DNA of 64,000 nucleotides, taken from positions 1,426,001 through 1,490,000 of the forward strand of contig NZ_JAPEMC010000001.1 of assembly GCF_026343115.1 (NCBI RefSeq), read 5' to 3'. Shown here one piece after another: positions 1 to 64,000 of the stretch. The translations under genes were made by a program, and so were the position numbers. The first letter of the stretch is position 1. Each line of letters opens with the position of its first letter. The notes under the pieces are model-generated. The model saw only the letters and a list, made by a program, of their open reading frames with translations. It had not been told where the DNA came from and did no database searches. The stretch is from Streptomyces sp. NBC_00102. GTDB taxonomy: Bacteria; Actinomycetota; Actinomycetes; Streptomycetales; Streptomycetaceae.

Positions 1-3000
1 CTGGCAGTTCCAGTGGATGGCGTTGTACCAGTCGCCGCTGTCGAAGGAGTTGCGGTCCAGGGACTTGGAGCGCAGCTGGTCGGTGCCCGCCTGGGAGAGC
101 GAGGGCCCCTGGGAGAGGGTGGAGATGCCCATGGCGAGGACCTGCATCCTGGCCCGGTCCGCGGCCGAGGTGTCCGCGGGGAGCTTGAACGCGAGGGCGT
201 CGTAGAGGCTCTCGTTGTCGTGGGCGTCGGAGTAGGCGAGGGCGTCGCCGGGCGCGGCCGCGTATCCGGCGGGCTGGCCGTTGTAGTCGACGCCGGCGCC
301 GGTGACCTCCTTGCCGGAGGTGTCGGTGAAGGTGTAGTCGGCGAGGCTGCCGGTGAGGCCGACCTTGATCAGGTCCTGGTAGTGCAGGAGGCGGGCCTTC
401 TGCTCGGCCTCGGTGCCGTTGGCGGTGGAGTCGTTGGGGTCGGTCCAGAGGCCGGAGGCGAAGCCCTGGACGCCGGGGTCGGAGTCGAAGGGGCCGCCGC
501 CGCGGACCGCGTCACGGGCGCGGTCGGAGAAGGTGGCGATGCCGGTGCCGGCCATGTTCTTCTGGGTGGCCTGGACGAAGCGGGCGTCGTCGGCGATCTC
601 GCCGAAGTTCCAGCCCTCGCCGTAGAGGATGATCTTCTTCCCGTCGACGCCGTCCTTGGCGAGCGTGAGGCCGTCGAGCGCCTTCCGCACGGCGAGGATG
701 TTCGCCTTGGGGTGGTGGCCCATCAGGTCGAAGCGGAAGCCGTCGACCTTGTACTGCTTGGCCCAGGTGACGATCGAGTCCACGACGAGCTTGCCCATCA
801 TCGCGTTCTCGGGCGCGGTGTTGGCGCAGCAGCTGGAGTTGGCGACGGATCCGTCGTCCATGAGCCGCTGGTAGTAGCCGGGCACGATCCGGTCGAGGAT
901 CGACTTGTCGTCCTGGCCGGAGGCGACGGTGTGGTTGTAGACGACGTCCATGACGGTGCGCAGTCCGGCGTTGTTGAGGTCCTGGACCATTTCCCGGAAC
1001 TCGACGGTGCGCTTGGTGCCGTTCGGGTCGGAGGCGTAGGAGCCCTCCGGGACGGTGTAGTGCAGCGGGTCGTAGCCCCAGTTGAAGCCGTCCTTGGCGG
1101 CGGCGGCCGTGACGCAGGCCTGCTGCTCGTCGGAGTCGGGGGCGTAGACCTTGAGGTCACAGGCGGGCTGCTGCTGGTCGGACTTCTTCTCGGAGATGGT
1201 GCCGATGTCGAAGGCGGGCAGCAGGTGCACGTAGGAGGTGCCGGAGTCGGCGAGCTCCTTGAGGTGCTTCATGCCGTCGGAGGCGGTGTCCGTGAAGGCG
1301 AGGTACTCGCCCGGGTGCTTGGAGGTGGGGTCCGCGATGGAGAAGTCGCGGATCTGGAGTTCCTGGATCTGCGCGCCGCTGATCGGGACGGCGGCGGGCT
1401 TCTTCTGGGTGGACCAGCCGGCGGGCGCGAGCTTCGGGTCGGCGAGGTCGACGACGAGGCTGCGGGCGGAGTCGGTGGTCAGCGCGGTGGAGTAGGGGTC
1501 GGTGACCTTGTTGGTGACGAGCTTCTGGACGGTGGGCGCCCAGACCTGGACGACGAAGCGGTAGGGCTTGCCGCTCCAGGACTTGGTTCCCTCGACGGAC
1601 CAGACGCCGGTGGTGTCGTCGCGCCGCATGGGGACGGTCTTGCCGTCCAGTTCGAGCTGGACGGTACGGGCGGTGGGGGCCCAGACGGAGAGCGTGGGTA
1701 CGCCCTTGTCGAAGACGGGGCCGAGGGCGGCGCCGGTGGCCTTGGGGTACAGGCTGTCGAGCACGCCGGGGATCTGTACGCCGGTGGCGGCGAGGAGGGC
1801 GCCGTTGGCGGCGCGCTGGGTGGCGATCAGCTGGCCGCGCAGGGATTCACGGATGCGGTCGCGGTCGCGGACGTCGACCTGGAAGGCCGGGTAGTCCTTG
1901 AGGTGCGGGTACTTCGCCTTCTGCGCGTCGGTCAGGGCGGTCGGGTTGAGCCGCAGCCACTGGCCCTCGTCGGAGAGCGCCCCGTCGACGACGGAGATCC
2001 CGCCGTTCTTCGCGTAGACGAGCTGCTCGCTGGTGGCGGCGGTGGCCTTGACCTTCCAGACGACGGTGTCGGCGTCGATCCACTGCGCCTCGGCCTTGGT
2101 CAGGTCGGGGGCGGGGACCCCGGCGGCTGCCGGGAGGAGGTAGTTCGCGGTGCCGCCGAGCATCCAGACCTCGTGGCCCTTGCCGGCGAAGTCGAGGGAC
2201 TGGTCGCTCGGGAGGTCCTTCTCGTCCCCCTTGTGGAGGATGTAGCTGAGCGAGGTGGCGCCCTCGGCGAGCGGGACCTCGAAGGTGACCCCGTAGGCGT
2301 CCTTCTTCACCGGCTGGAGCGGCTTGGCCCAGTCGGTCGGGTCCTTGGCGCCGGTCCAGGTGTGCAGGCCCCAGCCGTCGTAGTTCCCGTCCTCGCGGTG
2401 GTAGTGCAGGACGGCCTTGGTGGTGTCGGTGGACGGGCCGGCGCCGTCGGGGACCTCGGTGACCTGGCCGTCGTCGCCCTGGGCGACCCAGACCTGGCCG
2501 GTGGTGGAGAGGTCGACGGTGCGCTGGGGGCCGTCGGCGGTGCCGTCCTTCTCGATGGTGTACGGCACGGTGGAGGTGCCCTCCGCCAGCTTCAGCCAGG
2601 CGAACGCACCGTAGGCGTCACGGCCGGTGAACTCGGCGGTGGTGTCACCGGACTTGAGCTGCCAGCCGGTGTAGTCGCCGTCCGCGCGCTGGTAGTGGAC
2701 GACGGCGTAGTCGCGCTCGACGGCCACCGGCTTGGCGGCGGGCGGTGCCTGACCCGCGGTGGTGGAGGCCAGCGCACTGGCGGTGCGCCCGGCCCGGTCC
2801 ACGACGACGGCCTTGTACCGCAGGGGCGTTCCGGCCGCGACGGTGTCGTCGACGACCTGGGTGACCTTGTACGGGGCGTGGTCGGCGGTGCCGAGCGTGC
2901 GCCACTTCCCGTTGCCGGTCTGGGCGGCGAAGACCACGCGGTCGAGCTGGCCGCCGGTGACGTCGGCGGAGATCTCGACGGTGCCGGTCGCGCCTGCCGC

Positions 3001-4848
3001 CGGGGCCTTCAGGGTGACCGTGGGCTTGGTGGCGGGGGCGGCGAGGGGCTGGTCGGCGCGGAGCACGATGCTGGACAGGGCGGGCACCGTGACGGTGATC
3101 TTCTTGTCCGAGCCGCTGCGCACGGTGGCGGAACCGCCGTAGATCGTACGGAAGTTCATCCGGGCGGACTCGGTGGTGAGCTCGACGGTCCGGGGTTCGG
3201 TGCCGTTGTTGACGGCGACGAGGTACTCGCTGGAGTGCTTGGCATCGATGCGGGAGTACGCGTAGACGGAGCCTTCGGCGTAGCGCTCGGTCTGGACGCC
3301 GTCCCGCAGGGCCGGGTTGTCCTTGGTGAGCTTGGAGAGCGCGGCGATCGACTTGTACAGCGGGTGCGTGGTGTCGTACGCGTCGGAGGCGTGCGTACGG
3401 TCGGTGCCGAGCTGGTCGTCGTCGAGGTAGTCGGCGATCTTGGTGGCGAAGAGCGGCTGGCGGGCGTCCTTGTCGCCACCGGCGCCGGTGTAGCCCTGCT
3501 CATCACCGGAGTAGACGACGGGGTTGCCGCGGCCGAGGAACATCAGCTCGTTGGCGAGCTTGTCGCGCTTGACCAGTTCGGCGTCGGAGGCGTTCGGGTT
3601 GTCCTGCTTCAGGAAGGTCCCGATGCGGCCCATGTCGTGGTTGCCGAGGAAGGTGACCTGCTCGTAGGCGTTCGCCTTGTCGGTGGTGTACCGGTAGTCG
3701 TCGGCGTAGAGCGCGGCGAGCTTGGAGGCCGGGGCGCCCTGGGAGGCGTACTGGCGGGCGGCTTCCTGGAAGGGGAAGTCCAGCGTCGCGTCTAGCCGGC
3801 CCTGGGTCACGTACGGCGAGGTGATCGCGGTGTCGGCGGAGTAGACCTCACCGAACATGAAGAAGTCGTCGCGGCCGTGCTGCGCGGCGTACGTGTCGAG
3901 GGCGGTCGCCCACTGGGTCCAGAAGTCCATGTCGACGTGTTTGACGGTGTCGATGCGGAACCCGTCGATGTCGAAGTCGCGGACCCACTTCTCGTAGATC
4001 TTCTCCATGCCGGAGACGACCTCGGGACGCTCGGTCCACAGGTCGTCGAGGCCGGAGAAGTCGCCGTAGGTCGTGGACTCGCCGGCGTAGGTGGAGTCGC
4101 CCCGGTTGTGGTACATCGTCGGGTCGTCGAGCCAGGACGGGACCTTCTTGGCGGTCACCTTCGGGGTGTACGGGAACGAGTCCGCGTCCACCTTCGCCAT
4201 GCCGTCGCTGTCGTCGAAGGGGCGGCCCTCGGTGTCGAGGTAGGGGTAGGCGCCCTTCGGCTGGTAGCCGTAGGTCTTCTCGGTGTAGTCGACGGTGTCG
4301 GCCGTGTGGTTGGTGATGACGTCGAAGAAGACCTTCATGCCCTTGCCGTGGGCCTTGTCGATCAGCTTCTCCAGGTCGGCGTTGGTGCCGAAGTGGGGGT
4401 CGACCTGGGTGAAGTCGGTGATCCAGTAACCGTGGTAGCCGGCCGAGGCGTCGGCTCCGGTGCCCTGCACGGGACGGTTCTTGAAGATCGGCGCGAGCCA
4501 GATCGCGGTGGTGCCGAGGCCCTTGATGTAGTCGAGCCGCTTGGTCAGCCCCTTGAGGTCACCGCCCTGGTAGAAGCCCTTGTCCGTGGGGTCGTACCCG
4601 GTCTCCAGGCGGGAGCCGGTCAGGCCGCCCTTGTCGTTGGAGGTGTCGCCGTTGGCGAACCGGTCGGGCATGACGAAGTAGAACTGCTCGCGGGTGAGGT
4701 CCTGGCGGGACGACTCCTTGGCGAGGGACGCGTCCGAGGGCGGAGACGGTGGTCTGGTCGCGGCGGACGCGGTCGCCGCCGGTACGACGGGCAGCAGCGC
4801 GGCGCACAGCGCGGCGACGGCTCCCCGTCGGAGGGTGCTACGGGACAC
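1..4848 (-). CDS. pulA: Alpha-amylase/pullulanase chimera (partial, C-terminus beyond window)
   Basis: Secreted starch/pullulan-degrading enzyme; 1616 codons are open to the left edge, so the C-terminus is missing. The GTG start at 4848 follows GAGGAGA and begins a signal peptide ([20 protein letters not shown]...). Two GH13 catalytic modules are visible. The first has [10 protein letters not shown] (about residue 294), FGEVY (about 333) and NHDMGR (about 402). The second is pullulanase-like, with NWGYDP (about 1256), [11 protein letters not shown] (about 1370), YGEGWNFG (about 1410) and HDNESLYD (about 1543). Between them lie two pullulanase-associated starch-binding repeats ([26 protein letters not shown]). 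By family knowledge it should hydrolyse alpha-1,4 and alpha-1,6 bonds. It follows amy on the same strand but an intrinsic terminator lies between, so it probably has its own promoter in the 115-bp gap. Confidence 0.95.
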
Positions 4849-4913
4849 GGAGGGTTCTCCTCGGACTGTGGGTGGGGCGGTAGTGCCGGCCCGGCGGGGG
4901 CGGCATGGGAAAA

Positions 4914-4956
4914 GGGGCGGGCCGGGAGGCGTCTGTGCGCACCCCCGGCCCGCCCC
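4914..4956 (-). terminator. Intrinsic terminator of amy
   Basis: A perfect 13-bp GC-rich stem (4914-4926 with 4944-4956, 17-nt loop) lies just after the amylase stop. It is followed on the minus strand by TTTT, the classic rho-independent form. Confidence 0.85.
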
Positions 4957-4963
4957 TGGTCCT

Positions 4964-6697
4964 TCAGCTGCGCCAGACGTCGCTGGTCAGCGTGGTCTTT
5001 CCGGTGGCAGGCACGGTGGCGGTGCGGTTGGCGCCGCTCTCCCAGGTGACGTTCCCGGCGGCGTCCTTGCGGAGGTACTTGTACTCGAAGGAGGTGCCGG
5101 CGGGCAGGGACACGTCGAGCTTCCAGACGGGGTACGTGGCCGGGTCGAGCTTCAGGGCGCTGTTCGGGTCCCAGTTGCCGAGGGCCGACTGGTTGCCGGT
5201 GACGTAGATGTTCTGGCCGAGCGTGGTGGTGGCGTTGACGCCGAAGGTGGCGCCGGAGGCCGTGGTGCCCGTGCCGGGGTCCGTGCCCGTGCCGGTCCCG
5301 CTGCCGGTGCAGGTACGGGCGTTGATGTGCAGGGCGAGCGCGGTGTCGGCGCCGAGGGTGGCGGTGAACTGGCCGGAGGAGTTGACCGTCACGGCGTTGC
5401 CGGTCTGCACGTCGCAGTAGGAGCCGGCGGGCAGCCCGGTCTGGAAGGTCCGGGTCAGCGAAGAGCTCTCGTGGTTGATGGCGACGTACGCCTTGGCACC
5501 GCGGCCGAAGGCGATCTGGTCGGCGCCGTTGTCCCACCAGTTGGTGACGGCCTCGCCGCGGGCGGTGTTGCGGAAGGCGACCATCGAGGAGATCTGCGGC
5601 CAGGCGTGCTGGCACTTCCAGCCGTCGGTGTAACAGGCGTTCACCTGACCGCCGTTGGGCGGTCCGGCGTCGACGTCGCTGAACTCGTAGCCGGAGTGCA
5701 CGTCCGGGGAGCCGTACGGGTAGGCGAGCATGAAGACGTTGGCCAGCGTGTAGGAGGCGCCCGCCTTGTAGTTGAGGGTGTCGCCGCCGCGCTCGGTGTC
5801 GTGGTTGTCGACGAAGACCGCCGACTGGGCGGAGGGCATGAAGCCCCAGCCCTCGCCGTAGTTCTTGAGGTTGGCGAGGTTCTCGTTGAGGAAGGTCTGC
5901 TTGAGGCCGCGGGCGTAGCGGAACTCCTGGACGTCGCCGTTGCCGGTGTACTCGGAGGGCTGGACGGCCTCGCCGGCGCCGTAGATGGCCTCCTGCTTCC
6001 AGTACGCGTTCGGGTTGGTCAGCCGGGACTTGATGTTGGCGAGGTCGGCGGCCGGCATGTGCTTGGCCGCGTCGATCCGGAACCCGTCGACGCCGAGGGA
6101 GAGCAGGTCGTTCATGTACCCGGCGATCTTGCCGCGTACGTACTCCTCGCCGGTGTCCAGGTCGGCGAGGCCCACGAGTTCGCAGTTCTGGACGTTGGCA
6201 CGGTCGCCGTAGTTGCTGATCTGCGACTGGCAGTCGTTCATGTCGTTGACCGAGTAGAGGCCCGGGTAGTCGTACTTGGTGTACGAGGATCCTCCGGTGC
6301 CGGTGCCCGAGCCGGCCGACATGTGGTTGATGACGGTGTCGGCGACGACCTTCACCCCGGCGTTGTGGCAGGTGGTGACCATGTTCGCGAAGGCGGTGCG
6401 GTCCCCGAGCCGTCCGGCGATCTTGTAGCTGACCGGCTGGTACGAGGTCCACCACTGGCTGCCCTGGATGTGCTCCATGGGCGGGGAGACCTGCACGAAG
6501 CCGTAGCCGGCCGGTCCGAGGGTGCTGGTGCACGCCTGCGCCACGGAGGCGAACTTCCACTCGAACAGAACGGCGGTGACGTCCTTGGTGCCCGGGGCCG
6601 CCGCCTGGGCGGTACCGGCTCCGACGCCTGCGGGGACGACCAGCGCGGCGACTCCGGCCGCGAGGGCGAGAGCGGCGGACAACGGTCTGCGTGCCAT
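4964..6697 (-). CDS. amy: Secreted alpha-amylase with C-terminal CBM20
   Basis: Extracellular endo-alpha-1,4-glucanase of 577 aa. The ATG at 6697 has AGGAGGA 6-7 nt upstream and opens a Sec signal peptide ending near AQAA; an in-frame ATG at 6745 lacks these features. GH13 motifs: [13 protein letters not shown] (nucleophile Asp, about residue 204), GEAVQPSEY (acid/base Glu, about 243) and [10 protein letters not shown] (Asp, about 295). A Gly/Thr-rich linker leads to a CBM20 starch-binding domain (about 480-577; [23 protein letters not shown]). Length and architecture fit Streptomyces alpha-amylases. The gene starts a transcript with a MalR-like palindrome upstream at 6781, which suggests repression by the LacI regulators of this cluster. 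Confidence 0.96.
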
Positions 6698-6780
6698 GTT
6701 CTTCCTCCTGCTGTGGGGGAAACGCGGGTGACCGAGCAGCCTCACGTGACAACGCGCCGTGCCGGAAGGCTCTTGAATGT

Positions 6781-6793
6781 TCTTGCAGCAAGA
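6781..6793. promoter_or_regulatory. Candidate MalR operator upstream of amy
   Basis: TCTTGCAGCAAGA is a perfect palindrome (6+1+6) 84 bp before the amylase ATG. CTTGC/GCAAG motifs recur in the malE/malR gap. LacI-family regulators bind such symmetric sites, and Streptomyces amylase promoters are known MalR targets; binding here is inferred. Confidence 0.6.
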
Positions 6794-6907
6794 CTGGAAA
6801 CCCAGTCGCAGCGCAGACCGTACGAGCCCGTCAGGCCGGGGTCAATACTTTGGACACGACCCGCTCACATCCACGAAACGCTGCATTTTTCTGCCTGCAA
6901 GGACTTA

Positions 6908-6921
6908 CGCAAGATATTGCG
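6908..6921. promoter_or_regulatory. Second GCAA/TTGC inverted repeat, amy-lacI gap
   Basis: CGCAA-GATA-TTGCG lies in the 512-bp gap between amy (start 6697) and the upstream lacI gene (end 7210), next to a further GCAAG at about 6897. The rest of the gap is GC-rich, with only a weak 9-bp inverted repeat (7022-7030/7075-7083) and no convincing gene. Confidence 0.4.
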
Positions 6922-7209
6922 AGCCTGTTACGTTCATGGGGACTCCGGTCCGGTCGGCCGGGGGTCCGCGCTCCGGCGCAGGGCCCCACGCGCCCGGCCG
7001 GCCGGGCCGGTCGACGCCGACGAGAGGCACTGGGAGTCACACTCCCCGCCGGTCCAATCCTGGGCCGACTTCCGGTGCCTCTCCTCCGCGTCACTCCCTC
7101 GGAGTCCGCGGGTTCTCACCGGATCTCCCGCACCGTGTCGCGCGGTCGTGCAGGGGCGCGAAGAGCCCCCGTGCGGCGCGCGACCCCCCTCCGGCCGCGC
7201 GCCGCCCGT

Positions 7210-8274
7210 TCATGCCCCCCGTACCGCCCGTACCGTCCGCAGCGCCGCGGTCGACCCGCGTACCACCAGCTCCGGCTGGAACACGTACTCCGTGCGCTGC
7301 ACGGGACTTCCGGCGATCTCCTCCAGAAGCGCCCCCACCGCCGCCGCGGCCATCGCCTGCACCGGCTGGCGCACGGTGGTCAGCGGCGGGTCGGTGAAGG
7401 CGATCAGCTGCGAGTCGTCGAAGCCGACCACGGAGACGTCCCGCGGGACCTCCAGGCCCCTCCCCCGGGCCGCGCGCACCACGCCCAGCGCCATCAGGTC
7501 ACTGCCGCAGACGATGCCCGTGCACCCCTGGTCGAGCAGGGCGCCGGCCGCCACCTGGCCGCCCTCCACGCCGAACAGCGTCGAGCAGACGAGGAGTTCG
7601 GCCTCGTCCCGGGTCATCCCCAGCGTGCGGACCGCCACGTCGAGGAACCCGTCCCGCTTGCGGCGGGAGGGCACGTAACGCTGCGGCCCGATCGCCAGGC
7701 CGATCTTGCGGTGGCCGAGGGCGGCGAGGTGGCCGACGGCCATCCGCACGGCGGCGGCGTCGTCCGGCGAGACGAACGGGGCGCTGATGCGCTCGTTGTA
7801 CCCGTTGATCAGGACGAACGGTACGCCGCGCTCGGAGAGTTCGGCGTACCGCGCCGGGTCGGCCGACAGGTCGGCGTGCAGACCGGACAGGAAGACGATG
7901 CCGCCGACGCCACGCTCGACGAGCTGTTCGACCAGCTCGTCCTCGGTGGCGCCGCCCGGCAGCTGGGTGCAGAGCACGGGGGTGTACCCGTGCCCGGCGA
8001 GGACCTGCTCGACCGACTGCGCGAACGCCGGGAAGATCGGGTTGACGAGTTCAGGTGTCACCAGCCCGATCAGCCCGGCGCTGCGCTGGCGCAGCCGCAC
8101 GGGACGTTCGTAGCCGAGGATGTCCAGCGCCGCCAGCACCCGCTGCCGGGTGCTGTCGGCGACACCCGGTTTGCCGTTGAGCACCCGGCTGACGGTGGCT
8201 TCGCTCACCGCGGCCTGCCCGGCGATGTCGGAGAGCCGCAACGCCGAGCCGGTCCTGGGTGCGGGGACGGTCAC
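7210..8274 (-). CDS. LacI-family regulator, MalR paralogue
   Basis: Predicted maltodextrin-responsive DNA-binding repressor, 354 aa. The GTG at 8274 overlaps the stop of the upstream glucosidase gene by 4 nt (GTGA), so the two are translationally coupled. N-terminal LacI HTH (about 14-35: LSDIAGQAAVSEATVSRVLN, then the hinge). The periplasmic-binding-protein-like effector domain fills the rest (GFDDSQLIAFTDPPLTTVRQP near the C-end). It is strikingly similar along its whole length to the divergent malR at 13645, including an identical SEATVSRVLNGKPGVA recognition segment, so both probably read the same operators. Being last in the mal operon, it would be induced along with it. Effector and targets are inferred. 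Confidence 0.93.
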   Translation of the reverse strand: MTVPAPRTGSALRLSDIAGQAAVSEATVSRVLNGKPGVADSTRQRVLAALDILGYERPVRLRQRSAGLIGLVTPELVNPIFPAFAQSVEQVLAGHGYTPVLCTQLPGGATEDELVEQLVERGVGGIVFLSGLHADLSADPARYAELSERGVPFVLINGYNERISAPFVSPDDAAAVRMAVGHLAALGHRKIGLAIGPQRYVPSRRKRDGFLDVAVRTLGMTRDEAELLVCSTLFGVEGGQVAAGALLDQGCTGIVCGSDLMALGVVRAARGRGLEVPRDVSVVGFDDSQLIAFTDPPLTTVRQPVQAMAAAAVGALLEEIAGSPVQRTEYVFQPELVVRGSTAALRTVRAVRGA

Positions 8275-9947
8275 ACCGTCCACCACACCGTGGTGTCGGC
8301 GGGGATCTCGGCCTCGCTGCCCTCGACGGTGACCGGGGCGCTGGAGACCAGCACCGTGCCGGGGGCGGGGACCCGCACCGGGGCACCGGTCGTGTTCACG
8401 GTGCAGACGAAGCCGGGGCGGGCGAAGGAGAGGACGCCCTCGGGGCCGTCCAGCCACTCCACGTCCGTACCGGCGCCGAGGCCCGGCAGGTCGCGGCGGG
8501 CCGCGATGGCGGTGCGGTACAGCTCCAGGGTGGAGCCCTCCACGCCGGTCTGCGCCTCGATGGACAGCTCGCCCCAGCCCTCGGGCTGCGGGAGCCAGCT
8601 GCCGCCGTCGCCGAAGCCGTAGCTGCTGCCCTCGCGGGTCCACGGGATCGGGACGCGGCAGCCGTCGCGGTAGCCGTCCTGGCCGTCGGCGCGGAAGAAC
8701 GACGGGTCCTGGCGGGCCTCGTCGGGCAGGTCGGTGACGTCCGGCAGGCCGAGTTCCTCGCCCTGGTAGACGTAGGCGGAGCCGGGCAGCGCCAGCATCA
8801 GCAGGGTCGCGGCGCGGGCGCGGCGCAGACCCATCTCACGGTCGCCGGCGGTACGGATCTGGGTGCCCAGGCCCGGCTCGTTGGCGAAGCGGGTGGCGTG
8901 CCGGGTGACGTCGTGGTTGGAGAGCACCCACGTGGTGGGCGCGCCGACCGGGCGCATCGCGGCGAGCGAGGAGTCGATGACGGTACGCAGCGCGGCGGCG
9001 TCCCAGTCGGTCGACAGGTACTGGAAGTTGAACGCCTGGTGCATCTCGTCGGGGCGCACGTAGTTGGCGGTGCGCTCGACGGTCGGGGTCCACGCCTCGG
9101 CGACGGCGATGCGCTCGCCCGGGTACTCGTCGAGGATGATGCGCCAGCTGCGGTAGATGGCGTGCACGCCGTCCTGGTCGAAGAACGGCATGACGTCGTT
9201 GCCGAGCAGCTTGAGCTGGTCGTGCGAGCCGAGGTCGGGCAGGCCCTCGGCCTTGACCAGGCCGTGGGCGACGTCGACGCGGAAGCCGTCGACGCCCATG
9301 TCGAGCCAGAAGCGCAGGATCGAGCGGAACTCGTCGGCGACGGCCGGGTGCTCCCAGTTGAAGTCCGGCTGCTCGGGCGCGAAGAGGTGGAGGTACCACT
9401 CGCCCGGGGTGCCGTCCGCGTTCACGGTCCGGGTCCACGCCGGGCCGCCGAAGATGGACTCCCAGTCGTTGGGCGGGAGTTCGCCGTTCTCGCCCTTGCC
9501 GGCGCGGAAGTGGTAGCGCTCGCGCAGGGCGGAGCCGGGGCCCTCGGCCAGCGCGCGCTTGAACCACTCGTGCTGGTCGGAGGAGTGGTTGGGGACCAGG
9601 TCGACGATGATGCGCAGGCTCAGGGCGTGGGCCTCGCGGATGAGGGCGTCGGCGTCGAGGAGGTTGCCGAACATCGGGTCGATGGCCCGGTAGTCGGCGA
9701 CGTCGTAACCGGCGTCGGCCTGCGGGGAGGCGTAGAAGGGGCTCAGCCAGACGGCGTCGACACCGAGGTCCCGGAGGTACGGGAGGCGTGCGGTGACGCC
9801 CGCGAGATCGCCCATGCCGTCACCGTTGCCGTCGGCGAAGCTCCGTGGATAGACCTGGTAGATCACCGCATCCTGCCACCAGCCGGTGCGGTTGTCCGGG
9901 GCGTCGTCGGACGTGCCGGTGGAGGGGGCAGCGAGGTGCTGGGTCAT
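8271..9947 (-). CDS. aglA: GH13 alpha-glucosidase (maltodextrin-degrading)
   Basis: Cytoplasmic exo-acting GH13 enzyme, 558 aa, no signal peptide. It should release glucose from maltose or maltodextrins taken up by MalEFG. Motifs: DAVIYQVYPRSFADGNGDG at the N-terminus, GVDGFRVDVAHGL (Asp nucleophile, about residue 223), VAEAW (Glu, about 284), LSNHDVTRH (Asp, about 342). The start at 9947 has AGGGA upstream. It lies 143 bp behind malG, with a strong hairpin between (10053-10085), and overlaps lacI by 4 nt. Oligo-1,6-glucosidase or trehalose-type activity cannot be excluded from sequence alone, but the mal context supports maltodextrins. Confidence 0.93.
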   Translation of the reverse strand: MTQHLAAPSTGTSDDAPDNRTGWWQDAVIYQVYPRSFADGNGDGMGDLAGVTARLPYLRDLGVDAVWLSPFYASPQADAGYDVADYRAIDPMFGNLLDADALIREAHALSLRIIVDLVPNHSSDQHEWFKRALAEGPGSALRERYHFRAGKGENGELPPNDWESIFGGPAWTRTVNADGTPGEWYLHLFAPEQPDFNWEHPAVADEFRSILRFWLDMGVDGFRVDVAHGLVKAEGLPDLGSHDQLKLLGNDVMPFFDQDGVHAIYRSWRIILDEYPGERIAVAEAWTPTVERTANYVRPDEMHQAFNFQYLSTDWDAAALRTVIDSSLAAMRPVGAPTTWVLSNHDVTRHATRFANEPGLGTQIRTAGDREMGLRRARAATLLMLALPGSAYVYQGEELGLPDVTDLPDEARQDPSFFRADGQDGYRDGCRVPIPWTREGSSYGFGDGGSWLPQPEGWGELSIEAQTGVEGSTLELYRTAIAARRDLPGLGAGTDVEWLDGPEGVLSFARPGFVCTVNTTGAPVRVPAPGTVLVSSAPVTVEGSEAEIPADTTVWWTV

Positions 9948-10052
9948 GTCGTCCCTGGGGTGTCTGGGTGGGGAGCGGCGCCGGGGTCCTGGTCGGGAGG
10001 GTCCGGCGACGCCGTGACGAATGCGGTGACGCGTGGGGGTGGGTGACGGTTC

Positions 10053-10085
10053 GGCGGTGTCCGCGGGTCAGGGTCGGACACCGCC
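10053..10085 (-). terminator. Hairpin between malG and the glucosidase gene
   Basis: GGCGGTGTCCG (10053-10063) pairs perfectly with 10075-10085 across an 11-nt loop. There is no T-run. It may act as a partial terminator or processing stem lowering expression of the downstream genes. Confidence 0.55.
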
Positions 10086-10090
10086 TCCGG

Positions 10091-10969
10091 TCAGCCCTTG
10101 ACTGCTCCGGCCGACATTCCGGTGACCAGGTGCTTCTGCGCGAACAGGAAGACCAGGGCGGCCGGGATGGCGATGAGGACCGACGCGGCGGTCATGGGGC
10201 CCCACTGGGCTCCGTACTGGTTGACGAACTTCTGCAGTCCGCCGGCGAGCGTGAGGTTCTCGTCACCGACCATGAACGCGGAGGCGTACGCGACCTCGCC
10301 CCAGGCGGTGATGAAGGAGTAGAAGGCGGTGACCGCGAGGCCCGGCTTGGCCAGCGGCAGCACGAGCCGCCAGAACGTGCCGAACGGGGTCAGGCCGTCG
10401 ACCTGTCCGGACTCGTCGATCTCGCGCGGGATCGTGTCGAAGAAGCCCTTCATCATCCAGGCGCAGAACGGCACCGAGATGGTGAGGTAGGTGATCACGA
10501 GGCCGGCGGGCTGGTTGAGCAGTCCGAGGGTCGCCATGATGTTGTAGATCGGCACGATCAGGACCGCGACCGGGAACATCTGCGTGATCAGCAGGGTCCA
10601 CATCAGTCCGCGCTTGCCGGGGAAGCGGAAGCGGCTGACCGCGTAACCGGTGGTGGCGGAGACGAAGACGCCGAGGACCGTGGAGAGGCCCGCGACCAGC
10701 ACCGAGTTGCCGAACCAGGTGACGAACTCGGTGTCTTTGATCAGGTTGGTGTAGTTGACGAACGTCGTGTCCTTGAAGAAGTCCGTCGTCGTCGCGTACT
10801 TGGCCGGCTTCAGCGAGGTCAGCAGGACCCAGAGCACCGGGAAGACCGCGATCACCGAAGTGATGATCAGCGTGACGTGCAGTGCCACGGAGGCGAGCGG
10901 AGAACGCTGCCCGCGCAGGCGCGGCTTGCGTGCGGCCCGACTCCCTCGGGTGGGGGTGAGGGTGGTCAC
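10091..10969 (-). CDS. malG: Maltose/maltodextrin ABC permease MalG
   Basis: Inner subunit of the maltodextrin importer, 292 aa with about six membrane segments. The GTG at 10969 overlaps the malF stop by 4 nt (GTGA), implying coupled translation. The EAA loop that contacts the ATPase is visible (IPREIDESGQVDGLTPFGTF...LPLAKPG). The C-terminus LVTGMSAGAVKG is typical of MalG. No ATPase gene lies in this operon; in Streptomyces a shared ATPase (MsiK) encoded elsewhere usually powers such importers. Confidence 0.95.
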   Translation of the reverse strand: MTTLTPTRGSRAARKPRLRGQRSPLASVALHVTLIITSVIAVFPVLWVLLTSLKPAKYATTTDFFKDTTFVNYTNLIKDTEFVTWFGNSVLVAGLSTVLGVFVSATTGYAVSRFRFPGKRGLMWTLLITQMFPVAVLIVPIYNIMATLGLLNQPAGLVITYLTISVPFCAWMMKGFFDTIPREIDESGQVDGLTPFGTFWRLVLPLAKPGLAVTAFYSFITAWGEVAYASAFMVGDENLTLAGGLQKFVNQYGAQWGPMTAASVLIAIPAALVFLFAQKHLVTGMSAGAVKG

Positions 10970-11979
10970 CAGACATCTCCCTGCTTGCGGAGCACTCGCC
11001 GGTAGACCGCGGCGAAGATCATGAGGAGGACGAGGATCAGCACGCCCCACGTGGAGGACTGCGCGAAGTCGCGCGGGCTGATCTCGAAGGAGAACTTGTA
11101 CGCCTGGGTGACGAGGATCTGGGTCGACTCACCGGGGCCGCCCCGCGTGAGCAGGAAGATCACCGGGAACATGTTGAAGGTCCAGATCGTGGAGAGCAGG
11201 ACCACCGTCGTGGAGACCGGAGCGAGCCCCGGCACGGTGATGTGCCGGAAACGCTGCCAGGCGGTGGCACCGTCCATCTCGGCCGCTTCGTACTGCTCCG
11301 CGGGTATGGACTGCAGACCGCCGAGCAGGGCGACCATCATGAAGGGGACGCCGAGCCAGACGTTGACGGCGATCACGGAGAACTTCGCCCAGGTGGGGTC
11401 GTTCAGCCAGGGGACGCCATCGATGCCGACACCGCCGAGCATCGCGTTGAGGATGCCGCGCTGGTCGTTGAAGAGGAAGCGCCAGGCGAAGACGGAGACG
11501 AAGCCCGGCACCGCCCAGGGAAGGATCAGGGCCATGCGGTAGGCGGAGCGGCCGACGATGCGCCGGTTCAGGATGTTGGCGAGCGCCATGCCGAGGCAGA
11601 ACGTGATGCTCACGCAGGCGATCGTCCACACCAGTGTCCAGCCGAGCGTGGAGGTGAACTCGCCGCCGGTGAGCGCGTCCTTGTAGTTGTCCAGGCCGAC
11701 GAACTTGTAGGTCGCGGGGATCTCGTTGACGCCGATGGAACGCGCCACGTTGCGCTCATTGGCGTCGGTCAGCGACAACCAGATGCCGCGGACCAGCGGA
11801 TAGCCGATGATCACGCCGATGACGAGCACCACCGGGGCCACCATGACCCAGGCGTACCAGTGCGTGGACAGAGAGCGCCGGAGCTTGCCCGGCGTCGGGG
11901 TACCAGTAGCGCGGCTCCGGCCGCGGGCGACGTCGTCGCCCGCGGCCTTTGCCACCGACTGGCTGGTGTGGACAGCCAT
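10966..11979 (-). CDS. malF: Maltose/maltodextrin ABC permease MalF
   Basis: 337-aa membrane subunit pairing with MalG. A Ser/Arg-rich cytoplasmic N-terminus is followed by about six membrane helices and the EAA loop (IPAEQYEAAEMDGATAWQRF). The ATG at 11979 is preceded by AGGAAGG. It lies 19 bp after malE and overlaps malG. An unusually long loop after the first helix (NERNVARSIGVNEIPATYKFVG region) is normal for actinobacterial MalF. Confidence 0.95.
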   Translation of the reverse strand: MAVHTSQSVAKAAGDDVARGRSRATGTPTPGKLRRSLSTHWYAWVMVAPVVLVIGVIIGYPLVRGIWLSLTDANERNVARSIGVNEIPATYKFVGLDNYKDALTGGEFTSTLGWTLVWTIACVSITFCLGMALANILNRRIVGRSAYRMALILPWAVPGFVSVFAWRFLFNDQRGILNAMLGGVGIDGVPWLNDPTWAKFSVIAVNVWLGVPFMMVALLGGLQSIPAEQYEAAEMDGATAWQRFRHITVPGLAPVSTTVVLLSTIWTFNMFPVIFLLTRGGPGESTQILVTQAYKFSFEISPRDFAQSSTWGVLILVLLMIFAAVYRRVLRKQGDVW

Positions 11980-11998
11980 CAGTCGGCCAACCTTCCTG

Positions 11999-13273
11999 TT
12001 ACTTCCAGCCCTTGAGGAGCTTGCGGTACTCGTCGCCGCTGTCCTTCGCGGCCTTCTCCGGAGTGGTCTGACCGGTGAGGACCTCGGTGTACTGCGTGAC
12101 CAGCGGGGCGAAGAGGCTGCCGCCCTCGGGGATCCACGGGCGCTCGACGGAGGTCTCGACGACCGGCTTGAAGAAGTTCACGATCTCGCTGTCGACGGCC
12201 TCCTTGCGGGCGTACGCCGAGGTGCGGGTCGGGAGCAGGTTCAGCTCACCGGCGGCCGTGGCCTGGGCGTCGACGGAGGTCATGTAGTCGACGAAGGCGT
12301 AGGAGGCGTCGAGGTTCTTCGAGCCCGCGTACACCGCGAGGTTGTGACCGCCCTGCGGGGCGCCCTGGGCGACGGAGCCCGCCGGCACGTTGGTGATGCC
12401 GAGGTTGGAGGCGTCCTTGAACTGGTCGCCGGTCAGCGTGTCGGCCACGGCCCACGGACCGTTGATCATCATGGCGACGTCGCCGGACTTGAACGACTGC
12501 ATCATGTTGTCCCAGCCGTCCGTGGCGTCCGTCTTGGCGGCACCGGAGTCGACCAGGTCCTTGACGACCTTGAACGCCTTGACAGCCTCGGGGCTGTCGA
12601 TCTTGACGGTCTTGGTGTCGGCGTCGACCAGGTCGCCGCCCTCGCCGTACAGGAAGGAGAGGAAGTAGTACGCGTCGTCGCCACGGAGGTAGAGGCCGGT
12701 CTTGCCGGTCTTCTTCTTGATGGCGGCGGAGGCGGTCTTCAGCTCGGCGACCGTGGTCGGGACCTCGACACCGGCCTTCGCGAACATCGCCTTGTTGTAG
12801 AAGATGCCCATGGAGTCGATGACCTGCGGCACGGCGTACGTCTTGCCGTCGTACTTGGTCGACGCGACGGCCTGCTTGAGGAAGTCGTCCTGGTCCCGGA
12901 GGGCCGGGGTTCCGTCGAGCGGGGCGAGATAGCCGAGGTTCGCGAAGTCCGGGGTCCAGGCGACCTCGGAGCGGATCACGTCGGGAGCGCCGGTGCCGGC
13001 CTGGGCCGCGTTCTTGAACTTGTTCTGCGCGTCACCGAAGGGCACGTTGACGTACTTGACGTCGACCTTGGGGTGCAGCTTCTCGAAGCCTTCGGCGATC
13101 TTCTTGAAGACCTTGTCCTCACTGCCGACGCTGGAGGTGTCCCACCAGGTGACCGTGCCGGAGAGCTCGCCCGAGCTCTTGCTGCTGCTGCCGGACTTGT
13201 CGTCGCTGCCGCACGCGGTCGCCGCGAGCGCCAGGGCCGCGACCAGGACGGTGGCCGTTATGCCACGTCGCAT
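11999..13273 (-). CDS. malE: Maltose/maltodextrin-binding lipoprotein MalE
   Basis: 424-aa extracellular solute-binding lipoprotein that captures maltodextrins for MalFG. The signal peptide ends in a lipobox (LAATAC, Cys about residue 21), followed by a Ser-rich linker and an SBP family 1 fold (TVTWWDTSSVGSEDKVFKKI; GDVAMMINGPWAV). It is the first gene of the malE-malF-malG operon, divergent from malR. GCAAG motifs upstream at 13358-13378 lie close to its start and fit MalR control. Confidence 0.95.
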   Translation of the reverse strand: MRRGITATVLVAALALAATACGSDDKSGSSSKSSGELSGTVTWWDTSSVGSEDKVFKKIAEGFEKLHPKVDVKYVNVPFGDAQNKFKNAAQAGTGAPDVIRSEVAWTPDFANLGYLAPLDGTPALRDQDDFLKQAVASTKYDGKTYAVPQVIDSMGIFYNKAMFAKAGVEVPTTVAELKTASAAIKKKTGKTGLYLRGDDAYYFLSFLYGEGGDLVDADTKTVKIDSPEAVKAFKVVKDLVDSGAAKTDATDGWDNMMQSFKSGDVAMMINGPWAVADTLTGDQFKDASNLGITNVPAGSVAQGAPQGGHNLAVYAGSKNLDASYAFVDYMTSVDAQATAAGELNLLPTRTSAYARKEAVDSEIVNFFKPVVETSVERPWIPEGGSLFAPLVTQYTEVLTGQTTPEKAAKDSGDEYRKLLKGWK

Positions 13274-13357
13274 GTGAACTCCTTCAACTGCCGTACCGCT
13301 CCGTCGCGGCGCCGGGTCGACCAGGAACGTAACAAGGATGAAAGAAGTCCGAAAGAC

Positions 13358-13532
13358 CTTGCGGAACTTTTCTGCAAGACGCGGCGATCGTTACATGCGC
13401 GTGTCCTCAAGGTTGCCGTCACGATGCTTGACGCGGAGTGCATACCCCTGCTGTCGCAGGTCACACACGGGTTCCGGTTGATGTGACCATCGGACTGCAA
13501 GGTGCGCAGCCGGGTCCGCAAGGAATTGCAAG
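13358..13532. promoter_or_regulatory. malE/malR divergent control region with GCAAG boxes
   Basis: The 371-bp gap holds CTTGC-N11-GCAAG (13358-13378) near malE and three same-strand GCAAG motifs starting at 13497, 13518 and 13528 nearer malR (spacings 21 and 10 bp, about helical phase). The same motif family occurs before amy. Reading these as MalR sites is inference from position and symmetry. Confidence 0.55.
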
Positions 13533-13631
13533 ATGTTGCCGAAGACGCCCCGGCGAGACCGCGGGGCCGGTGACGGAAAGGGCGTACGAGGCTGAAACCA
13601 GGGCCCTGTGGGCAATCCGGGGGGCGCCCGG

Positions 13632-13637
13632 TACAGT
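13632..13637 (+). promoter_or_regulatory. -10 element of malR (leaderless type)
   Basis: TACAGT ends 7 nt before the malR ATG at 13645 and no ribosome binding site precedes that ATG, so transcription probably starts at or near the start codon. Confidence 0.5.
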
Positions 13638-13644
13638 CCCCCCC

Positions 13645-14667
13645 ATGACCGCACGGCTTGCCGATATCGCAACTCAGGCGGGGGTCAGCGAAGCGACGGT
13701 CAGCCGGGTCCTGAACGGCAAACCCGGTGTAGCGGCGGCCACCCGTGAATCCGTCCTCGCGGCACTCGACGTCCTCGGGTACGAGCGCCCCGTACGACTG
13801 CGCCGGCGCAGCGCCGGACTGGTCGGCCTGATCACGCCCGAACTGGAGAACCCGATCTTCCCGGCACTGGCCCAGGTGATCGGCCAGGCGCTGACCCGCC
13901 AGGGATACACCCCCGTGCTGGCGACCCAGACGCCCGGCGGCTCCACCGAGGACGAGCTGACCGAGATGCTGGTCGACCGGGGCGTGTCCGGGATCATCTT
14001 CGTCTCCGGGCTGCACGCCGACACCTCCGCGGACATGGGGCGTTACGAGCAGCTGCGGGCACAGGGTGTCCCGTTCGTCCTCGTCAACGGTTTCTCCGCG
14101 AAGGTCCAGGCGCCGTTCATCTCGCCGGACGACCGGGCGGCGATGCGGCTGGCGGTGACGCATCTGGTGTCGCTCGGCCACACCCAGATCGGCCTCGCGG
14201 TCGGCCCCAAGCGCTTCGTGCCGGTGCTCCGCAAGATCGAGGGCTTCCACGCGACGATGGGCGAGCAGCTCGGTCTGGGCGAGGAGCAGGTGGAGGAGCT
14301 GATCCAGCACTCCCTGTACACGCTGGAGGGCGGCCAGGCGGCGGCCACGGCGCTGATGGAGCGCGGCTGCACCGCGGTGGTGTGCGCGAGCGACATGATG
14401 GCGCTGGGCGCGATCCGGGCGGCCCGCCGGCTGTCGCGGCAGGTGCCGCGCGATCTCTCGGTGGTCGGTTACGACGATTCGCCGCTCATAGCCTTCACGG
14501 ACCCGCCGCTGACCACCATCCGGCAGCCGGTGACCGCCATGGGGCAGGCCGCGGTACGGACGTTGCTGGAGGAGATCGGCGGTACGCCCGCCCCGCACAG
14601 CGAGTTCGTCTTCATGCCCGAACTCGTGGTGCGCGGTTCGACCGCGGCGGGGCCCGGCCCCGCCTGA
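13645..14667 (+). CDS. malR: Maltose operon repressor MalR (LacI family)
   Basis: 340-aa LacI-type repressor expected to control malEFG and the amylase genes, with maltodextrin as inducer. HTH at about residues 4-25 (LADIATQAGVSEATVSRVLN), hinge, then a ligand-binding domain ending in PELVVRGSTAA. The ATG at 13645 begins right at the HTH, as in the family; an upstream in-frame ATG at 13438 would add a non-homologous extension. Divergent from malE, the classic Streptomyces arrangement. A close paralogue is encoded at 7210-8274. Confidence 0.94.
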   Translation: MTARLADIATQAGVSEATVSRVLNGKPGVAAATRESVLAALDVLGYERPVRLRRRSAGLVGLITPELENPIFPALAQVIGQALTRQGYTPVLATQTPGGSTEDELTEMLVDRGVSGIIFVSGLHADTSADMGRYEQLRAQGVPFVLVNGFSAKVQAPFISPDDRAAMRLAVTHLVSLGHTQIGLAVGPKRFVPVLRKIEGFHATMGEQLGLGEEQVEELIQHSLYTLEGGQAAATALMERGCTAVVCASDMMALGAIRAARRLSRQVPRDLSVVGYDDSPLIAFTDPPLTTIRQPVTAMGQAAVRTLLEEIGGTPAPHSEFVFMPELVVRGSTAAGPGPA

Positions 14668-14775
14668 CACCTGTCTCGATGATGGCACCCTCCTCCTCCG
14701 GGTGCAGGACGTGCGACCGGAACCCGACCGGAGGATGATCGGGCGGTGGGGGCGTATCTGGCAGACTCTGTGCCC

Positions 14776-15861
14776 ATGGGTGATTCTCAGGTGAGTACAC
14801 AGGAAGGCCCGTCGGTGGCCTGTCCGTCACCCACCAAGGACAAGACGGACAGCACGGGCGATCACGGAAGAAAAGGTCTGACGGCGCGACTGCGTGGAAC
14901 GCGGTCACCGCGTCGGCCACGCCTGTGGTTCGAAGTCCTTCTGATCGGGGTCAGTTACTGGCTCTACTCGCTGGTGCGCAACGCCGTCCCGGAACAGCGG
15001 TCGGCCGCACTGCGCAACGCCGACTGGGTCTGGTCCTTCGAGAACACGCTCGGTGCGGGCTTCGAACACAGCGTCAACCACGCGGTGAACTCGGTGACAT
15101 GGCTCATCGTCTCGATGAACTACTACTACGCGACACTGCACTTCATCGTCACCATCGGGGTACTGGTGTGGCTGTTCCGCAGTCACCCGGGCCGTTACGC
15201 GGCGACCAGACTGGTCCTCTTCGCGACCACGGGCGTCGCCCTGCTCGGCTACTACCTCGTCCCGCTGGCGCCACCCCGGCTCATGAACGGCGGCACCTTC
15301 GTCGACACGGTTCTGGTGCACCACACCTGGGGCTCGATGGCCTCGGGCAACCTCAAGAACATGTCGAACCAGTACGCCGCGATGCCGTCGATGCACATCG
15401 GCTGGTCGCTCTGGTGCGGGCTGACGATCTTCGCGCTCGCCTCGGTGCCCTGGGTCCGTGTGCTGGGGCTGCTCTACCCGGTCGCCACCCTGGTGGTGAT
15501 CGTGTCGACGGCCAACCACTTCTGGCTGGACGCGGTGGGCGGGATGGTCTGCCTGAGCTTCGGCTTCGCCGTCGCGTACGTCGTGTACGGCACGCTCCCC
15601 CACCGCCTGGCCCGCCGGGTCGAGCCGCCACGCACCCCCTTGCGGACCCGGCTCGTGGGACTCGGTACGGCCCGGGGCAGGTTCGCCGCGGTCCGCGCCC
15701 CGGGGTGGGCCGCCGCCTCCCCGGCGGCCCGGGACGCTTCCGCCGCGGAGCCGGGCACCAAGCCCGCCGCCACGCCCGTGACCAAGCCCGCCGCCACGCC
15801 CGTACCGGCTCCGACGGGCACGGCGGCGACGGAGACACCGGGAGCACCGGGACGCCGCTGA
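14776..15861 (+). CDS. PAP2-superfamily membrane protein (inositol-phosphotransferase-like)
   Basis: 361-aa polytopic membrane protein. After a basic N-terminus (about 1-50) come about six hydrophobic helices. The PAP2 histidine motifs are PSMHIG and ANHFWLDAVGG, placing it with Aur1/Ipt1-like PAP2 proteins that transfer or hydrolyse phospholipid headgroups. The C-terminal 50 residues are Pro/Ala/Thr-rich with a repeated TKPAATPV unit. Start: ATG at 14776 (GTG 14791 is an alternative); no clear Shine-Dalgarno. Substrate unknown; it stands alone between malR and the convergent glnE. Confidence 0.85.
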   Translation: MGDSQVSTQEGPSVACPSPTKDKTDSTGDHGRKGLTARLRGTRSPRRPRLWFEVLLIGVSYWLYSLVRNAVPEQRSAALRNADWVWSFENTLGAGFEHSVNHAVNSVTWLIVSMNYYYATLHFIVTIGVLVWLFRSHPGRYAATRLVLFATTGVALLGYYLVPLAPPRLMNGGTFVDTVLVHHTWGSMASGNLKNMSNQYAAMPSMHIGWSLWCGLTIFALASVPWVRVLGLLYPVATLVVIVSTANHFWLDAVGGMVCLSFGFAVAYVVYGTLPHRLARRVEPPRTPLRTRLVGLGTARGRFAAVRAPGWAAASPAARDASAAEPGTKPAATPVTKPAATPVPAPTGTAATETPGAPGRR

Positions 15862-15937
15862 GGGGCGTGTACGGGGCGCAGCGGCTCGTGCGGATAGTCC
15901 CGCACGCCCGGCTCACGCCCGCGCTCGGCCCTCGCTC

Positions 15938-18900
15938 TCAGGCCCCGTAGAACCGCTCGTCCACCACCGCGCGTGCCCGGCGCGTGATGCGCCGGTAGTC
16001 GTCGAGCATGGTTCCCGCGTTGCCGGGTTCGTAGCCGAGGTAGCGGCCGACCGCGGCGAGCTCGCGGGGTGCGGACGGGAAGGTGTCCCCCGGGCGCCCG
16101 CGCACCAGCATCACGGCGTTGCGGACCCTGGTGGCCAGTACCCAGGCCTCGTCCAGCACGGCCGCGTCCTCGGCCGGGATCAGCCCCGCCGCACGGGCCG
16201 CCGCCAGCGCCTCGCGGGTCCTGGTCGTACGGAGTCCGGGCTCGGCCCAGCCGTGCTGCATCTGCATCAGCTGGACCGTCCACTCCACGTCGCTGAGGCC
16301 GCCCCGGCCGAGCTTGGTGTGGAGCGTGGGGTCGGCGCCGCGCGGCAGGCGTTCGGACTCCATCCGGGCCTTGAGACGGCGGATCTCGCGCACCGCGTCG
16401 TCACCGAGTCCCTCCGCCGGGTAGCGGAGCGGGTCGATCACGTCGATGAAGGCGCGTCCGAGCTCCTCGTCGCCGGCCACCGGTTCGGCGCGCAGCAGGG
16501 CCTGGCTCTCCCAGACGAGAGACCAGCGCCGGTAGTACGCCTCGTACGACTTGAGGGAGCGGACCATCGGGCCGCTCTTGCCCTCGGGCCGCAGGTCGGC
16601 GTCGATCAGCAGCGGCGGGTCGGCGGTGGGCAGCTGCAGGAGCCTGCGCATCTCGGCGATCACCGTGTTGGCGGCGCGGGCGGCCTCCTCGTCGCTCACC
16701 CCCTCGCGCGGGGCGTGCACGAAGAGCACGTCGGCGTCGGAGCCGTAGCCCAGCTCGTGCCCGCCGAAGCGGCCCATCCCGATGACGGCGAACCGGGTCG
16801 GCAGGGTGTCGCCCCACTGGGCGCGGACGGCGGCGCGCAGGGCGCCGGCCAGGGTGGCGGCGTTGAGGTCGGTGACGGCGGAGCCGATCCGGTCGGCGAG
16901 GGCGCCGTGGTCGGGCTCGGCGGGGTTCTCCTCGGTGCCGTAACTGCCGATGAGGTCCGCCGCCGTCGTGCGGAAGAGTTCGCGCCGGCGCACGCCGCGC
17001 ACGACGGCCACCGCGGACTCCGCGTCGGGCGCCCGGCCGACGGCGGCCAGCACCTCCTGGTCCAGGTGCTCCCTGGTGCGCGGGCGGAGGCCCCCCGGGT
17101 CGCCGAGGATCGCGACCGCCTCCGGCGCCCGCATCAGCAGGTCCGGAGCGAGCCGCCCGGCGGAGAGCACCCGGGCGAGGTTCTCGGCCGCGGCACCCTC
17201 GTCGCGCAGCAGCCGCAGGTACCAGGGGGTACGGCCGAGTGCGTCGGAGACCTGGCGGAAGCCGAGGAGACCGGCGTCCGGGTCGGCTGAGTCGGCGAAC
17301 CAGCCGAGCAGCACGGGCAGCAGCGTCCGCTGGATCGCCGCCTTGCGGGAGACCCCCGAGGAGAGAGCCTCCAGGTGCCGGAGGGCCGCGGCCGGGTCGG
17401 CGTACCCGAGGGCTTCGAGCCGGGTGCCCGCCGCCTTGGCGGAGAGCCTGCTCTCGCCGGGGGCGAGCTGGGCGACGGCGTCCAGCAGCGGGCGGTAGAA
17501 GAGCTTCTCGTGCAGCTTGCGGACGACCGAGGCGTGCCGTTTCCACGCCCGGTTCAGCTCGGTCACCGGGTCGGTGCGCAGCCCGAGCGAGCGGCCGAGC
17601 CGCCGCAGGTCGGCCTCGCCCTCGGGGACGAGATGGGTGCGGCGGAGCCGGTAGAGCTGGATGCGGTGCTCCATGAGGCGCAGGAAGCGGTACGCGTCGT
17701 CGAGCTGGGCGGCGTCCGCGCGGCCCACGTAACCGCCCTCGGCGAGCGCCCGCAGCGCCTCCAGGGTGGTGCCGCTGTGCAGGGAGGCGTCGCTGCGGCC
17801 GTGCACCAGCTGGAGCAGCTGTACGGCGAACTCGACGTCGCGCAGTCCGCCGGGGCCGAGCTTCAGCTCGCGGTCGACCCGGTCGGCGGGGATGTTGTCG
17901 ACGACCCGGCGGCGCATCTTCTGCACGTCCGGAACGAAGTTCTCCCGGTCGGCGGCGTGCCACACCAGGGGGGCCACGGCATCCACGTACGCGGCCCCCA
18001 GCTCCGGGTCGCCGGCCACCGGGCGGGCCTTGAGCAGCGCCTGGAACTCCCAGGTCTTGGCCCACCGCTGGTAGTAGGCGAGGTGGGAGGAGAGGGTGCG
18101 CACCAGCGGGCCGTTGCGGCCCTCGGGGCGGAGGTTGGCGTCGACGGGCCAGATGGTGCCCTCGACGGTGGTGTCCGAGCAGATCCGCATCATGTGCGAG
18201 GCCAGCCGGCCGGCCGCCCGCATGGCCGCCGTCTCGTTCTCCGCTTCCAGCGGTTCTCCGACGAAGATCACGTCGACGTCGGAGACGTAGTTCAGCTCGT
18301 GGCCGCCGCACTTGCCCATGGCGATGACGGCGAGCCGGCAGAGCGCCGCGTCCTCGGGGGCCGCGGTGCGCGCGATGGCGAGCGCGGCCCGCAGGGTGGC
18401 CGTCGCGAGGTCGGCCAGCTCGGCGGCGGTCTGGGCGAGGTCGGTGGTGCCGCAGACGTCCCTGGCCGCTATGGCGAGCAGGCACCGGCGGTATCCGACG
18501 CGCAGCGAGTCGGGGTCGGTGGCCTCGGCGAGGTGGCGTTCGAACTCCGGGACCCCGGGGTGCAGGTCGGCCGCTTCATAGGTGACCAGTTCCTTCCAGT
18601 CGTACGGGTGGCGGGAGAGATGGTCGCCGAGGGCCTCGGAGGCGCCGAGGACGCCGAGCAGCCGGTCCCGGAGCGGTTTCGCGGTCACCAGGGTGTCGAG
18701 CAGCAGCCGCTGCTCGTCCTCCGTCTGCGCCTCCACGATCCGTACGAGCCCCCGCAGCGCCAGGTCCGGGTCGGCGGAGGCGCCGAGCGCCTCCACGAGG
18801 ACCGGATCCGACCGCACGGCAGTGAGCGCGGGCAGCTGCAGCAGCCGCTCCGCACCCGAGGGGTCCGTGAAACCGTGGCGCAGCAGCCTGCTGAACGTGC

Positions 18901-18940
18901 TGCTCCTGCGCCCCGGATTCGGTACCGGCACCGTCGTCAT
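15938..18940 (-). CDS. glnE: Glutamine synthetase adenylyltransferase/deadenylase GlnE
   Basis: 1000-aa bifunctional enzyme that adenylylates and deadenylylates GSI according to nitrogen status. Two nucleotidyltransferase domains are visible: GKCGGHELNYVSDVDVIF (about residue 215, deadenylylating half) and GMGRFGGHELGYGSDADVLF (about 725, adenylylating half). Helical GlnD-type regions sit between and after. ATG at 18940 follows GGAGAG; longer in-frame starts extend into non-homologous sequence. Full family length. A glutamine synthetase gene (glnA2) lies 8 kb away, though GlnA2-type enzymes are not the classical substrate. Confidence 0.97.
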   Translation of the reverse strand: MTTVPVPNPGRRSSTFSRLLRHGFTDPSGAERLLQLPALTAVRSDPVLVEALGASADPDLALRGLVRIVEAQTEDEQRLLLDTLVTAKPLRDRLLGVLGASEALGDHLSRHPYDWKELVTYEAADLHPGVPEFERHLAEATDPDSLRVGYRRCLLAIAARDVCGTTDLAQTAAELADLATATLRAALAIARTAAPEDAALCRLAVIAMGKCGGHELNYVSDVDVIFVGEPLEAENETAAMRAAGRLASHMMRICSDTTVEGTIWPVDANLRPEGRNGPLVRTLSSHLAYYQRWAKTWEFQALLKARPVAGDPELGAAYVDAVAPLVWHAADRENFVPDVQKMRRRVVDNIPADRVDRELKLGPGGLRDVEFAVQLLQLVHGRSDASLHSGTTLEALRALAEGGYVGRADAAQLDDAYRFLRLMEHRIQLYRLRRTHLVPEGEADLRRLGRSLGLRTDPVTELNRAWKRHASVVRKLHEKLFYRPLLDAVAQLAPGESRLSAKAAGTRLEALGYADPAAALRHLEALSSGVSRKAAIQRTLLPVLLGWFADSADPDAGLLGFRQVSDALGRTPWYLRLLRDEGAAAENLARVLSAGRLAPDLLMRAPEAVAILGDPGGLRPRTREHLDQEVLAAVGRAPDAESAVAVVRGVRRRELFRTTAADLIGSYGTEENPAEPDHGALADRIGSAVTDLNAATLAGALRAAVRAQWGDTLPTRFAVIGMGRFGGHELGYGSDADVLFVHAPREGVSDEEAARAANTVIAEMRRLLQLPTADPPLLIDADLRPEGKSGPMVRSLKSYEAYYRRWSLVWESQALLRAEPVAGDEELGRAFIDVIDPLRYPAEGLGDDAVREIRRLKARMESERLPRGADPTLHTKLGRGGLSDVEWTVQLMQMQHGWAEPGLRTTRTREALAAARAAGLIPAEDAAVLDEAWVLATRVRNAVMLVRGRPGDTFPSAPRELAAVGRYLGYEPGNAGTMLDDYRRITRRARAVVDERFYGA

Positions 18941-19035
18941 ACCGTGCTCTCCTGCCCCGCGAACCCCGCGTGTGGTGGGGGTTCGAGCGTAGCCCCGTGC
19001 CGGGGAGTTCGTCCCGGGGGCGGGGGCCGGCGCCT

Positions 19036-19905
19036 TTACCGGGGGCGGGTGCCGATGACGACGGTGGCCCAGAGTTCGTCGGAGGTCGCGGTCCGGGCGT
19101 CGAGGCCGCCGTCGCGGACGGTGGCGAGCGCCCGGTCCGCCTGGCGTTCGCTGGTCTCCATGAGGAGGCTGCCACCGGGAGCGAGCCAGCCCGGGGCGGC
19201 GGCGACCACGCGGCGCATCACGTCCAGCCCGTCCTCGCCCCCGTCGAGGGCGACGCGCGGTTCGTGGTCGCGGGCCTCGGCGGGCAGCAGGGGTACGTCG
19301 CCGGTGGGGACGTACGGCACGTTGGCGAGGAGTACGTCGATCCGGCCGCGCAGTCCGGCGGGCAGGGCGTCGAAGAGATCGCCCTCGTGGGCCAGGCCCA
19401 CCCCGTCGAGGTTGCGGCGGGCACACCGTACGGCCGCCGGTTCGACGTCGCAGGCGTGCAGTTCCACCGGGCCGAGGAGCCGGGCGAGCGCGGCACCGAG
19501 GGCGCCGGAGCCGCAGCAGAGGTCGACGACGACGGGGGTGCGCGCGGTGCGGCTCCCGGTGGCGGTGACGGTGGCGGTGCGGGCGACGGTGGCGGTGCGG
19601 CTCCCGGTGCCGTGCCAGGTGTTCCCGAGAGTGGCGGCGGCCTGGTCGACGAGGAACTCGCTGCGGCGGCGGGGCACGAAAACGCCCGGGTCGACGGCGA
19701 CCCGCATCCCGTGGAACGAGGCCCAGCCCAGGACGTGTTCGAGAGGCAGTCCCTCCGCGCGGCGCCGGACCATGGCGGCGGTCTCGGCCGGGGAGGAGGC
19801 GGTGGAGAGGATCAGTTCCGCTTCGTCCTCGGCGAAGACACAGCCGGCGGAACGGAGCGCGGTGACGATCGTGGAGCGGGAGAGCGACGGAGGCAGAACG
19901 GACAT
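19036..19905 (-). CDS. PrmC/HemK-related protein glutamine N5-methyltransferase
   Basis: 289-aa SAM-dependent methyltransferase. N-terminal helical domain (about 1-90), then a class I fold with VVDLCCGSGALG (SAM site) and LLANVPYVP in place of the canonical NPPY. The NVPY variant marks an actinobacterial PrmC-related family of unsettled substrate rather than the true release-factor enzyme. Odd feature: a Thr/Ala/Arg-rich insert (about 100-120) encoded by an imperfect 48-bp repeat (19546-19608) between the two domains. ATG at 19905 with AAAGG upstream. Separated from glnE by 95 bp. Confidence 0.85.
   Translation of the reverse strand: MSVLPPSLSRSTIVTALRSAGCVFAEDEAELILSTASSPAETAAMVRRRAEGLPLEHVLGWASFHGMRVAVDPGVFVPRRRSEFLVDQAAATLGNTWHGTGSRTATVARTATVTATGSRTARTPVVVDLCCGSGALGAALARLLGPVELHACDVEPAAVRCARRNLDGVGLAHEGDLFDALPAGLRGRIDVLLANVPYVPTGDVPLLPAEARDHEPRVALDGGEDGLDVMRRVVAAAPGWLAPGGSLLMETSERQADRALATVRDGGLDARTATSDELWATVVIGTRPR
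19546..19608. repeat. 48-bp-spaced repeat inside prmC-like gene
   Basis: The 15-mer GGTGCGGCTCCCGGT occurs at 19546 and 19594, with GGTGGCGGTG-type units between. It encodes the low-complexity domain linker in frame. Confidence 0.75.
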
Positions 19906-20098
19906 TGCGGAGCCTTTCGGGAGCCGATGGGCGCTCCTCGTTCGCTCACGTCCGGTGGACGTCGCGACCGTACGGGGTGAGCACCCAGCCTGACGCAGCG
20001 GTAATGGGGGCTCACCTCCTCGGTCCCGGTCCCCGTGCGGGGACGCTCCCCCGTGCGGGGGTCCGGTCACAGTACAACAGTCCCGGCGGGCCGGACAC

Positions 20099-20134
20099 GC
20101 CCGTGCCCGCGCCGGTCGGGGCGCCGGCACGGGC
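20099..20134 (-). terminator. Terminator after DHA2 MFS gene
   Basis: GCCCGTGCC (20099-20107) pairs with 20126-20134, extended inward by GCGCC/GGCGC across one C-C mismatch. It lies 23 bp past the stop at 20157. Two smaller hairpins (around 20031-20063) sit nearby in the 251-bp gap, which holds no gene. Confidence 0.65.
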
Positions 20135-20156
20135 GTGCGCTCTTCGGTACGGGCCG

Positions 20157-21695
20157 TCAGAGGTCCACGCTGTCGCGGAGCTTCGTCGGCGTCAGGAAGG
20201 ACGCCGCCACCACGCCGACGACGGCGATGCACGCGGCGATGAGGAAGATGTGGCCGGTCGCGTCGCCGTACGCGGCGCGGACCACCTCCTGGATCTCGGG
20301 CGGCATGGCCTTCAGGTTGAGCGTGGAGCCGCCCGAGGAGGAGGCGGCCGGATCGATGCCGAGCTTGGTCAGCCCTTCGGTGATCTTCGTGGTGACCTGG
20401 CTGGCGAGTACCGCGCCGAGCACCGAGACGCCCATGGTGCCGCCGAGCGAGCGGAAGAAGGTGATCGCGCCGCTGGCCGCGCCGAGTTCCCGGAGCGGGA
20501 CGGTGTTCTGGAGGACCAGCACGAGGTTCTGCATCGACATGCCGACACCGGCGCCGACCGCGAACATGCCCGCCCCCACGAAGACCAGGTTCGTCTCGTG
20601 GTCGATGGTCGACAGTGCCAGGAAACCGAGGGTGAGGACGACGACGCCGGTGAGGATGAACGGCTTGACCTTGCCGGTGCGCGAGACGAGCCGGCCCGCG
20701 ACGGTGGAGGAGACCAGCACGCCGAACATCAGCGGGATGGTGAGCAGTCCGGACTGGATCGGCGAGTAGCCGCGGCCGGTCTGGAAGTACTGGCCGAGGA
20801 AGACCGCCCCGCCGAACATGGCCATGCCGACCGCGAGGCTCGCGACGATGGCGAGCGCGGGGTCCCGGCGGCGGACGACGTGGAGCGGTACGACGGGCTC
20901 TTTGACCCGGCCCTCCACGAAGACGGCCGCACCGAGGATCAGCAGGCTGCCGGCGACCATCGCGCCGGACTGCCAGGAGATCCAGTCGAAGTCGTCGCCG
21001 ACGAAGGTGACCCAGAGCAGCAGGAGGCTGACACCGGCGGCTATCAGGGAGGCGCCGAGGTAGTCGACCTTGGCGTCGGGGCGGCGCTTCTCCACCAGGT
21101 GCAGGGTGCGGGCGAGCATCACGAAGGCGACCAGGGTGAACGGCACGGTGATGAAGAAGCACCAACGCCAGCCGAGCCACGAGGTGTCGGTGATGAATCC
21201 GCCGAGCAGCGGACCGCCCACGGTGGCGACGGCCATGACCCCGCCGAGGTAACCGTTGTACCGGCCGCGCTCCTTGGGGCTGATCATCGCGCCGATGATC
21301 ACCTGCACGAGCACCTGCACAGCCCCCATGCCGAGGCCCTGGATGACCCGGAAGGCGATCAACTGGCCGGTGGACTGGGCGAATCCGCAGGCGATGGAGG
21401 AGACGACGAAGAGGCAGATGGCCGTCTGCAGCAGCAGCTTCTTGCTGAAGAGGTCGGCGAGCTTGCCCCAGATCGGGGTGGAGGCCGTGGACGCCAGCAG
21501 GGTGGCGGTGACCACCCATGTGTACTGGGACTGCGTACCGTTGAGCGCTCCGATGATCTGCGGGAGCGCCACCGAGACGACGGTACTGCTGGTCAGGGCG
21601 ACGAAGAGCACGAGAAGCAGACCGCTCAGCGCCCGCAGCACCTCGCGGTGCGTCATCGGCACGGCTTCGGTCGGCGTGGCCGTTTCTGCGCTCAC
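20157..21695 (-). CDS. DHA2-family MFS drug efflux transporter
   Basis: 512-aa proton-driven multidrug exporter of the EmrB/QacA type with about 14 helices. Visible motif A (GKLADLFSKKLLL), motif C region (GGVMAVATVGGPLLGGFI) and a periplasmic loop before the last helix. GTG at 21695 follows GGAGG; the alternative ATG at 21746 has no support. Divergent from a TetR gene (start 21963) with a shared 267-bp promoter region, the standard layout for a TetR-controlled pump. Substrate unknown. Confidence 0.93.
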   Translation of the reverse strand: MSAETATPTEAVPMTHREVLRALSGLLLVLFVALTSSTVVSVALPQIIGALNGTQSQYTWVVTATLLASTASTPIWGKLADLFSKKLLLQTAICLFVVSSIACGFAQSTGQLIAFRVIQGLGMGAVQVLVQVIIGAMISPKERGRYNGYLGGVMAVATVGGPLLGGFITDTSWLGWRWCFFITVPFTLVAFVMLARTLHLVEKRRPDAKVDYLGASLIAAGVSLLLLWVTFVGDDFDWISWQSGAMVAGSLLILGAAVFVEGRVKEPVVPLHVVRRRDPALAIVASLAVGMAMFGGAVFLGQYFQTGRGYSPIQSGLLTIPLMFGVLVSSTVAGRLVSRTGKVKPFILTGVVVLTLGFLALSTIDHETNLVFVGAGMFAVGAGVGMSMQNLVLVLQNTVPLRELGAASGAITFFRSLGGTMGVSVLGAVLASQVTTKITEGLTKLGIDPAASSSGGSTLNLKAMPPEIQEVVRAAYGDATGHIFLIAACIAVVGVVAASFLTPTKLRDSVDL

Positions 21696-21912
21696 GCGCA
21701 ACCTCCGGAGTTTCGTGGGGAGATGGACGAACATCGACGGCCGCACGCGACGGAGGTGGCGACCAGGATTCGCGCCCCCGTGAACTCCACTTCCCAGCAG
21801 TGGTGTTCACGGCTCACCCCGGAGGGCGTCAGGCCGCGCGGCGGTGCAAGACGCCCCGCACCCCGGCCTCGCGCACGGAATGACAGGAACACTTCACCAT
21901 ACATGCACCATG

Positions 21913-21924
21913 GGCAATCTTGCC
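21913..21924. promoter_or_regulatory. Candidate TetR operator between MFS and TetR genes
   Basis: GGCAA-TC-TTGCC lies about 40 bp before the TetR ATG in an AT-richer patch. Position in the divergent gap suggests autoregulation; the arms are short so confidence is limited. Confidence 0.35.
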
Positions 21925-21962
21925 GCGTGCGCAATAATCAACGGCCAAGCGACAATGGCCCG

Positions 21963-22553
21963 ATGGAGAACTCTGTGGGACTGCGGGAGCGCAAGAAGGA
22001 AGCCACCCGCCAGGCGGTGCACGAGGCCACGCTGCGCCTCACCGTCGAGCACGGCTTCGACCACGTCACGGTGGAAGCAGTCGCGGACGCGGCCGGCATC
22101 TCGCGCAGAACCTTCTCCAACTACTTCACCAACAAGGAGGACGCCCTCCTCTACGGGGAGGAGCGGCAGATAAGGGCGCTGGTCCGCCTGGTGCGCGAGC
22201 GCCCCGCCGGCGAGCCCGCCTGGACCGCCCTGCGTGGGGCGATGCTCCAGTTCGCGGGGCAGGTCCCGCCGCTGAACCGCGAATGGGCCGTCCGCACCCG
22301 CCTCGCTCTGCGTCACTCTTCCCTGCTGGCGCGGCAGTTGGCGAACCACGCCGCACTGGAGCGCGACCTCGCCGACGCCGTCGCCGACCGCCCCGGCCCC
22401 ACCGGCCGCCCGGTCCGCCCCCTGATCCTGGCGGCGGGTTTCCTCTCCTCGCTGCGGATCGCCATGCGCACCTGGATCGAGGAGGCCCCGGACCGCGAGC
22501 CGGCCGAGCTGATCGCGGAGGTCATGGACGAGATGGGGCGCGGCTTCGAGTAG
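21963..22553 (+). CDS. TetR-family regulator of the divergent MFS pump
   Basis: 196-aa repressor. HTH at about residues 30-55 (VTVEAVADAAGISRRTFSNY), followed by FTNKEDALLYG typical of TetR; C-terminal helical ligand domain. ATG at 21963; no good ribosome binding site. It converges with the YrdB-like gene, only 1 nt separating the two stops. Regulation of the adjacent DHA2 pump is inferred from the divergent arrangement. Confidence 0.92.
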   Translation: MENSVGLRERKKEATRQAVHEATLRLTVEHGFDHVTVEAVADAAGISRRTFSNYFTNKEDALLYGEERQIRALVRLVRERPAGEPAWTALRGAMLQFAGQVPPLNREWAVRTRLALRHSSLLARQLANHAALERDLADAVADRPGPTGRPVRPLILAAGFLSSLRIAMRTWIEEAPDREPAELIAEVMDEMGRGFE

Positions 22554-22554
22554 G

Positions 22555-22929
22555 TCACCCGGCCAGGGGCGCACGGGCGCGGGCGCGCCGGTCCAGGGTC
22601 AGCAGCACCGTGTTGGCCGCCACCACGGCGGCGTACGACAGGGCCGGCCCGGACCCGCCGACGTCGTACAACGCGGCCACCGCGCACACGAAGACCAGCA
22701 CCTTGACCCCCACCACCCCCGCGGCGGGCAGGGTGTACCGCGCCTTCGGCGACGCGTACATCCCCCACACCGTCGCCGCGACGCCCGGGACGGCCACGGC
22801 GAGGAACAGCCGCAGTGCCGTGTTCCCGGAGGCGTGCCATCCCCAGCGGGCGAAGGCGACGATGGCGACGATCTCCAGAAAGAACGCCAGCGTCTCGTTG
22901 GCCGTACGCAGCGGGGCGGGGAGTCTCAC
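22555..22929 (-). CDS. YrdB-like (DUF2568) small membrane protein
   Basis: 124 aa with four predicted membrane helices (LAFFLEIVAIVAFARWGW, a WGMYASPKARY loop, then two more). Matches the YrdB/DUF2568 family; function unknown. GTG at 22929 with AAGGG upstream. The 196-bp gap beyond it, to the lipoprotein gene, shows no gene. Confidence 0.8.
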   Translation of the reverse strand: MRLPAPLRTANETLAFFLEIVAIVAFARWGWHASGNTALRLFLAVAVPGVAATVWGMYASPKARYTLPAAGVVGVKVLVFVCAVAALYDVGGSGPALSYAAVVAANTVLLTLDRRARARAPLAG

Positions 22930-23125
22930 GCGAGGGCCCTTCGAGTGGGGAGGACGGGTGTCGGGGGTATGACTCCCTGGGTGGCCAGGAAGTTGCGCTT
23001 CCCGAGGCAGACATCCGTAGCGCGATACGGCAGACCCCGGGGCCTGCGATGAAACCACCGCCGCCCCGGGCCGCGTTCGGACACCGAGCCGACATCGGTC
23101 AGCCCGACCTACGCCTCGCCACCAC

Positions 23126-23890
23126 TCAGTAGTGCCAACGGTTCCTGCCGGACGAGAGGCTGCACGTGATCGCCCGCCCGGACTCGTCCGTGGTGCTCGC
23201 GCCCACGTCGGCGCTCCGGCAGAACTGCCCGGCGCGGTAGCAGTTGCCCGCGTTGGACTTGATGCTGCACGTCGCCGTACTGGTCGAGCCGCCGCTCGTG
23301 GACGTACTCCCGCCCGAACCGCCGCTGGTCCCACTGCTCTTCGACGTACCCCCGCTGGAGCTGCTGCTGCCGGACGAGGACGAGCCGCCGCTGGTGGACG
23401 AGCCACTACTGGACGAGTTGCTGCCGGAGGACGCGCTCGGCGGGTTCGCGCAGGACTCGCTCACCCCCACGATCCTGAGCGCGAGCTTGGCGGGCGTGCT
23501 GTACGTACCCGCGGACGGACTCTGCGAGCACACCTTCCAGTTGGAGGTGTGCACCACGGAACGCCTCAGTTCGCTCGCGTCCGTGTACGTCACCGAGGCC
23601 ACGTGGTGGGCACGGGCGTCCGCCACGGCCTTCGCGAGGTTCCACCCGCCGTAACTCCCCACCGTCGCCTCGACGACCGGCTTCTCGGCGGGAGTCGCGG
23701 ACGGGGAGGCCGAGGCCGTGGCTGTCGGGGACGCCGAAGCGGGCGGAGAGGCCGAAGCTGAAGCCGTGGGGAGCGTGCTCACCGTGGCCGAGGCCGTGTC
23801 CTGGTCCCCGTCCGAGCACCCCGCGAGACTCATCGCGAGGGCCACCAGCCCGACCACCAGGCCGCCGTAGGTCCGGCGGCCCTTCCTCAT
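23126..23890 (-). CDS. Ser-rich lipoprotein with PASTA-like segment
   Basis: 254 aa from the ATG at 23890, chosen because it begins a compact lipoprotein signal (MRKGRRTYGG...LAGC); in-frame ATGs at 23902 and 23953 are alternatives. After the lipid Cys comes a Ser/Ala/Pro linker, then a region resembling a PASTA fold (GSYGGWNLAKAVADARAH ... VCSQSPSAG, about 75-150). A second Ser/Gly-only linker of about 60 residues leads to a Cys-rich C-terminal module (CSIKSNAGNCYRAGQFC ... ITCSLSSG) with probable disulfides. Likely anchored to the outer face of the membrane. No specific function recognised. Confidence 0.8.
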   Translation of the reverse strand: MRKGRRTYGGLVVGLVALAMSLAGCSDGDQDTASATVSTLPTASASASPPASASPTATASASPSATPAEKPVVEATVGSYGGWNLAKAVADARAHHVASVTYTDASELRRSVVHTSNWKVCSQSPSAGTYSTPAKLALRIVGVSESCANPPSASSGSNSSSSGSSTSGGSSSSGSSSSSGGTSKSSGTSGGSGGSTSTSGGSTSTATCSIKSNAGNCYRAGQFCRSADVGASTTDESGRAITCSLSSGRNRWHY

Positions 23891-24070
23891 GTTGTTCCCC
23901 ATGCCCTGGGCGCCGTTCGATCCTGACGATCTCATCGCATACCGAAGAGACATGCCACCCCCCTGGGTTCTCGTTCTCGGCAGCCGGCGCGGACCACGCG
24001 TCGGCGCGTGCCTGCCTGGTTGCGCGCCGGAAGTCGACGCGCGCCACTGCGGAGGCCAGACTAGAGGAGA

Positions 24071-24098
24071 TCACGAGGATAATATGAGGATCTTGTGA
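24071..24098. promoter_or_regulatory. AT-rich inverted repeat upstream of the lipoprotein gene
   Basis: TCACGAG (24071-24077) and CTTGTGA (24092-24098) form a 6/7 inverted repeat around an AT-rich core with TAATAT, a good -10 candidate. It stands out in the 345-bp gap between the divergent lipoprotein and pentapeptide genes; the rest of the gap shows nothing. Confidence 0.4.
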
Positions 24099-24235
24099 AA
24101 TGAGGTTTCGCGAACGCGCACACGCGAGCGGACCGGCGGCCAGAGCGAGTACAGGCGCCAGGGAAACAAGCGGCTGACAGACTCGGACCGGAAAATCCGG
24201 GCGAAGGCCACCACCCGACTGACACCCTGACCCAC

Positions 24236-24679
24236 ATGGCCATGGCACCGACCGCGAGACAACGACTTGCCGCACTCCATCACCGTGCGGCTGTGCGCCG
24301 CGAGAACTTCGCCGGCCAGAACCTCACTTCGGCTCGCACGTCGCAACTACGTTTCAGCGGCTGCTCGTTCAGCGGGGCCGATCTGCGCCACGCCACCCTG
24401 GACGGATGTTCGTTCACGTTCTGCGACTTCACCGGCGCGAACCTGCGGGGGGCTTCCCTGCGCGGGGTCAGCCTGGCCGGATGTGATCTACGAGGTGCGG
24501 ACTTGCGCGACACCGACCTGACCGACGCCCGGTTCGGCAGCGTGAACACGGGTGCGCCCCCGCACGGGCTGACCGATGTCACCGGTGCCAGGTTCGAGGG
24601 AGCGTCGCTGCGCGACGTCCGGACGGAAGACATCATCGGGTGGCCCACCGGGCGTGGCGGGAGCGGCGGTCACGGATAA
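24236..24679 (+). CDS. Pentapeptide-repeat protein
   Basis: 147 aa. Tandem A(D/N)Lxx-type repeats run from about residue 25 to 125 (FAGQNLTSA, FSGADLRHA, FTGANLRGASLRG, LRGADLRDTDLTDARF), predicting a small right-handed quadrilateral beta helix. Some relatives (Qnr, MfpA) mimic DNA and bind gyrase, but short repeats like this are common and function is not assigned. ATG at 24236 (24242 possible). It lies just outside the direct repeat that bounds the Fic island. Confidence 0.85.
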   Translation: MAMAPTARQRLAALHHRAAVRRENFAGQNLTSARTSQLRFSGCSFSGADLRHATLDGCSFTFCDFTGANLRGASLRGVSLAGCDLRGADLRDTDLTDARFGSVNTGAPPHGLTDVTGARFEGASLRDVRTEDIIGWPTGRGGSGGHG

Positions 24680-24714
24680 GGCCCACCCGTCGGCACACCG
24701 AGCACGCCGAGCAC

Positions 24715-24761
24715 GCCGGCCATGACAGCGGGCGGCTGGCGTCCGAGGTGGACCGCGACCC
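24715..24761. repeat. 47-bp direct repeat, left copy (Fic island boundary)
   Basis: Starts GCCGGCCATGACAGCGGGCG and ends GTGGACCGCGACCC. It matches 26679-26725 at 45 of 47 positions, same orientation, 1964 bp apart. It lies 35 bp after the pentapeptide gene. Confidence 0.9.
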
Positions 24762-25008
24762 TCGTTCGGGCCGGTGACCTCCGACCCGACGGAATTTCGC
24801 CTCCTCGATGCTCTCGCCGCGGCCGCCCCGAAGGCTTTGGCCGCGATCCGGGCCGCGCCGACTCACCCAGCGGAGAGGGTGACCGTCCCTCTCGGTCGGC
24901 ATGGCGGCAGGAACCGACCCCACCCCGGGGCCCAGCCGCGGCTCGCCCATGCGGACGGCAGGCGTCTGACAGGGTTGCGGGACAGCCGTCGGGCGCGCTC
25001 GACGCGAA
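24762..25008. other. Noncoding stretch inside the island
   Basis: No convincing gene between the left direct repeat and the operator repeats. A 112-codon open frame (24774-25112, plus) exists but has no ribosome site, no recognised motif and runs through the operator repeats, so it is not called; a decayed gene remnant is possible. Confidence 0.5.
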
Positions 25009-25045
25009 CTACTAATTTGGTACCCACTAGTAGTTCGTTAGTAGA
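25009..25045. promoter_or_regulatory. 37-bp operator-like repeat, copy 1
   Basis: Begins CTACTAAT, contains CACTAGTAG at 25025-25033 and ends GTTAGTAGA. CTACTA and TAGTAG form an inverted repeat, with a third TAGTAG half-site. Identical to copy 2 at 30 of 37 positions. Confidence 0.7.
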
Positions 25046-25105
25046 TCCACAGAGCGGGCGAGCGACAGGTCGACGCTGTCGCGGCCTGCGGAAACGGCTC
25101 GGGAT

Positions 25106-25142
25106 CTACTAATCTAGTAGCCACTAGTAGCTTGCTGGTAGA
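25106..25142. promoter_or_regulatory. 37-bp operator-like repeat, copy 2 (fic promoter)
   Basis: Begins CTACTAAT, carries CACTAGTAG and ends CTGGTAGA, starting 97 bp after copy 1 and ending 38 bp before the fic GTG at 25181. AT-rich compared with its flanks. Likely binding site for a dimeric regulator; the winged helix of the Fic protein itself is the obvious candidate. Confidence 0.7.
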
Positions 25143-25180
25143 AGGTCGAGGCGGCCGGAGCGCACTCCGCCGCCCTGTGC

Positions 25181-26542
25181 GTGAACGGAGAGCCGTTGAA
25201 GCGCCCGATGCCGCCCCCGGATCCCGACTCCTTGATCAAGGAACTCCTCAAGTCGGGCAACTCTGAAAAAATCTCTCGAATCTTCGTAAATCCGGGAGCA
25301 GGGCCTGCGGATGAATACTTGCCCTGGGACAAAATTCGCTTCAAAAACCCTCCCGAAGGACTTACGCATGGAGAGTGGTGGGCTGCAATCAAGCTCACGC
25401 GCCGCCAAATGCGACGCACACTTCCCCTGACCGACTCACAAGGCAAGCATTTCACTTTCGCTCTACCGGATCGCACACTCAGATCATTGGAGCAAGTGAC
25501 GCGTGATGCAAGCGGGAAGATCACCATCAGTGAGCAGGTGACGAATCCCGGCACGCGCGACAGATATCTCGTAAACAGCTTGATCGAAGAAGCGATCAAT
25601 TCCAGTCAACTCGAAGGGGCGTCGACCACTCGCCGAGTGGCCAAGGAGATGCTCCGAGCCGGGCGCGCACCCCGTTCGAGGGACGAGCGAATGATCGTAA
25701 ATAACTTCCAGGCCATGCGCATGCTTGGAGACATCAAGGATCACCCCCTCACCCCTGGCCTCATCTGCGAGATCCATCGGATTGTGACCGATGGGACCCT
25801 CGATAATCCAGAAGCGTCTGGGCGTCTCCAGCTGCCGGGCGAGGAGAGGGTCGGTGTCTTCGCCGACGATGGCCTTCTGCTGCACACGCCCCCACCGGCC
25901 GATGAACTCCCTGAACGCATCGAGAGGCTATGCCGATTCGCCAACGGTGAACTCGACGAGGGAAGCTACGTACCACCCGTACTTCGAGCGATTACCGTTC
26001 ATTTCATGATTGGATATGACCACCCCTTTGAGGACGGTAACGGTCGGACGGCTCGCGCACTCTTCTACTGGGCCATGCTGAATCAGGGATACTGGTTGAC
26101 GGAATTTGTCGCCATTTCTCAGATTCTCAAGAATGCGCCGGTCAAGTACGCCCACAGCTATCTGCACAGCGAAGACGACGAAAATGATCTCACCTATTTT
26201 CATCTTTATCAGCTGGAGGTGCTGCAGCGGTCGATCGTCAACCTCCACGCCTATCTTGCCGATAAGGCACGCGAGGTGAAGGAACTACAGAAGAAGATCT
26301 CGGGTGCTGCGGTCCATTTCAATCACAGACAGATGGCCCTGCTTGAGTATTCGACGAAGAATCCAGAATCCTCGGTCACTGCTCAATCGCACATGAGTAG
26401 CCACAACGTGGTGTACGAAACTGCCCGTCAGGACTTGATCGGCCTTGAGGAGCGAGGGCTTCTGGTGAAGCGACGATTGGGTCGATCGTACGTGTGGTCT
26501 CCAGCGTCCGATATCGAAACAAGGCTGCACGCTCTCGCTTGA
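25181..26542 (+). CDS. Fic-domain protein with inhibitory helix and winged-helix C-terminus
   Basis: 453 aa from GTG 25181 (ATG 25208 also plausible; neither has a strong ribosome site). Fic proteins usually transfer AMP from ATP to target hydroxyls. The active-site motif HPFEDGNGRTAR (about residues 280-291) is intact. An inhibitory S-x-x-x-E-G motif (SSQLEG, about 140-145) lies N-terminal to it, the class II autoinhibited arrangement. The C-terminal about 80 residues look like a winged helix (HNVVYETARQDLIGLEERGL, then RRLGRSYVW). Base composition and codon use are visibly AT-richer than all neighbours, indicating horizontal transfer. No separate antitoxin is present. Natural target unknown. 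Confidence 0.92.
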   Translation: MNGEPLKRPMPPPDPDSLIKELLKSGNSEKISRIFVNPGAGPADEYLPWDKIRFKNPPEGLTHGEWWAAIKLTRRQMRRTLPLTDSQGKHFTFALPDRTLRSLEQVTRDASGKITISEQVTNPGTRDRYLVNSLIEEAINSSQLEGASTTRRVAKEMLRAGRAPRSRDERMIVNNFQAMRMLGDIKDHPLTPGLICEIHRIVTDGTLDNPEASGRLQLPGEERVGVFADDGLLLHTPPPADELPERIERLCRFANGELDEGSYVPPVLRAITVHFMIGYDHPFEDGNGRTARALFYWAMLNQGYWLTEFVAISQILKNAPVKYAHSYLHSEDDENDLTYFHLYQLEVLQRSIVNLHAYLADKAREVKELQKKISGAAVHFNHRQMALLEYSTKNPESSVTAQSHMSSHNVVYETARQDLIGLEERGLLVKRRLGRSYVWSPASDIETRLHALA

Positions 26543-26678
26543 GGTACGGCTGCTTCCCAAAGTCGCGTGGAGCGCGCCTCTCTACGAACGACCTTGACGC
26601 CCCGCCGTGATCGCTCGACTGTGTCTGTGCCCGAGATGGTCGGGTTGGGAGCCACCACGACGCTCACCACGCTCCGCG

Positions 26679-26725
26679 GCCGGCCATGACAGCGGGCGGC
26701 TCGCGTCCGAAGTGGACCGCGACCC
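26679..26725. repeat. 47-bp direct repeat, right copy (Fic island boundary)
   Basis: Second copy of 24715-24761 (two mismatches), 43 bp before the glnA2 stop codon on the opposite strand. The 225-bp gap after fic contains nothing else recognised. Confidence 0.9.
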
Positions 26726-26767
26726 GCCCGCGTCGTCGTAACTACTGCCTGTACCTCCGACCAGCGC

Positions 26768-28129
26768 CTACAGCACCGGCAGCAGGGCCTTGCGCTCGAA
26801 GGCGGTGACCTCGCTGCGGTACTCCTCCCATTCGCGCTTCTTGTTGCGGAGGAAGAAGTCGAAGACGTGCTCGCCGAGAGTCTCCGCGACGAGTTCGCTC
26901 TTCTCCATCAGGGAGATGGCCTCGCCGAGGTTCTGCGGGAGGGGCTCGATGCCCATCGCGCGTCGCTCGGAGTCGGAGAGGGCCCACACGTCGTCGTCGG
27001 CGCCGGCCGGGAGTTCGTATCCCTCCTCGATGCCCTTGAGGCCCGCCGCGAGGAGGACCGCGTAGGTGAGGTACGGGTTGGCGCCGGAGTCGATGGAGCG
27101 GACCTCGACGCGCGCGGAACCGTTCTTGCCGGGCTTGTACATCGGGACGCGGATGAGCGCGGAGCGGTTGTTGTGACCCCAGCAGATGTACGAGGGGGCC
27201 TCGCCGCCGGCACCGGCGCTGCGGGCGGAGCCGCCCCAGATGCGCTTGTAGGAGTTGACCCACTGGTTGGTGACGGCGGAGATCTCGGCGGCGTGGCGGA
27301 GCAGGCCGGCGATGAAGGAGCGGCCGACCTTGGAGAGCTGGTACTCGGCGCCGGACTCGTAGAAGGCGTTGCGGTCGCCCTCGAAGAGGGAGAGGTGGGT
27401 GTGCATGCCCGAACCCGGGTACTCCGAGAAGGGCTTCGGCATGAAGGTGGCCTGCACGCCCTGCTCCAGCGCGACCTGCTTCATCACGAGGCGGAACGTC
27501 ATGATGTTGTCGGCGGTGGAGAGCGCGTCGGCGTACCGGAGGTCGATCTCCTGCTGGCCGGGGGCGCCCTCGTGGTGGCTGAACTCGACGGAGATACCCA
27601 TCGATTCGAGCATGGTGATCGCCTGGCGGCGGAAGTCCATGCCGACGTTCTGCGGGGTGTGGTCGAAGTAGCCGGAGCTGTCGGCCGGGGTGGGCCGGGT
27701 GCCGTCGACCGGCTTGTCCTTCAGCAGGAAGAACTCGATCTCGGGGTGGGTGTAGAAGGTGAAGCCGAGGTCGGACGTCTTGGCGAGGATGCGCTTGAGG
27801 ACGAAGCGGGGGTCCGCGAAGGACGGCGATCCGTCGGGCATCAGGATGTCGCAGAACATGCGGGCGGTGCCGGGGGCCTCCGCGCGCCAGGGCAGGATCT
27901 GGAAGGTGCCAGGGTCCGGCTTGGCGATCATGTCCGACTCGTATACGCGGGCGAAGCCCTCGATCGCCGAACCGTCGAAGCCGATGCCCTCGTCGAAGGC
28001 CTGTTCCAGCTCGGCCGGTGCCACGGCCACGGACTTGAGGAACCCGAGGACATCGGTGAACCACAGTCGTACGAACCGGATGTCACGTTCCTCAAGCGTC
28101 CTGAGGACGAATTCCTGCTGCTTGTCCAT
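26768..28129 (-). CDS. glnA2: Type I glutamine synthetase-like enzyme GlnA2
   Basis: 453 aa, full GS-I length: N-terminal beta-grasp (about 1-105; RFVRLWFTDVLG) and catalytic domain with EIEFFLL, SGMHTHLS, and NRSALIRVP/RVEVRSID metal/ATP residues. ATG at 28129 with AAGGA 8 nt upstream (a GTG two codons earlier is weaker). The sequence matches the Streptomyces GlnA2 type closely; in S. coelicolor GlnA2 has been reported to gamma-glutamylate polyamines rather than make glutamine, so this is its likely role. The region around the GSI adenylylation tyrosine (after PLPQNL) lacks the usual NLYDLP motif, consistent with independence from GlnE. Confidence 0.93.
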   Translation of the reverse strand: MDKQQEFVLRTLEERDIRFVRLWFTDVLGFLKSVAVAPAELEQAFDEGIGFDGSAIEGFARVYESDMIAKPDPGTFQILPWRAEAPGTARMFCDILMPDGSPSFADPRFVLKRILAKTSDLGFTFYTHPEIEFFLLKDKPVDGTRPTPADSSGYFDHTPQNVGMDFRRQAITMLESMGISVEFSHHEGAPGQQEIDLRYADALSTADNIMTFRLVMKQVALEQGVQATFMPKPFSEYPGSGMHTHLSLFEGDRNAFYESGAEYQLSKVGRSFIAGLLRHAAEISAVTNQWVNSYKRIWGGSARSAGAGGEAPSYICWGHNNRSALIRVPMYKPGKNGSARVEVRSIDSGANPYLTYAVLLAAGLKGIEEGYELPAGADDDVWALSDSERRAMGIEPLPQNLGEAISLMEKSELVAETLGEHVFDFFLRNKKREWEEYRSEVTAFERKALLPVL

Positions 28130-28372
28130 AGCCACATCCTTGCAGTTCAGACGGTCCGCGCACCACCGCCCGGGATAGGGGAGTCACTCCAGTATCACGA
28201 CCCGGGATTTCGCCCAGATTACGCACACGGTGTGAGAGAGAGCACGCGGCCTGCCACTACGATCGGCGGCCCCGATGTGCTGGGACACGGCCGCACGCGC
28301 GATCGATCCTCGCACAAGGGTTCTTCCGATTCGTTCGCTCCCTCCCGGCTCCTCCACGAAGGACTCGACGCC

Positions 28373-29074
28373 ATGAGCATGCCCTCGCAGCCCGACCAGG
28401 TCCAGACACCCCCGGCCCCGCTCCCCCAGCGCCGCCGGGCGGGGCCCGGCAGGCTCGCGGCCATAGCGGTCGGCGTGGCCGTCGTCGCAGGTCTGGTGGG
28501 GTTCGGCGGCTCCGAGGTGCTGGACGGCCCGGGGTCGCGGGACGGTCTCGCGTCCGCCGCCGCGGCGGACTCCAAGCCCGGCGGGACCGATCCCGCACTG
28601 GCGGCCGGTACGGCGGCGGGCCCGGCGGTCGAGGGCGAGAAGTCCTGGGACGCCAGGAAGCTCACGCGCAACCACGTGACCCATGAGGTCCACTATCCGA
28701 TGACGCCTCCGGTGGGCGGGGACCACAACCCGACCTGGATGAACTGCGACGGCGACGTATACAAAACACCGCTCGCCGACGTGAACGCCGTGCACTCCCT
28801 GGAACACGGCGCGGTGTGGATCACCTACAACGCCGACGCGTCCGCCGGGGCGGTGCGCAAGCTGGCCGCCCGGGTCAGGGCGACGTCGTACACGCTGCTC
28901 AGCCCCTATCCCGGCCAGTCGGGCGCCATCATGCTCAGTGCCTGGGGGAAGCAGCTCACGGTGGAGGGTCCGGACGACGAGCGGGTGGGCAGGTTCCTCG
29001 CGGCGTACGTCCAGGGCCCGCAGACCCCGGAGCCCGGCGCGCCGTGCACCGGCGGACTGGCGGCTCCCCGATGA
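28373..29074 (+). CDS. DUF3105 membrane-anchored protein
   Basis: 233 aa. Pro-rich cytoplasmic N-terminus, one membrane helix (about 28-48: LAAIAVGVAVVAGLVGFGG), then an extracytoplasmic DUF3105 domain with HVTHEVHYPMTPPVGGDHNP, NCDGDVYKTPL, VHSLEHGAVWITYN and LLSPYPGQ. The conserved His/Cys/Met residues suggest metal binding but the role is unproven. ATG at 28373 with AAGGA. Its stop overlaps the start of the DUF305 gene (ATGA), so they are translationally coupled. Confidence 0.88.
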   Translation: MSMPSQPDQVQTPPAPLPQRRRAGPGRLAAIAVGVAVVAGLVGFGGSEVLDGPGSRDGLASAAAADSKPGGTDPALAAGTAAGPAVEGEKSWDARKLTRNHVTHEVHYPMTPPVGGDHNPTWMNCDGDVYKTPLADVNAVHSLEHGAVWITYNADASAGAVRKLAARVRATSYTLLSPYPGQSGAIMLSAWGKQLTVEGPDDERVGRFLAAYVQGPQTPEPGAPCTGGLAAPR

Positions 29075-29829
29075 CCGGCCCCGCGGCGCGGCGGACGCGT
29101 CAGGGCTGGGCGGTGGCCGGCGTGCTGGTCCTCGCGGCGCTGGTCGGAGGCGGTACGGCGGCGCTCGTGACCGCCCGCTCCGGCGGTACGGAACACGGCC
29201 AGGAGCAGGTGCGGGCACAGGGCTACGGGCAGGGGTCCGGCCCCGGGCAGGGGCTGCCGGCCGTGGACTCGGCGGACGCCGGGTTCGCGCAGGACATGGC
29301 CGTCCACCACCAGCAGGCGGTGGAGATGTCCTTCGTGGTGCGTGACGGCACGCACGACGAGGACGTGCGCCGCCTCGCGTACGACATCGCCCGCACCCAG
29401 TCGGGCCAGCGCGGGATGCTGCTGGGCTGGCTCGATCTGTGGGGGCTGCCGAAGGTGGCCCCGGCCGGGCGGCCCATGGCGTGGATGCACGCCGGGGAGG
29501 GCACGACGACGGATCAGCCGATGGAGGGGATGGAGGGGATGGGCCACGGCGCGGCCCACCCCGACACCGCCGGCTCGATGACCGGCATGGCCACCAGGGC
29601 CGAGCTGGAGCGGCTCGGCGCCGCACGGGGCCGGGACGCCGAGGTGCTCTACCTCCAGCTGATGACCGACCACCACAAGGGCGGCATCACCATGGCCCGG
29701 AGCTGCGCGGAGCGGTGCGCGGTCCCGGCCGAGCGGCGGCTCGCGCAGGGCATGATGGACGCGCAGCAGGCCGAGCTGGACGCGATGGCGGACCTGCTGG
29801 CCGCACGCGGGGCCCGCCCCCGCGGCTGA
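29071..29829 (+). CDS. DUF305 exported protein
   Basis: 252 aa. One N-terminal membrane helix/signal anchor (about 13-35), a Gly/Gln linker, then a DUF305 four-helix domain with paired His motifs MAVHHQQAVEM and LMTDHHKGGITMA. A Met/His-rich stretch (MEGMEGMGHGAAHP, about 150-170) resembles copper-binding sequences. Start overlaps the DUF3105 stop. Coupling and the Met/His content suggest a shared extracytoplasmic metal-related job; this is inference. Confidence 0.88.
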   Translation: MTGPAARRTRQGWAVAGVLVLAALVGGGTAALVTARSGGTEHGQEQVRAQGYGQGSGPGQGLPAVDSADAGFAQDMAVHHQQAVEMSFVVRDGTHDEDVRRLAYDIARTQSGQRGMLLGWLDLWGLPKVAPAGRPMAWMHAGEGTTTDQPMEGMEGMGHGAAHPDTAGSMTGMATRAELERLGAARGRDAEVLYLQLMTDHHKGGITMARSCAERCAVPAERRLAQGMMDAQQAELDAMADLLAARGARPRG

Positions 29830-29869
29830 TTGCGGGGCCCCCGCCCGTAGGGCCCCGAGTCCCGCGCCC

Positions 29870-29904
29870 CACCCGCCCGTGGAGCCCGCGTCCACGGGCG
29901 GGTG
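29870..29904 (+). terminator. Terminator after DUF305 gene
   Basis: Perfect 14-bp stem (29870-29883 with 29891-29904), 7-nt loop, 40 bp after the stop. No T-run. Confidence 0.75.
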
Positions 29905-30005
29905 ACGGCCGTCGCACGTTCCGTGCTCACTCGAATGGGTGATATCGGTCGGCGGTGGGGCATGTCCCCGAGGACGATGGACGGTGGACTCGGGGCCGTA
30001 CGGGG

Positions 30006-30044
30006 TGTGCTCGGGCACGGATCGGATGTGCTCGGGCGCGGATC
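30006..30044. repeat. 21-bp tandem duplication before the CBS gene
   Basis: TGTGCTCGGGCACGGATC at 30006 recurs with one change at 30027, immediately upstream of the CBS gene ribosome site. Confidence 0.75.
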
Positions 30045-30063
30045 ACTACGTGGGAGGAACCCC

Positions 30064-30489
30064 ATGACCACGGCGAAGGACATCATGCATCCCGGCGCCA
30101 CCTGGATTCCGGCGCACGAGTCGCTGGACCGGGCCGCCCAGATGATGCGCGACCACGGGGTGGGCTCGCTGCCCGTCTCGGCGGAGGGCGCCGAGGACCG
30201 GATGGTCGGGATCATCACCGACCGGGACATCGTGGTCGGCTGTGTGGCGAGCGGCCACGATCCGTCGTCGATGACGGCGGGCGACCTCTGCCACGGGACG
30301 CCGCGCTGGATCGACTCGGGGGCCGGAGTGGACGCGGTGCTGGAGGAGATGCAGGCGCACCGCATCCGGCGGCTCCCAGTGGTCGAGAACAGGAAGCTGA
30401 TCGGCATGATCAGCGAGGCCGATCTGGCCCAGCACCTGAGCGAGGAGCAGATCGCCGACTGGGCGGGCCAGGTGTACGCACGCGGCTGA
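30064..30489 (+). CDS. Tandem CBS-domain protein
   Basis: 141 aa made of two CBS motifs: ATWIPAHESLDRAAQMMRDH ... VGIITDRDIV, and WIDSGAGVDAVLEEMQAHRI ... LIGMISEADLAQ. The pair forms an adenine-nucleotide-sensing Bateman module with no catalytic partner in the same chain. ATG at 30064 with GGAGG. Stand-alone CBS proteins of this type are common in Streptomyces; partner unknown. Repeats flank it on both sides. Confidence 0.93.
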   Translation: MTTAKDIMHPGATWIPAHESLDRAAQMMRDHGVGSLPVSAEGAEDRMVGIITDRDIVVGCVASGHDPSSMTAGDLCHGTPRWIDSGAGVDAVLEEMQAHRIRRLPVVENRKLIGMISEADLAQHLSEEQIADWAGQVYARG

Positions 30490-30543
30490 CCGGCATCCGG
30501 CAGCCCCCGCACCCGGCGGCCGGGTGTACGCACGCGGCTGACC
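30471..30543. repeat. Duplicated 3' end of the CBS gene
   Basis: GGTGTACGCACGCGGCTGACC covers the last codons and stop of the CBS gene (30471-30491) and recurs exactly at 30523-30543 in the noncoding gap. Confidence 0.85.
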
Positions 30544-30593
30544 CGTGCGGCCGTTCGCACCGGCACCCCGTGCGGCCCTTCGCGCCGGCACCC
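30543..30593. repeat. 25-bp tandem repeat before nadE
   Basis: CCGTGCGGCC-TTCGC-CCGGCACC units repeat with a 25-bp period (GTGCGG at 30545 and 30570), directly following the duplicated CBS tail. Confidence 0.75.
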
Positions 30594-30668
30594 CGCCCAC
30601 GCCTCGTCAACAGGCGTGCGGGAGACCGGAATCACGCCACCCCCAGGACATCGCGTCAGAAAGACGAT

Positions 30669-30674
30669 TAGACT
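30669..30674 (+). promoter_or_regulatory. -10 element of nadE (leaderless type)
   Basis: TAGACT ends 6 nt before the GTG start at 30681 and there is no ribosome binding site, the pattern of a leaderless actinobacterial transcript. Confidence 0.6.
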
Positions 30675-30680
30675 GCGGGC

Positions 30681-32450
30681 GTGCCTCAACTACGCCTCGC
30701 ACTCAACCAGATCGACTCGACCGTCGGCGATCTCACCGGCAACGCCGAGGCCATCGTCCGCTGGACCCGGCACGCCGCCGAGCTGGGTGCCCACCTCGTC
30801 GCGTTCCCCGAGATGGTGCTGACCGGTTACCCCGTGGAGGACCTGGCCCTGCGGTCGTCCTTCGTCGAGGCCTCCCGTTCGGCGCTGCGCGCGCTCGCCG
30901 CGCGGCTCGACGCGGAGGGCTTTGGCGAACTCCCGGTGCTCGTCGGGTACCTCGACCGCTCCGAGCACGCCGCGCCCCGGTACGGGCAGCCCGCGGGTTC
31001 ACCGCGCAACGCGGCGGCGGTGCTGCACCGGGGGCGGATCGCGCTGAACTTCGCCAAGCACCATCTGCCCAACTACGGAGTGTTCGACGAGTTCCGGTAC
31101 TTCGTCCCGGGCGATTCGATGCCGGTGGTGCGGGTGCACGGCATCGACGTGGCGCTCGCCATCTGCGAGGACCTCTGGCAGGACGGCGGCCGGGTGCCGG
31201 CGGCCCGCGCGGCGGGCGCCGGGCTGCTGCTGTCGATCAACGCCTCCCCCTACGAGCGGGACAAGGACGACGCCCGTCTCGAACTGGTCCGCAGGCGGGC
31301 CCGGGAAGCCGGCTGCACCACCGCGTACCTGGCGATGATCGGCGGCCAGGACGAGCTGGTCTTCGACGGTGACTCGATCGTGGTGGACGCGGAGGGCGAA
31401 GTGATCGCCCGTGCGCCGCAGTTCGCCGAGGGCAGCGTGATCCTCGATCTCGAACTGCCGGCCGCCGCTGCCGAGCCGCCGTCCGGGGAGGTGAACGACG
31501 GGCTGCGGATCGACCACGTCGTCCTCTCCGGGGAGCCGCTCCCGCCGTACGCCCCCGAGCTGGCGGGCGGGTACGCCGAGCGGCTCGACGACGACGAGGA
31601 GGTGTACTCCGCGCTGGTCGTGGGCTTGCGCGCGTACGTCGCGAAGAACGGTTTCAGCAGTGTGCTGGTCGGGCTCTCCGGCGGCATCGACTCCGCCCTC
31701 GTCGCGGCGATCGCCTGCGACGCGCTGGGGGCGGAGCACGTGTACGGCGTCTCGATGCCGTCGAAGTACTCCTCGGACCATTCCCGGGGCGACGCGGCCG
31801 AGCTGGCGCGGCGTACGGGGCTGAACCACCGCACCGTGCCGATCGGGCCGATGTTCGACGCGTACATGGGGTCGCTGGAGCTCACCGGGCTCGCCGAGGA
31901 GAACCTCCAGGCGCGGCTGCGCGGTACGGCGCTGATGGCGATCTCCAACCAGGAGGGCCGGATCGTGCTCGCCCCCGGCAACAAGTCGGAGCTGGCGGTG
32001 GGGTATTCGACGCTCTACGGGGACTCGGTCGGGGCGTACGGACCGATCAAGGACGTCTACAAGTCGTCGGTCTTCCGGCTGGCGAGGTGGCGCAACCGGG
32101 CCGCCGAGGAGCGCGGGCAGACCCCGCCGATCCCGGAGGCGTCGATCACCAAGCCGCCCAGCGCGGAACTGCGGCCGGGTCAGGTGGACACCGACTCGCT
32201 GCCCGACTACGAGGTGCTGGACCGGATTCTGGAGCGGTACGTCGACCGGGACGAGGGCCGGGACGCGATCGTCGCGGCGGGCTTCGACGAGGAGCTGGTG
32301 ACGCGGACGCTGCGGATGGTCGACGCCGCCGAGTACAAGCGGCGGCAGTACCCGCCGGGTACGAAGATCTCGCCGAAGGGGTTCGGCAAGGACCGGCGGC
32401 TGCCCGTCACCAACCAGTGGCGCGAGGCTCCCTCGAAGCAGCTCCCGTAG
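30681..32450 (+). CDS. nadE: Glutamine-dependent NAD+ synthetase
   Basis: 589 aa, final step of NAD biosynthesis: amidation of nicotinate adenine dinucleotide with ammonia tunnelled from glutamine. N-terminal nitrilase-type glutaminase domain with Glu44 (FPEMVLTGYP), Lys (FAKHHLPNYGVFDE) and the nucleophile Cys about 162 (AICEDLW). C-terminal synthetase domain with the PP-loop SGGIDSAL (about 333) and SSDHSRGDA. GTG start at 30681 supported by the adjacent -10 and by homology at residue 1. Confidence 0.96.
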   Translation: MPQLRLALNQIDSTVGDLTGNAEAIVRWTRHAAELGAHLVAFPEMVLTGYPVEDLALRSSFVEASRSALRALAARLDAEGFGELPVLVGYLDRSEHAAPRYGQPAGSPRNAAAVLHRGRIALNFAKHHLPNYGVFDEFRYFVPGDSMPVVRVHGIDVALAICEDLWQDGGRVPAARAAGAGLLLSINASPYERDKDDARLELVRRRAREAGCTTAYLAMIGGQDELVFDGDSIVVDAEGEVIARAPQFAEGSVILDLELPAAAAEPPSGEVNDGLRIDHVVLSGEPLPPYAPELAGGYAERLDDDEEVYSALVVGLRAYVAKNGFSSVLVGLSGGIDSALVAAIACDALGAEHVYGVSMPSKYSSDHSRGDAAELARRTGLNHRTVPIGPMFDAYMGSLELTGLAEENLQARLRGTALMAISNQEGRIVLAPGNKSELAVGYSTLYGDSVGAYGPIKDVYKSSVFRLARWRNRAAEERGQTPPIPEASITKPPSAELRPGQVDTDSLPDYEVLDRILERYVDRDEGRDAIVAAGFDEELVTRTLRMVDAAEYKRRQYPPGTKISPKGFGKDRRLPVTNQWREAPSKQLP

Positions 32451-32495
32451 CGGGGGTGGGGGCGCTGTCCCGACGCCCCCACCCCGGCACCCCGT

Positions 32496-33737
32496 CTACT
32501 CCCCCCGCGCGCTCCGTACCGTCGGCCGGTCGGCCTGTCGATCGGCCACGGCGTCGGTCTCTCCCGTACGTCCCGCGACGACCCGCGAGGGTGTGCGGTC
32601 GCGGTCCAGCAGGGTCGCGGTGACCGCGATGCCGAGGCCGACGACGGCGAGCGCGGCGCCGACCGGTGCGGGCGAGGTCCAGCCCCAGCCCGCCGAGATG
32701 GCCGCGCCGCCGAGCCAGGCGCCGCCCGCGTTGGCGAGGTTGAACGCCGAGTGGTTGGAGGCGGAGGCCAGCGTGGGAGCGTCCTTCGCCTTGCGCATCA
32801 CCAGCATCTGGAGCGGGGTCGTCGTCATGAAGCCGACCGCTCCGAGCAGCACCACCATCACCAGCGCCAGCCATTTCACGTGCACCGTGAGCGGGAAGAG
32901 CAGCAGGACGACGGTGAGCGCGCCCAGCGAGCCGAAGAGCGTCGGCCGCAGCGCACGGTCGGTGAGCGGTCCGGCGGCGAGCGCGCCGAAGGTCATGCCG
33001 ATGCCGAACAGGGCCAGCACGAGGGTGACCGAGGACTCGCCGAAGCCCATCGACTCGGTGGTGATGGACGAGAGGTACGAGTACACGGCGAACACGCCCG
33101 CGAAGCCGAAGACGGCGGTGAGCAGACCCAGGATCACCTGGCGGTTGCGGAGCGCGCGCAGTTCGTGGCGTACGTCCTGGTGCTCGGCGACGGGGATCTG
33201 CGGGATCAGCCGGGCCAGGGCGGTCAGCGCGACCAGTCCGATCACGGCCACCACGACGAACGTCGCCCGCCAGCCGAGGTGCTGGCCGAGCATGGTCGCG
33301 GCCGGTACGCCGACGATGTTGGCCACGGTCAGGCCGAGGAACATGGTGGCGACGGCCCGCGCCTGACGGTCCTCCGGGACCAGTCGGGCGGCGACGACCG
33401 CGCCCACGCCGAAGAATGCGCCGTGCGGAAGGCCCGCGATCAGGCGGCCCGCGACGAGCCAGCCGAAGCCGGGGGCGAAGGCCGAGGCCGCGTTGCCGAG
33501 GATGAAGAGCGACATCAGCAGCAGGAGCATCCGCTTGCGCGGGATGCGGGAGCCGAGAGCGGTGAGCAGCGGGGCGCCGAGCACGACACCGATCGCATAG
33601 GCGGAGACGAGGTAACCGGCGGTGGGCACCGAGGTGCCCAGGTCGTCCGCGACATTGGGCAGCAGCCCCATCATCACGAACTCGGTGGTGCCTATGCCGA
33701 AGGCGCTCACAGCCAGGGCGAGCAAGGCCAGAGGCAT
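32496..33737 (-). CDS. DHA1-family MFS exporter (AraJ/Cml-like)
   Basis: 413 aa, about 12 helices. Starts MPLALLALAVSAFGIGTTEF, a hallmark of AraJ/chloramphenicol-type DHA1 pumps; GTTEFVMMGLLPNVADDL and the motif A region (LGSRIPRKRML) are visible. ATG at 33737. Likely exports small hydrophobic compounds; substrate unknown. It converges with nadE across 45 bp. The 326-bp upstream gap (33738-34063) holds its promoter region and an AT-richer patch near 33925-33960, otherwise nothing recognised. Confidence 0.9.
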   Translation of the reverse strand: MPLALLALAVSAFGIGTTEFVMMGLLPNVADDLGTSVPTAGYLVSAYAIGVVLGAPLLTALGSRIPRKRMLLLLMSLFILGNAASAFAPGFGWLVAGRLIAGLPHGAFFGVGAVVAARLVPEDRQARAVATMFLGLTVANIVGVPAATMLGQHLGWRATFVVVAVIGLVALTALARLIPQIPVAEHQDVRHELRALRNRQVILGLLTAVFGFAGVFAVYSYLSSITTESMGFGESSVTLVLALFGIGMTFGALAAGPLTDRALRPTLFGSLGALTVVLLLFPLTVHVKWLALVMVVLLGAVGFMTTTPLQMLVMRKAKDAPTLASASNHSAFNLANAGGAWLGGAAISAGWGWTSPAPVGAALAVVGLGIAVTATLLDRDRTPSRVVAGRTGETDAVADRQADRPTVRSARGE

Positions 33738-34063
33738 GGGGAAGGAACCTTTCAGCAGGAGGGCGCGCCTGCGTCCGGGGCGGACGTGGTGCCCGTACGG
33801 GGACGCGGCGCAGCGGTCGGCCGCGCGGACGTGCGCGCGGACCGGGCGGGGAGAGGGTGGGAAGAGGTCGAAGAGACGGACCCACGATGCTACGGCGGCT
33901 CTGCCGGGCATGCTCAGGTCATCAGCCTGAACAAAGTGTGGCAGATGATCCGTTCCCGGAGGTGAACGGGTCGTTTCGGCGAAGTTCGGTCCTGGCGTCG
34001 GTGAGGATGCGCCGGCCGGGGCCGTGACGGGGCGGAGACGGCCCACGGCGCACCGGACACGGG

Positions 34064-35089
34064 TCAGAGCTGGACGCGGGCGGCGATCGGGAGGTGGTCG
34101 CTGGCGGTCGCGGCGAGCGTCCACGAGGACATCGGCTCCACGCCCCTCACCATGATCTGGTCGATCCGGGCCATCGGGAACGCGGCGGGCCAGCTGAAGC
34201 CGAAGCCGTCTCCGGCGGCGCCCTGGGTGGACCGCATCTGCGAGGTGACGGCCCGCAGGGCGCGGTCGTTCATGGTGCCGTTGAGGTCGCCGAGGAGGAC
34301 GACCCGGCTCAGCGGTTCGTCGGAGATGGCCTCGCCGAGGGCGTCGGCGCTGTTGTCGCGCTGGTTGGCGGTGAACCCGGCGTGCAGTTTGACGCGGACG
34401 GACGGCAGGTGGGCGACGTACACGGCGACCTTGCCGCCGGGGGCGGTCACGGTGGAGCGCATGGCACGGACCCAGCCCATCTTGATGTCCACGGGGCGGG
34501 TGTTGCTGAGCGGGTACTTGCTCCAGAGGCCGACGGTGCCCTGGACCGAGTGGTACGGGTAGGGGGCCTTGAGCGCCTTCTCGTACGCGGCGACCTGGCC
34601 GCTCGGCAGTTCCTGGAGCGCCACCACGTCCGCGCCGGAGCCCGCCACCTGTTCCGCGGTCCCGGCGGGATCGGGGTTGCCGGCGTTCACGTTGTGGGTG
34701 GCGACGGTGAAGTCGCCGCCGGGGCCGGACTTGTCGTCGAGCAGCAGACCACCGAAGAGATTCAGCCACACCACGAGGGGCAGCAGCAGGGCGACGAGCG
34801 CCGTCGCGGAACGCCGTACGAGGCCGAGGAGGAGCAGGACCGGGAGGGCGACACCGATCCACGGCAGGAACGTCTCGGTGAGGCTGCCGAGGTTGCCGAG
34901 CCGGTTCGGGATCTCCGCGTGGAAGACCATCACCAGGGTCACCAGGACCGAGCAGACCGCGAGCAGGATTCCGCGCCGCCAGATCCCCCGGTCCGCCTTC
35001 AGACGGGCCAGCCCGGTCCGGAGCCGGGAGTCGGCGCGCGGCGGCTCCGCGTTGTCGTTGCCGGTTTCCGCTCCGTACGCCTGCACCAT
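34064..35089 (-). CDS. Membrane-anchored endonuclease/exonuclease/phosphatase-family protein
   Basis: 341 aa. Three N-terminal membrane helices (about 40-110), then an extracytoplasmic EEP fold (about 125-341): THNVNAG, ALQELPSGQ (metal Glu), GDLNGTMND (metal Asp/Asn) and ASDHLPI (catalytic His) are intact. Such proteins are phosphodiesterases or nucleases acting outside the membrane; no defined substrate. ATG at 35089 with GAGGAAG. Confidence 0.9.
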   Translation of the reverse strand: MVQAYGAETGNDNAEPPRADSRLRTGLARLKADRGIWRRGILLAVCSVLVTLVMVFHAEIPNRLGNLGSLTETFLPWIGVALPVLLLLGLVRRSATALVALLLPLVVWLNLFGGLLLDDKSGPGGDFTVATHNVNAGNPDPAGTAEQVAGSGADVVALQELPSGQVAAYEKALKAPYPYHSVQGTVGLWSKYPLSNTRPVDIKMGWVRAMRSTVTAPGGKVAVYVAHLPSVRVKLHAGFTANQRDNSADALGEAISDEPLSRVVLLGDLNGTMNDRALRAVTSQMRSTQGAAGDGFGFSWPAAFPMARIDQIMVRGVEPMSSWTLAATASDHLPIAARVQL

Positions 35090-35332
35090 CGCGCTTCCTC
35101 ACTGCGTTGCCCTGCATGTCGCCGCGCCCCCGACCCTAGGGGATCGGAGGCCCTTTTCCCGCCGCCCGCGTCGACGGCACGGAGAGGAGGACGACCGGAA
35201 CGGGAGCATGGGTTCCGCTTTGTGCCGAGCCGTCCGCCCGTGTGACGGGCCCCTCATTTCCGGCCGGTGCCCTCCGGCGCGTGCTCGGACGGGCCGGCCG
35301 GACCGGGCGCGGTGGCGGCGGGGGCGCGGGGA

Positions 35333-36109
35333 TCAGCGGCCGCCGGAGGCGCCGGGCGCGTCGGACGGGCCGGGCGCCGCGGAGGCGCCGGACGCGGCGG
35401 AGGCGCCGGACGCGGCGGAGGCGCCGGATACCGGCCCCAGGCCCTGCGTCAGGGCGGCGATGACCCGGTCGACCAGGTCCTCGGGCAGCGGTGCGTCGCG
35501 GCGGTGCAGGGTCCGTACGAGCATCGCGCCGATGAACAGGTCGTCCATCAGGTCCACGTCGAGGTCGGCCCGCAGTTCGCCGGCGTCGACGGCCCGCTGG
35601 ACCGCGGCGGCCATCGCGGCCCGGCGCGGCGCGATGACGGTGTTCTGGTACTCGGTCCAGAGCCTGGGGTGGCTCTTCATCTGCGCGAACACGTTGTGCA
35701 GCAGGACGGAGGAGCGCTGGGCCAGTCCTCTGGTGCGCTGGGCCTCCATGAGGACGCGCAGATCGGCGAGCCCGGCGGTGCCGGAGACGACGGGGTCCTG
35801 CTCTTCCATGTCGCGCAGGACGTCGAGGAAGAGTTCCTCCTTGCCGTCCCAGCGGCGGTAGATGGTGGCCTTGCCGACCTTGGCGGTACGCGCGATGCGT
35901 TCGATGGAGAGCCCGGCGAGCGGTTCGCCCTCCTCCAGGAGGGAGACGACGGCGTCCAGGATGGCCCGTTCGACGGCGGCGCTGCGGGGGCGGCCCGGAC
36001 CCCGGTCGTGGTCGTGCCCCCGTGTGTGCTCCGGCTCCCAGGCCGATCCCCCGGCCCGCCCCCGGGCCGGGTCCTGCTCCAGGCCCTGCCCGTGCTGCTG
36101 ATGCCGCAC
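35333..36109 (-). CDS. TetR-family regulator of the upstream MFS pump
   Basis: 258 aa from GTG 36109 (with GGAGAG upstream); starts within about 20 codons downstream are possible. HTH at about 45-65 (LSIERIARTAKVGKATIYRR, then WDGKEELFLDVL) and a C-terminal TetR_C-type domain. The C-terminus carries a hexapeptide SGASAA repeated three times from an 18-bp DNA repeat. It lies 181 bp behind the DHA2 MFS gene on the same strand, so it likely represses that pump through the perfect palindrome at 37927-37955. Confidence 0.9.
   Translation of the reverse strand: MRHQQHGQGLEQDPARGRAGGSAWEPEHTRGHDHDRGPGRPRSAAVERAILDAVVSLLEEGEPLAGLSIERIARTAKVGKATIYRRWDGKEELFLDVLRDMEEQDPVVSGTAGLADLRVLMEAQRTRGLAQRSSVLLHNVFAQMKSHPRLWTEYQNTVIAPRRAAMAAAVQRAVDAGELRADLDVDLMDDLFIGAMLVRTLHRRDAPLPEDLVDRVIAALTQGLGPVSGASAASGASAASGASAAPGPSDAPGASGGR
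35376..35429. repeat. 18-bp x3 tandem repeat in tetR 3' end
   Basis: Three near-identical units of GCGGCGGAGGCGCCGGAC encode SGASAA x3 at the C-terminus. Copy number could vary between strains without shifting frame. Confidence 0.85.
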
Positions 36110-36240
36110 CTGATGTCCGCCTCTCCTCGCCCGTACGACCGCTGCACCAATTCTCGCCGAACGGAACCCTTCCCTCCCGCCGGCCCCCGGCGCGGTCGCG
36201 GCCAGGTCACCACCGGTCACCGCCGTGGACCGCGCGAAGG

Positions 36241-36276
36241 CCCGAGCCCCCGGGCGTACGCCTGCGGGGGCTCGGG
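36241..36276 (-). terminator. Terminator after DHA2 MFS gene (before tetR)
   Basis: CCCGAGCCCCCG (36241-36252) pairs perfectly with 36265-36276 and the loop contains the small palindrome GGCGTACGCC. It sits 15 bp past the MFS stop and may reduce tetR expression relative to the pump. Confidence 0.75.
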
Positions 36277-36290
36277 CCGGTTCACGGGGA

Positions 36291-37907
36291 TCAGCCCTTG
36301 CGGCCCTGTTCGGCCGGGACGGGTGCGGGCTGCCCGGGGGCCTGCGGCCGGGGTGCGGCGGCTGACTTGCCGGGCAGGAAGAGCGCCACGACCACGGCGC
36401 CGACCAGTGCGATGGCCGCGGAGCCGAGGGCGGCGACGTGCATGGCGTTGATGAAGGCGTCGGAGGCCGCCGCGGCGAGCGGCTTGCCGGCCGGGCCGAG
36501 CTTCGCGGCGACGCCGAGCGTGGCCTCGATCGACTCACCCGCGACGTCCCGGGCGCCGGCCGGTACGGCCGAGAGGTGCCCCTCGATGTCGCCCCGGTAG
36601 ACGGTGGAGAGCACCGAGCCGAGCACCGCGATGCCGAGCGCACCGCCGACCTGACGGAAGGTGTTGTTGATGGCGGAGCCGGCGCCCGCCTTCTCGCGGG
36701 GCAGCGCCTGCATGATGGCGACGGTGACCGGCGGCATGATGTGCGCCATCCCGGCGCCCTGGACGAAGAAGACCACGCAGAGCACCCAGACGGGCGTGTC
36801 GGCGTCGAAGACCGCGAAGGCGGAGAGCCCCGCGGCGACCAGGATCAGGCCGACGGTGCAGACCGCCCGTACGCCGAAGCGCTGGACGACGATCCGGGCA
36901 CGCGGCGAGAAGATCATCTGCGCGGCGGCGAGCGGCAGGACCAGCAGCCCGGACTGGAGCGCGCTGTAGCCGCGCACGCTCTGGAGGTAGAAGGCGGAGA
37001 AGAAGGTGACGCCCATCAGCGCGAAGAAGACCAGCGCGATGGCGGCGACGGCGGCGGAGAACGCCGGCTTCTTGAAGTGGGAGACGTCGAGCGCGGGGTG
37101 CTCGGTGCGCTTCTCGTACAGGACGAAGGCGATCAGGACGACCACGCCGCCGAGGACCGGGGCGAGGACCGTGAGGTCGGTGAAGTCGGCGAGTTCGCCG
37201 CCCCGGATGATGCCGAAGACGAGCAGGACGAGGCCCACGATGGAGAGCACGACGCCCACCGGGTCGAGCCGGCCGGGCTTCGGGTCGCGCGAGTCCGGTA
37301 CGAGGATCACCATCGCGACCAGCGCGACGAGGCCCACGGGTACGTTGACGAGGAAGATCGAGCCCCACCAGAAGTGCTCCAGCAGGAGCCCGCCGGTGAT
37401 CGGGCCGATGGCGATGCCCAGGCCGACGCCGCCGGCCCAGATGCCGATGGCACGGGGCTGCTCGTCGGGTTCGAAGACGTTCATCAGGATGGCGAGGGTG
37501 GCCGGCATCACGAAGGCGGCGCCGAGGCCCATCACCGCGCGCCAGGAGATGAGCTGGCCCGGCGAGTCGGAGAACGCGGCGAGCGCGGAGCCCACCACGA
37601 AGACGGAGATGCCGAAGAGCAGCACCCGCTTGCGGCCGAGCCGGTCACCGAGGAGTCCGGCGGTGAAGAGCAGGCCGGCGAAGACGAGCGTGTAGGAGTT
37701 GATCGCCCACTCCAGCTCGCTCTGGGTGGCGCCGATTCCGTCCGGCGCGGGACTGGCGATCGTCTTCACGGCGACGTTCAGGATCGAGTTGTCCAGCACC
37801 ACGATGAGCAGGCTGAACATGAGCACGGCGAGAATGGCCCAACGGCGGCGGTGGACCGCCTCCGGGACATGGGACACGGCGGCAGGAGCGCCGGACGGTA
37901 TGGACAT
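36291..37907 (-). CDS. DHA2-family MFS multidrug efflux transporter
   Basis: 538 aa, about 14 helices. Begins [20 protein letters not shown]; motif A ([14 protein letters not shown]) and a motif C-type [18 protein letters not shown] are visible, as in EmrB/QacA/Stp exporters. ATG at 37907; no convincing Shine-Dalgarno. The promoter is covered by a perfect 29-bp palindrome, and a tetR gene follows in the same direction, together forming a self-contained inducible efflux module. Substrate unknown. Confidence 0.93.
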
Positions 37908-37926
37908 GGGGAAGAGCGTAACCCAA

Positions 37927-37955
37927 TTACAATACGAGACCGTCTCGTATTGTAA
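37927..37955 (-). promoter_or_regulatory. Perfect TetR-type operator over the MFS promoter
   Basis: Arms TTACAATACGAGAC (37927-37940) and GTCTCGTATTGTAA (37942-37955) are exact inverted copies around one base. On the minus strand TTTACA (-35) and an ATTGTA-like -10, 17 bp apart, are embedded in it, so repressor binding would block RNA polymerase. It lies 20 bp upstream of the MFS ATG. Confidence 0.85.
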
Positions 37956-38136
37956 AGTCTTTACTCTTTGCCGCCGCGGACAAGGTACGCCTCCCCCGGC
38001 ACGGCCGCGCGCACCGGACGATCCCCCGGAAGGCGAGCCGCGGGCCCACTTCACGCGCACCACCGGGGGATGCCACCATGGAAGGGATCCGGGGACGCCG
38101 TCAGGGCGCCTCGAGATGACGAAGGAGCCGTTGGCC

Positions 38137-39024
38137 ATGTCGCTCAACGCTGCGCAGAATCAGTCTGCCCACCCCGCCGGGCCCTCCCCCTCCGACAGCG
38201 GCAAGACGCTGTACGGGGGCAAGAGCACCCGTCGCATCACCGTCCACGACATCACCGCCGCGTCCGAGCGCGGTGAGAAGTGGCCCATGCTGACCGCCTA
38301 CGACGCGATGACCGCGTCCGTCTTCGACGAGGCCGGCATCCCGGTCCTGCTCGTCGGCGACTCCATGGGGAACTGTCACCTCGGCTACGAGACCACCGTG
38401 CCGGTCACGATGGACGAGATCACCATGCTGTCGGCCGCCGTCGTACGGGGCACCAAGCGCGCCCTGGTCGTCGGCGACCTGCCCTTCGGTTCGTACCAGG
38501 AGGGTCCTGTACAGGCGCTCCGCAACGCCACCCGGCTGGTCAAGGAGGCCGGGGTCGGTGCCGTGAAGCTGGAGGGCGGCGAGCGCAGCTACGAGCAGAT
38601 CCGGCTGCTGGTCGAGTCCGGCATCCCGGTCATGGCCCACATCGGCCTCACCCCGCAGTCGGTCAACGCCATGGGCTACCGGGTGCAGGGGCGCGGCGAG
38701 GAGGCCTCGCACAAGCTGCTGCGGGACGCCAAGGCCGTGCAGGACGCGGGGGCGTTCGCGGTCGTCCTGGAGCTGGTCCCGGCCGAGCTGGCGGCCGAGG
38801 TCACCCGCACCCTGCACATCCCCACCGTCGGCATCGGCGCCGGCGCCGGGACGAGTGCCCAGGTGCTCGTCTACACCGACATGGTGGGGCTGACCGGCGG
38901 CAAGGTGCCGCGCTTCACCAAGCAGTACGCGAACCTGCGCCAGGTCATGGGCGACGCGGCGAAGGAATTCGCGGGCGAGGTCGTCGGCGGCACGTTCCCG
39001 GCCCCCGAGCACACCTTCCACTGA
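38137..39024 (+). CDS. panB: 3-methyl-2-oxobutanoate hydroxymethyltransferase
   Basis: 295 aa; first committed step of pantothenate (CoA) synthesis, transferring a hydroxymethyl group from 5,10-methylene-THF to 2-oxoisovalerate. TIM-barrel motifs: [18 protein letters not shown] (metal Asp), [51 protein letters not shown]. The ATG at 38137 is preceded by AAGGAG; an ATG at 38116 is less well placed. A roughly 25-residue N-terminal extension relative to E. coli is normal for Streptomyces. Monocistronic, ended by a strong hairpin. Confidence 0.96.
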
Positions 39025-39128
39025 CGGCACGGGCGGGCCCGGCCCACGCACGCCGCCCGCCCACTCCGTCGCCCGGCGGTACGGGTCCCACCCGCACCGC
39101 CGGCCACACAGCCACCTCCGGCACCACC

Positions 39129-39163
39129 GTCAGCCCGCCGACATCCCCCATCGGCGGGCTGAC
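39129..39163 (+). terminator. Terminator after panB
   Basis: GTCAGCCCGCCGA (39129-39141) pairs perfectly with 39151-39163; 9-nt loop, no T-run. Confidence 0.8.
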
Positions 39164-39171
39164 GCATGCCT

Positions 39172-39222
39172 GTCGGCGGACCGACACCTGCTTGTCGGCG
39201 ATATATCGGCGAACTGTCGGCC
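39172..39222 (+). promoter_or_regulatory. Heptamer direct repeats at 11-bp pitch (SARP-box-like)
   Basis: GTCGGCG (39194-39200), ATCGGCG (39205-39211) and GTCGGCC (39216-39222) are separated by exactly 4 nt each, giving 11-bp periodicity; another GTCGGCG sits two turns upstream at 39172. SARP regulators bind such heptamer arrays. TATATC at 39202-39207 may be a -10. The ABC exporter starts just downstream and a SARP gene is convergent. Confidence 0.5.
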
Positions 39223-39234
39223 GCCTCTGGTCCC

Positions 39235-40254
39235 ATGGTGGACATGACGCGAAACGACATGAACCCCGGGCGCGGAATCGCCATCGAAGTACGGGGGCTG
39301 GTGAAGCACTACGGCACCACCAAGGCACTGGACGGTGTCGACCTCGACGTGCGCGAGGGCACCGTGCTCGGTGTTCTCGGTCCGAACGGCGCGGGCAAGA
39401 CGACGCTCGTGCGCGCCCTCTCCACGCTCATCGTGCCCGACGCGGGCCACGCGACGGTCGCCGGCTACGACGTGGTGAGGCAGCCCCGGCAGCTGCGCCG
39501 CGCCATCGGCCTGACCGGCCAGTACGCCTCCGTCGACGAGAAACTCTCCGGCTGGGAGAACCTCTACATGATCGGCCGGCTCCTCGACCTCTCCCGCAAG
39601 GAGGCCCGCAGCCGCTCCGACGAGCTGCTGGAGCGGTTCTCGCTCACCGAGGCGGCCCGCCGCCCCGCGATGGACTACTCCGGCGGCATGCGGCGCAGGC
39701 TCGACCTGGCCGCCTCCATGATCGGCCGCCCGGCCGTCCTCTACTTGGACGAGCCGACGACGGGGCTCGACCCCCGTACCCGCAACGAGGTCTGGGACGA
39801 GGTGCAGCGGATGGTCGCCGAAGGGGCGACCGTGCTGCTCACCACCCAGTACATGGAAGAGGCCGAGCAGCTCGCGAGCGAGCTGACGGTGATCGACAAG
39901 GGCCGCATCATCGCCCGCGGCGGGGTCGACGAGCTGAAGGCGAAGGTCGGCGGCCGGACCCTCCAGATCCGCCCGTCCGACCCGGCCGACCTGCAGCCGA
40001 TGGCGCGCGCCCTCCACGAGGCCGGCCTCGACGGGGTCGCCGGCGCACAGGCGGTCCCGGACGAGGGCCTGCTGTACGTACCGATCCTGACCGACGGGCA
40101 ACTGACCGCCGTCATCGGCCTGTTGGGCACCCGGGGTTTCTCGCTCGCCCATGTCGCCACCGCACTGCCCAGCCTGGACGAGGTCTTCCTCGCCATCACC
40201 GGCGGCAAGTCCACGTCCGCCGCCGCTCCGACCGACGAGGAGGTCGCCGCATGA
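39235..40254 (+). CDS. DrrA-type ABC transporter ATPase
   Basis: 339 aa from ATG 39235 (ATG 39244 equally possible). Nucleotide-binding domain with Walker A GPNGAGKTT, Q-loop GQYASVDEKL, signature YSGGMRRR, Walker B VLYLDEPTTGLD and H-loop TTQYMEEAE; the C-terminal DUF4162-type region (about 235-330) is typical of daunorubicin-resistance ATPases. It energises export by the permease whose ATG overlaps its stop (ATGA). Substrate unknown; the family often removes antibiotics or lipids. Confidence 0.94.
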   Translation: MVDMTRNDMNPGRGIAIEVRGLVKHYGTTKALDGVDLDVREGTVLGVLGPNGAGKTTLVRALSTLIVPDAGHATVAGYDVVRQPRQLRRAIGLTGQYASVDEKLSGWENLYMIGRLLDLSRKEARSRSDELLERFSLTEAARRPAMDYSGGMRRRLDLAASMIGRPAVLYLDEPTTGLDPRTRNEVWDEVQRMVAEGATVLLTTQYMEEAEQLASELTVIDKGRIIARGGVDELKAKVGGRTLQIRPSDPADLQPMARALHEAGLDGVAGAQAVPDEGLLYVPILTDGQLTAVIGLLGTRGFSLAHVATALPSLDEVFLAITGGKSTSAAAPTDEEVAA

Positions 40255-41099
40255 GTACGACGACGCTGACGAAGTCCCCCACCGACCAGGCGCCGGTCCG
40301 GCCCGTGAGCGACGAGGGGAAGATCGGGCTGCGCGCCAACCTGCGCCACATCGGGGCGCTGACCCGGCGCAACCTGCTCCAGATCAAAAAAGACCCCGAG
40401 TCGATGTTCGACGCGCTGCTGATGCCGGTCATCTTCACGCTGCTGTTCACGTACGTCTTCGGCGGCTCGGTCGGCGGCTCCCTCGGCGGCGGCCGTGAGG
40501 AGTACCTCAACTACCTGATCCCCGGGCTGATGGCCATGATGGGGATGAACATCGCCTCCGCCGTGGGCACCGGGGTCAACGACGACTTCCGCAAGGGCGT
40601 CATGGACCGGTTCCGCACGATGCCGATCGCCCGGTCCTCGGTGCTGATCGCGAAGATCGTGGTGGAGCTGGGCCGGATGATGGTCGCCACCGTCATCCTG
40701 CTGGTGATGGGCTTCGCGCTCGGCATGGAGCTCCAGACCTCGTTCCTCGGTCTGCTCGAAGCGGTCGCGCTCTCGGCGGTGTTCGGTGCCGCCATCATGT
40801 GGATCTTCATCCTGCTCGGGCTGGCCATGAAGACGGCCCAGGCGGTCCAGGCGACGGGAATGCTGGTGCTGATGCCCCTGCAGTTCGGATCCTCCATCTT
40901 CGCGCCGACCCAGACGATGCCGGGCTGGCTCCAGACGTTCACCGAGTACAACCCGCTGTCGAACCTCGCCGACGCGGCGCGCGGCCTGATGATGGGCGGC
41001 CCGATCGCCCACTCGGTCTGGGTGACTCTCGCCTGGGCCGGCGTCATCACCGTCGTGATGGCGCCGCTCGCGGTCGCCAAGTTCCGCAAGGCGAGCTGA
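40251..41099 (+). CDS. DrrB-type ABC-2 permease
   Basis: 282 aa, six predicted membrane helices, ABC-2 family: LTRRNLLQIKKDPESMFDAL before the first helix, DDFRKGVMDRFRTMPIARSS in the cytoplasmic loop, and TMPGWLQTFTEYNPLSNLAD near the end. ATG at 40251 follows GGAGG and overlaps the ATPase stop. Forms the membrane half of the exporter. Confidence 0.94.
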   Translation: MSTTTLTKSPTDQAPVRPVSDEGKIGLRANLRHIGALTRRNLLQIKKDPESMFDALLMPVIFTLLFTYVFGGSVGGSLGGGREEYLNYLIPGLMAMMGMNIASAVGTGVNDDFRKGVMDRFRTMPIARSSVLIAKIVVELGRMMVATVILLVMGFALGMELQTSFLGLLEAVALSAVFGAAIMWIFILLGLAMKTAQAVQATGMLVLMPLQFGSSIFAPTQTMPGWLQTFTEYNPLSNLADAARGLMMGGPIAHSVWVTLAWAGVITVVMAPLAVAKFRKAS

Positions 41100-41111
41100 C
41101 GGCCGGGGCCC

Positions 41112-41154
41112 CGCGTCCGCCGTCCGTCCGGGAGCCGGGCGTACGGCGGACGCG
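41112..41154. terminator. Bidirectional terminator between ABC permease and SARP gene
   Basis: CGCGTCCGCCGT (41112-41123) pairs perfectly with 41143-41154, 19-nt loop, filling the 60-bp convergent gap. Confidence 0.7.
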
Positions 41155-41159
41155 CGGCA

Positions 41160-44645
<3,486 letters not shown>

Positions 44646-44866
44646 GGGCCCATTGTCCGTGAAGGGAATCGGGACTCGCACAGGCACCCGATATATTCCG
44701 ATAGCTCGCGAGCCGTCGGAGTCACCCTCCGTCGCGGCCCGGTCGCTTTACGCGCGGGAGGGGTCGTCCGCGACAACCCCCGAGCGGGCTCCCGGCGTCC
44801 GGAGCGGCAACCACCGCGCACCCGCCCGGCAGTTGAAAGCGGCCGTTGAGCCGGGGCCGGTGCGCC

Positions 44867-44872
44867 TACTCT
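44867..44872 (+). promoter_or_regulatory. -10 element of the M50-like gene (leaderless type)
   Basis: TACTCT ends 6 nt before the ATG at 44879; no ribosome binding site. The remainder of the 233-bp gap back to the SARP start contains an AT-rich patch with two ATCGG motifs (near 44690-44705) and no gene. Confidence 0.5.
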
Positions 44873-44878
44873 CGTCGC

Positions 44879-45700
44879 ATGACCACTGGGATCAGCCGCC
44901 GCGACCGGCGCATCAGCCCGATCTTCCTCGGGATCGCCGCCGTGACGGCCGCCGCCGGGGCGGCCGTGTGGACGGGGTTCGCCGAGACCGGGTTCGCCGT
45001 CTTCCTGTTCGTCACGGGTGCCTGGGTCGTCTCGCTCTGCCTCCACGAGTACGCGCACGCCCGGACCGCGCTGCACAGCGGGGACATCTCGATCGCGGAG
45101 AAGGGCTATCTGACGCTCAACCCGCTGAAGTACACGCACGCGCTGCTCAGCATCGTGCTGCCGGTGCTCTTCGTGATCATGGGGGGCATCGGGCTGCCCG
45201 GCGGCGCCGTCTACATCGAGCGGGGCCGTATCCGGGGCCGCTGGCGGCACAGCCTGATCTCGGCGGCGGGCCCGTTGACGAACGTCCTGTTCGCCGTCGT
45301 CTGCACGGCGCCGTTCTGGCTGGGCGGTCTCGAAGGGGTGCCGATGGCGTTCCGGTTCGCGCTGGCGTTCCTGGCGCTGCTCCAGGTCACGGCCGCGATC
45401 CTGAACTTCGTACCGGTGCCGGGGCTGGACGGGTACGGGGTGATCGAGCCCTGGCTGTCGTACCGGGTACGGCGCCAGGTGGAGCCCTTCGCGCCGTTCG
45501 GGCTGATCGCGGTGTTCGCGCTGCTGTGGGTGCCGGCCGTGAACGGCGCGTTCTTCGACGCCGTGGACGCGCTGCTGCGGGGGCTCGGGGTGAGCGACTT
45601 CGAGAGGTACTGCGGGCAGGACCTCTACCGCTTCTGGCGTGCGTTCACCGACCAGCAGGACCCCCGCTGCGAGGCGCTGTCGGCAGCACTGTCCGGGTAA
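44879..45700 (+). CDS. Site-2-protease-like (M50) membrane metalloprotease
   Basis: 273 aa with about six membrane helices. Zinc-protease motif HEYAH (in SLCLHEYAHAR, about residues 60-64) inside a membrane segment and a second motif FVPVPGLDGYG (about 185-190) supplying the Asp ligand, as in RseP/SpoIVFB relatives. Likely intramembrane cleavage of an unknown substrate. Start chosen at 44879 from the adjacent -10; an upstream in-frame ATG at 44846 is not supported. Confidence 0.9.
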   Translation: MTTGISRRDRRISPIFLGIAAVTAAAGAAVWTGFAETGFAVFLFVTGAWVVSLCLHEYAHARTALHSGDISIAEKGYLTLNPLKYTHALLSIVLPVLFVIMGGIGLPGGAVYIERGRIRGRWRHSLISAAGPLTNVLFAVVCTAPFWLGGLEGVPMAFRFALAFLALLQVTAAILNFVPVPGLDGYGVIEPWLSYRVRRQVEPFAPFGLIAVFALLWVPAVNGAFFDAVDALLRGLGVSDFERYCGQDLYRFWRAFTDQQDPRCEALSAALSG

Positions 45701-45753
45701 AAAAGGGCGTACCCCCTGGCCCCGGCGCCCTGCCGCCCGCGCGGACCCGGCGG

Positions 45754-45927
45754 TCAGCTTTCGGTGGTCGCGCGGTGACGGCGCACGTAGTAGAGGGTCA
45801 TGTTGGAGGAGAGCCCCGCCACCAGCACCCAGAGGATGCCGAGCAGGCTGCCCTGGGCGAAGGAGACCACCGCGGCGACGACGGCGAGGACGCAGACGAC
45901 GAGCGGGTAGAGGGCGATGCGGGGCAT
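45754..45927 (-). CDS. Small two-helix membrane protein
   Basis: 57 aa: MPRIALYPLVVCVLAVVAAV and LLGILWVLVAGLSSNMTLYY form two membrane segments with a basic C-terminus. ATG at 45927 has AGGAG 8 nt upstream, which excludes longer starts. No named family recognised. Convergent with the M50-like gene. Confidence 0.75.
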   Translation of the reverse strand: MPRIALYPLVVCVLAVVAAVVSFAQGSLLGILWVLVAGLSSNMTLYYVRRHRATTES

Positions 45928-46071
45928 GGGGGCGGCTCCTGTCCGGGGTGGTGCGCGGTCCCGTCCAGTGTCCCTCATGCCCCGTTCCGTTCCGCCGCGG
46001 GTGGGGGGCGTCCCGCCGGTGTCCCGTAACGATCTACGGATCACCGATCCACCGGTCACACGATCCGCGGG

Positions 46072-46782
46072 TCACACGTCGGTGGCGCGCAGTCCCGCGT
46101 GTGCCTTGTACCGGCGGTTGACCGAGATCAGGTTGGCGACCAGCGACTCGACCTGGTGGGCGTTGCGCAGCCGTCCGGCGAAGACGCCGCGCATGCCGGC
46201 GATCCGGCCGGCGAGGGCCTGCACGATGTCGGTGTCGGCGCGGGCCTCGCCCAGCACCATCACGTCGGTGTCGATCTCGTCGATCGAGGCGTCCTGGAGC
46301 AGCACCGCCGAGAGGTGGTGGAAGGCCGCGGTGACGCGGGAGTCCGGCAGCAGGGCGGCGGCCTGTTCGGCGGCGCTGCCCTCCTCCGGCTTGAGGGCGT
46401 AGGCGCCCTTCTTGTCGAAGCCGAGCGGGTTGACGCAGTCGACGACGAGCTTGCCCGTCAGTTCCGTGCGCAGCGATTCCAGGGTTTTGGCGTGGCCCTC
46501 CCACGGCACGGCGACGATCACGATGTCGCTGCGGAGCGCGCACGCGGCGTTGTCGGCGCCCTCGATGCCGAGTCCGAGTTCGGCGGCGGCCTCGGCGGCG
46601 CGGGCGGCGTCGCGGGAGCCGATGGTCACGCGCTGTCCTGCGCGGGCGAGCCGGTAGGCGAGTCCGCGGCCCTGCGGTCCGGTGCCGCCGAGCACGCCGA
46701 CGGTGAGTCCGGAGACGTCGGGCAGGTCCCAGGGGTCCTTGGCGGGCGCCTTGGGCGCACCGGCGTTGTCGTGGGTAGTCAT
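46072..46782 (-). CDS. npdG: NADPH-dependent F420 reductase-type protein
   Basis: 236 aa. Rossmann fold with VGVLGGTGPQGRGLAYRLAR and the NADP-selective IGSRD (about 28-60), then VIVAVPWEGH and DCVNPLGFDKKGAY. Matches Fno/NpdG, which passes hydride between NADPH and cofactor F420. ATG at 46782; TAGTGT at 46795-46790 lies 7 nt upstream on the minus strand, so it is probably leaderless. Divergent from the next gene with a 130-bp gap. Confidence 0.92.
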   Translation of the reverse strand: MTTHDNAGAPKAPAKDPWDLPDVSGLTVGVLGGTGPQGRGLAYRLARAGQRVTIGSRDAARAAEAAAELGLGIEGADNAACALRSDIVIVAVPWEGHAKTLESLRTELTGKLVVDCVNPLGFDKKGAYALKPEEGSAAEQAAALLPDSRVTAAFHHLSAVLLQDASIDEIDTDVMVLGEARADTDIVQALAGRIAGMRGVFAGRLRNAHQVESLVANLISVNRRYKAHAGLRATDV

Positions 46783-46912
46783 GGCGCCGACACTACTGCG
46801 GAGTACCGGAGCTCCCAAGGCGCTCCCCCGCGCCGTGCGCCCAGGTCCCGTACGGGTGCACCTTCCGTGTCCGGCTGCGGAACGCCCCCGGGCTGCTGCA
46901 TGATGCCGGGCC

Positions 46913-47515
46913 ATGGATGCCGTGCGCGTGGCGCTGTTGCGTGAGGTGCTCGCCGGGACCGAGTGGCCGGGCGCGGCCCGCCGGTTCGCCGGGGCCCTTC
47001 GTTCGTCCGTGGTCCCGCAGGGCGGCGGGCTGCTGCTGGTCGGGACGGAGGAGTACGAGCCCTGGCACCTGGCGGCGCACCTGGTGGACGAGGCGGCGTG
47101 GTCCGGGCTGTCCGAGCTGAGTCCCACGCTGGTACGCCACCGGGTGCGGCCGGCCGATCCGGCGCATCTGGCCGTGGGGCTGGGCCGGATCGAGGCGGCC
47201 GGGCGGGGCGAGACGCTGCTGCTGGTGGCGCCGGAGCGGCCGGACGGCGGACTGCTGGAACGGGTGTGGGACGCCCGGCGTTCCGGGGCGACCGTCCTCA
47301 CGCTGGGCGGCGGCGATCCCGAGGTGCGGGGGCTGGGTCACGAGGCCCTGGTGGTGACCGAGGAGGACGACGTGGACCTGGACACCGTGCAGCATCTGGT
47401 GAGCGCGGCGGCCGGGGAGACCGCGCGCCCGGCCGCGCACGGGCGGCGCTCCTTCCGGGACCGGCTCTCACGGCTGGCGGACCGGCTCACCGCACCGCCA
47501 CCGGCCCGCTGGTAG
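46913..47515 (+). CDS. Conserved actinobacterial hypothetical (SIS-like)
   Basis: 200 aa, soluble. No certain family. GGLLLVGTEEYEPWHLAAHL, then VWDARRSGATVLTLGGGDPE and GLGHEALVV resemble an SIS-type sugar-phosphate-binding fold, with a basic C-terminal tail (RRSFRDRLSRLADRL). ATG at 46913; no clear ribosome site. Divergent from npdG, sharing its promoter region. Confidence 0.75.
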   Translation: MDAVRVALLREVLAGTEWPGAARRFAGALRSSVVPQGGGLLLVGTEEYEPWHLAAHLVDEAAWSGLSELSPTLVRHRVRPADPAHLAVGLGRIEAAGRGETLLLVAPERPDGGLLERVWDARRSGATVLTLGGGDPEVRGLGHEALVVTEEDDVDLDTVQHLVSAAAGETARPAAHGRRSFRDRLSRLADRLTAPPPARW

Positions 47516-47641
47516 CGGCCCGCTCTGCCTCCGCACACCCGCCAAACGCTCCCGCGCGTCGACATCTTCGCTGGTGGGGAGGGTATTCAGGGGTGAGACG
47601 GGGTTGCGCCCGACCCCAGGGCGCCCGGAGCATGATCTCTC

Positions 47642-48991
47642 GTGAACGTCCCGCGCCCCCGCCGCGCTCCCCGTACCCGCCGCATGCTCCGCGCCGCCCT
47701 CCCCGATCTCGCGCCCTGGCACGCCTCCGCCGATTTCCGGCTGCTCTGGGGCCAGGGGCTGATCACGTACTTCGGCAGTTTCATGGCGCTGATCGCGCTG
47801 CCGCTCCAGATCAAGGAGCTGACCGGCTCCCCGCTGGCGGTCGGGGCGATGGGCGCGGTGGAACTCGTGCCGCTGGTGGTCTTCGGGCTGTACGGCGGGG
47901 CGCTCGCGGACGCCGTGGACCGCCGCAAGGTCATCCTCGGCACGGAGGCCGGGCTCGGGGTGCTGGCGGTGGTCCTGCTGGTCAACGCGCTGCTGCCGGA
48001 CCCGCTGCTCTGGCCGCTGTACGTCGTGGCCGGGGGTGTCTCGGCGCTCGCGGGGCTCCAGCGGCCCGCGCTCGACTCGCTGCTGGCGCGGATCGTGCCG
48101 CACGAGCACCTGCCGGCCGCCGCCGCGCTGAACGCCCTGCGCTGGCAGGTGGGCGCGATCGCCGGGCCGGCCCTGGCGGGCCTGGTCGTCGCCTACGCCG
48201 GGCACGCCACCGCGTACGCGGTCACCGTCGTCACCTTCACCGTCTCGGTCGTCCTCTGCCTGCGGCTCACCCCCGCGCCGCCCGCCCGGAACGCGCAGAA
48301 GCCGTCGCTGCGCGGGATCGCCGAGGGTGCCGCGTACGCGTGGAGCCGGCCGGTGCTGCTGGGGACGTACGCGATCGACATGGCGGCGATGTTCTTCGCC
48401 TTCCCGAACACGGTCTTTCCGTTCCTCGCCGACGACCTCGACGCCCCCTGGTCGCTGGGGCTGATGTATGCGGCAGGGTCGGTGGGCTCGCTGGTGCTGG
48501 GGCTGACCAGCGGCTGGACCTCCCGGGTGCGGCGGCACGGGCTCTTCGTGGTGTTCGGGGCCGCCGCCTGGGGGCTGGCCATCGCGGGGGCGGGGCTCTT
48601 CGGCAGCGTCTGGCCGGTGCTGGTCTGCCTGGCCGTCGCGGGCGCGGGCGACATGCTGAGCGGACTGGGCCGCTCAGCGATCTGGAACCAGACCATCCCG
48701 GAGGAGCTGCGGGGCCGGCTGGCCGGCATCGAGGTGCTCTCCTACAGCGTCGGGCCGCAGCTCGGCCAGGTCCGGGCCGGCGCGATGGCGGGGTGGACGG
48801 GCACCCGCTCCGCGGTCTGGACGGGCGGGGTCGCCTGCCTCGCCTCGGTGGCCCTGCTGACGGCGGCGCTCCCGAAACTGCTCGGGTACGACTCCGCCAC
48901 CGACGAGGACGCCGTACGCCGCCGGGACGCCGCGACGGCCGCCCCGGCGGACCCGGACGCTCCCGCCGCCCCGGGGGTGCCGGCGTTCTGA
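47642..48991 (+). CDS. EntS-like MFS exporter
   Basis: 449 aa, about 12 helices. DFRLLWGQGLITYFGSFMAL, GALADAVDRRKVIL (motif A) and NQTIPEELRGRLAGIEVLSY identify the MFS_3/EntS group, which includes siderophore exporters, although many members have other substrates. GTG at 47642. Ala/Pro-rich C-terminal tail. Convergent with a 74-aa gene; a shared hairpin overlaps both stops. Confidence 0.9.
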   Translation: MNVPRPRRAPRTRRMLRAALPDLAPWHASADFRLLWGQGLITYFGSFMALIALPLQIKELTGSPLAVGAMGAVELVPLVVFGLYGGALADAVDRRKVILGTEAGLGVLAVVLLVNALLPDPLLWPLYVVAGGVSALAGLQRPALDSLLARIVPHEHLPAAAALNALRWQVGAIAGPALAGLVVAYAGHATAYAVTVVTFTVSVVLCLRLTPAPPARNAQKPSLRGIAEGAAYAWSRPVLLGTYAIDMAAMFFAFPNTVFPFLADDLDAPWSLGLMYAAGSVGSLVLGLTSGWTSRVRRHGLFVVFGAAAWGLAIAGAGLFGSVWPVLVCLAVAGAGDMLSGLGRSAIWNQTIPEELRGRLAGIEVLSYSVGPQLGQVRAGAMAGWTGTRSAVWTGGVACLASVALLTAALPKLLGYDSATDEDAVRRRDAATAAPADPDAPAAPGVPAF

Positions 48992-49018
48992 ACCCGGGAG
49001 GTCACCGCCCCCGGTTCA
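48989..49018. terminator. Hairpin spanning both convergent stop codons
   Basis: TGAACCCGGG pairs with CCCCGGTTCA with a single bulged C. The arms contain the last stop bases of the MFS gene and of the small gene, a compact bidirectional terminator. Confidence 0.6.
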
Positions 49019-49240
49019 GGAGGCCGGGGGCCGGTTGCGGTCGTGCCACTTGGGGTCGGTGTCCCACTCCAGGTTCCGCTCCTGCGCGGTGTCCATGGCG
49101 TGCTGCGCGGCCTCGCGCGAGGCGTACGGGCCGAAGCGGTCCTTCGCCGGGCACTCGGGTCCTTCCTCGACCTTTTTGTGCTCCAGGCAGTAGTACCACT
49201 CGCCCGGTTTGCCGACCGTGCGCTTCTTGAACAGGGCCAT
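49016..49240 (-). CDS. Small conserved protein (SPOR-like, 74 aa)
   Basis: Highly charged 74-aa soluble protein: [56 protein letters not shown]. The pattern [11 protein letters not shown] resembles SPOR-domain edges, and the two Cys might bind metal. Annotated widely as hypothetical or SPOR-like in Streptomyces next to map. ATG at 49240 with AAAGGAG. Function unknown. Confidence 0.8.
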
Positions 49241-49284
49241 CGGGACTCCTTTCCTCATGGCCAGCTTGCCCCAGGGGCGCTGGT

Positions 49285-49290
49285 TAGACT
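49285..49290 (+). promoter_or_regulatory. -10 element of map (leaderless type)
   Basis: TAGACT ends 7 nt before the ATG at 49298; no Shine-Dalgarno, so the transcript probably begins at the start codon. Confidence 0.6.
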
Positions 49291-49297
49291 CGCTGAC

Positions 49298-50155
49298 ATG
49301 TCTGGTCAGTCGCTGCTCGTACCCGGGGAGATCTCTCCCGTCCGTTCCGTACCCGGAAATGTCCGGCGCCCCGAGTACGTGGGCAAGCCGGGCCCGACCC
49401 CGTACACAGGCCCGGAGATCCAGGACTCCGACACCGTCGAGCGGATGCGCGTCGCCGGCCGGATCGCCGCGCAGGCGATGGAGGAGGCCGCCAAGCACAT
49501 CGCCCCGGGCGTCACCACCGACGAACTGGACCGCGTGGCCCACGAGTTCATGGTCGACCACGGCGCGTACCCGTCGACGCTCGGTTACCGCGGCTTCCCC
49601 AAGTCCCTGTGCACGTCGGTCAACGAGGTCATCTGCCACGGCATCCCCGACACCACGGTGCTGCGCGACGGCGACATCGTGAACCTGGACGTGACGGCGT
49701 ACATCAACGGCGTGCACGGCGACAACAACGCCACGTACCTCTGCGGCGACGTGGACGAGGAGTCGCGGCTGCTGGTGGAGCGCACCCGGGAGTCGCTGAA
49801 CCGGGCCATCAAGGCGGTCCGCCCCGGGCGTCAGATCAACGTGATCGGTCGCGTCATCGAGTCGTACGCCAAGCGCTTCGGCTACGGCGTGGTGCGCGAC
49901 TTCACCGGGCACGGCATCAACACCTCGTTCCACTCCGGCCTGATCGTGCCGCACTACGACAGCCCGCACGCCACCACCGTGATGAAGCCGGGGATGACGT
50001 TCACCATCGAGCCGATGCTGACGCTGGGCACCCACGAGTACGACATGTGGGACGACGGCTGGACCGTGCTCACCAAGGACCGCAAGCGGACCGCCCAGTT
50101 CGAGCACACCCTCGTGGTGACGGAGACCGGGGCGGACATCCTCACCCTGCCGTAG
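49298..50155 (+). CDS. map: Methionine aminopeptidase, type I
   Basis: 285 aa; removes the initiator Met from nascent proteins. All five metal ligands are visible: LDVTAY (Asp), HGDNNATY (Asp), FTGHGI (His), TIEPML (Glu), QFEHTLVV (Glu). A roughly 40-residue Pro-rich N-terminal extension ([19 protein letters not shown]) resembles the SH3-binding extension of actinobacterial MetAP1c, thought to help ribosome association. Confidence 0.96.
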
Positions 50156-50299
50156 GCGTGTCACGAAGGGGCCGTCGGACACCTCCGCGGCACGACTGCG
50201 CCCGGTGGCCCGGGACCGGTGATTTTCCGTTTCCGGGCCACCGGGCGCGCGCCTTTCCGGGCGAGGACGGGCTCGGAACGCGCACCGGGCACGGGGTGT

Positions 50300-50348
50300 T
50301 TGTCGACAGCACGTCGGCAACATATTGACTTAGGTAAACCTAAGCAAG
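50300..50348 (+). promoter_or_regulatory. Promoter with iron-box-like operator (heme oxygenase remnant)
   Basis: TTGTCG (50300-50305), 17-bp spacer, TATTGA (50323-50328), followed at the expected start point by TTAGGT-AA-ACCTAA (50330-50343). The 19 bp from 50330 match the DtxR/IdeR-family iron-box consensus at about 13 positions, but the two best arms are only 2 bp apart, not 7. Iron-dependent repression by a DmdR-type protein is plausible. Confidence 0.55.
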
Positions 50349-50440
50349 AGGATCGGGGGGTGGTCGACGCGGCGCCGGCCGCCGCGTACGCGCCGCACGC
50401 TTTCCCGGTTTTCCGTCCCCTCGGCCCCCGGAGGCCCGCC

Positions 50441-50686
50441 TTGGACACGTCCGCCGGCACCGTCACCCCCGCCGCCCCCGTCACCCCGTTCTCCACGGTC
50501 ATCCGCACCGCCTCGCACGAGCAGCACACGGAGGCGGAGACCACGACCTTCATGGGAGACATGCTCGGCGGACGCCTGGGGGTGGACGCGTACACCCGCT
50601 ACACCGAGCAACTGTGGTTCGTGTACCGCGCACTCAACACGGCCGTCTTCCGCGAGCTGGGCGAGGCCTTCCCGCTCAGCGCCTGA
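50441..50686 (+). pseudogene. Heme oxygenase with internal in-frame deletion
   Basis: The N-terminal part is a typical heme oxygenase: FSTVIRTASHEQHTEAE (proximal heme His) ... FMGDMLGGRLGVDAYTRYTE, QLWFVYRAL. It then jumps directly into what looks like the normal C-terminal helix, NTAVFRELGEAFPLSA, and stops. Only 81 aa remain where the family has roughly 210-220, so about 130-140 residues, including the distal helix (GGQI-type Gly-rich motif), are missing with the frame kept. TTG start at 50441 with GGAGG 6 nt upstream; GTG 50361 is an alternative. Almost certainly not a working oxygenase. An iron-box-like promoter remains upstream. Confidence 0.75.
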
Positions 50687-50701
50687 GACCGACGGGCGGG
50701 G

Positions 50702-50732
50702 CCGGGCGGGGTGTCGGCCACACCCCGCCCGG
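50702..50732. terminator. Terminator between heme oxygenase remnant and phzF
   Basis: CCGGGCGGGGTGT (50702-50714) pairs perfectly with 50720-50732; 5-nt loop; convergent gap. Confidence 0.8.
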
Positions 50733-50773
50733 TCCGTCGCCGTTCCCGCCACCCCCGCGCCTGCACGCGCGGG

Positions 50774-51445
50774 TCAGCCCCGGTGGGCGAGCACCACGCG
50801 GCCGCCGATCTCGACGGTGCCGTCCGGTGCGGGCGCGGTGAGGATCTGGGAGCCGCGTCCCTGGGTGATGTTGAGCGCGCGGCCGAGCCGCGCGGTGAGC
50901 AGCAGGGCGGCGGCTCCGGTCGCCTCGTCCTCCACGATGCCGTCGTCGCGGCGCGGGAAAGCCCGCGCCCGCACCCGGCCGGCCGCCTCGTCCTCCCAGG
51001 CCCATACGTACAGCCAGCCCTCGCCCGGCGGAGGTCCGGTCAGCGCGTCGACCTCGGCGGCGGAGTCGTACCGCTCCAGTTCCCTCGGCGGCGCCCACTC
51101 CGGGCGTGCGGTGATCCAGGTGAACTCGCCGTCCTGGCGGGCGAACACGTCCCCCACTTCGAGTTCCAGGACCTCCAGGTCGAGCAGCCAGGCGCTGCCG
51201 ACGAGCGGGTGCCCGGCGAACGGCAGCCGGAGCCCCGGGGTCCAGATGTCCACCCGGCCGCGTTCCGGGTCGTCCACGAAGACCGTCTCACTGAAGCCGA
51301 GTCCGGCGGCGAGCGCCTGGCGGGAGGTCTCGTCGGGATAGTCGTCGCCGTCCCGCACGACACCGAGGGCGTTCCCGTGCCGGCCGTCGGGGGCGCAGAA
51401 CACCCGCAGGACGTCGATGCCGTCGGGTACGTCGAATTCACTCAT
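50774..51445 (-). CDS. PhzF-family isomerase/epimerase-like protein
   Basis: 223 aa, a short PhzF fold: VFCAPDGRHGNALGVV at the N-terminus, GLGFSETVFV with the presumed catalytic Glu (about residue 53), LPFAGHPLVGSAWLL, and the pseudo-repeat half with EDEATGAAALLL and RGSQI. PhzF relatives isomerise small substrates such as dihydro-hydroxyanthranilate; no phenazine genes are nearby, so substrate is unknown. ATG at 51445. A second PhzF domain occurs at the right edge of the window. Confidence 0.88.
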   Translation of the reverse strand: MSEFDVPDGIDVLRVFCAPDGRHGNALGVVRDGDDYPDETSRQALAAGLGFSETVFVDDPERGRVDIWTPGLRLPFAGHPLVGSAWLLDLEVLELEVGDVFARQDGEFTWITARPEWAPPRELERYDSAAEVDALTGPPPGEGWLYVWAWEDEAAGRVRARAFPRRDDGIVEDEATGAAALLLTARLGRALNITQGRGSQILTAPAPDGTVEIGGRVVLAHRG

Positions 51446-51615
51446 ACCGGCATTCAAGCATCCGTTCGGGACCGGGCCGTTCACGGCCGGGCCCGTGCGG
51501 CCCCGCACCCTGCGGGCGGGCGTAAATCGACTCCTCGCCCTCGCGCGCTTCTTCGCCCCGGTAGGGTTCCAACGGTCAGTGCGGACGACGGATCAGAAGG
51601 CGCAGAAGGCAACGG

Positions 51616-52602
51616 ATGAGAAGGCTGGGTCGGTCGGCGGCGGGACTCGCGGTGGCGACGGTACTGGGCGTGACGGCGAGCGGCTGCGTGACGGTGCACG
51701 GGGAACTGGAACAGGTGCCCGCGGCGACGAAGTCCGAGGCGGACCAGGCTCTCCAGGACTTCCTCACGGCGTACAACGCGGCGGACGCCGCGCTCGATCC
51801 GAAGCTGGACGCGGAGCAGGTGACGGGTGCGCTCGGGGCGATCAACCAGGCGGGTCTGAAGGCCCGGTCCACCTACACCGACGACCCCGCGGCGGCGCAC
51901 AAACCGCTGGAGCTCTCGGACGCGCACTACGTCGTACCGAAGAAGGCGGGCTGGCCGCGGTACTTCTTCGCGGACACCGACTCCAACCGTGACGTGGACG
52001 GAGGCGACGAGGACACCCGCTGGCTGCTCGTCTTCGAGCGGACCGGCCCCGACGCGCGGTGGAAGGTTCCCTATCTCGGGGTCGTTGCCCCTTCGCGGGT
52101 ACCGGAGTTCGCGCTGGACGCGGACGGGCTGGCGAAGCCCGTCGAGGCCGTGGGAGGCGAACTCGCGGTGCGGCCAGAGGACTTGAGTACCTCGTACACC
52201 GGTTACCTGTCCACCGGGGCACCGGACGTGTTCGCGGAGGGCGGGACCACCTCGGGCTGGCGGGCCGCCCGCGCGGCGACGAAGAAGCCGGGGTTCTCGT
52301 ACCAGTACATCGACCGCCCGCTCGAGGGCGCGTTCCGCCCGTTCGGGCTCGCGACGAAGGACGGCGGGGCGCTGGTTTTCTTCAGCAGCAAGCACTACGA
52401 ACGCCAGACGGCCGCCCAGGGGCTGAAGCCCGAGGTGAACAGGGACACCTTGGCGCTGCTCTCGGGTGAGGTGAAGAGCTCCCTCACCAAGGAGCGCGTC
52501 TCCAGCCAGCTGGTGTACGTACCCGCGCGGGGCGCGGCCGGGGGCGCGAAGGTCACCGTACTGAACCGGCTGCCGGGACTGGTCGCGGCGACCGGCGAGT
52601 AG
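51616..52602 (+). CDS. Exported lipoprotein, unknown function
   Basis: 328 aa. Signal peptide with lipobox TASGC (Cys about residue 24). Mature part begins with helical ALQDFLTAYNAADAALDPKL, suggestive of an NTF2/SnoaL-like start, followed by beta-rich sequence (WLLVFERTGPDARWKVPYLG). ATG at 51616 with GAAGG upstream. Conserved in Streptomyces as hypothetical; no enzyme motif seen. Confidence 0.82.
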   Translation: MRRLGRSAAGLAVATVLGVTASGCVTVHGELEQVPAATKSEADQALQDFLTAYNAADAALDPKLDAEQVTGALGAINQAGLKARSTYTDDPAAAHKPLELSDAHYVVPKKAGWPRYFFADTDSNRDVDGGDEDTRWLLVFERTGPDARWKVPYLGVVAPSRVPEFALDADGLAKPVEAVGGELAVRPEDLSTSYTGYLSTGAPDVFAEGGTTSGWRAARAATKKPGFSYQYIDRPLEGAFRPFGLATKDGGALVFFSSKHYERQTAAQGLKPEVNRDTLALLSGEVKSSLTKERVSSQLVYVPARGAAGGAKVTVLNRLPGLVAATGE

Positions 52603-52672
52603 GGGGCGCGGGCCGGGATCATGCCGGCCGGTGCCCGGGCGACGGGCCCCGGGTCCTGCGGAGTCCCGGCGT

Positions 52673-53419
52673 TCAGCGGCCCAGCGGCCAGGCCACGGCG
52701 GCCGGGTCGAGGCCGTTCGCCTCGTCGCTGTCCACGTACACGGCGCAGGCGTCGGTCAGCGCCTCCAGCAGGGTCAGCGGGTCCGGCAGCGGGTGCTCGG
52801 GGCCGCGTACCCAGCGCACGTCGAGCTCACCGGGGAGACGGGCGGGCGGGAGCAGGACGTAGCTGCCGCGGCAGTGCCAGCGCAGTCCGGGGTGCTCGTC
52901 CATGGTCTCGGGGTGCGAGTCCAGCTCGCAGGGCCACCACTCGTCCTCGTCCTCGGGGGTGCCGCGGGTGGCGGTGAAGAAGAGCATCCGGTCGTCGCCG
53001 GAGCGGGCCACGGGTCCGACGTCGATGCCGCCGTCGAGCAGCCGCTCCAGGGCACTGACGCCCGCCGAGAGCGGCACGTCCAGCACGTCGTGGATCATCC
53101 CGGTGGCGGTGATGAAGTTCGCCAGCGGCTGGCCCTCGGCCCAGCGTTCGATCTGCGCGCGGTCGGTGGTCGACTGGGTCTGCCAGGCGAACGACACGGG
53201 GTGGCGGGCGGGGGTGGGGCATCCGATGCGTTCGCAGGAACATCGGTGTCCGAGCGGGTGGGCGGCGGGCGAGATCGGCATCCCGGCCTCCGCGACGGCC
53301 AGGAGCATGCCCAGTCTGGCCGCCGAGCCGTCGGCGTCGCTCTGCTGCTTGGGTCGTCGCCGCAGCCACTGGGAAATCTTGCCCTCTGTGCCGCGGTTGC
53401 GGCCGGAATCGGCGCCCAT
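52673..53419 (-). CDS. Prim-pol-like (bifunctional DNA primase/polymerase N-terminal) protein
   Basis: 248 aa. HRCSCERIGCPTPARHPVSF (about 60-78), NFITATG and the later MLFFTATRG/WHCRGSYVLLPPA segments match the Prim-Pol (archaeo-eukaryotic primase-like) domain found in plasmid replication proteins, but here it is alone and short, without helicase. Such stand-alone versions are frequent in Streptomyces chromosomes; whether they synthesise DNA is unknown. ATG at 53419 with GAGGGGA. Confidence 0.7.
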   Translation of the reverse strand: MGADSGRNRGTEGKISQWLRRRPKQQSDADGSAARLGMLLAVAEAGMPISPAAHPLGHRCSCERIGCPTPARHPVSFAWQTQSTTDRAQIERWAEGQPLANFITATGMIHDVLDVPLSAGVSALERLLDGGIDVGPVARSGDDRMLFFTATRGTPEDEDEWWPCELDSHPETMDEHPGLRWHCRGSYVLLPPARLPGELDVRWVRGPEHPLPDPLTLLEALTDACAVYVDSDEANGLDPAAVAWPLGR

Positions 53420-53730
53420 CTATCCCCTCACCTCACGGTTACCCGTCCATGGTCCCACCATCCTGCGCCTCGGGTGGCCAGAGTTGACCGACGGGGCGGG
53501 ACACCACCGCCCCGAGTGAGGGACATCACGTCCGAAACCGGGCGATCGACGGGCATTCTCCCTCGTCGTGGCGGGAACCGGGCCGCCGCGCCCCGGTCCG
53601 CGGCGACCGGCCACCGTCACCCGATCGGCGCACTGCGGACCGGGGCCCGCACGGCGCACCATGGGCTCACGCGCAGACCGCGCGCACCCCACCGTGCCGC
53701 AGCCGAGGCTGCCGTTCGTGAGGAGCCCCC
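53420..53730. other. Divergent intergenic region
   Basis: 311 bp between the prim-pol-like gene and ddaH. It must hold both promoters; no clear -10/-35 pair, operator palindrome, RNA or small gene was recognised. Confidence 0.5.
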
Positions 53731-54549
53731 GTGCACCGTGACGCCACCCCTCGTCGCTATCTGATGTGCGCCCCGGAACACTTCCGGGTCACCTACTCCA
53801 TCAACCCGTGGATGGACCCGTCCAAGCCCGTCGATCTGCCGCTGGCGCAGACGCAGTGGGAGGACCTCCGTGACCGCTACCGCGCTCTCGGTCACACCGT
53901 GGAGGAGCTGACGCCGCTGCCCGGTCTGCCGGACATGGTCTTCGCCGCCAACGGGGCGACCGTGATCGGCGGGCGGGTGCTGGGCGCGCGGTTCGCGCAC
54001 CCGGAGCGGCACGGCGAGGCCGAGGCGCACCGGGAGTGGTTCCTGCTCCACGGTTACACGGAGTTCCGCGAGCCTGAGCACGTCAACGAGGGCGAGGGCG
54101 ATTTCGCCGTCACCTCGTCCTTCGTGCTGGCCGGCACGGGGTTCCGGTCGAGTCCGCTCGCGCACGACGAGGCGCAGGAGTTCTTCGGCCGGCCGGTGAT
54201 CGGGCTGGATCTGGTGGACCCGCGCTACTACCACCTGGACACGGCGCTCTGCGTGCTCGACGACGCGGCCGACGAGATCATGTACTACCCCGGCGCGTTC
54301 TCCCCCGGCAGCCGTTCCGTGCTGGCCCGGCTCTTCCCGGACGCCCTGATCGCCGGGGAGCCCGATGCCGCCGGGCTCGGCCTGAACGCGGTCAGCGACG
54401 GCCTGCACGTGCTGCTGCCACAGGCCGCGACGGGGCTGTTCGAGCCACTGCGGGACCGTGGCTTCGAGCCGGTGCCGATGGACCTGAGCGAGCTGCTGAA
54501 GGGCGGCGGCAGTGTGAAGTGCTGCACCCAGGAGCTGCGGGACCGGTGA
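53731..54549 (+). CDS. ddaH: Dimethylargininase (amidinotransferase family)
   Basis: 272 aa; hydrolyses N-omega-methylated arginines to citrulline. Beta/alpha-propeller motifs: MCAPEHFRVTYSINPWM, MVFAANGA, NEGEGDF, GLNAVSDGLHVLLP (catalytic His) and the C-terminal GGGSVKCCTQEL with the nucleophile Cys. GTG at 53731 with AGGAG 5-6 nt upstream. Some relatives are arginine deiminase-like, but the C-terminal motif and length suit DDAH. Confidence 0.93.
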   Translation: MHRDATPRRYLMCAPEHFRVTYSINPWMDPSKPVDLPLAQTQWEDLRDRYRALGHTVEELTPLPGLPDMVFAANGATVIGGRVLGARFAHPERHGEAEAHREWFLLHGYTEFREPEHVNEGEGDFAVTSSFVLAGTGFRSSPLAHDEAQEFFGRPVIGLDLVDPRYYHLDTALCVLDDAADEIMYYPGAFSPGSRSVLARLFPDALIAGEPDAAGLGLNAVSDGLHVLLPQAATGLFEPLRDRGFEPVPMDLSELLKGGGSVKCCTQELRDR

Positions 54550-54563
54550 GGCGGTCCGGCAGT

Positions 54564-54595
54564 CCGGTGGGCGGGCCCTCGCGCCCGCCCACCGG
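54564..54595. terminator. Terminator between ddaH and rsm22-like gene
   Basis: CCGGTGGGCGGG (54564-54575) pairs perfectly with 54584-54595, 8-nt loop; ends 1 nt before the neighbouring stop codon. Confidence 0.8.
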
Positions 54596-55591
54596 TCAGT
54601 CCTGCTCGGGCGGCGGCCAGGCGTCGCCCCAGTCGGTGTCCCTGGCGGCCCGGTAGAGCGCGCCGTGGCGTTTGGTGACGGTCTCCCGCCGCAGGGCCTC
54701 GTCCCGGGTGCAGAGCTCCAGCAGGACCTGGCCCTTGCGGATCTGGGGCCGGCGGGTGACCCGGGCGGCCACAGGCTCGACGGGGAAGCGGGTCGCGACG
54801 ACGTAGGAGAACTTCTCGTCCTCGTGGCTCAGCGTCCCGCCCTTGACCTGCCGGTGCAGGGAGGAGCGGCTGACCCGGGCGGAGAAGTGGCACCAGTCGG
54901 TGCCCGGCTCGATGGGGCAGGCGGAGCTGTGCGGGCAGGGCGCCGCGACCGTCATCCCGGCGGCGATCAGCCGGTCGCGCGCCTCGATCACCCGGGCGTA
55001 CCCGTCGGGGGTGCCGGGCTCCACGACGACGACGGCCTGCGCGGCACCGGCCGCCGCGTCGGCCAGCTCGGTCCGGGCGGCGGGGGTCAGCTCCTTGAGG
55101 ACGTAGGAGACGGTCACCAGGTCCGTGGGGGCCAGCTCCAGCGCGGACCCGATCCGGGCGCGCTGCCAGCGGGCGGCCCGCAGCCCGGGGGGCCCGCCGG
55201 CCTCGGCGAGCTCGCGGCCGAGCGCGAGGGCCGGTTCGGCCCAGTCCAGGACGGTGGTGTCCGTACCGTCCCAGGCCCCGGCGACGGCCCAGCTCGCCGC
55301 GCCGGTACCGCCGCCGACGTCGGTGTGGGTGGCCGGCGCCCACTCCGGGGCGGCCTCGCGCAGTGCGTCCAGGGCGGCCCGTACGGCCTCGAAGGTCGCG
55401 GGCATCCGGTACGCGGCGTAGGCGACGACGTCCGCCCGGTCCCGCAGCACCGGCGCGTCGGTCGGTGTCGTCCCGCGGTAGCTGGCGATCAGCCGGTCGA
55501 CGGCCTGGGCCGCCTGCTTGGGCGGCAGTCCGTCGAGCAGACCGGCGAGGGCCGCGCGCAGGGCTTCGGAGGTGGGGAGGGTGTCGTTCAC
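54596..55591 (-). CDS. Rsm22-family methyltransferase-like ribosome assembly protein
   Basis: 331 aa. SAM-binding motif TDVGGGTGAASWAVAGAW (about 90-107) and TDLVTVSYVLKEL. A Cys cluster CPHSSACPIEPGTDWCHF plus LELCTRD matches the four iron-sulfur ligands reported for the mitochondrial relative METTL17, so an Fe-S cluster is likely. Acts on small-subunit ribosome assembly by homology. GTG at 55591; TAGAAT at 55603-55598 lies 6 nt upstream (leaderless type). Confidence 0.88.
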   Translation of the reverse strand: MNDTLPTSEALRAALAGLLDGLPPKQAAQAVDRLIASYRGTTPTDAPVLRDRADVVAYAAYRMPATFEAVRAALDALREAAPEWAPATHTDVGGGTGAASWAVAGAWDGTDTTVLDWAEPALALGRELAEAGGPPGLRAARWQRARIGSALELAPTDLVTVSYVLKELTPAARTELADAAAGAAQAVVVVEPGTPDGYARVIEARDRLIAAGMTVAAPCPHSSACPIEPGTDWCHFSARVSRSSLHRQVKGGTLSHEDEKFSYVVATRFPVEPVAARVTRRPQIRKGQVLLELCTRDEALRRETVTKRHGALYRAARDTDWGDAWPPPEQD

Positions 55592-55757
55592 CGAGGAATT
55601 CTAAGGTCGCCCGGGGAGGCCGTGCGGACGCCCCGGGCGGCGGGCCGTACCCGTCCGGTCACGGGTGCGCGACGGGGATGCGGGTAACTCCGCTTGCCCA
55701 TGTGGCAGTTGCTACGCTGACCGCCGCGAGACCCGCGACGGCCCAACGGGGGGACCC

Positions 55758-57122
55758 ATGAGACAGAGGATCGTTCGACTGACTCTGGTCGGCGGGGTGG
55801 TCTTCCTGGCGCTCCTTCTGCTGCTGGCGACCTGCGGGGGCTCCTCCGGCGAGAGCGGCGAGGGCGGCACGGCCGGCACGGACGCGAAAAGCAGGGGCGC
55901 CACGGCTCCGGCGTCCTCCGCCTCCCCGTCGGTCAAGCCCTCGCCCTCCGTGTCCGGGCGGACCGTGCTGGACGTGCCGCCGCAGTACACGACGGCGAGC
56001 GGCTGGGAGATCGTCGGCGCCTCGCCGGACATCGCCTTCTCCTGGCCGACGGGCACCCTGGCCTATCTGGAGCGCACGGCGGACCGGCGCTACCGGGTGC
56101 GCACACTGGACACGGCCACCGGGAAGCTGGGGTGGCGCGGCGAGGCCCGCCAGTCGCTGGACCCGGAGAGCTACCCCCGGCTGCTGACCGTCTCCCGGCA
56201 GGACCGGGACTTCTTCGTCACCTGGTCGTACGGGAAGGCGGGCGACGGGCTCGCACCGTCGGAGACGTTCCTGTCGATCGACGTGTACGCGGCGGCCGAC
56301 GGCGACCGTCACCATGTGGAGCTGCCGTGGAGCGGTGCTCCGGCCGTCACCGCGAGTGGCCCGGACATCGTGGTCTCCGACGGTGACGCGAACGTGGCGC
56401 TGATCGACCCGGTGACCGGCGGGACGTCGAAGATCGCGGCGTCGGAGCTGAAGTACCCGAAGGGCTGTACCGCCTGCCGCACGCTGACGGAGGTGATCGG
56501 CCAGACCGGGCAGGGACTGCTGGTGGGCGGGGCACGGGAGTTCTGGGTGCCGGGCGGCTGGTACAGCCGCGACGTCGCGCCGAAGGGCGCCGACCCGGCC
56601 TCCGGGGTGCCGACCTCCGTGGCGGCGGGGATGGTGCTGGCGAAGTGGCAGCCGGAGAAGTCCTCGAAGCGGGCGGCGACCCACGAGCTGTGGACGGTGC
56701 ACGACGCGGCGAGCGGCAAGGCGCTGGTGTCGGTCGAGTGCCACCGTCCGGCCATACAGCCCGGCCGCTACCCGCAGGCGGTGGTGCCGCCCTCGGGCGA
56801 CTACCTGATCGCCGGGAACCTGGCGTTCGACCTGGTGGCCAGGAAGGGGTACTGCCTGGAGGACGAGGACGGCTCGTCCCACGTGACGCTCGCCTCGGTG
56901 ACGGACGACGGCATCGCCTACGGCGCCCGGAGCGTGCGGGACGCCGAGGAGGCACTGGCCGGGGGCGGGGTGCCGGTGGTGGTGGACTTCGTCGACGGGG
57001 CGGACGAACCGCTTCCCCGGGACGTACGGCTGCCGGTCGCGGAGACGACCGGTGTCGGGATCTTCCGCACCACGGACCGCGAGGACCGGGCCCATCTGAT
57101 CGGCTACCCGCGCGCGGACTGA
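55758..57122 (+). CDS. Secreted/membrane-anchored protein, probable beta-propeller
   Basis: 454 aa. N-terminal hydrophobic segment RLTLVGGVVFLALLLLLATC; the Cys after LLAT could be a lipobox, so lipoprotein or signal anchor. A Ser/Pro linker (about 30-70) precedes beta-rich sequence with repeated blade-like phrases (YRVRTLDTATGKLGWRGEA, NVALIDPVTGGTSKI, LWTVHDAASGKALVSVECH), suggesting a PQQ/WD-type propeller. ATG at 55758 with GGGGGA. Function unknown. Confidence 0.8.
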   Translation: MRQRIVRLTLVGGVVFLALLLLLATCGGSSGESGEGGTAGTDAKSRGATAPASSASPSVKPSPSVSGRTVLDVPPQYTTASGWEIVGASPDIAFSWPTGTLAYLERTADRRYRVRTLDTATGKLGWRGEARQSLDPESYPRLLTVSRQDRDFFVTWSYGKAGDGLAPSETFLSIDVYAAADGDRHHVELPWSGAPAVTASGPDIVVSDGDANVALIDPVTGGTSKIAASELKYPKGCTACRTLTEVIGQTGQGLLVGGAREFWVPGGWYSRDVAPKGADPASGVPTSVAAGMVLAKWQPEKSSKRAATHELWTVHDAASGKALVSVECHRPAIQPGRYPQAVVPPSGDYLIAGNLAFDLVARKGYCLEDEDGSSHVTLASVTDDGIAYGARSVRDAEEALAGGGVPVVVDFVDGADEPLPRDVRLPVAETTGVGIFRTTDREDRAHLIGYPRAD

Positions 57123-57147
57123 CCGGCCGCCCGTGCGGGGGCCTACA

Positions 57148-57185
57148 CCCCGTGATCCGGGAGCGGTGCGGTACGGATCACGGGG
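57148..57185. terminator. Bidirectional terminator, convergent gap
   Basis: CCCCGTGATCCG (57148-57159) pairs perfectly with 57174-57185, 14-nt loop. Confidence 0.75.
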
Positions 57186-57206
57186 CGGAGGCGGGTCCTG
57201 CGGGTG

Positions 57207-58589
57207 TCACAGCCCGCCCTCGGTGCGGCCGCGGCGCTCCCAGGGGCGGCAGAGCACCAGGAAGCAGGTCATGGCCGCGGCGGCGCAGACGGTCTGGACG
57301 AGGGCCATCGGGACGGCCGTGTCCTCCCCCGCGATGCCCACCAGCGGCGAGGCGATCGCGCCGATGAGGAACGACGAGGTACCGAGCAGCGCGGAGGCGG
57401 AGCCCGCCGCGTGCTTGGAGCGCATCAGCGCCTGGGAGTTGGTGTTGGGCAGGGCGAGGCTCATCGCGGCCATCAGGACGAACAGCGTGCCGGCGATGGG
57501 GGCGAGCCCCACCTCGCCGAAGACCCCGCTGGTCATCAGCAGCAGCGCGACGGCCGCGGCGAGGATCACGCAGAGCCCGACGAACAGGACCCGGTCGAGG
57601 CTGACCCGGCCGACGAGGAGCTTGCCGTTGATCTGGCCGACGACGATCAGGCCGACGGAGTTGAGGCCGAAGAGCAGGCTGAAGGTCTGCGGCGAGGCGC
57701 CGTAGATCTCCTGGATGACGAACGGCGAGGCGCTGACGTAGGCGAAGAGGGCCGCGAAGGCGAGGCCGCCCGCGATCGTGTAGCCGATGAACACGCGGTC
57801 GGCGAAGAGGCCGCGCATGGTGCGCAGGGCGTCGGCGACACCGCCGGTGTGACGTTCCTCCTGCGGCAGCGTCTCGTGCAGGCTCTTCCACACGACCAGG
57901 GTCAGCGCGATGCCGACGACGGTGAGGACGACGAAGACACCGCGCCAGTCGGTGATCCGCAGCACCTGTCCGCCGATCAGCGGGGCGACGATCGGGGCGA
58001 CGCCGGAGATCAGCATCAGGGTGGAGAAGAACTTCGCCATGTCGATGCCGTCGTAGAGGTCACGCACGACGGCCCGGGAGATCACGATCCCGGCCGAGCC
58101 CGCGAGGCCCTGGAGGAGGCGGAAGCCGATGAGCATCTCGGCGTTGGGGGCGATGGCGCAGATCGCCGTGGCGAGGACGTAGACGACCATGCCGGTCAGG
58201 AGCGGTCCGCGGCGGCCCCACCGGTCGCTCATGGGGCCGACGACGAGCTGGCCCAGCGCCATGCCGAGGAGACAGGCGGTCAGCGTGAGCTGGACGGTGG
58301 CGGCCGGGGCGTGCAGCGCGTCGGTGACGTCGGGCAGCGCCGGCAGGTACATGTCCATGGACAGGGCCGGCAGCGCGGTGAGGCCGCCCAGCACCAGGGT
58401 CACCAGGAACGCGGTCCGCCGGACGGCTGCTGCCGGGGCGACCGGAAGGCCGGTGAGACCGGGAAGGGCCGGGCCGTCGAGGCCCGGCGCGGGGTCGGGA
58501 ACGGCGGGCCCGGTGATCACTTGTCCGGTTCCCGCCGTAGGTATGTGCTCTTGCTCTCGCTGGGCCCGGCTTCCGCCGCTGTCCGGCAT
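57207..58589 (-). CDS. Bcr/CflA-family multidrug MFS transporter
   Basis: 460 aa, about 12 helices after a 55-residue Pro-rich cytoplasmic N-terminus. ALPALSMDMYLPALPDVTDAL and GPMSDRWGRRGPLL (motif A) are the Bcr/CflA hallmark; GSAGIVISRAVVRDLYDG follows. ATG at 58589 with GGAGATG. Divergent from the oxidoreductase gene across 82 bp. Substrate unknown. Confidence 0.92.
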   Translation of the reverse strand: MPDSGGSRAQREQEHIPTAGTGQVITGPAVPDPAPGLDGPALPGLTGLPVAPAAAVRRTAFLVTLVLGGLTALPALSMDMYLPALPDVTDALHAPAATVQLTLTACLLGMALGQLVVGPMSDRWGRRGPLLTGMVVYVLATAICAIAPNAEMLIGFRLLQGLAGSAGIVISRAVVRDLYDGIDMAKFFSTLMLISGVAPIVAPLIGGQVLRITDWRGVFVVLTVVGIALTLVVWKSLHETLPQEERHTGGVADALRTMRGLFADRVFIGYTIAGGLAFAALFAYVSASPFVIQEIYGASPQTFSLLFGLNSVGLIVVGQINGKLLVGRVSLDRVLFVGLCVILAAAVALLLMTSGVFGEVGLAPIAGTLFVLMAAMSLALPNTNSQALMRSKHAAGSASALLGTSSFLIGAIASPLVGIAGEDTAVPMALVQTVCAAAAMTCFLVLCRPWERRGRTEGGL

Positions 58590-58671
58590 GCTTCATCTCC
58601 ACATCGTTGAAATCCGCATCTATGCTCTCAGCTCGGGCCGACTGGTCGTAACCCACTATCGAGGGCGGGGC

Positions 58672-59694
58672 ATGAGCGGGACTGTGCGTTGGGGCATATT
58701 GGCGACGGGCGGCATCGCCGCGACGTTCACCAAGGATCTGCTGGGACTGCCGGACGCCGAGGTGGTGGCGGTGGCCTCGCGCACCGAGGAGTCGGCCCGG
58801 GCGTTCGCCGAGCGGTTCGGTATCGAACGAGCCTACGGAAGCTGGGCCGAGCTCGTCGCGGACGAGGACGTCGATGTGGTGTACGTCGCAACCCCGCACT
58901 CCGCCCACTACGAGGCGACCGCGCTGGCGCTCCGCGCGGGCAAGCACGTGCTCTGCGAGAAGGCGTTCACGCTGGACGCGGGCCAGGCCGGCGAGCTGGT
59001 CGGGCTCGCCCGGGAGCGCGGGCTGTTCCTGATGGAGGCCATGTGGACCTACCTCAACCCGGTCGTCCGCCGTATGACGGAGCTGGTGCGCGAGGGCGCG
59101 ATCGGTGAGATCCGCACCATCCAGGCCGACTTCGGATTCGCGGGCGACGTGGGTCCCGAGCACCGGCTGCGCAACCCCGCGCTGGGCGGCGGCGCGCTGC
59201 TGGACCTGGGGGTCTACCCGGTGTCGTTCGCGCAGCTGCTGCTGGGCGAGCCGGACCGGGTGCAGGCGGACGCGCTGCTCTCCCCTGAGGGCACGGACCT
59301 GAACACCGGCATTCTGCTGGGCTGGGACTCGGGCGCGACCGCGCTGCTCTCCTGCTCGATCGTGGGACACCACGCCACGGCGGCGAGCGTCGTCGGCACG
59401 AAGGGCCGCATCGGCTTCCCGCGTGACTTCTTCCACCCCGATCACCTCCTCCTGCACCGCGCGGGCTCCTCGGACCCGGCGCCGGAGAAGATCGTCACGG
59501 GCCCTGGTCCGCAGGGCCTGTCCGGCATGCAGTACGAGGCGGTCGAGGTGATGCGCGCCCTGCGGGCGGGCGAGACCGAGTCCCCGCTGGTGCCGCTGGA
59601 CGGCTCGCTCGCGGTGATGCGGACGCTCGACGCGGTACGGGACCGCATCGGCGTCCGCTACCCGACCGACTCCCTTTCCCGGAAAGCTGACTGA
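58672..59694 (+). CDS. Gfo/Idh/MocA-family oxidoreductase
   Basis: 340 aa NAD(P)-dependent dehydrogenase. Rossmann start RWGILATGGIAATFTKDL, VYVATPHSAHYE, the conserved catalytic Lys in LCEKAFTLDA (EKA instead of the usual EKP), and GALLDLGVYPVSFA. Probably oxidises a sugar or cyclitol; substrate unknown. ATG at 58672 with GAGGG. Confidence 0.92.
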   Translation: MSGTVRWGILATGGIAATFTKDLLGLPDAEVVAVASRTEESARAFAERFGIERAYGSWAELVADEDVDVVYVATPHSAHYEATALALRAGKHVLCEKAFTLDAGQAGELVGLARERGLFLMEAMWTYLNPVVRRMTELVREGAIGEIRTIQADFGFAGDVGPEHRLRNPALGGGALLDLGVYPVSFAQLLLGEPDRVQADALLSPEGTDLNTGILLGWDSGATALLSCSIVGHHATAASVVGTKGRIGFPRDFFHPDHLLLHRAGSSDPAPEKIVTGPGPQGLSGMQYEAVEVMRALRAGETESPLVPLDGSLAVMRTLDAVRDRIGVRYPTDSLSRKAD

Positions 59695-59732
59695 CGACTA
59701 GTCATATGTGATCCGCCCGGTTCGGGCAGGGG

Positions 59733-61400
59733 TCAGGCAGGGGTCAGGCCTGGGTTGCCCGCCTCCGTCACGAAGGAACCGGCCGTCGTGATGGGGGCGC
59801 CGGGCGTGGTGACGGCGTCCACCGCGCGGAAGTCGGCCCGGGCGTGGTCGCGTTCGAGGGTGACGAGCGCGTAGCCGCGGCGGCCGTCGTAGAACTTCAG
59901 GTGCGGGTTGGCCGTCATCTGGTTGTTCCAGTTGGCGGGCTTCACCGAACCGTTCTGGCCGCTGGTGATCGAGCTGGTGACGATCTCCGTGCCGACGGTA
60001 CGGGACGAGGGGTCGTCGAAGTCCTTCTTCAGGTCGAAGCCGTAGGCGACGTGCACGTCCCCGGTGAGGACCAGCAGGTTGTCGACGCCCGCCGACTCGG
60101 CGCCGTCCAGCACCCGCTGCCGGGAGGCCGGGTAGCCGTCCCAGGAGTCCATCGAGAGCTTGTAGGCGGCGGTGGGCACGTCGCGCCGCTGCGCGAAGGT
60201 GACCTGCTGGGGCAGGACGTTCCAGGTGGCGCGGGAGGCCCGCCAGCCGTCGATGAGCCACCGCTCCTGAGTGGCCCCGGTCAGGGTGCGGGCGGGGTCC
60301 TCGGATTCCGGTCCGGGGACCTTCCAGCCGTCGCCGTACGCCTGGTCGCTGCGGTACTGGCGGGTGTCGAGGATGTCGAACTGCGCGAGGCGGCCGAACC
60401 GGAGCCGCCGGTAGAGGCGCATGTCGGGGCCGGTGGGGCGCTGCGGGGTGCGCAGCGGCTGGTTCTCCCAGTACGCGCGGTAGGCGGCGGCCCGGCGGAG
60501 CAGGAACTCCTCGGCGGGGACGCTGTTCTCGGGGACGTCGTCGGCGTAGTTGTTCTCGGTCTCGTGGTCGTCCCAGGTGACGACGAAGGGGTGCGCGGCG
60601 TGCGCGGCGCGCAGATCGGGGTCCGACTTGTAGAGGGCGTACCGCAGCCGGTAGTCCTCCAGGGTCAGCGTCTCCCGGTCGAAGACGTCCGGCAGCACGC
60701 GGTCGGTGTAGGCGCGGGCGCCGCCGGTGGCGGTGACGGCGTACTCGTAGAGGTAGTCGCCGAGGTGGAAGACGGCGTCCACATCCTCGTCCGCGAGGTG
60801 GCGGTAGGCGGTGAAGTACCCGTCGTGGTACGCCTGGCAGGAGACGGCGGCGAGCTTCACCGCGTGGTTGCGGGCGTGCGGGTCGGGGGCGGTGCGGGTG
60901 CGGCCGGTCTCACTGGTCCAGCCGCCGGCGCGGAAGCGGTAGTAGAAGGTGCGGCCGGATTCCAGGCCTCGGATCTCGGTGCGGACGCTGTGCGCGAACT
61001 CCGGGTGCGCGGTGGCGGTTCCGCGCCGGACCACCCGGCGGAAGCGCTCGTCGTGGGCGAGTTCCCAGCCGACCCGGACGCGGGAGGCGGGCAGCCCGCC
61101 GTCGGCCTCGTACGGGCGCGGGGCGAGGCGCGTCCAGAGCAGGAGGGAGTCGGGCAGCGGGTCGCCGGAGGCCACTCCGAGGGTGAACGGGTTCTCGGCG
61201 ATCCGGCGGGGGTCGAGTTCGGCGGCGCTCGCCGTACCGGCGGCCGGCAGGTTGACGGCGAAGGCGAGCGCGGCGGCGGCGCCGGTGGTGGTGAGGAAGC
61301 GCCGGCGGCCCACGCCCTCGCTGTGGCTGCGGGCCGCGGCGCGGAACTCGGCCGGGTGGCCGGGGCGTCCGGCGTCCGGGGTGGTCGGTGCGGGCGTCAT
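59733..61400 (-). CDS. phoD: Alkaline phosphatase D, Tat-exported
   Basis: 555 aa phosphodiesterase/phosphatase releasing phosphate outside the cell. The Tat signal is visible (GRRRFLTTTG then AAALAFAVNL, cleavage near TASAAE). PhoD N-terminal domain (NPFTLGVASGDPLPDSLLLW) and metal sites AAVSCQAYHDGY, HLGDYLYEY, TWDDHETENNY and LTGDVHVAYGF. ATG at 61400 with GGGGAGAG; a longer frame from 61517 lacks support. Expected to be under PhoP control, but no clear PHO box was identified upstream. Confidence 0.95.
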   Translation of the reverse strand: MTPAPTTPDAGRPGHPAEFRAAARSHSEGVGRRRFLTTTGAAAALAFAVNLPAAGTASAAELDPRRIAENPFTLGVASGDPLPDSLLLWTRLAPRPYEADGGLPASRVRVGWELAHDERFRRVVRRGTATAHPEFAHSVRTEIRGLESGRTFYYRFRAGGWTSETGRTRTAPDPHARNHAVKLAAVSCQAYHDGYFTAYRHLADEDVDAVFHLGDYLYEYAVTATGGARAYTDRVLPDVFDRETLTLEDYRLRYALYKSDPDLRAAHAAHPFVVTWDDHETENNYADDVPENSVPAEEFLLRRAAAYRAYWENQPLRTPQRPTGPDMRLYRRLRFGRLAQFDILDTRQYRSDQAYGDGWKVPGPESEDPARTLTGATQERWLIDGWRASRATWNVLPQQVTFAQRRDVPTAAYKLSMDSWDGYPASRQRVLDGAESAGVDNLLVLTGDVHVAYGFDLKKDFDDPSSRTVGTEIVTSSITSGQNGSVKPANWNNQMTANPHLKFYDGRRGYALVTLERDHARADFRAVDAVTTPGAPITTAGSFVTEAGNPGLTPA

Positions 61401-61660
61401 GGTCTCTCCCCTGGCAGGTGGGTGTCGGGGGGCGTCCGGCCGTGACCCGCCGGGCATCCCCTGGGCATTGGAGTGCGGGACGGCGTCCCCCGACTGTCGG
61501 GTGCACGTCATCCGCATGGCGGGGCGATGAGCACCGGGTGCGCCGGGGTCCGGCGACCCTGCGGCGCACGTCTTGGCAGGTGGCGAACGACTGTCCCGAA
61601 AGGGCTCTTGCCGCGATCATGGGCGGGAGACCGACGCCGCTTCCGGAAGGACAGCCCGAC

Positions 61661-62311
61661 GTGCCCGTACCCGCCGACCCGACCGTGCTCCATCCGATGC
61701 CCGGACAGCCCCGGGTGGTGCAGCTCCGCCCCCTGGTGACGTCCCCGTTGATCGAGGTCGGGGAGTACACCTACTACGACGACCCGGACGACGCGACGGC
61801 GTTCGAGACCCGCAACGTGCTCTACCACTACGGGCCGGAGAGGCTGGTCATCGGGAAGTTCTGCGCCCTGGGCACCGGGGTGCGGTTCCTCATGAACGGC
61901 GCCAACCACCGCATGGACGGCCCCTCCACGTTCCCCTTTCCCACCCTGGGGGGCTCCTGGTCCGACCACTTCGACCTGCTGGGGGGCCTGCCGAACCGGG
62001 GTGACACCGTCGTCGGCAACGACGTCTGGTTCAGCCACGGCGCCACGGTGCTGCCTGGCGTACGGATCGGGCACGGGGCGATCATCGGCGCCGGCTCGGT
62101 GGTCACCTCGGACGTGCCCGACTACGGCGTCGTCGGCGGGAACCCGGCCCGCCTCCTGCGCACCCGTTTCGGCGAGAAGGACATCGCCCGGCTCCTCGCG
62201 GTGGCGTGGTGGGACTGGCCCGCCGAGCACCTCACCGCGCACATCCGGACGGTCATGTCGGGCAGCGTCGCGGACCTGGAAGCCGCCGCGCCGGGTCCGT
62301 ACGACGCATGA
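61661..62311 (+). CDS. CatB/Vat-type xenobiotic acetyltransferase
   Basis: 216 aa from GTG 61661 (GGAAGG 10 nt upstream; start length fits the family, ATG 61619 is an alternative). Left-handed beta-helix acyltransferase with catalytic His in LMNGANHRMDGPSTFPF and hexapeptide repeats VVGNDVWFSHGATVLPGVRI, GHGAIIGAGSVVTSDVPDYG. Relatives acetylate chloramphenicol or streptogramin A using acetyl-CoA; chromosomal Streptomyces versions may have other natural substrates. It precedes the glycosyltransferase by 46 bp, probably one transcript of tailoring/resistance enzymes. Confidence 0.92.
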   Translation: MPVPADPTVLHPMPGQPRVVQLRPLVTSPLIEVGEYTYYDDPDDATAFETRNVLYHYGPERLVIGKFCALGTGVRFLMNGANHRMDGPSTFPFPTLGGSWSDHFDLLGGLPNRGDTVVGNDVWFSHGATVLPGVRIGHGAIIGAGSVVTSDVPDYGVVGGNPARLLRTRFGEKDIARLLAVAWWDWPAEHLTAHIRTVMSGSVADLEAAAPGPYDA

Positions 62312-62357
62312 CGATCGACGATGCCCGTCCACCACGGAAACGGAAGGTGTGATCTTG

Positions 62358-64000
62358 ATGCCCCGTCGCCGCGCCCACATCGCGATGGCCGGGATTCCCG
62401 CCGTCAGCCATGTGCTGCCCAGCCTGGAGATCATCCGCGAGCTGGTCTCCCGGGGGCACCGGGTGACGTACGCCAACGATCCGGCGGTCGCCGAGCTGAT
62501 CGCCCCCACCGGCGCGGAACCGGTGCCCTGCGTTTCCGGGCTGCCGGTGGCCGACAACACCTGGCCGGACGACCCCATCGCCGCCATGGAGCTCTTCCTC
62601 GACGACGCCGTGCGCGCCCTCCCGCAACTGCGCGCCTTCTACGACGACGATCCCGCCGACCTCTACCTCTACGACATCGGCGCCTACGCCGGGCGGGCGC
62701 TCGCCGAGTCCCAGCGGCGTCCGGTGCTGCAGCTCTCGCCGACCCTGGTGGGCTGGGACGGGTACGAGGAGGAGGTGGGGGCGCACCTGTGGCGGCTGCC
62801 GGGCGCGGATGCCTACCGGGCGAAGTTCACCCGGTGGCTCGCCGGATGCGGGGCGACCACCACCGACATGGACGCGTTCTCCGGCCGCCCGGAACGGGCC
62901 CTGGCCCTGATCCCCCGGGCCATGCAGCCGCACGCCGACCGGGTGGACACGGACCGGGTGACGTTCGTGGGCACCTGCGTTCGCCCGCAGAACGACTCAC
63001 GGGACACCGGCCCGGGCGGCGGCGGGAGCTGGACGCGCCCGGCCGGCGCGGAGCGTGTGCTGCTGGTCTCCCTCGGCTCCGCGTACACCCACCGGCCGGA
63101 GTTCTACCGCCGGTGCCTGGCGGCCTTCGGCGGGCGGCCGGACCTGCACCTGGTGCTCCAGATCGGGAAGTACACCGATCTCGCGGAGCTGGGCGGCATC
63201 CCGCCCCATGTGGAGGTGCACCGCTGGGTGCCGCAGCGGGAGATCCTGGAGCAGGCGGACGCCTTCGTCACCCACGCGGGGATGGGCGGCTGCGGTGAGG
63301 GGCTGCTCGCGGGGGTCCCCATGATCGCCGTACCGCAGGGGGCCGAGCAGTTCATGAACGCCGACCGTCTGGTGGAACTGGGCGTGGCCCGCCGCATCGA
63401 CACCGAGGACGCCACCGCCGAGGCCCTGCGGACCGCGCTGGACGGGCTCCTCACCGACCCGGAGGTGGCCCGCCGCTCGGCGGAGCTCCGGGCGGCGGCA
63501 CGGTCCGAGGGCGGCACCCTGCGGGCCGCCGATCTCGTCGAGGAGTCGCTGGGCCGAGGACGGGCGCCCCGCACACGAGGGGGGAATACGCGGGCGCTGC
63601 GCCCGGTTGAGCGCTGCATGAGCGCCGACTCCCCCGCCGAGGTCCTGCACTACACCGCCTTCTCCACCCGTCGGGAGGGCGGCAACCCCGCCGGCGTGGT
63701 CCTGGACGCGTCAGCCCTGGACGACGCCGGGATGCAGGCGATCGCCGCAGAACTCGGCTACAGCGAGTCGGCGTTCCTGACCGAGGCGACCGGGGAGCGG
63801 TCCTACACGGTCCGCTATTTCAGCCCCAAGGCCGAGGTGCCGTTCTGCGGGCACGCGACGGTCGCCACGGCGCTGGCGCTCGCGGAACGCGACGGCCCCG
63901 GTGACCTGGAGTTCCTGACGCGGGCCGGCGCGGTCCCGGTCACGGTGGAGCTGCGGGACGGCGCACTGCGGGCCACGCTGACCAGCGTGGTGCCGCACGT
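62358..64000 (+). CDS. Macrolide-type glycosyltransferase fused to PhzF domain (partial at right edge)
   Basis: One open frame runs from ATG 62358 to the window end with no stop (547 complete codons). Residues 1 to about 400 are a GT1/MGT-type UDP-sugar glycosyltransferase (OleD group): catalytic His in SHVLPSLE, LVSLGSAYTHRP, and the donor site THAGMGGCGEGLLAGVPMIA followed by PQGAEQFMNADR. A Arg/Gly-rich linker (about 400-420) leads to Met421 and a PhzF domain: YTAFSTRREGGNPAGVVL, GYSESAFL (catalytic Glu), YFSPKAEVPFCGHATVATAL. An internal restart at ATG 63618 is possible but has no good ribosome site. Such GTs inactivate macrolides by glucosylation. The combination is unusual; a lost stop codon or sequencing error must be excluded. 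Confidence 0.85.
   Translation, partial: MPRRRAHIAMAGIPAVSHVLPSLEIIRELVSRGHRVTYANDPAVAELIAPTGAEPVPCVSGLPVADNTWPDDPIAAMELFLDDAVRALPQLRAFYDDDPADLYLYDIGAYAGRALAESQRRPVLQLSPTLVGWDGYEEEVGAHLWRLPGADAYRAKFTRWLAGCGATTTDMDAFSGRPERALALIPRAMQPHADRVDTDRVTFVGTCVRPQNDSRDTGPGGGGSWTRPAGAERVLLVSLGSAYTHRPEFYRRCLAAFGGRPDLHLVLQIGKYTDLAELGGIPPHVEVHRWVPQREILEQADAFVTHAGMGGCGEGLLAGVPMIAVPQGAEQFMNADRLVELGVARRIDTEDATAEALRTALDGLLTDPEVARRSAELRAAARSEGGTLRAADLVEESLGRGRAPRTRGGNTRALRPVERCMSADSPAEVLHYTAFSTRREGGNPAGVVLDASALDDAGMQAIAAELGYSESAFLTEATGERSYTVRYFSPKAEVPFCGHATVATALALAERDGPGDLEFLTRAGAVPVTVELRDGALRATLTSVVPH

Follow-up and report, generated by a model that had tools for sequence, protein, structure and literature searches.

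The fused reading frame and its domains

The sequence examined was a 64,000-nt stretch of Streptomyces sp. NBC_00102 (NZ_JAPEMC010000001.1, positions 1,426,001-1,490,000, forward strand), referred to here as the window. Towards its end an acetyltransferase gene is followed by a single open frame for a glycosyltransferase (GT) and a PhzF-family isomerase, and a promoter motif lies within the linker between the two domains. The features of the locus, in window coordinates, are the following:

59733..61517, minus strand: PhoD-like phosphatase (presumably PhoD), by synteny the usual upstream neighbour of phzF, marking the site of the acetyltransferase-GT pair
61619..62311, plus strand: Vat/CatB-like acetyltransferase with hexapeptide repeats, leading gene of a recurrent pair (PF00132; NF000311, 235.1 bits)
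62358..63551, plus strand: MGT/OleD-type UDP-glycosyltransferase domain, residues 1-398 (TIGR01426; OleD and OleI structures)
63552..63617, plus strand: linker (codons 399-420), now translated but for the most part derived from intergenic DNA (comparison with the closest relative, G374)
63583..63608, plus strand: putative SigR-type (ECF sigma) phzF promoter, GGAAT-N18-GTT, inside the linker (consensus match; conservation before phzF)
63618..64000, continuing to the equivalent of 64472, plus strand: PhzF-family isomerase domain from its native ATG (profiles; structures)

Translation of 62358-64000 gave 547 residues, the frame staying open as far as the window edge, as a preliminary description of this DNA had claimed. 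In the host-genome sequence beyond the window (stretch L006 of the same genome, where window position equals L006 position + 58000), the frame continues until a stop codon at what would be window positions 64470-64472, and the full chain has 704 aa. The claim that a complete GT is followed by a PhzF domain in the same frame was likewise borne out by family profiles. TIGR01426 placed the GT at residues 13-398 with 339.8 bits against a cut-off of 260, which assigns it to the MGT macrolide family. The model for macrolide-inactivating glycosyltransferases, NF033129, matched residues 5-398 with 482.3 bits, below its cut-off of 700, so this name was withheld from the GT. PhzF was placed at residues 427-699 by TIGR00654 (170.8 bits, cut-off 76.2) and at residues 433-701 by PF02567 (226.2 bits, cut-off 27), both scores assigning it to the family. 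The GT is thus of the MGT/OleD type by profile, with macrolide glycosylation as a putative activity. The two domains probably fold independently; the GT-PhzF chain would have a mass of roughly 75 kDa, and PhzF alone one of about 30 kDa.

The start of the acetyltransferase is uncertain, either ATG 61619 or a GTG at about 61661, and its reading frame ends at 62311, 46 nt upstream of ATG 62358. Its scores remained below the cut-offs of both the Vat streptogramin model NF000311 (235.1 bits, cut-off 300) and the CatB model NF000490 (156.6, cut-off 350).

Relatives of the glycosyltransferase and the acetyltransferase

The GT matches MGT, OleD and OleI (TIGR01426; PDB 2iyf, 4m83, 7xx4, 2iya) over residues 5-399, and shares with OleD and OleI the aligned N-terminal His, the DIxxY segment and the THAGxGG...EGL...PQ..(D/E)QF.NAD region. 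Within the latter, the window GT has EQF where OleD has DQF; among its six nearest relatives EQF was found in four (P0124, P0125, P0126 and P0129) and DQF in two (P0127 and P0128). The MGT, OleD and OleI chains stop after the domain, whereas the window chain runs about 305 residues further.

Of 392 Streptomyces genomes, counting that of the window strain, 72 have a DNA match to the GT at E <= 1e-200. Besides the window, 106 distinct GT loci (62 named, 44 unnamed) were kept from 120, after dropping 13 duplicates and one locus without the GT. The end of the GT gene was read in 100 of them, six partial genes being left out, and all 100 complete genes end at residue 349-411. In 47 of these 106 loci the gene immediately before the GT encodes an acetyltransferase, indicating that the two genes form a recurrent unit, which is present in Streptomyces, Nocardia, Nonomuraea, Micromonospora, Promicromonospora and Actinophytocola (examples are window positions 61619-63551 and loci L067, L077, L083, L084 and L100).

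Relatives and neighbourhood of phzF

A phzF match at E <= 1e-60 was found in 210 of 295 Streptomyces genomes. YddE-type PhzF isomerases (PF02567, TIGR00654; PDB 1qya, 1sdj, 3edn) match the window PhzF over nearly their full length, and the window protein keeps the SE(S/T)AFL, CGHATVA and VEDPxTG segments of the family, but is carried behind a GT. The solved structures nearest to it are of this YddE type and are titled hypothetical or uncharacterized; no phenazine genes were recognised among the neighbours read here.

Eight phzF neighbourhoods were read at 14 kb: all eight have phoD upstream, and six have a family-2 glycosyltransferase (GT2) downstream, in some with other genes between; an MGT-type GT was absent from all eight. 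Within this sample, the acetyltransferase-GT pair was found in front of phzF in this lineage only. The preliminary description had suggested that the fused chain might be a two-step modifying enzyme for an antibiotic-like molecule. The neighbourhoods speak against it: beyond the eight phzF neighbourhoods without a GT, phzF occurs in the flanks of just one of the 106 GT loci, that of G374, where it is a separate gene (the flanks read extended up to 4 kb at named loci and 1.5 kb at unnamed ones, and a phzF lying farther away would escape).

Other GT-PhzF chains, for which the preliminary description had proposed a search, did not appear among the matches listed. Both protein searches scored 8000 candidates each; the GT relatives were 388-412 aa long (120 listed of 3363 found), and no GT label occurred in the precomputed Pfam domains of the PhzF proteins, other PhzF fusions included, in the 120 listed of 199 found. 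Nor was a GT-PhzF chain found in the open literature among the matches listed. The fused frame was not found in more than one genome, being absent from G374 and from the other 105 distinct GT loci. PhzF itself is a frequent fusion partner, joined to GNAT, cupin, SnoaL-like, EamA, MurJ and other domains (P0005-P0123), and in these proteins it is likewise one part of a longer chain; the GNAT-PhzF chain recurs in many Lentzea species, whereas GT-PhzF was seen once.

The closest relative carries separate genes

A comparison with relatives that have separate genes, also proposed in the preliminary description, could be made with G374, the closest relative found. The order acetyltransferase-GT-phzF-GT2 is the same as in the window, and the proteins are 91% (acetyltransferase), 87% (GT), 90% (phzF) and 95% (GT2) identical, with 89% identity for the GT DNA. 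In G374 the GT closes with a TGA after 398 codons, right behind the domain, and 173 nt separate this stop from phzF, which lies in another frame. In the window, by comparison, the two domains are separated by a spacer over 100 nt shorter, through which the GT frame stays open.

The G374 spacer contains a 36-nt unit repeated three times in tandem (L179:7821-7933), the consensus of which includes a GGGAAT box and lacks a GTT box. G374 is without phoD at this site; a short remnant resembling the PhoD C-terminus was found in an antisense reading frame beside the acetyltransferase (L179:5714-6586, minus strand).

Between the window strain and G374, dN/dS was 0.21 for the GT and 0.16 for PhzF. Such low values fit two working genes, and would be expected whether or not the genes are fused. 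The other GT genes read have their stop at this point too, so that the simplest account is a loss of the stop in the lineage of the window strain; this direction, as opposed to a gain of the stop in G374, rests on those other GT genes, with one relative having the same gene order.

A SigR-type promoter motif inside the linker

The DNA at 63583-63608 reads GGAAT-N18-GTT. This is the only match to the motif in the 64-kb window, against 0.61 expected by chance, and such a single match carries no weight by itself; the evidence lies in where it stands and in its conservation upstream of phzF. Conservation was examined in the nearest phzF set, comprising 33 distinct loci at least 75% identical (the window and G374 included), built from the 30 best matches and further loci after removal of duplicates, and hence best-scoring and not a random draw. 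Rows with less than 110 nt of upstream sequence, or with an alignment starting past residue 20, were dropped. The strict form, GGAAT-N18/19-GTT, was present in 28 of these loci and the loose form, GGAA[TC]-N17-19-GTT, in 32, the motif being missing in the remaining one; the start codon stands 9-10 nt after the GTT in 27 of the 32 loci with the loose form. Motif-bearing phzF loci are found, besides the window, within L038-L066, L191-L193 and L208-L227. No such motif was detected before the other kinds of gene examined (0/101 GT, 0/54 acetyltransferase, 0/5 PhoD and 0/7 GT2 loci).

Twenty more distant Streptomyces phzF loci (64-80% identical), hand-picked at intervals from further rows among the matches listed, yielded 10 strict and 15 loose motifs, while none of 10 phzF loci from outside the genus (51-62% identical) had even the loose form. 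The motif as a fixed feature of PhzF was rejected, as it is missing in 5 of the 20 distant Streptomyces loci and in all 10 from outside the genus.

An alignment of 29 rows was selected for an 18-base spacer, so that GGAA and GTT are 100% conserved there by selection. At positions outside the selection, the G before GGAA was conserved in 97% and the G of GTTG in 90%, and pairwise identity was 46% in the spacer and 37% in the 25 nt upstream. The upstream DNA of phzF in near relatives is, in other words, poorly conserved save for the boxes GGGAAT(G) and (C/G)GTTG, 18 bases apart.

The window motif agrees with the promoter consensus of SigR, the ECF sigma factor for thiol stress in Streptomyces, given as GGAAT-N18-19-GTT in PMC9205884 and, nearly identically, as GGGAAT(G/C)-16-(C/G)GTTG in PMC3489674, and differs from known SigR promoters in sitting within an open reading frame. 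A SigR orthologue is encoded in both genomes, the window strain's and that of G374 (TIGR02947, 357.4 bits, cut-off 251.55). Other ECF factors, for example SigE, read similar boxes. We infer from the match that SigR recognises the boxes before phzF. In the open papers searched, phzF was not found as a named SigR target among the matches listed, though it may already be included in a published table of SigR targets.

In the window, ATG 63618 stands 9 nt after the GTT box, and no obvious ribosome-binding site was seen before it on inspection of the sequence. With nine bases between the end of the -10 box and the ATG, a leaderless transcript is expected, starting at ATG 63618 or immediately beside it, and PhzF is probably made alone from this mRNA. 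The short basic linker of the preliminary description does join the two domains, but the DNA that encodes it is the conserved SigR-type promoter region, which that description did not recognise. Separate translation from 63618, which it had named as the finding that would count against a fused product, is made likely by this promoter.

Origin of the fused frame

The most probable explanation, to which we give a rough probability of 0.8, is that loss of the stop codon let the GT frame run through the SigR-type promoter of phzF, that PhzF is still made alone, and that the fusion is incidental. The stop-codon loss in this reading follows from the comparison with G374, which has the same gene order with a GT stop and a separate phzF, and the separate production of PhzF from the conservation of the motif and its published consensus. 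According to it, the acetyltransferase-MGT pair would have come between phoD and a resident phzF in the lineage of the window strain and G374. The GT stop would then have been lost in the window strain, where the spacer is shorter and the frame happens to enter phzF, the former spacer being the promoter region of phzF itself. SigR would fire a leaderless transcript, beginning at or beside ATG 63618, that gives PhzF alone, and the GT-PhzF chain would arise only on mRNAs starting before the acetyltransferase-GT pair. The fusion is thus most likely a recent accident without a selected joint role. Of the two readings offered by the preliminary description, fusion by loss of the GT stop is the one favoured by the separate genes of G374, and the two-step antibiotic-modifying enzyme is not.

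A selected bifunctional GT-PhzF enzyme that carries out a two-step modification of an antibiotic-like molecule could draw on the intact family motifs and the low dN/dS of both domains, on the position of the gene behind a Vat/CatB-like acetyltransferase, and on the frequency with which PhzF is joined to other domains. Two separate genes would, however, give equally low dN/dS, and in the relatives read phzF stands beside different genes; moreover, the fusion turned up in a single genome, and what lies between the domains is a promoter and not a conserved linker peptide. We regard such an enzyme as very improbable, and the single occurrence of the fusion, together with the regulatory nature of its linker DNA, led us to reject it as the main reading. 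Somewhat less improbable, but still unlikely, is the proposal that two forms of PhzF exist by design, a chain of about 75 kDa from the operon and a leaderless protein of about 30 kDa from the SigR promoter, with drug or thiol stress deciding between them, and that phzF belongs, so far unnoticed, to the SigR regulon of most Streptomyces.

A sequencing or assembly error deserves slightly more weight than either, although it too is unlikely. Under this explanation the GT frame would in truth be closed at the junction, either directly or after a shift into one of the other two frames, which have stops at 63608 and 63619, and the genes would be separate as in G374. The junction contains a G6 run at 63579-63584, and a one-base error, for example in this homopolymer, could move the frame to one of these stops and end the GT at the start of phzF; in addition, the fusion is known from one assembly and is absent from every other locus examined. 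That assembly, on the other hand, is 99.99% complete in 12 contigs, and the window junction differs from that of G374 by many changes and not by one base. An open frame is also not improbable after loss of the stop: when the 63 bases 63555-63617 were shuffled, the frame was still open in 76% of the shuffles, so that, with the GT stop lost, an open linker is a poor indicator of selection. No sign of an RNA structure or terminator was found at the junction, the folding z-score being -0.30 in the window and -0.28 in G374.

Implications

GT-PhzF is probably an accident confined to one strain, and annotating it as a two-step modifying enzyme would be a mistake. If loss of the stop codon is the correct reading, the locus is a clear case of a promoter turned into coding sequence through the loss of a stop codon, with a close relative that still has the stop.

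The link between SigR and phzF is a more useful result than the fusion. A SigR-type, apparently leaderless promoter precedes the orphan phzF in most of the Streptomyces loci examined, which suggests a role of these isomerases in the response to thiol or electrophile stress and offers a functional lead that can be tested. Translation-inhibiting antibiotics are reported to induce the SigR regulon (PMC4921905), and both genes may consequently respond to drug stress, by separate routes; this induction would tie phzF to the stress that is met by a macrolide-type GT. Should phzF indeed prove an overlooked member of the SigR regulon, the orphan isomerases would gain a role in electrophile and thiol stress.
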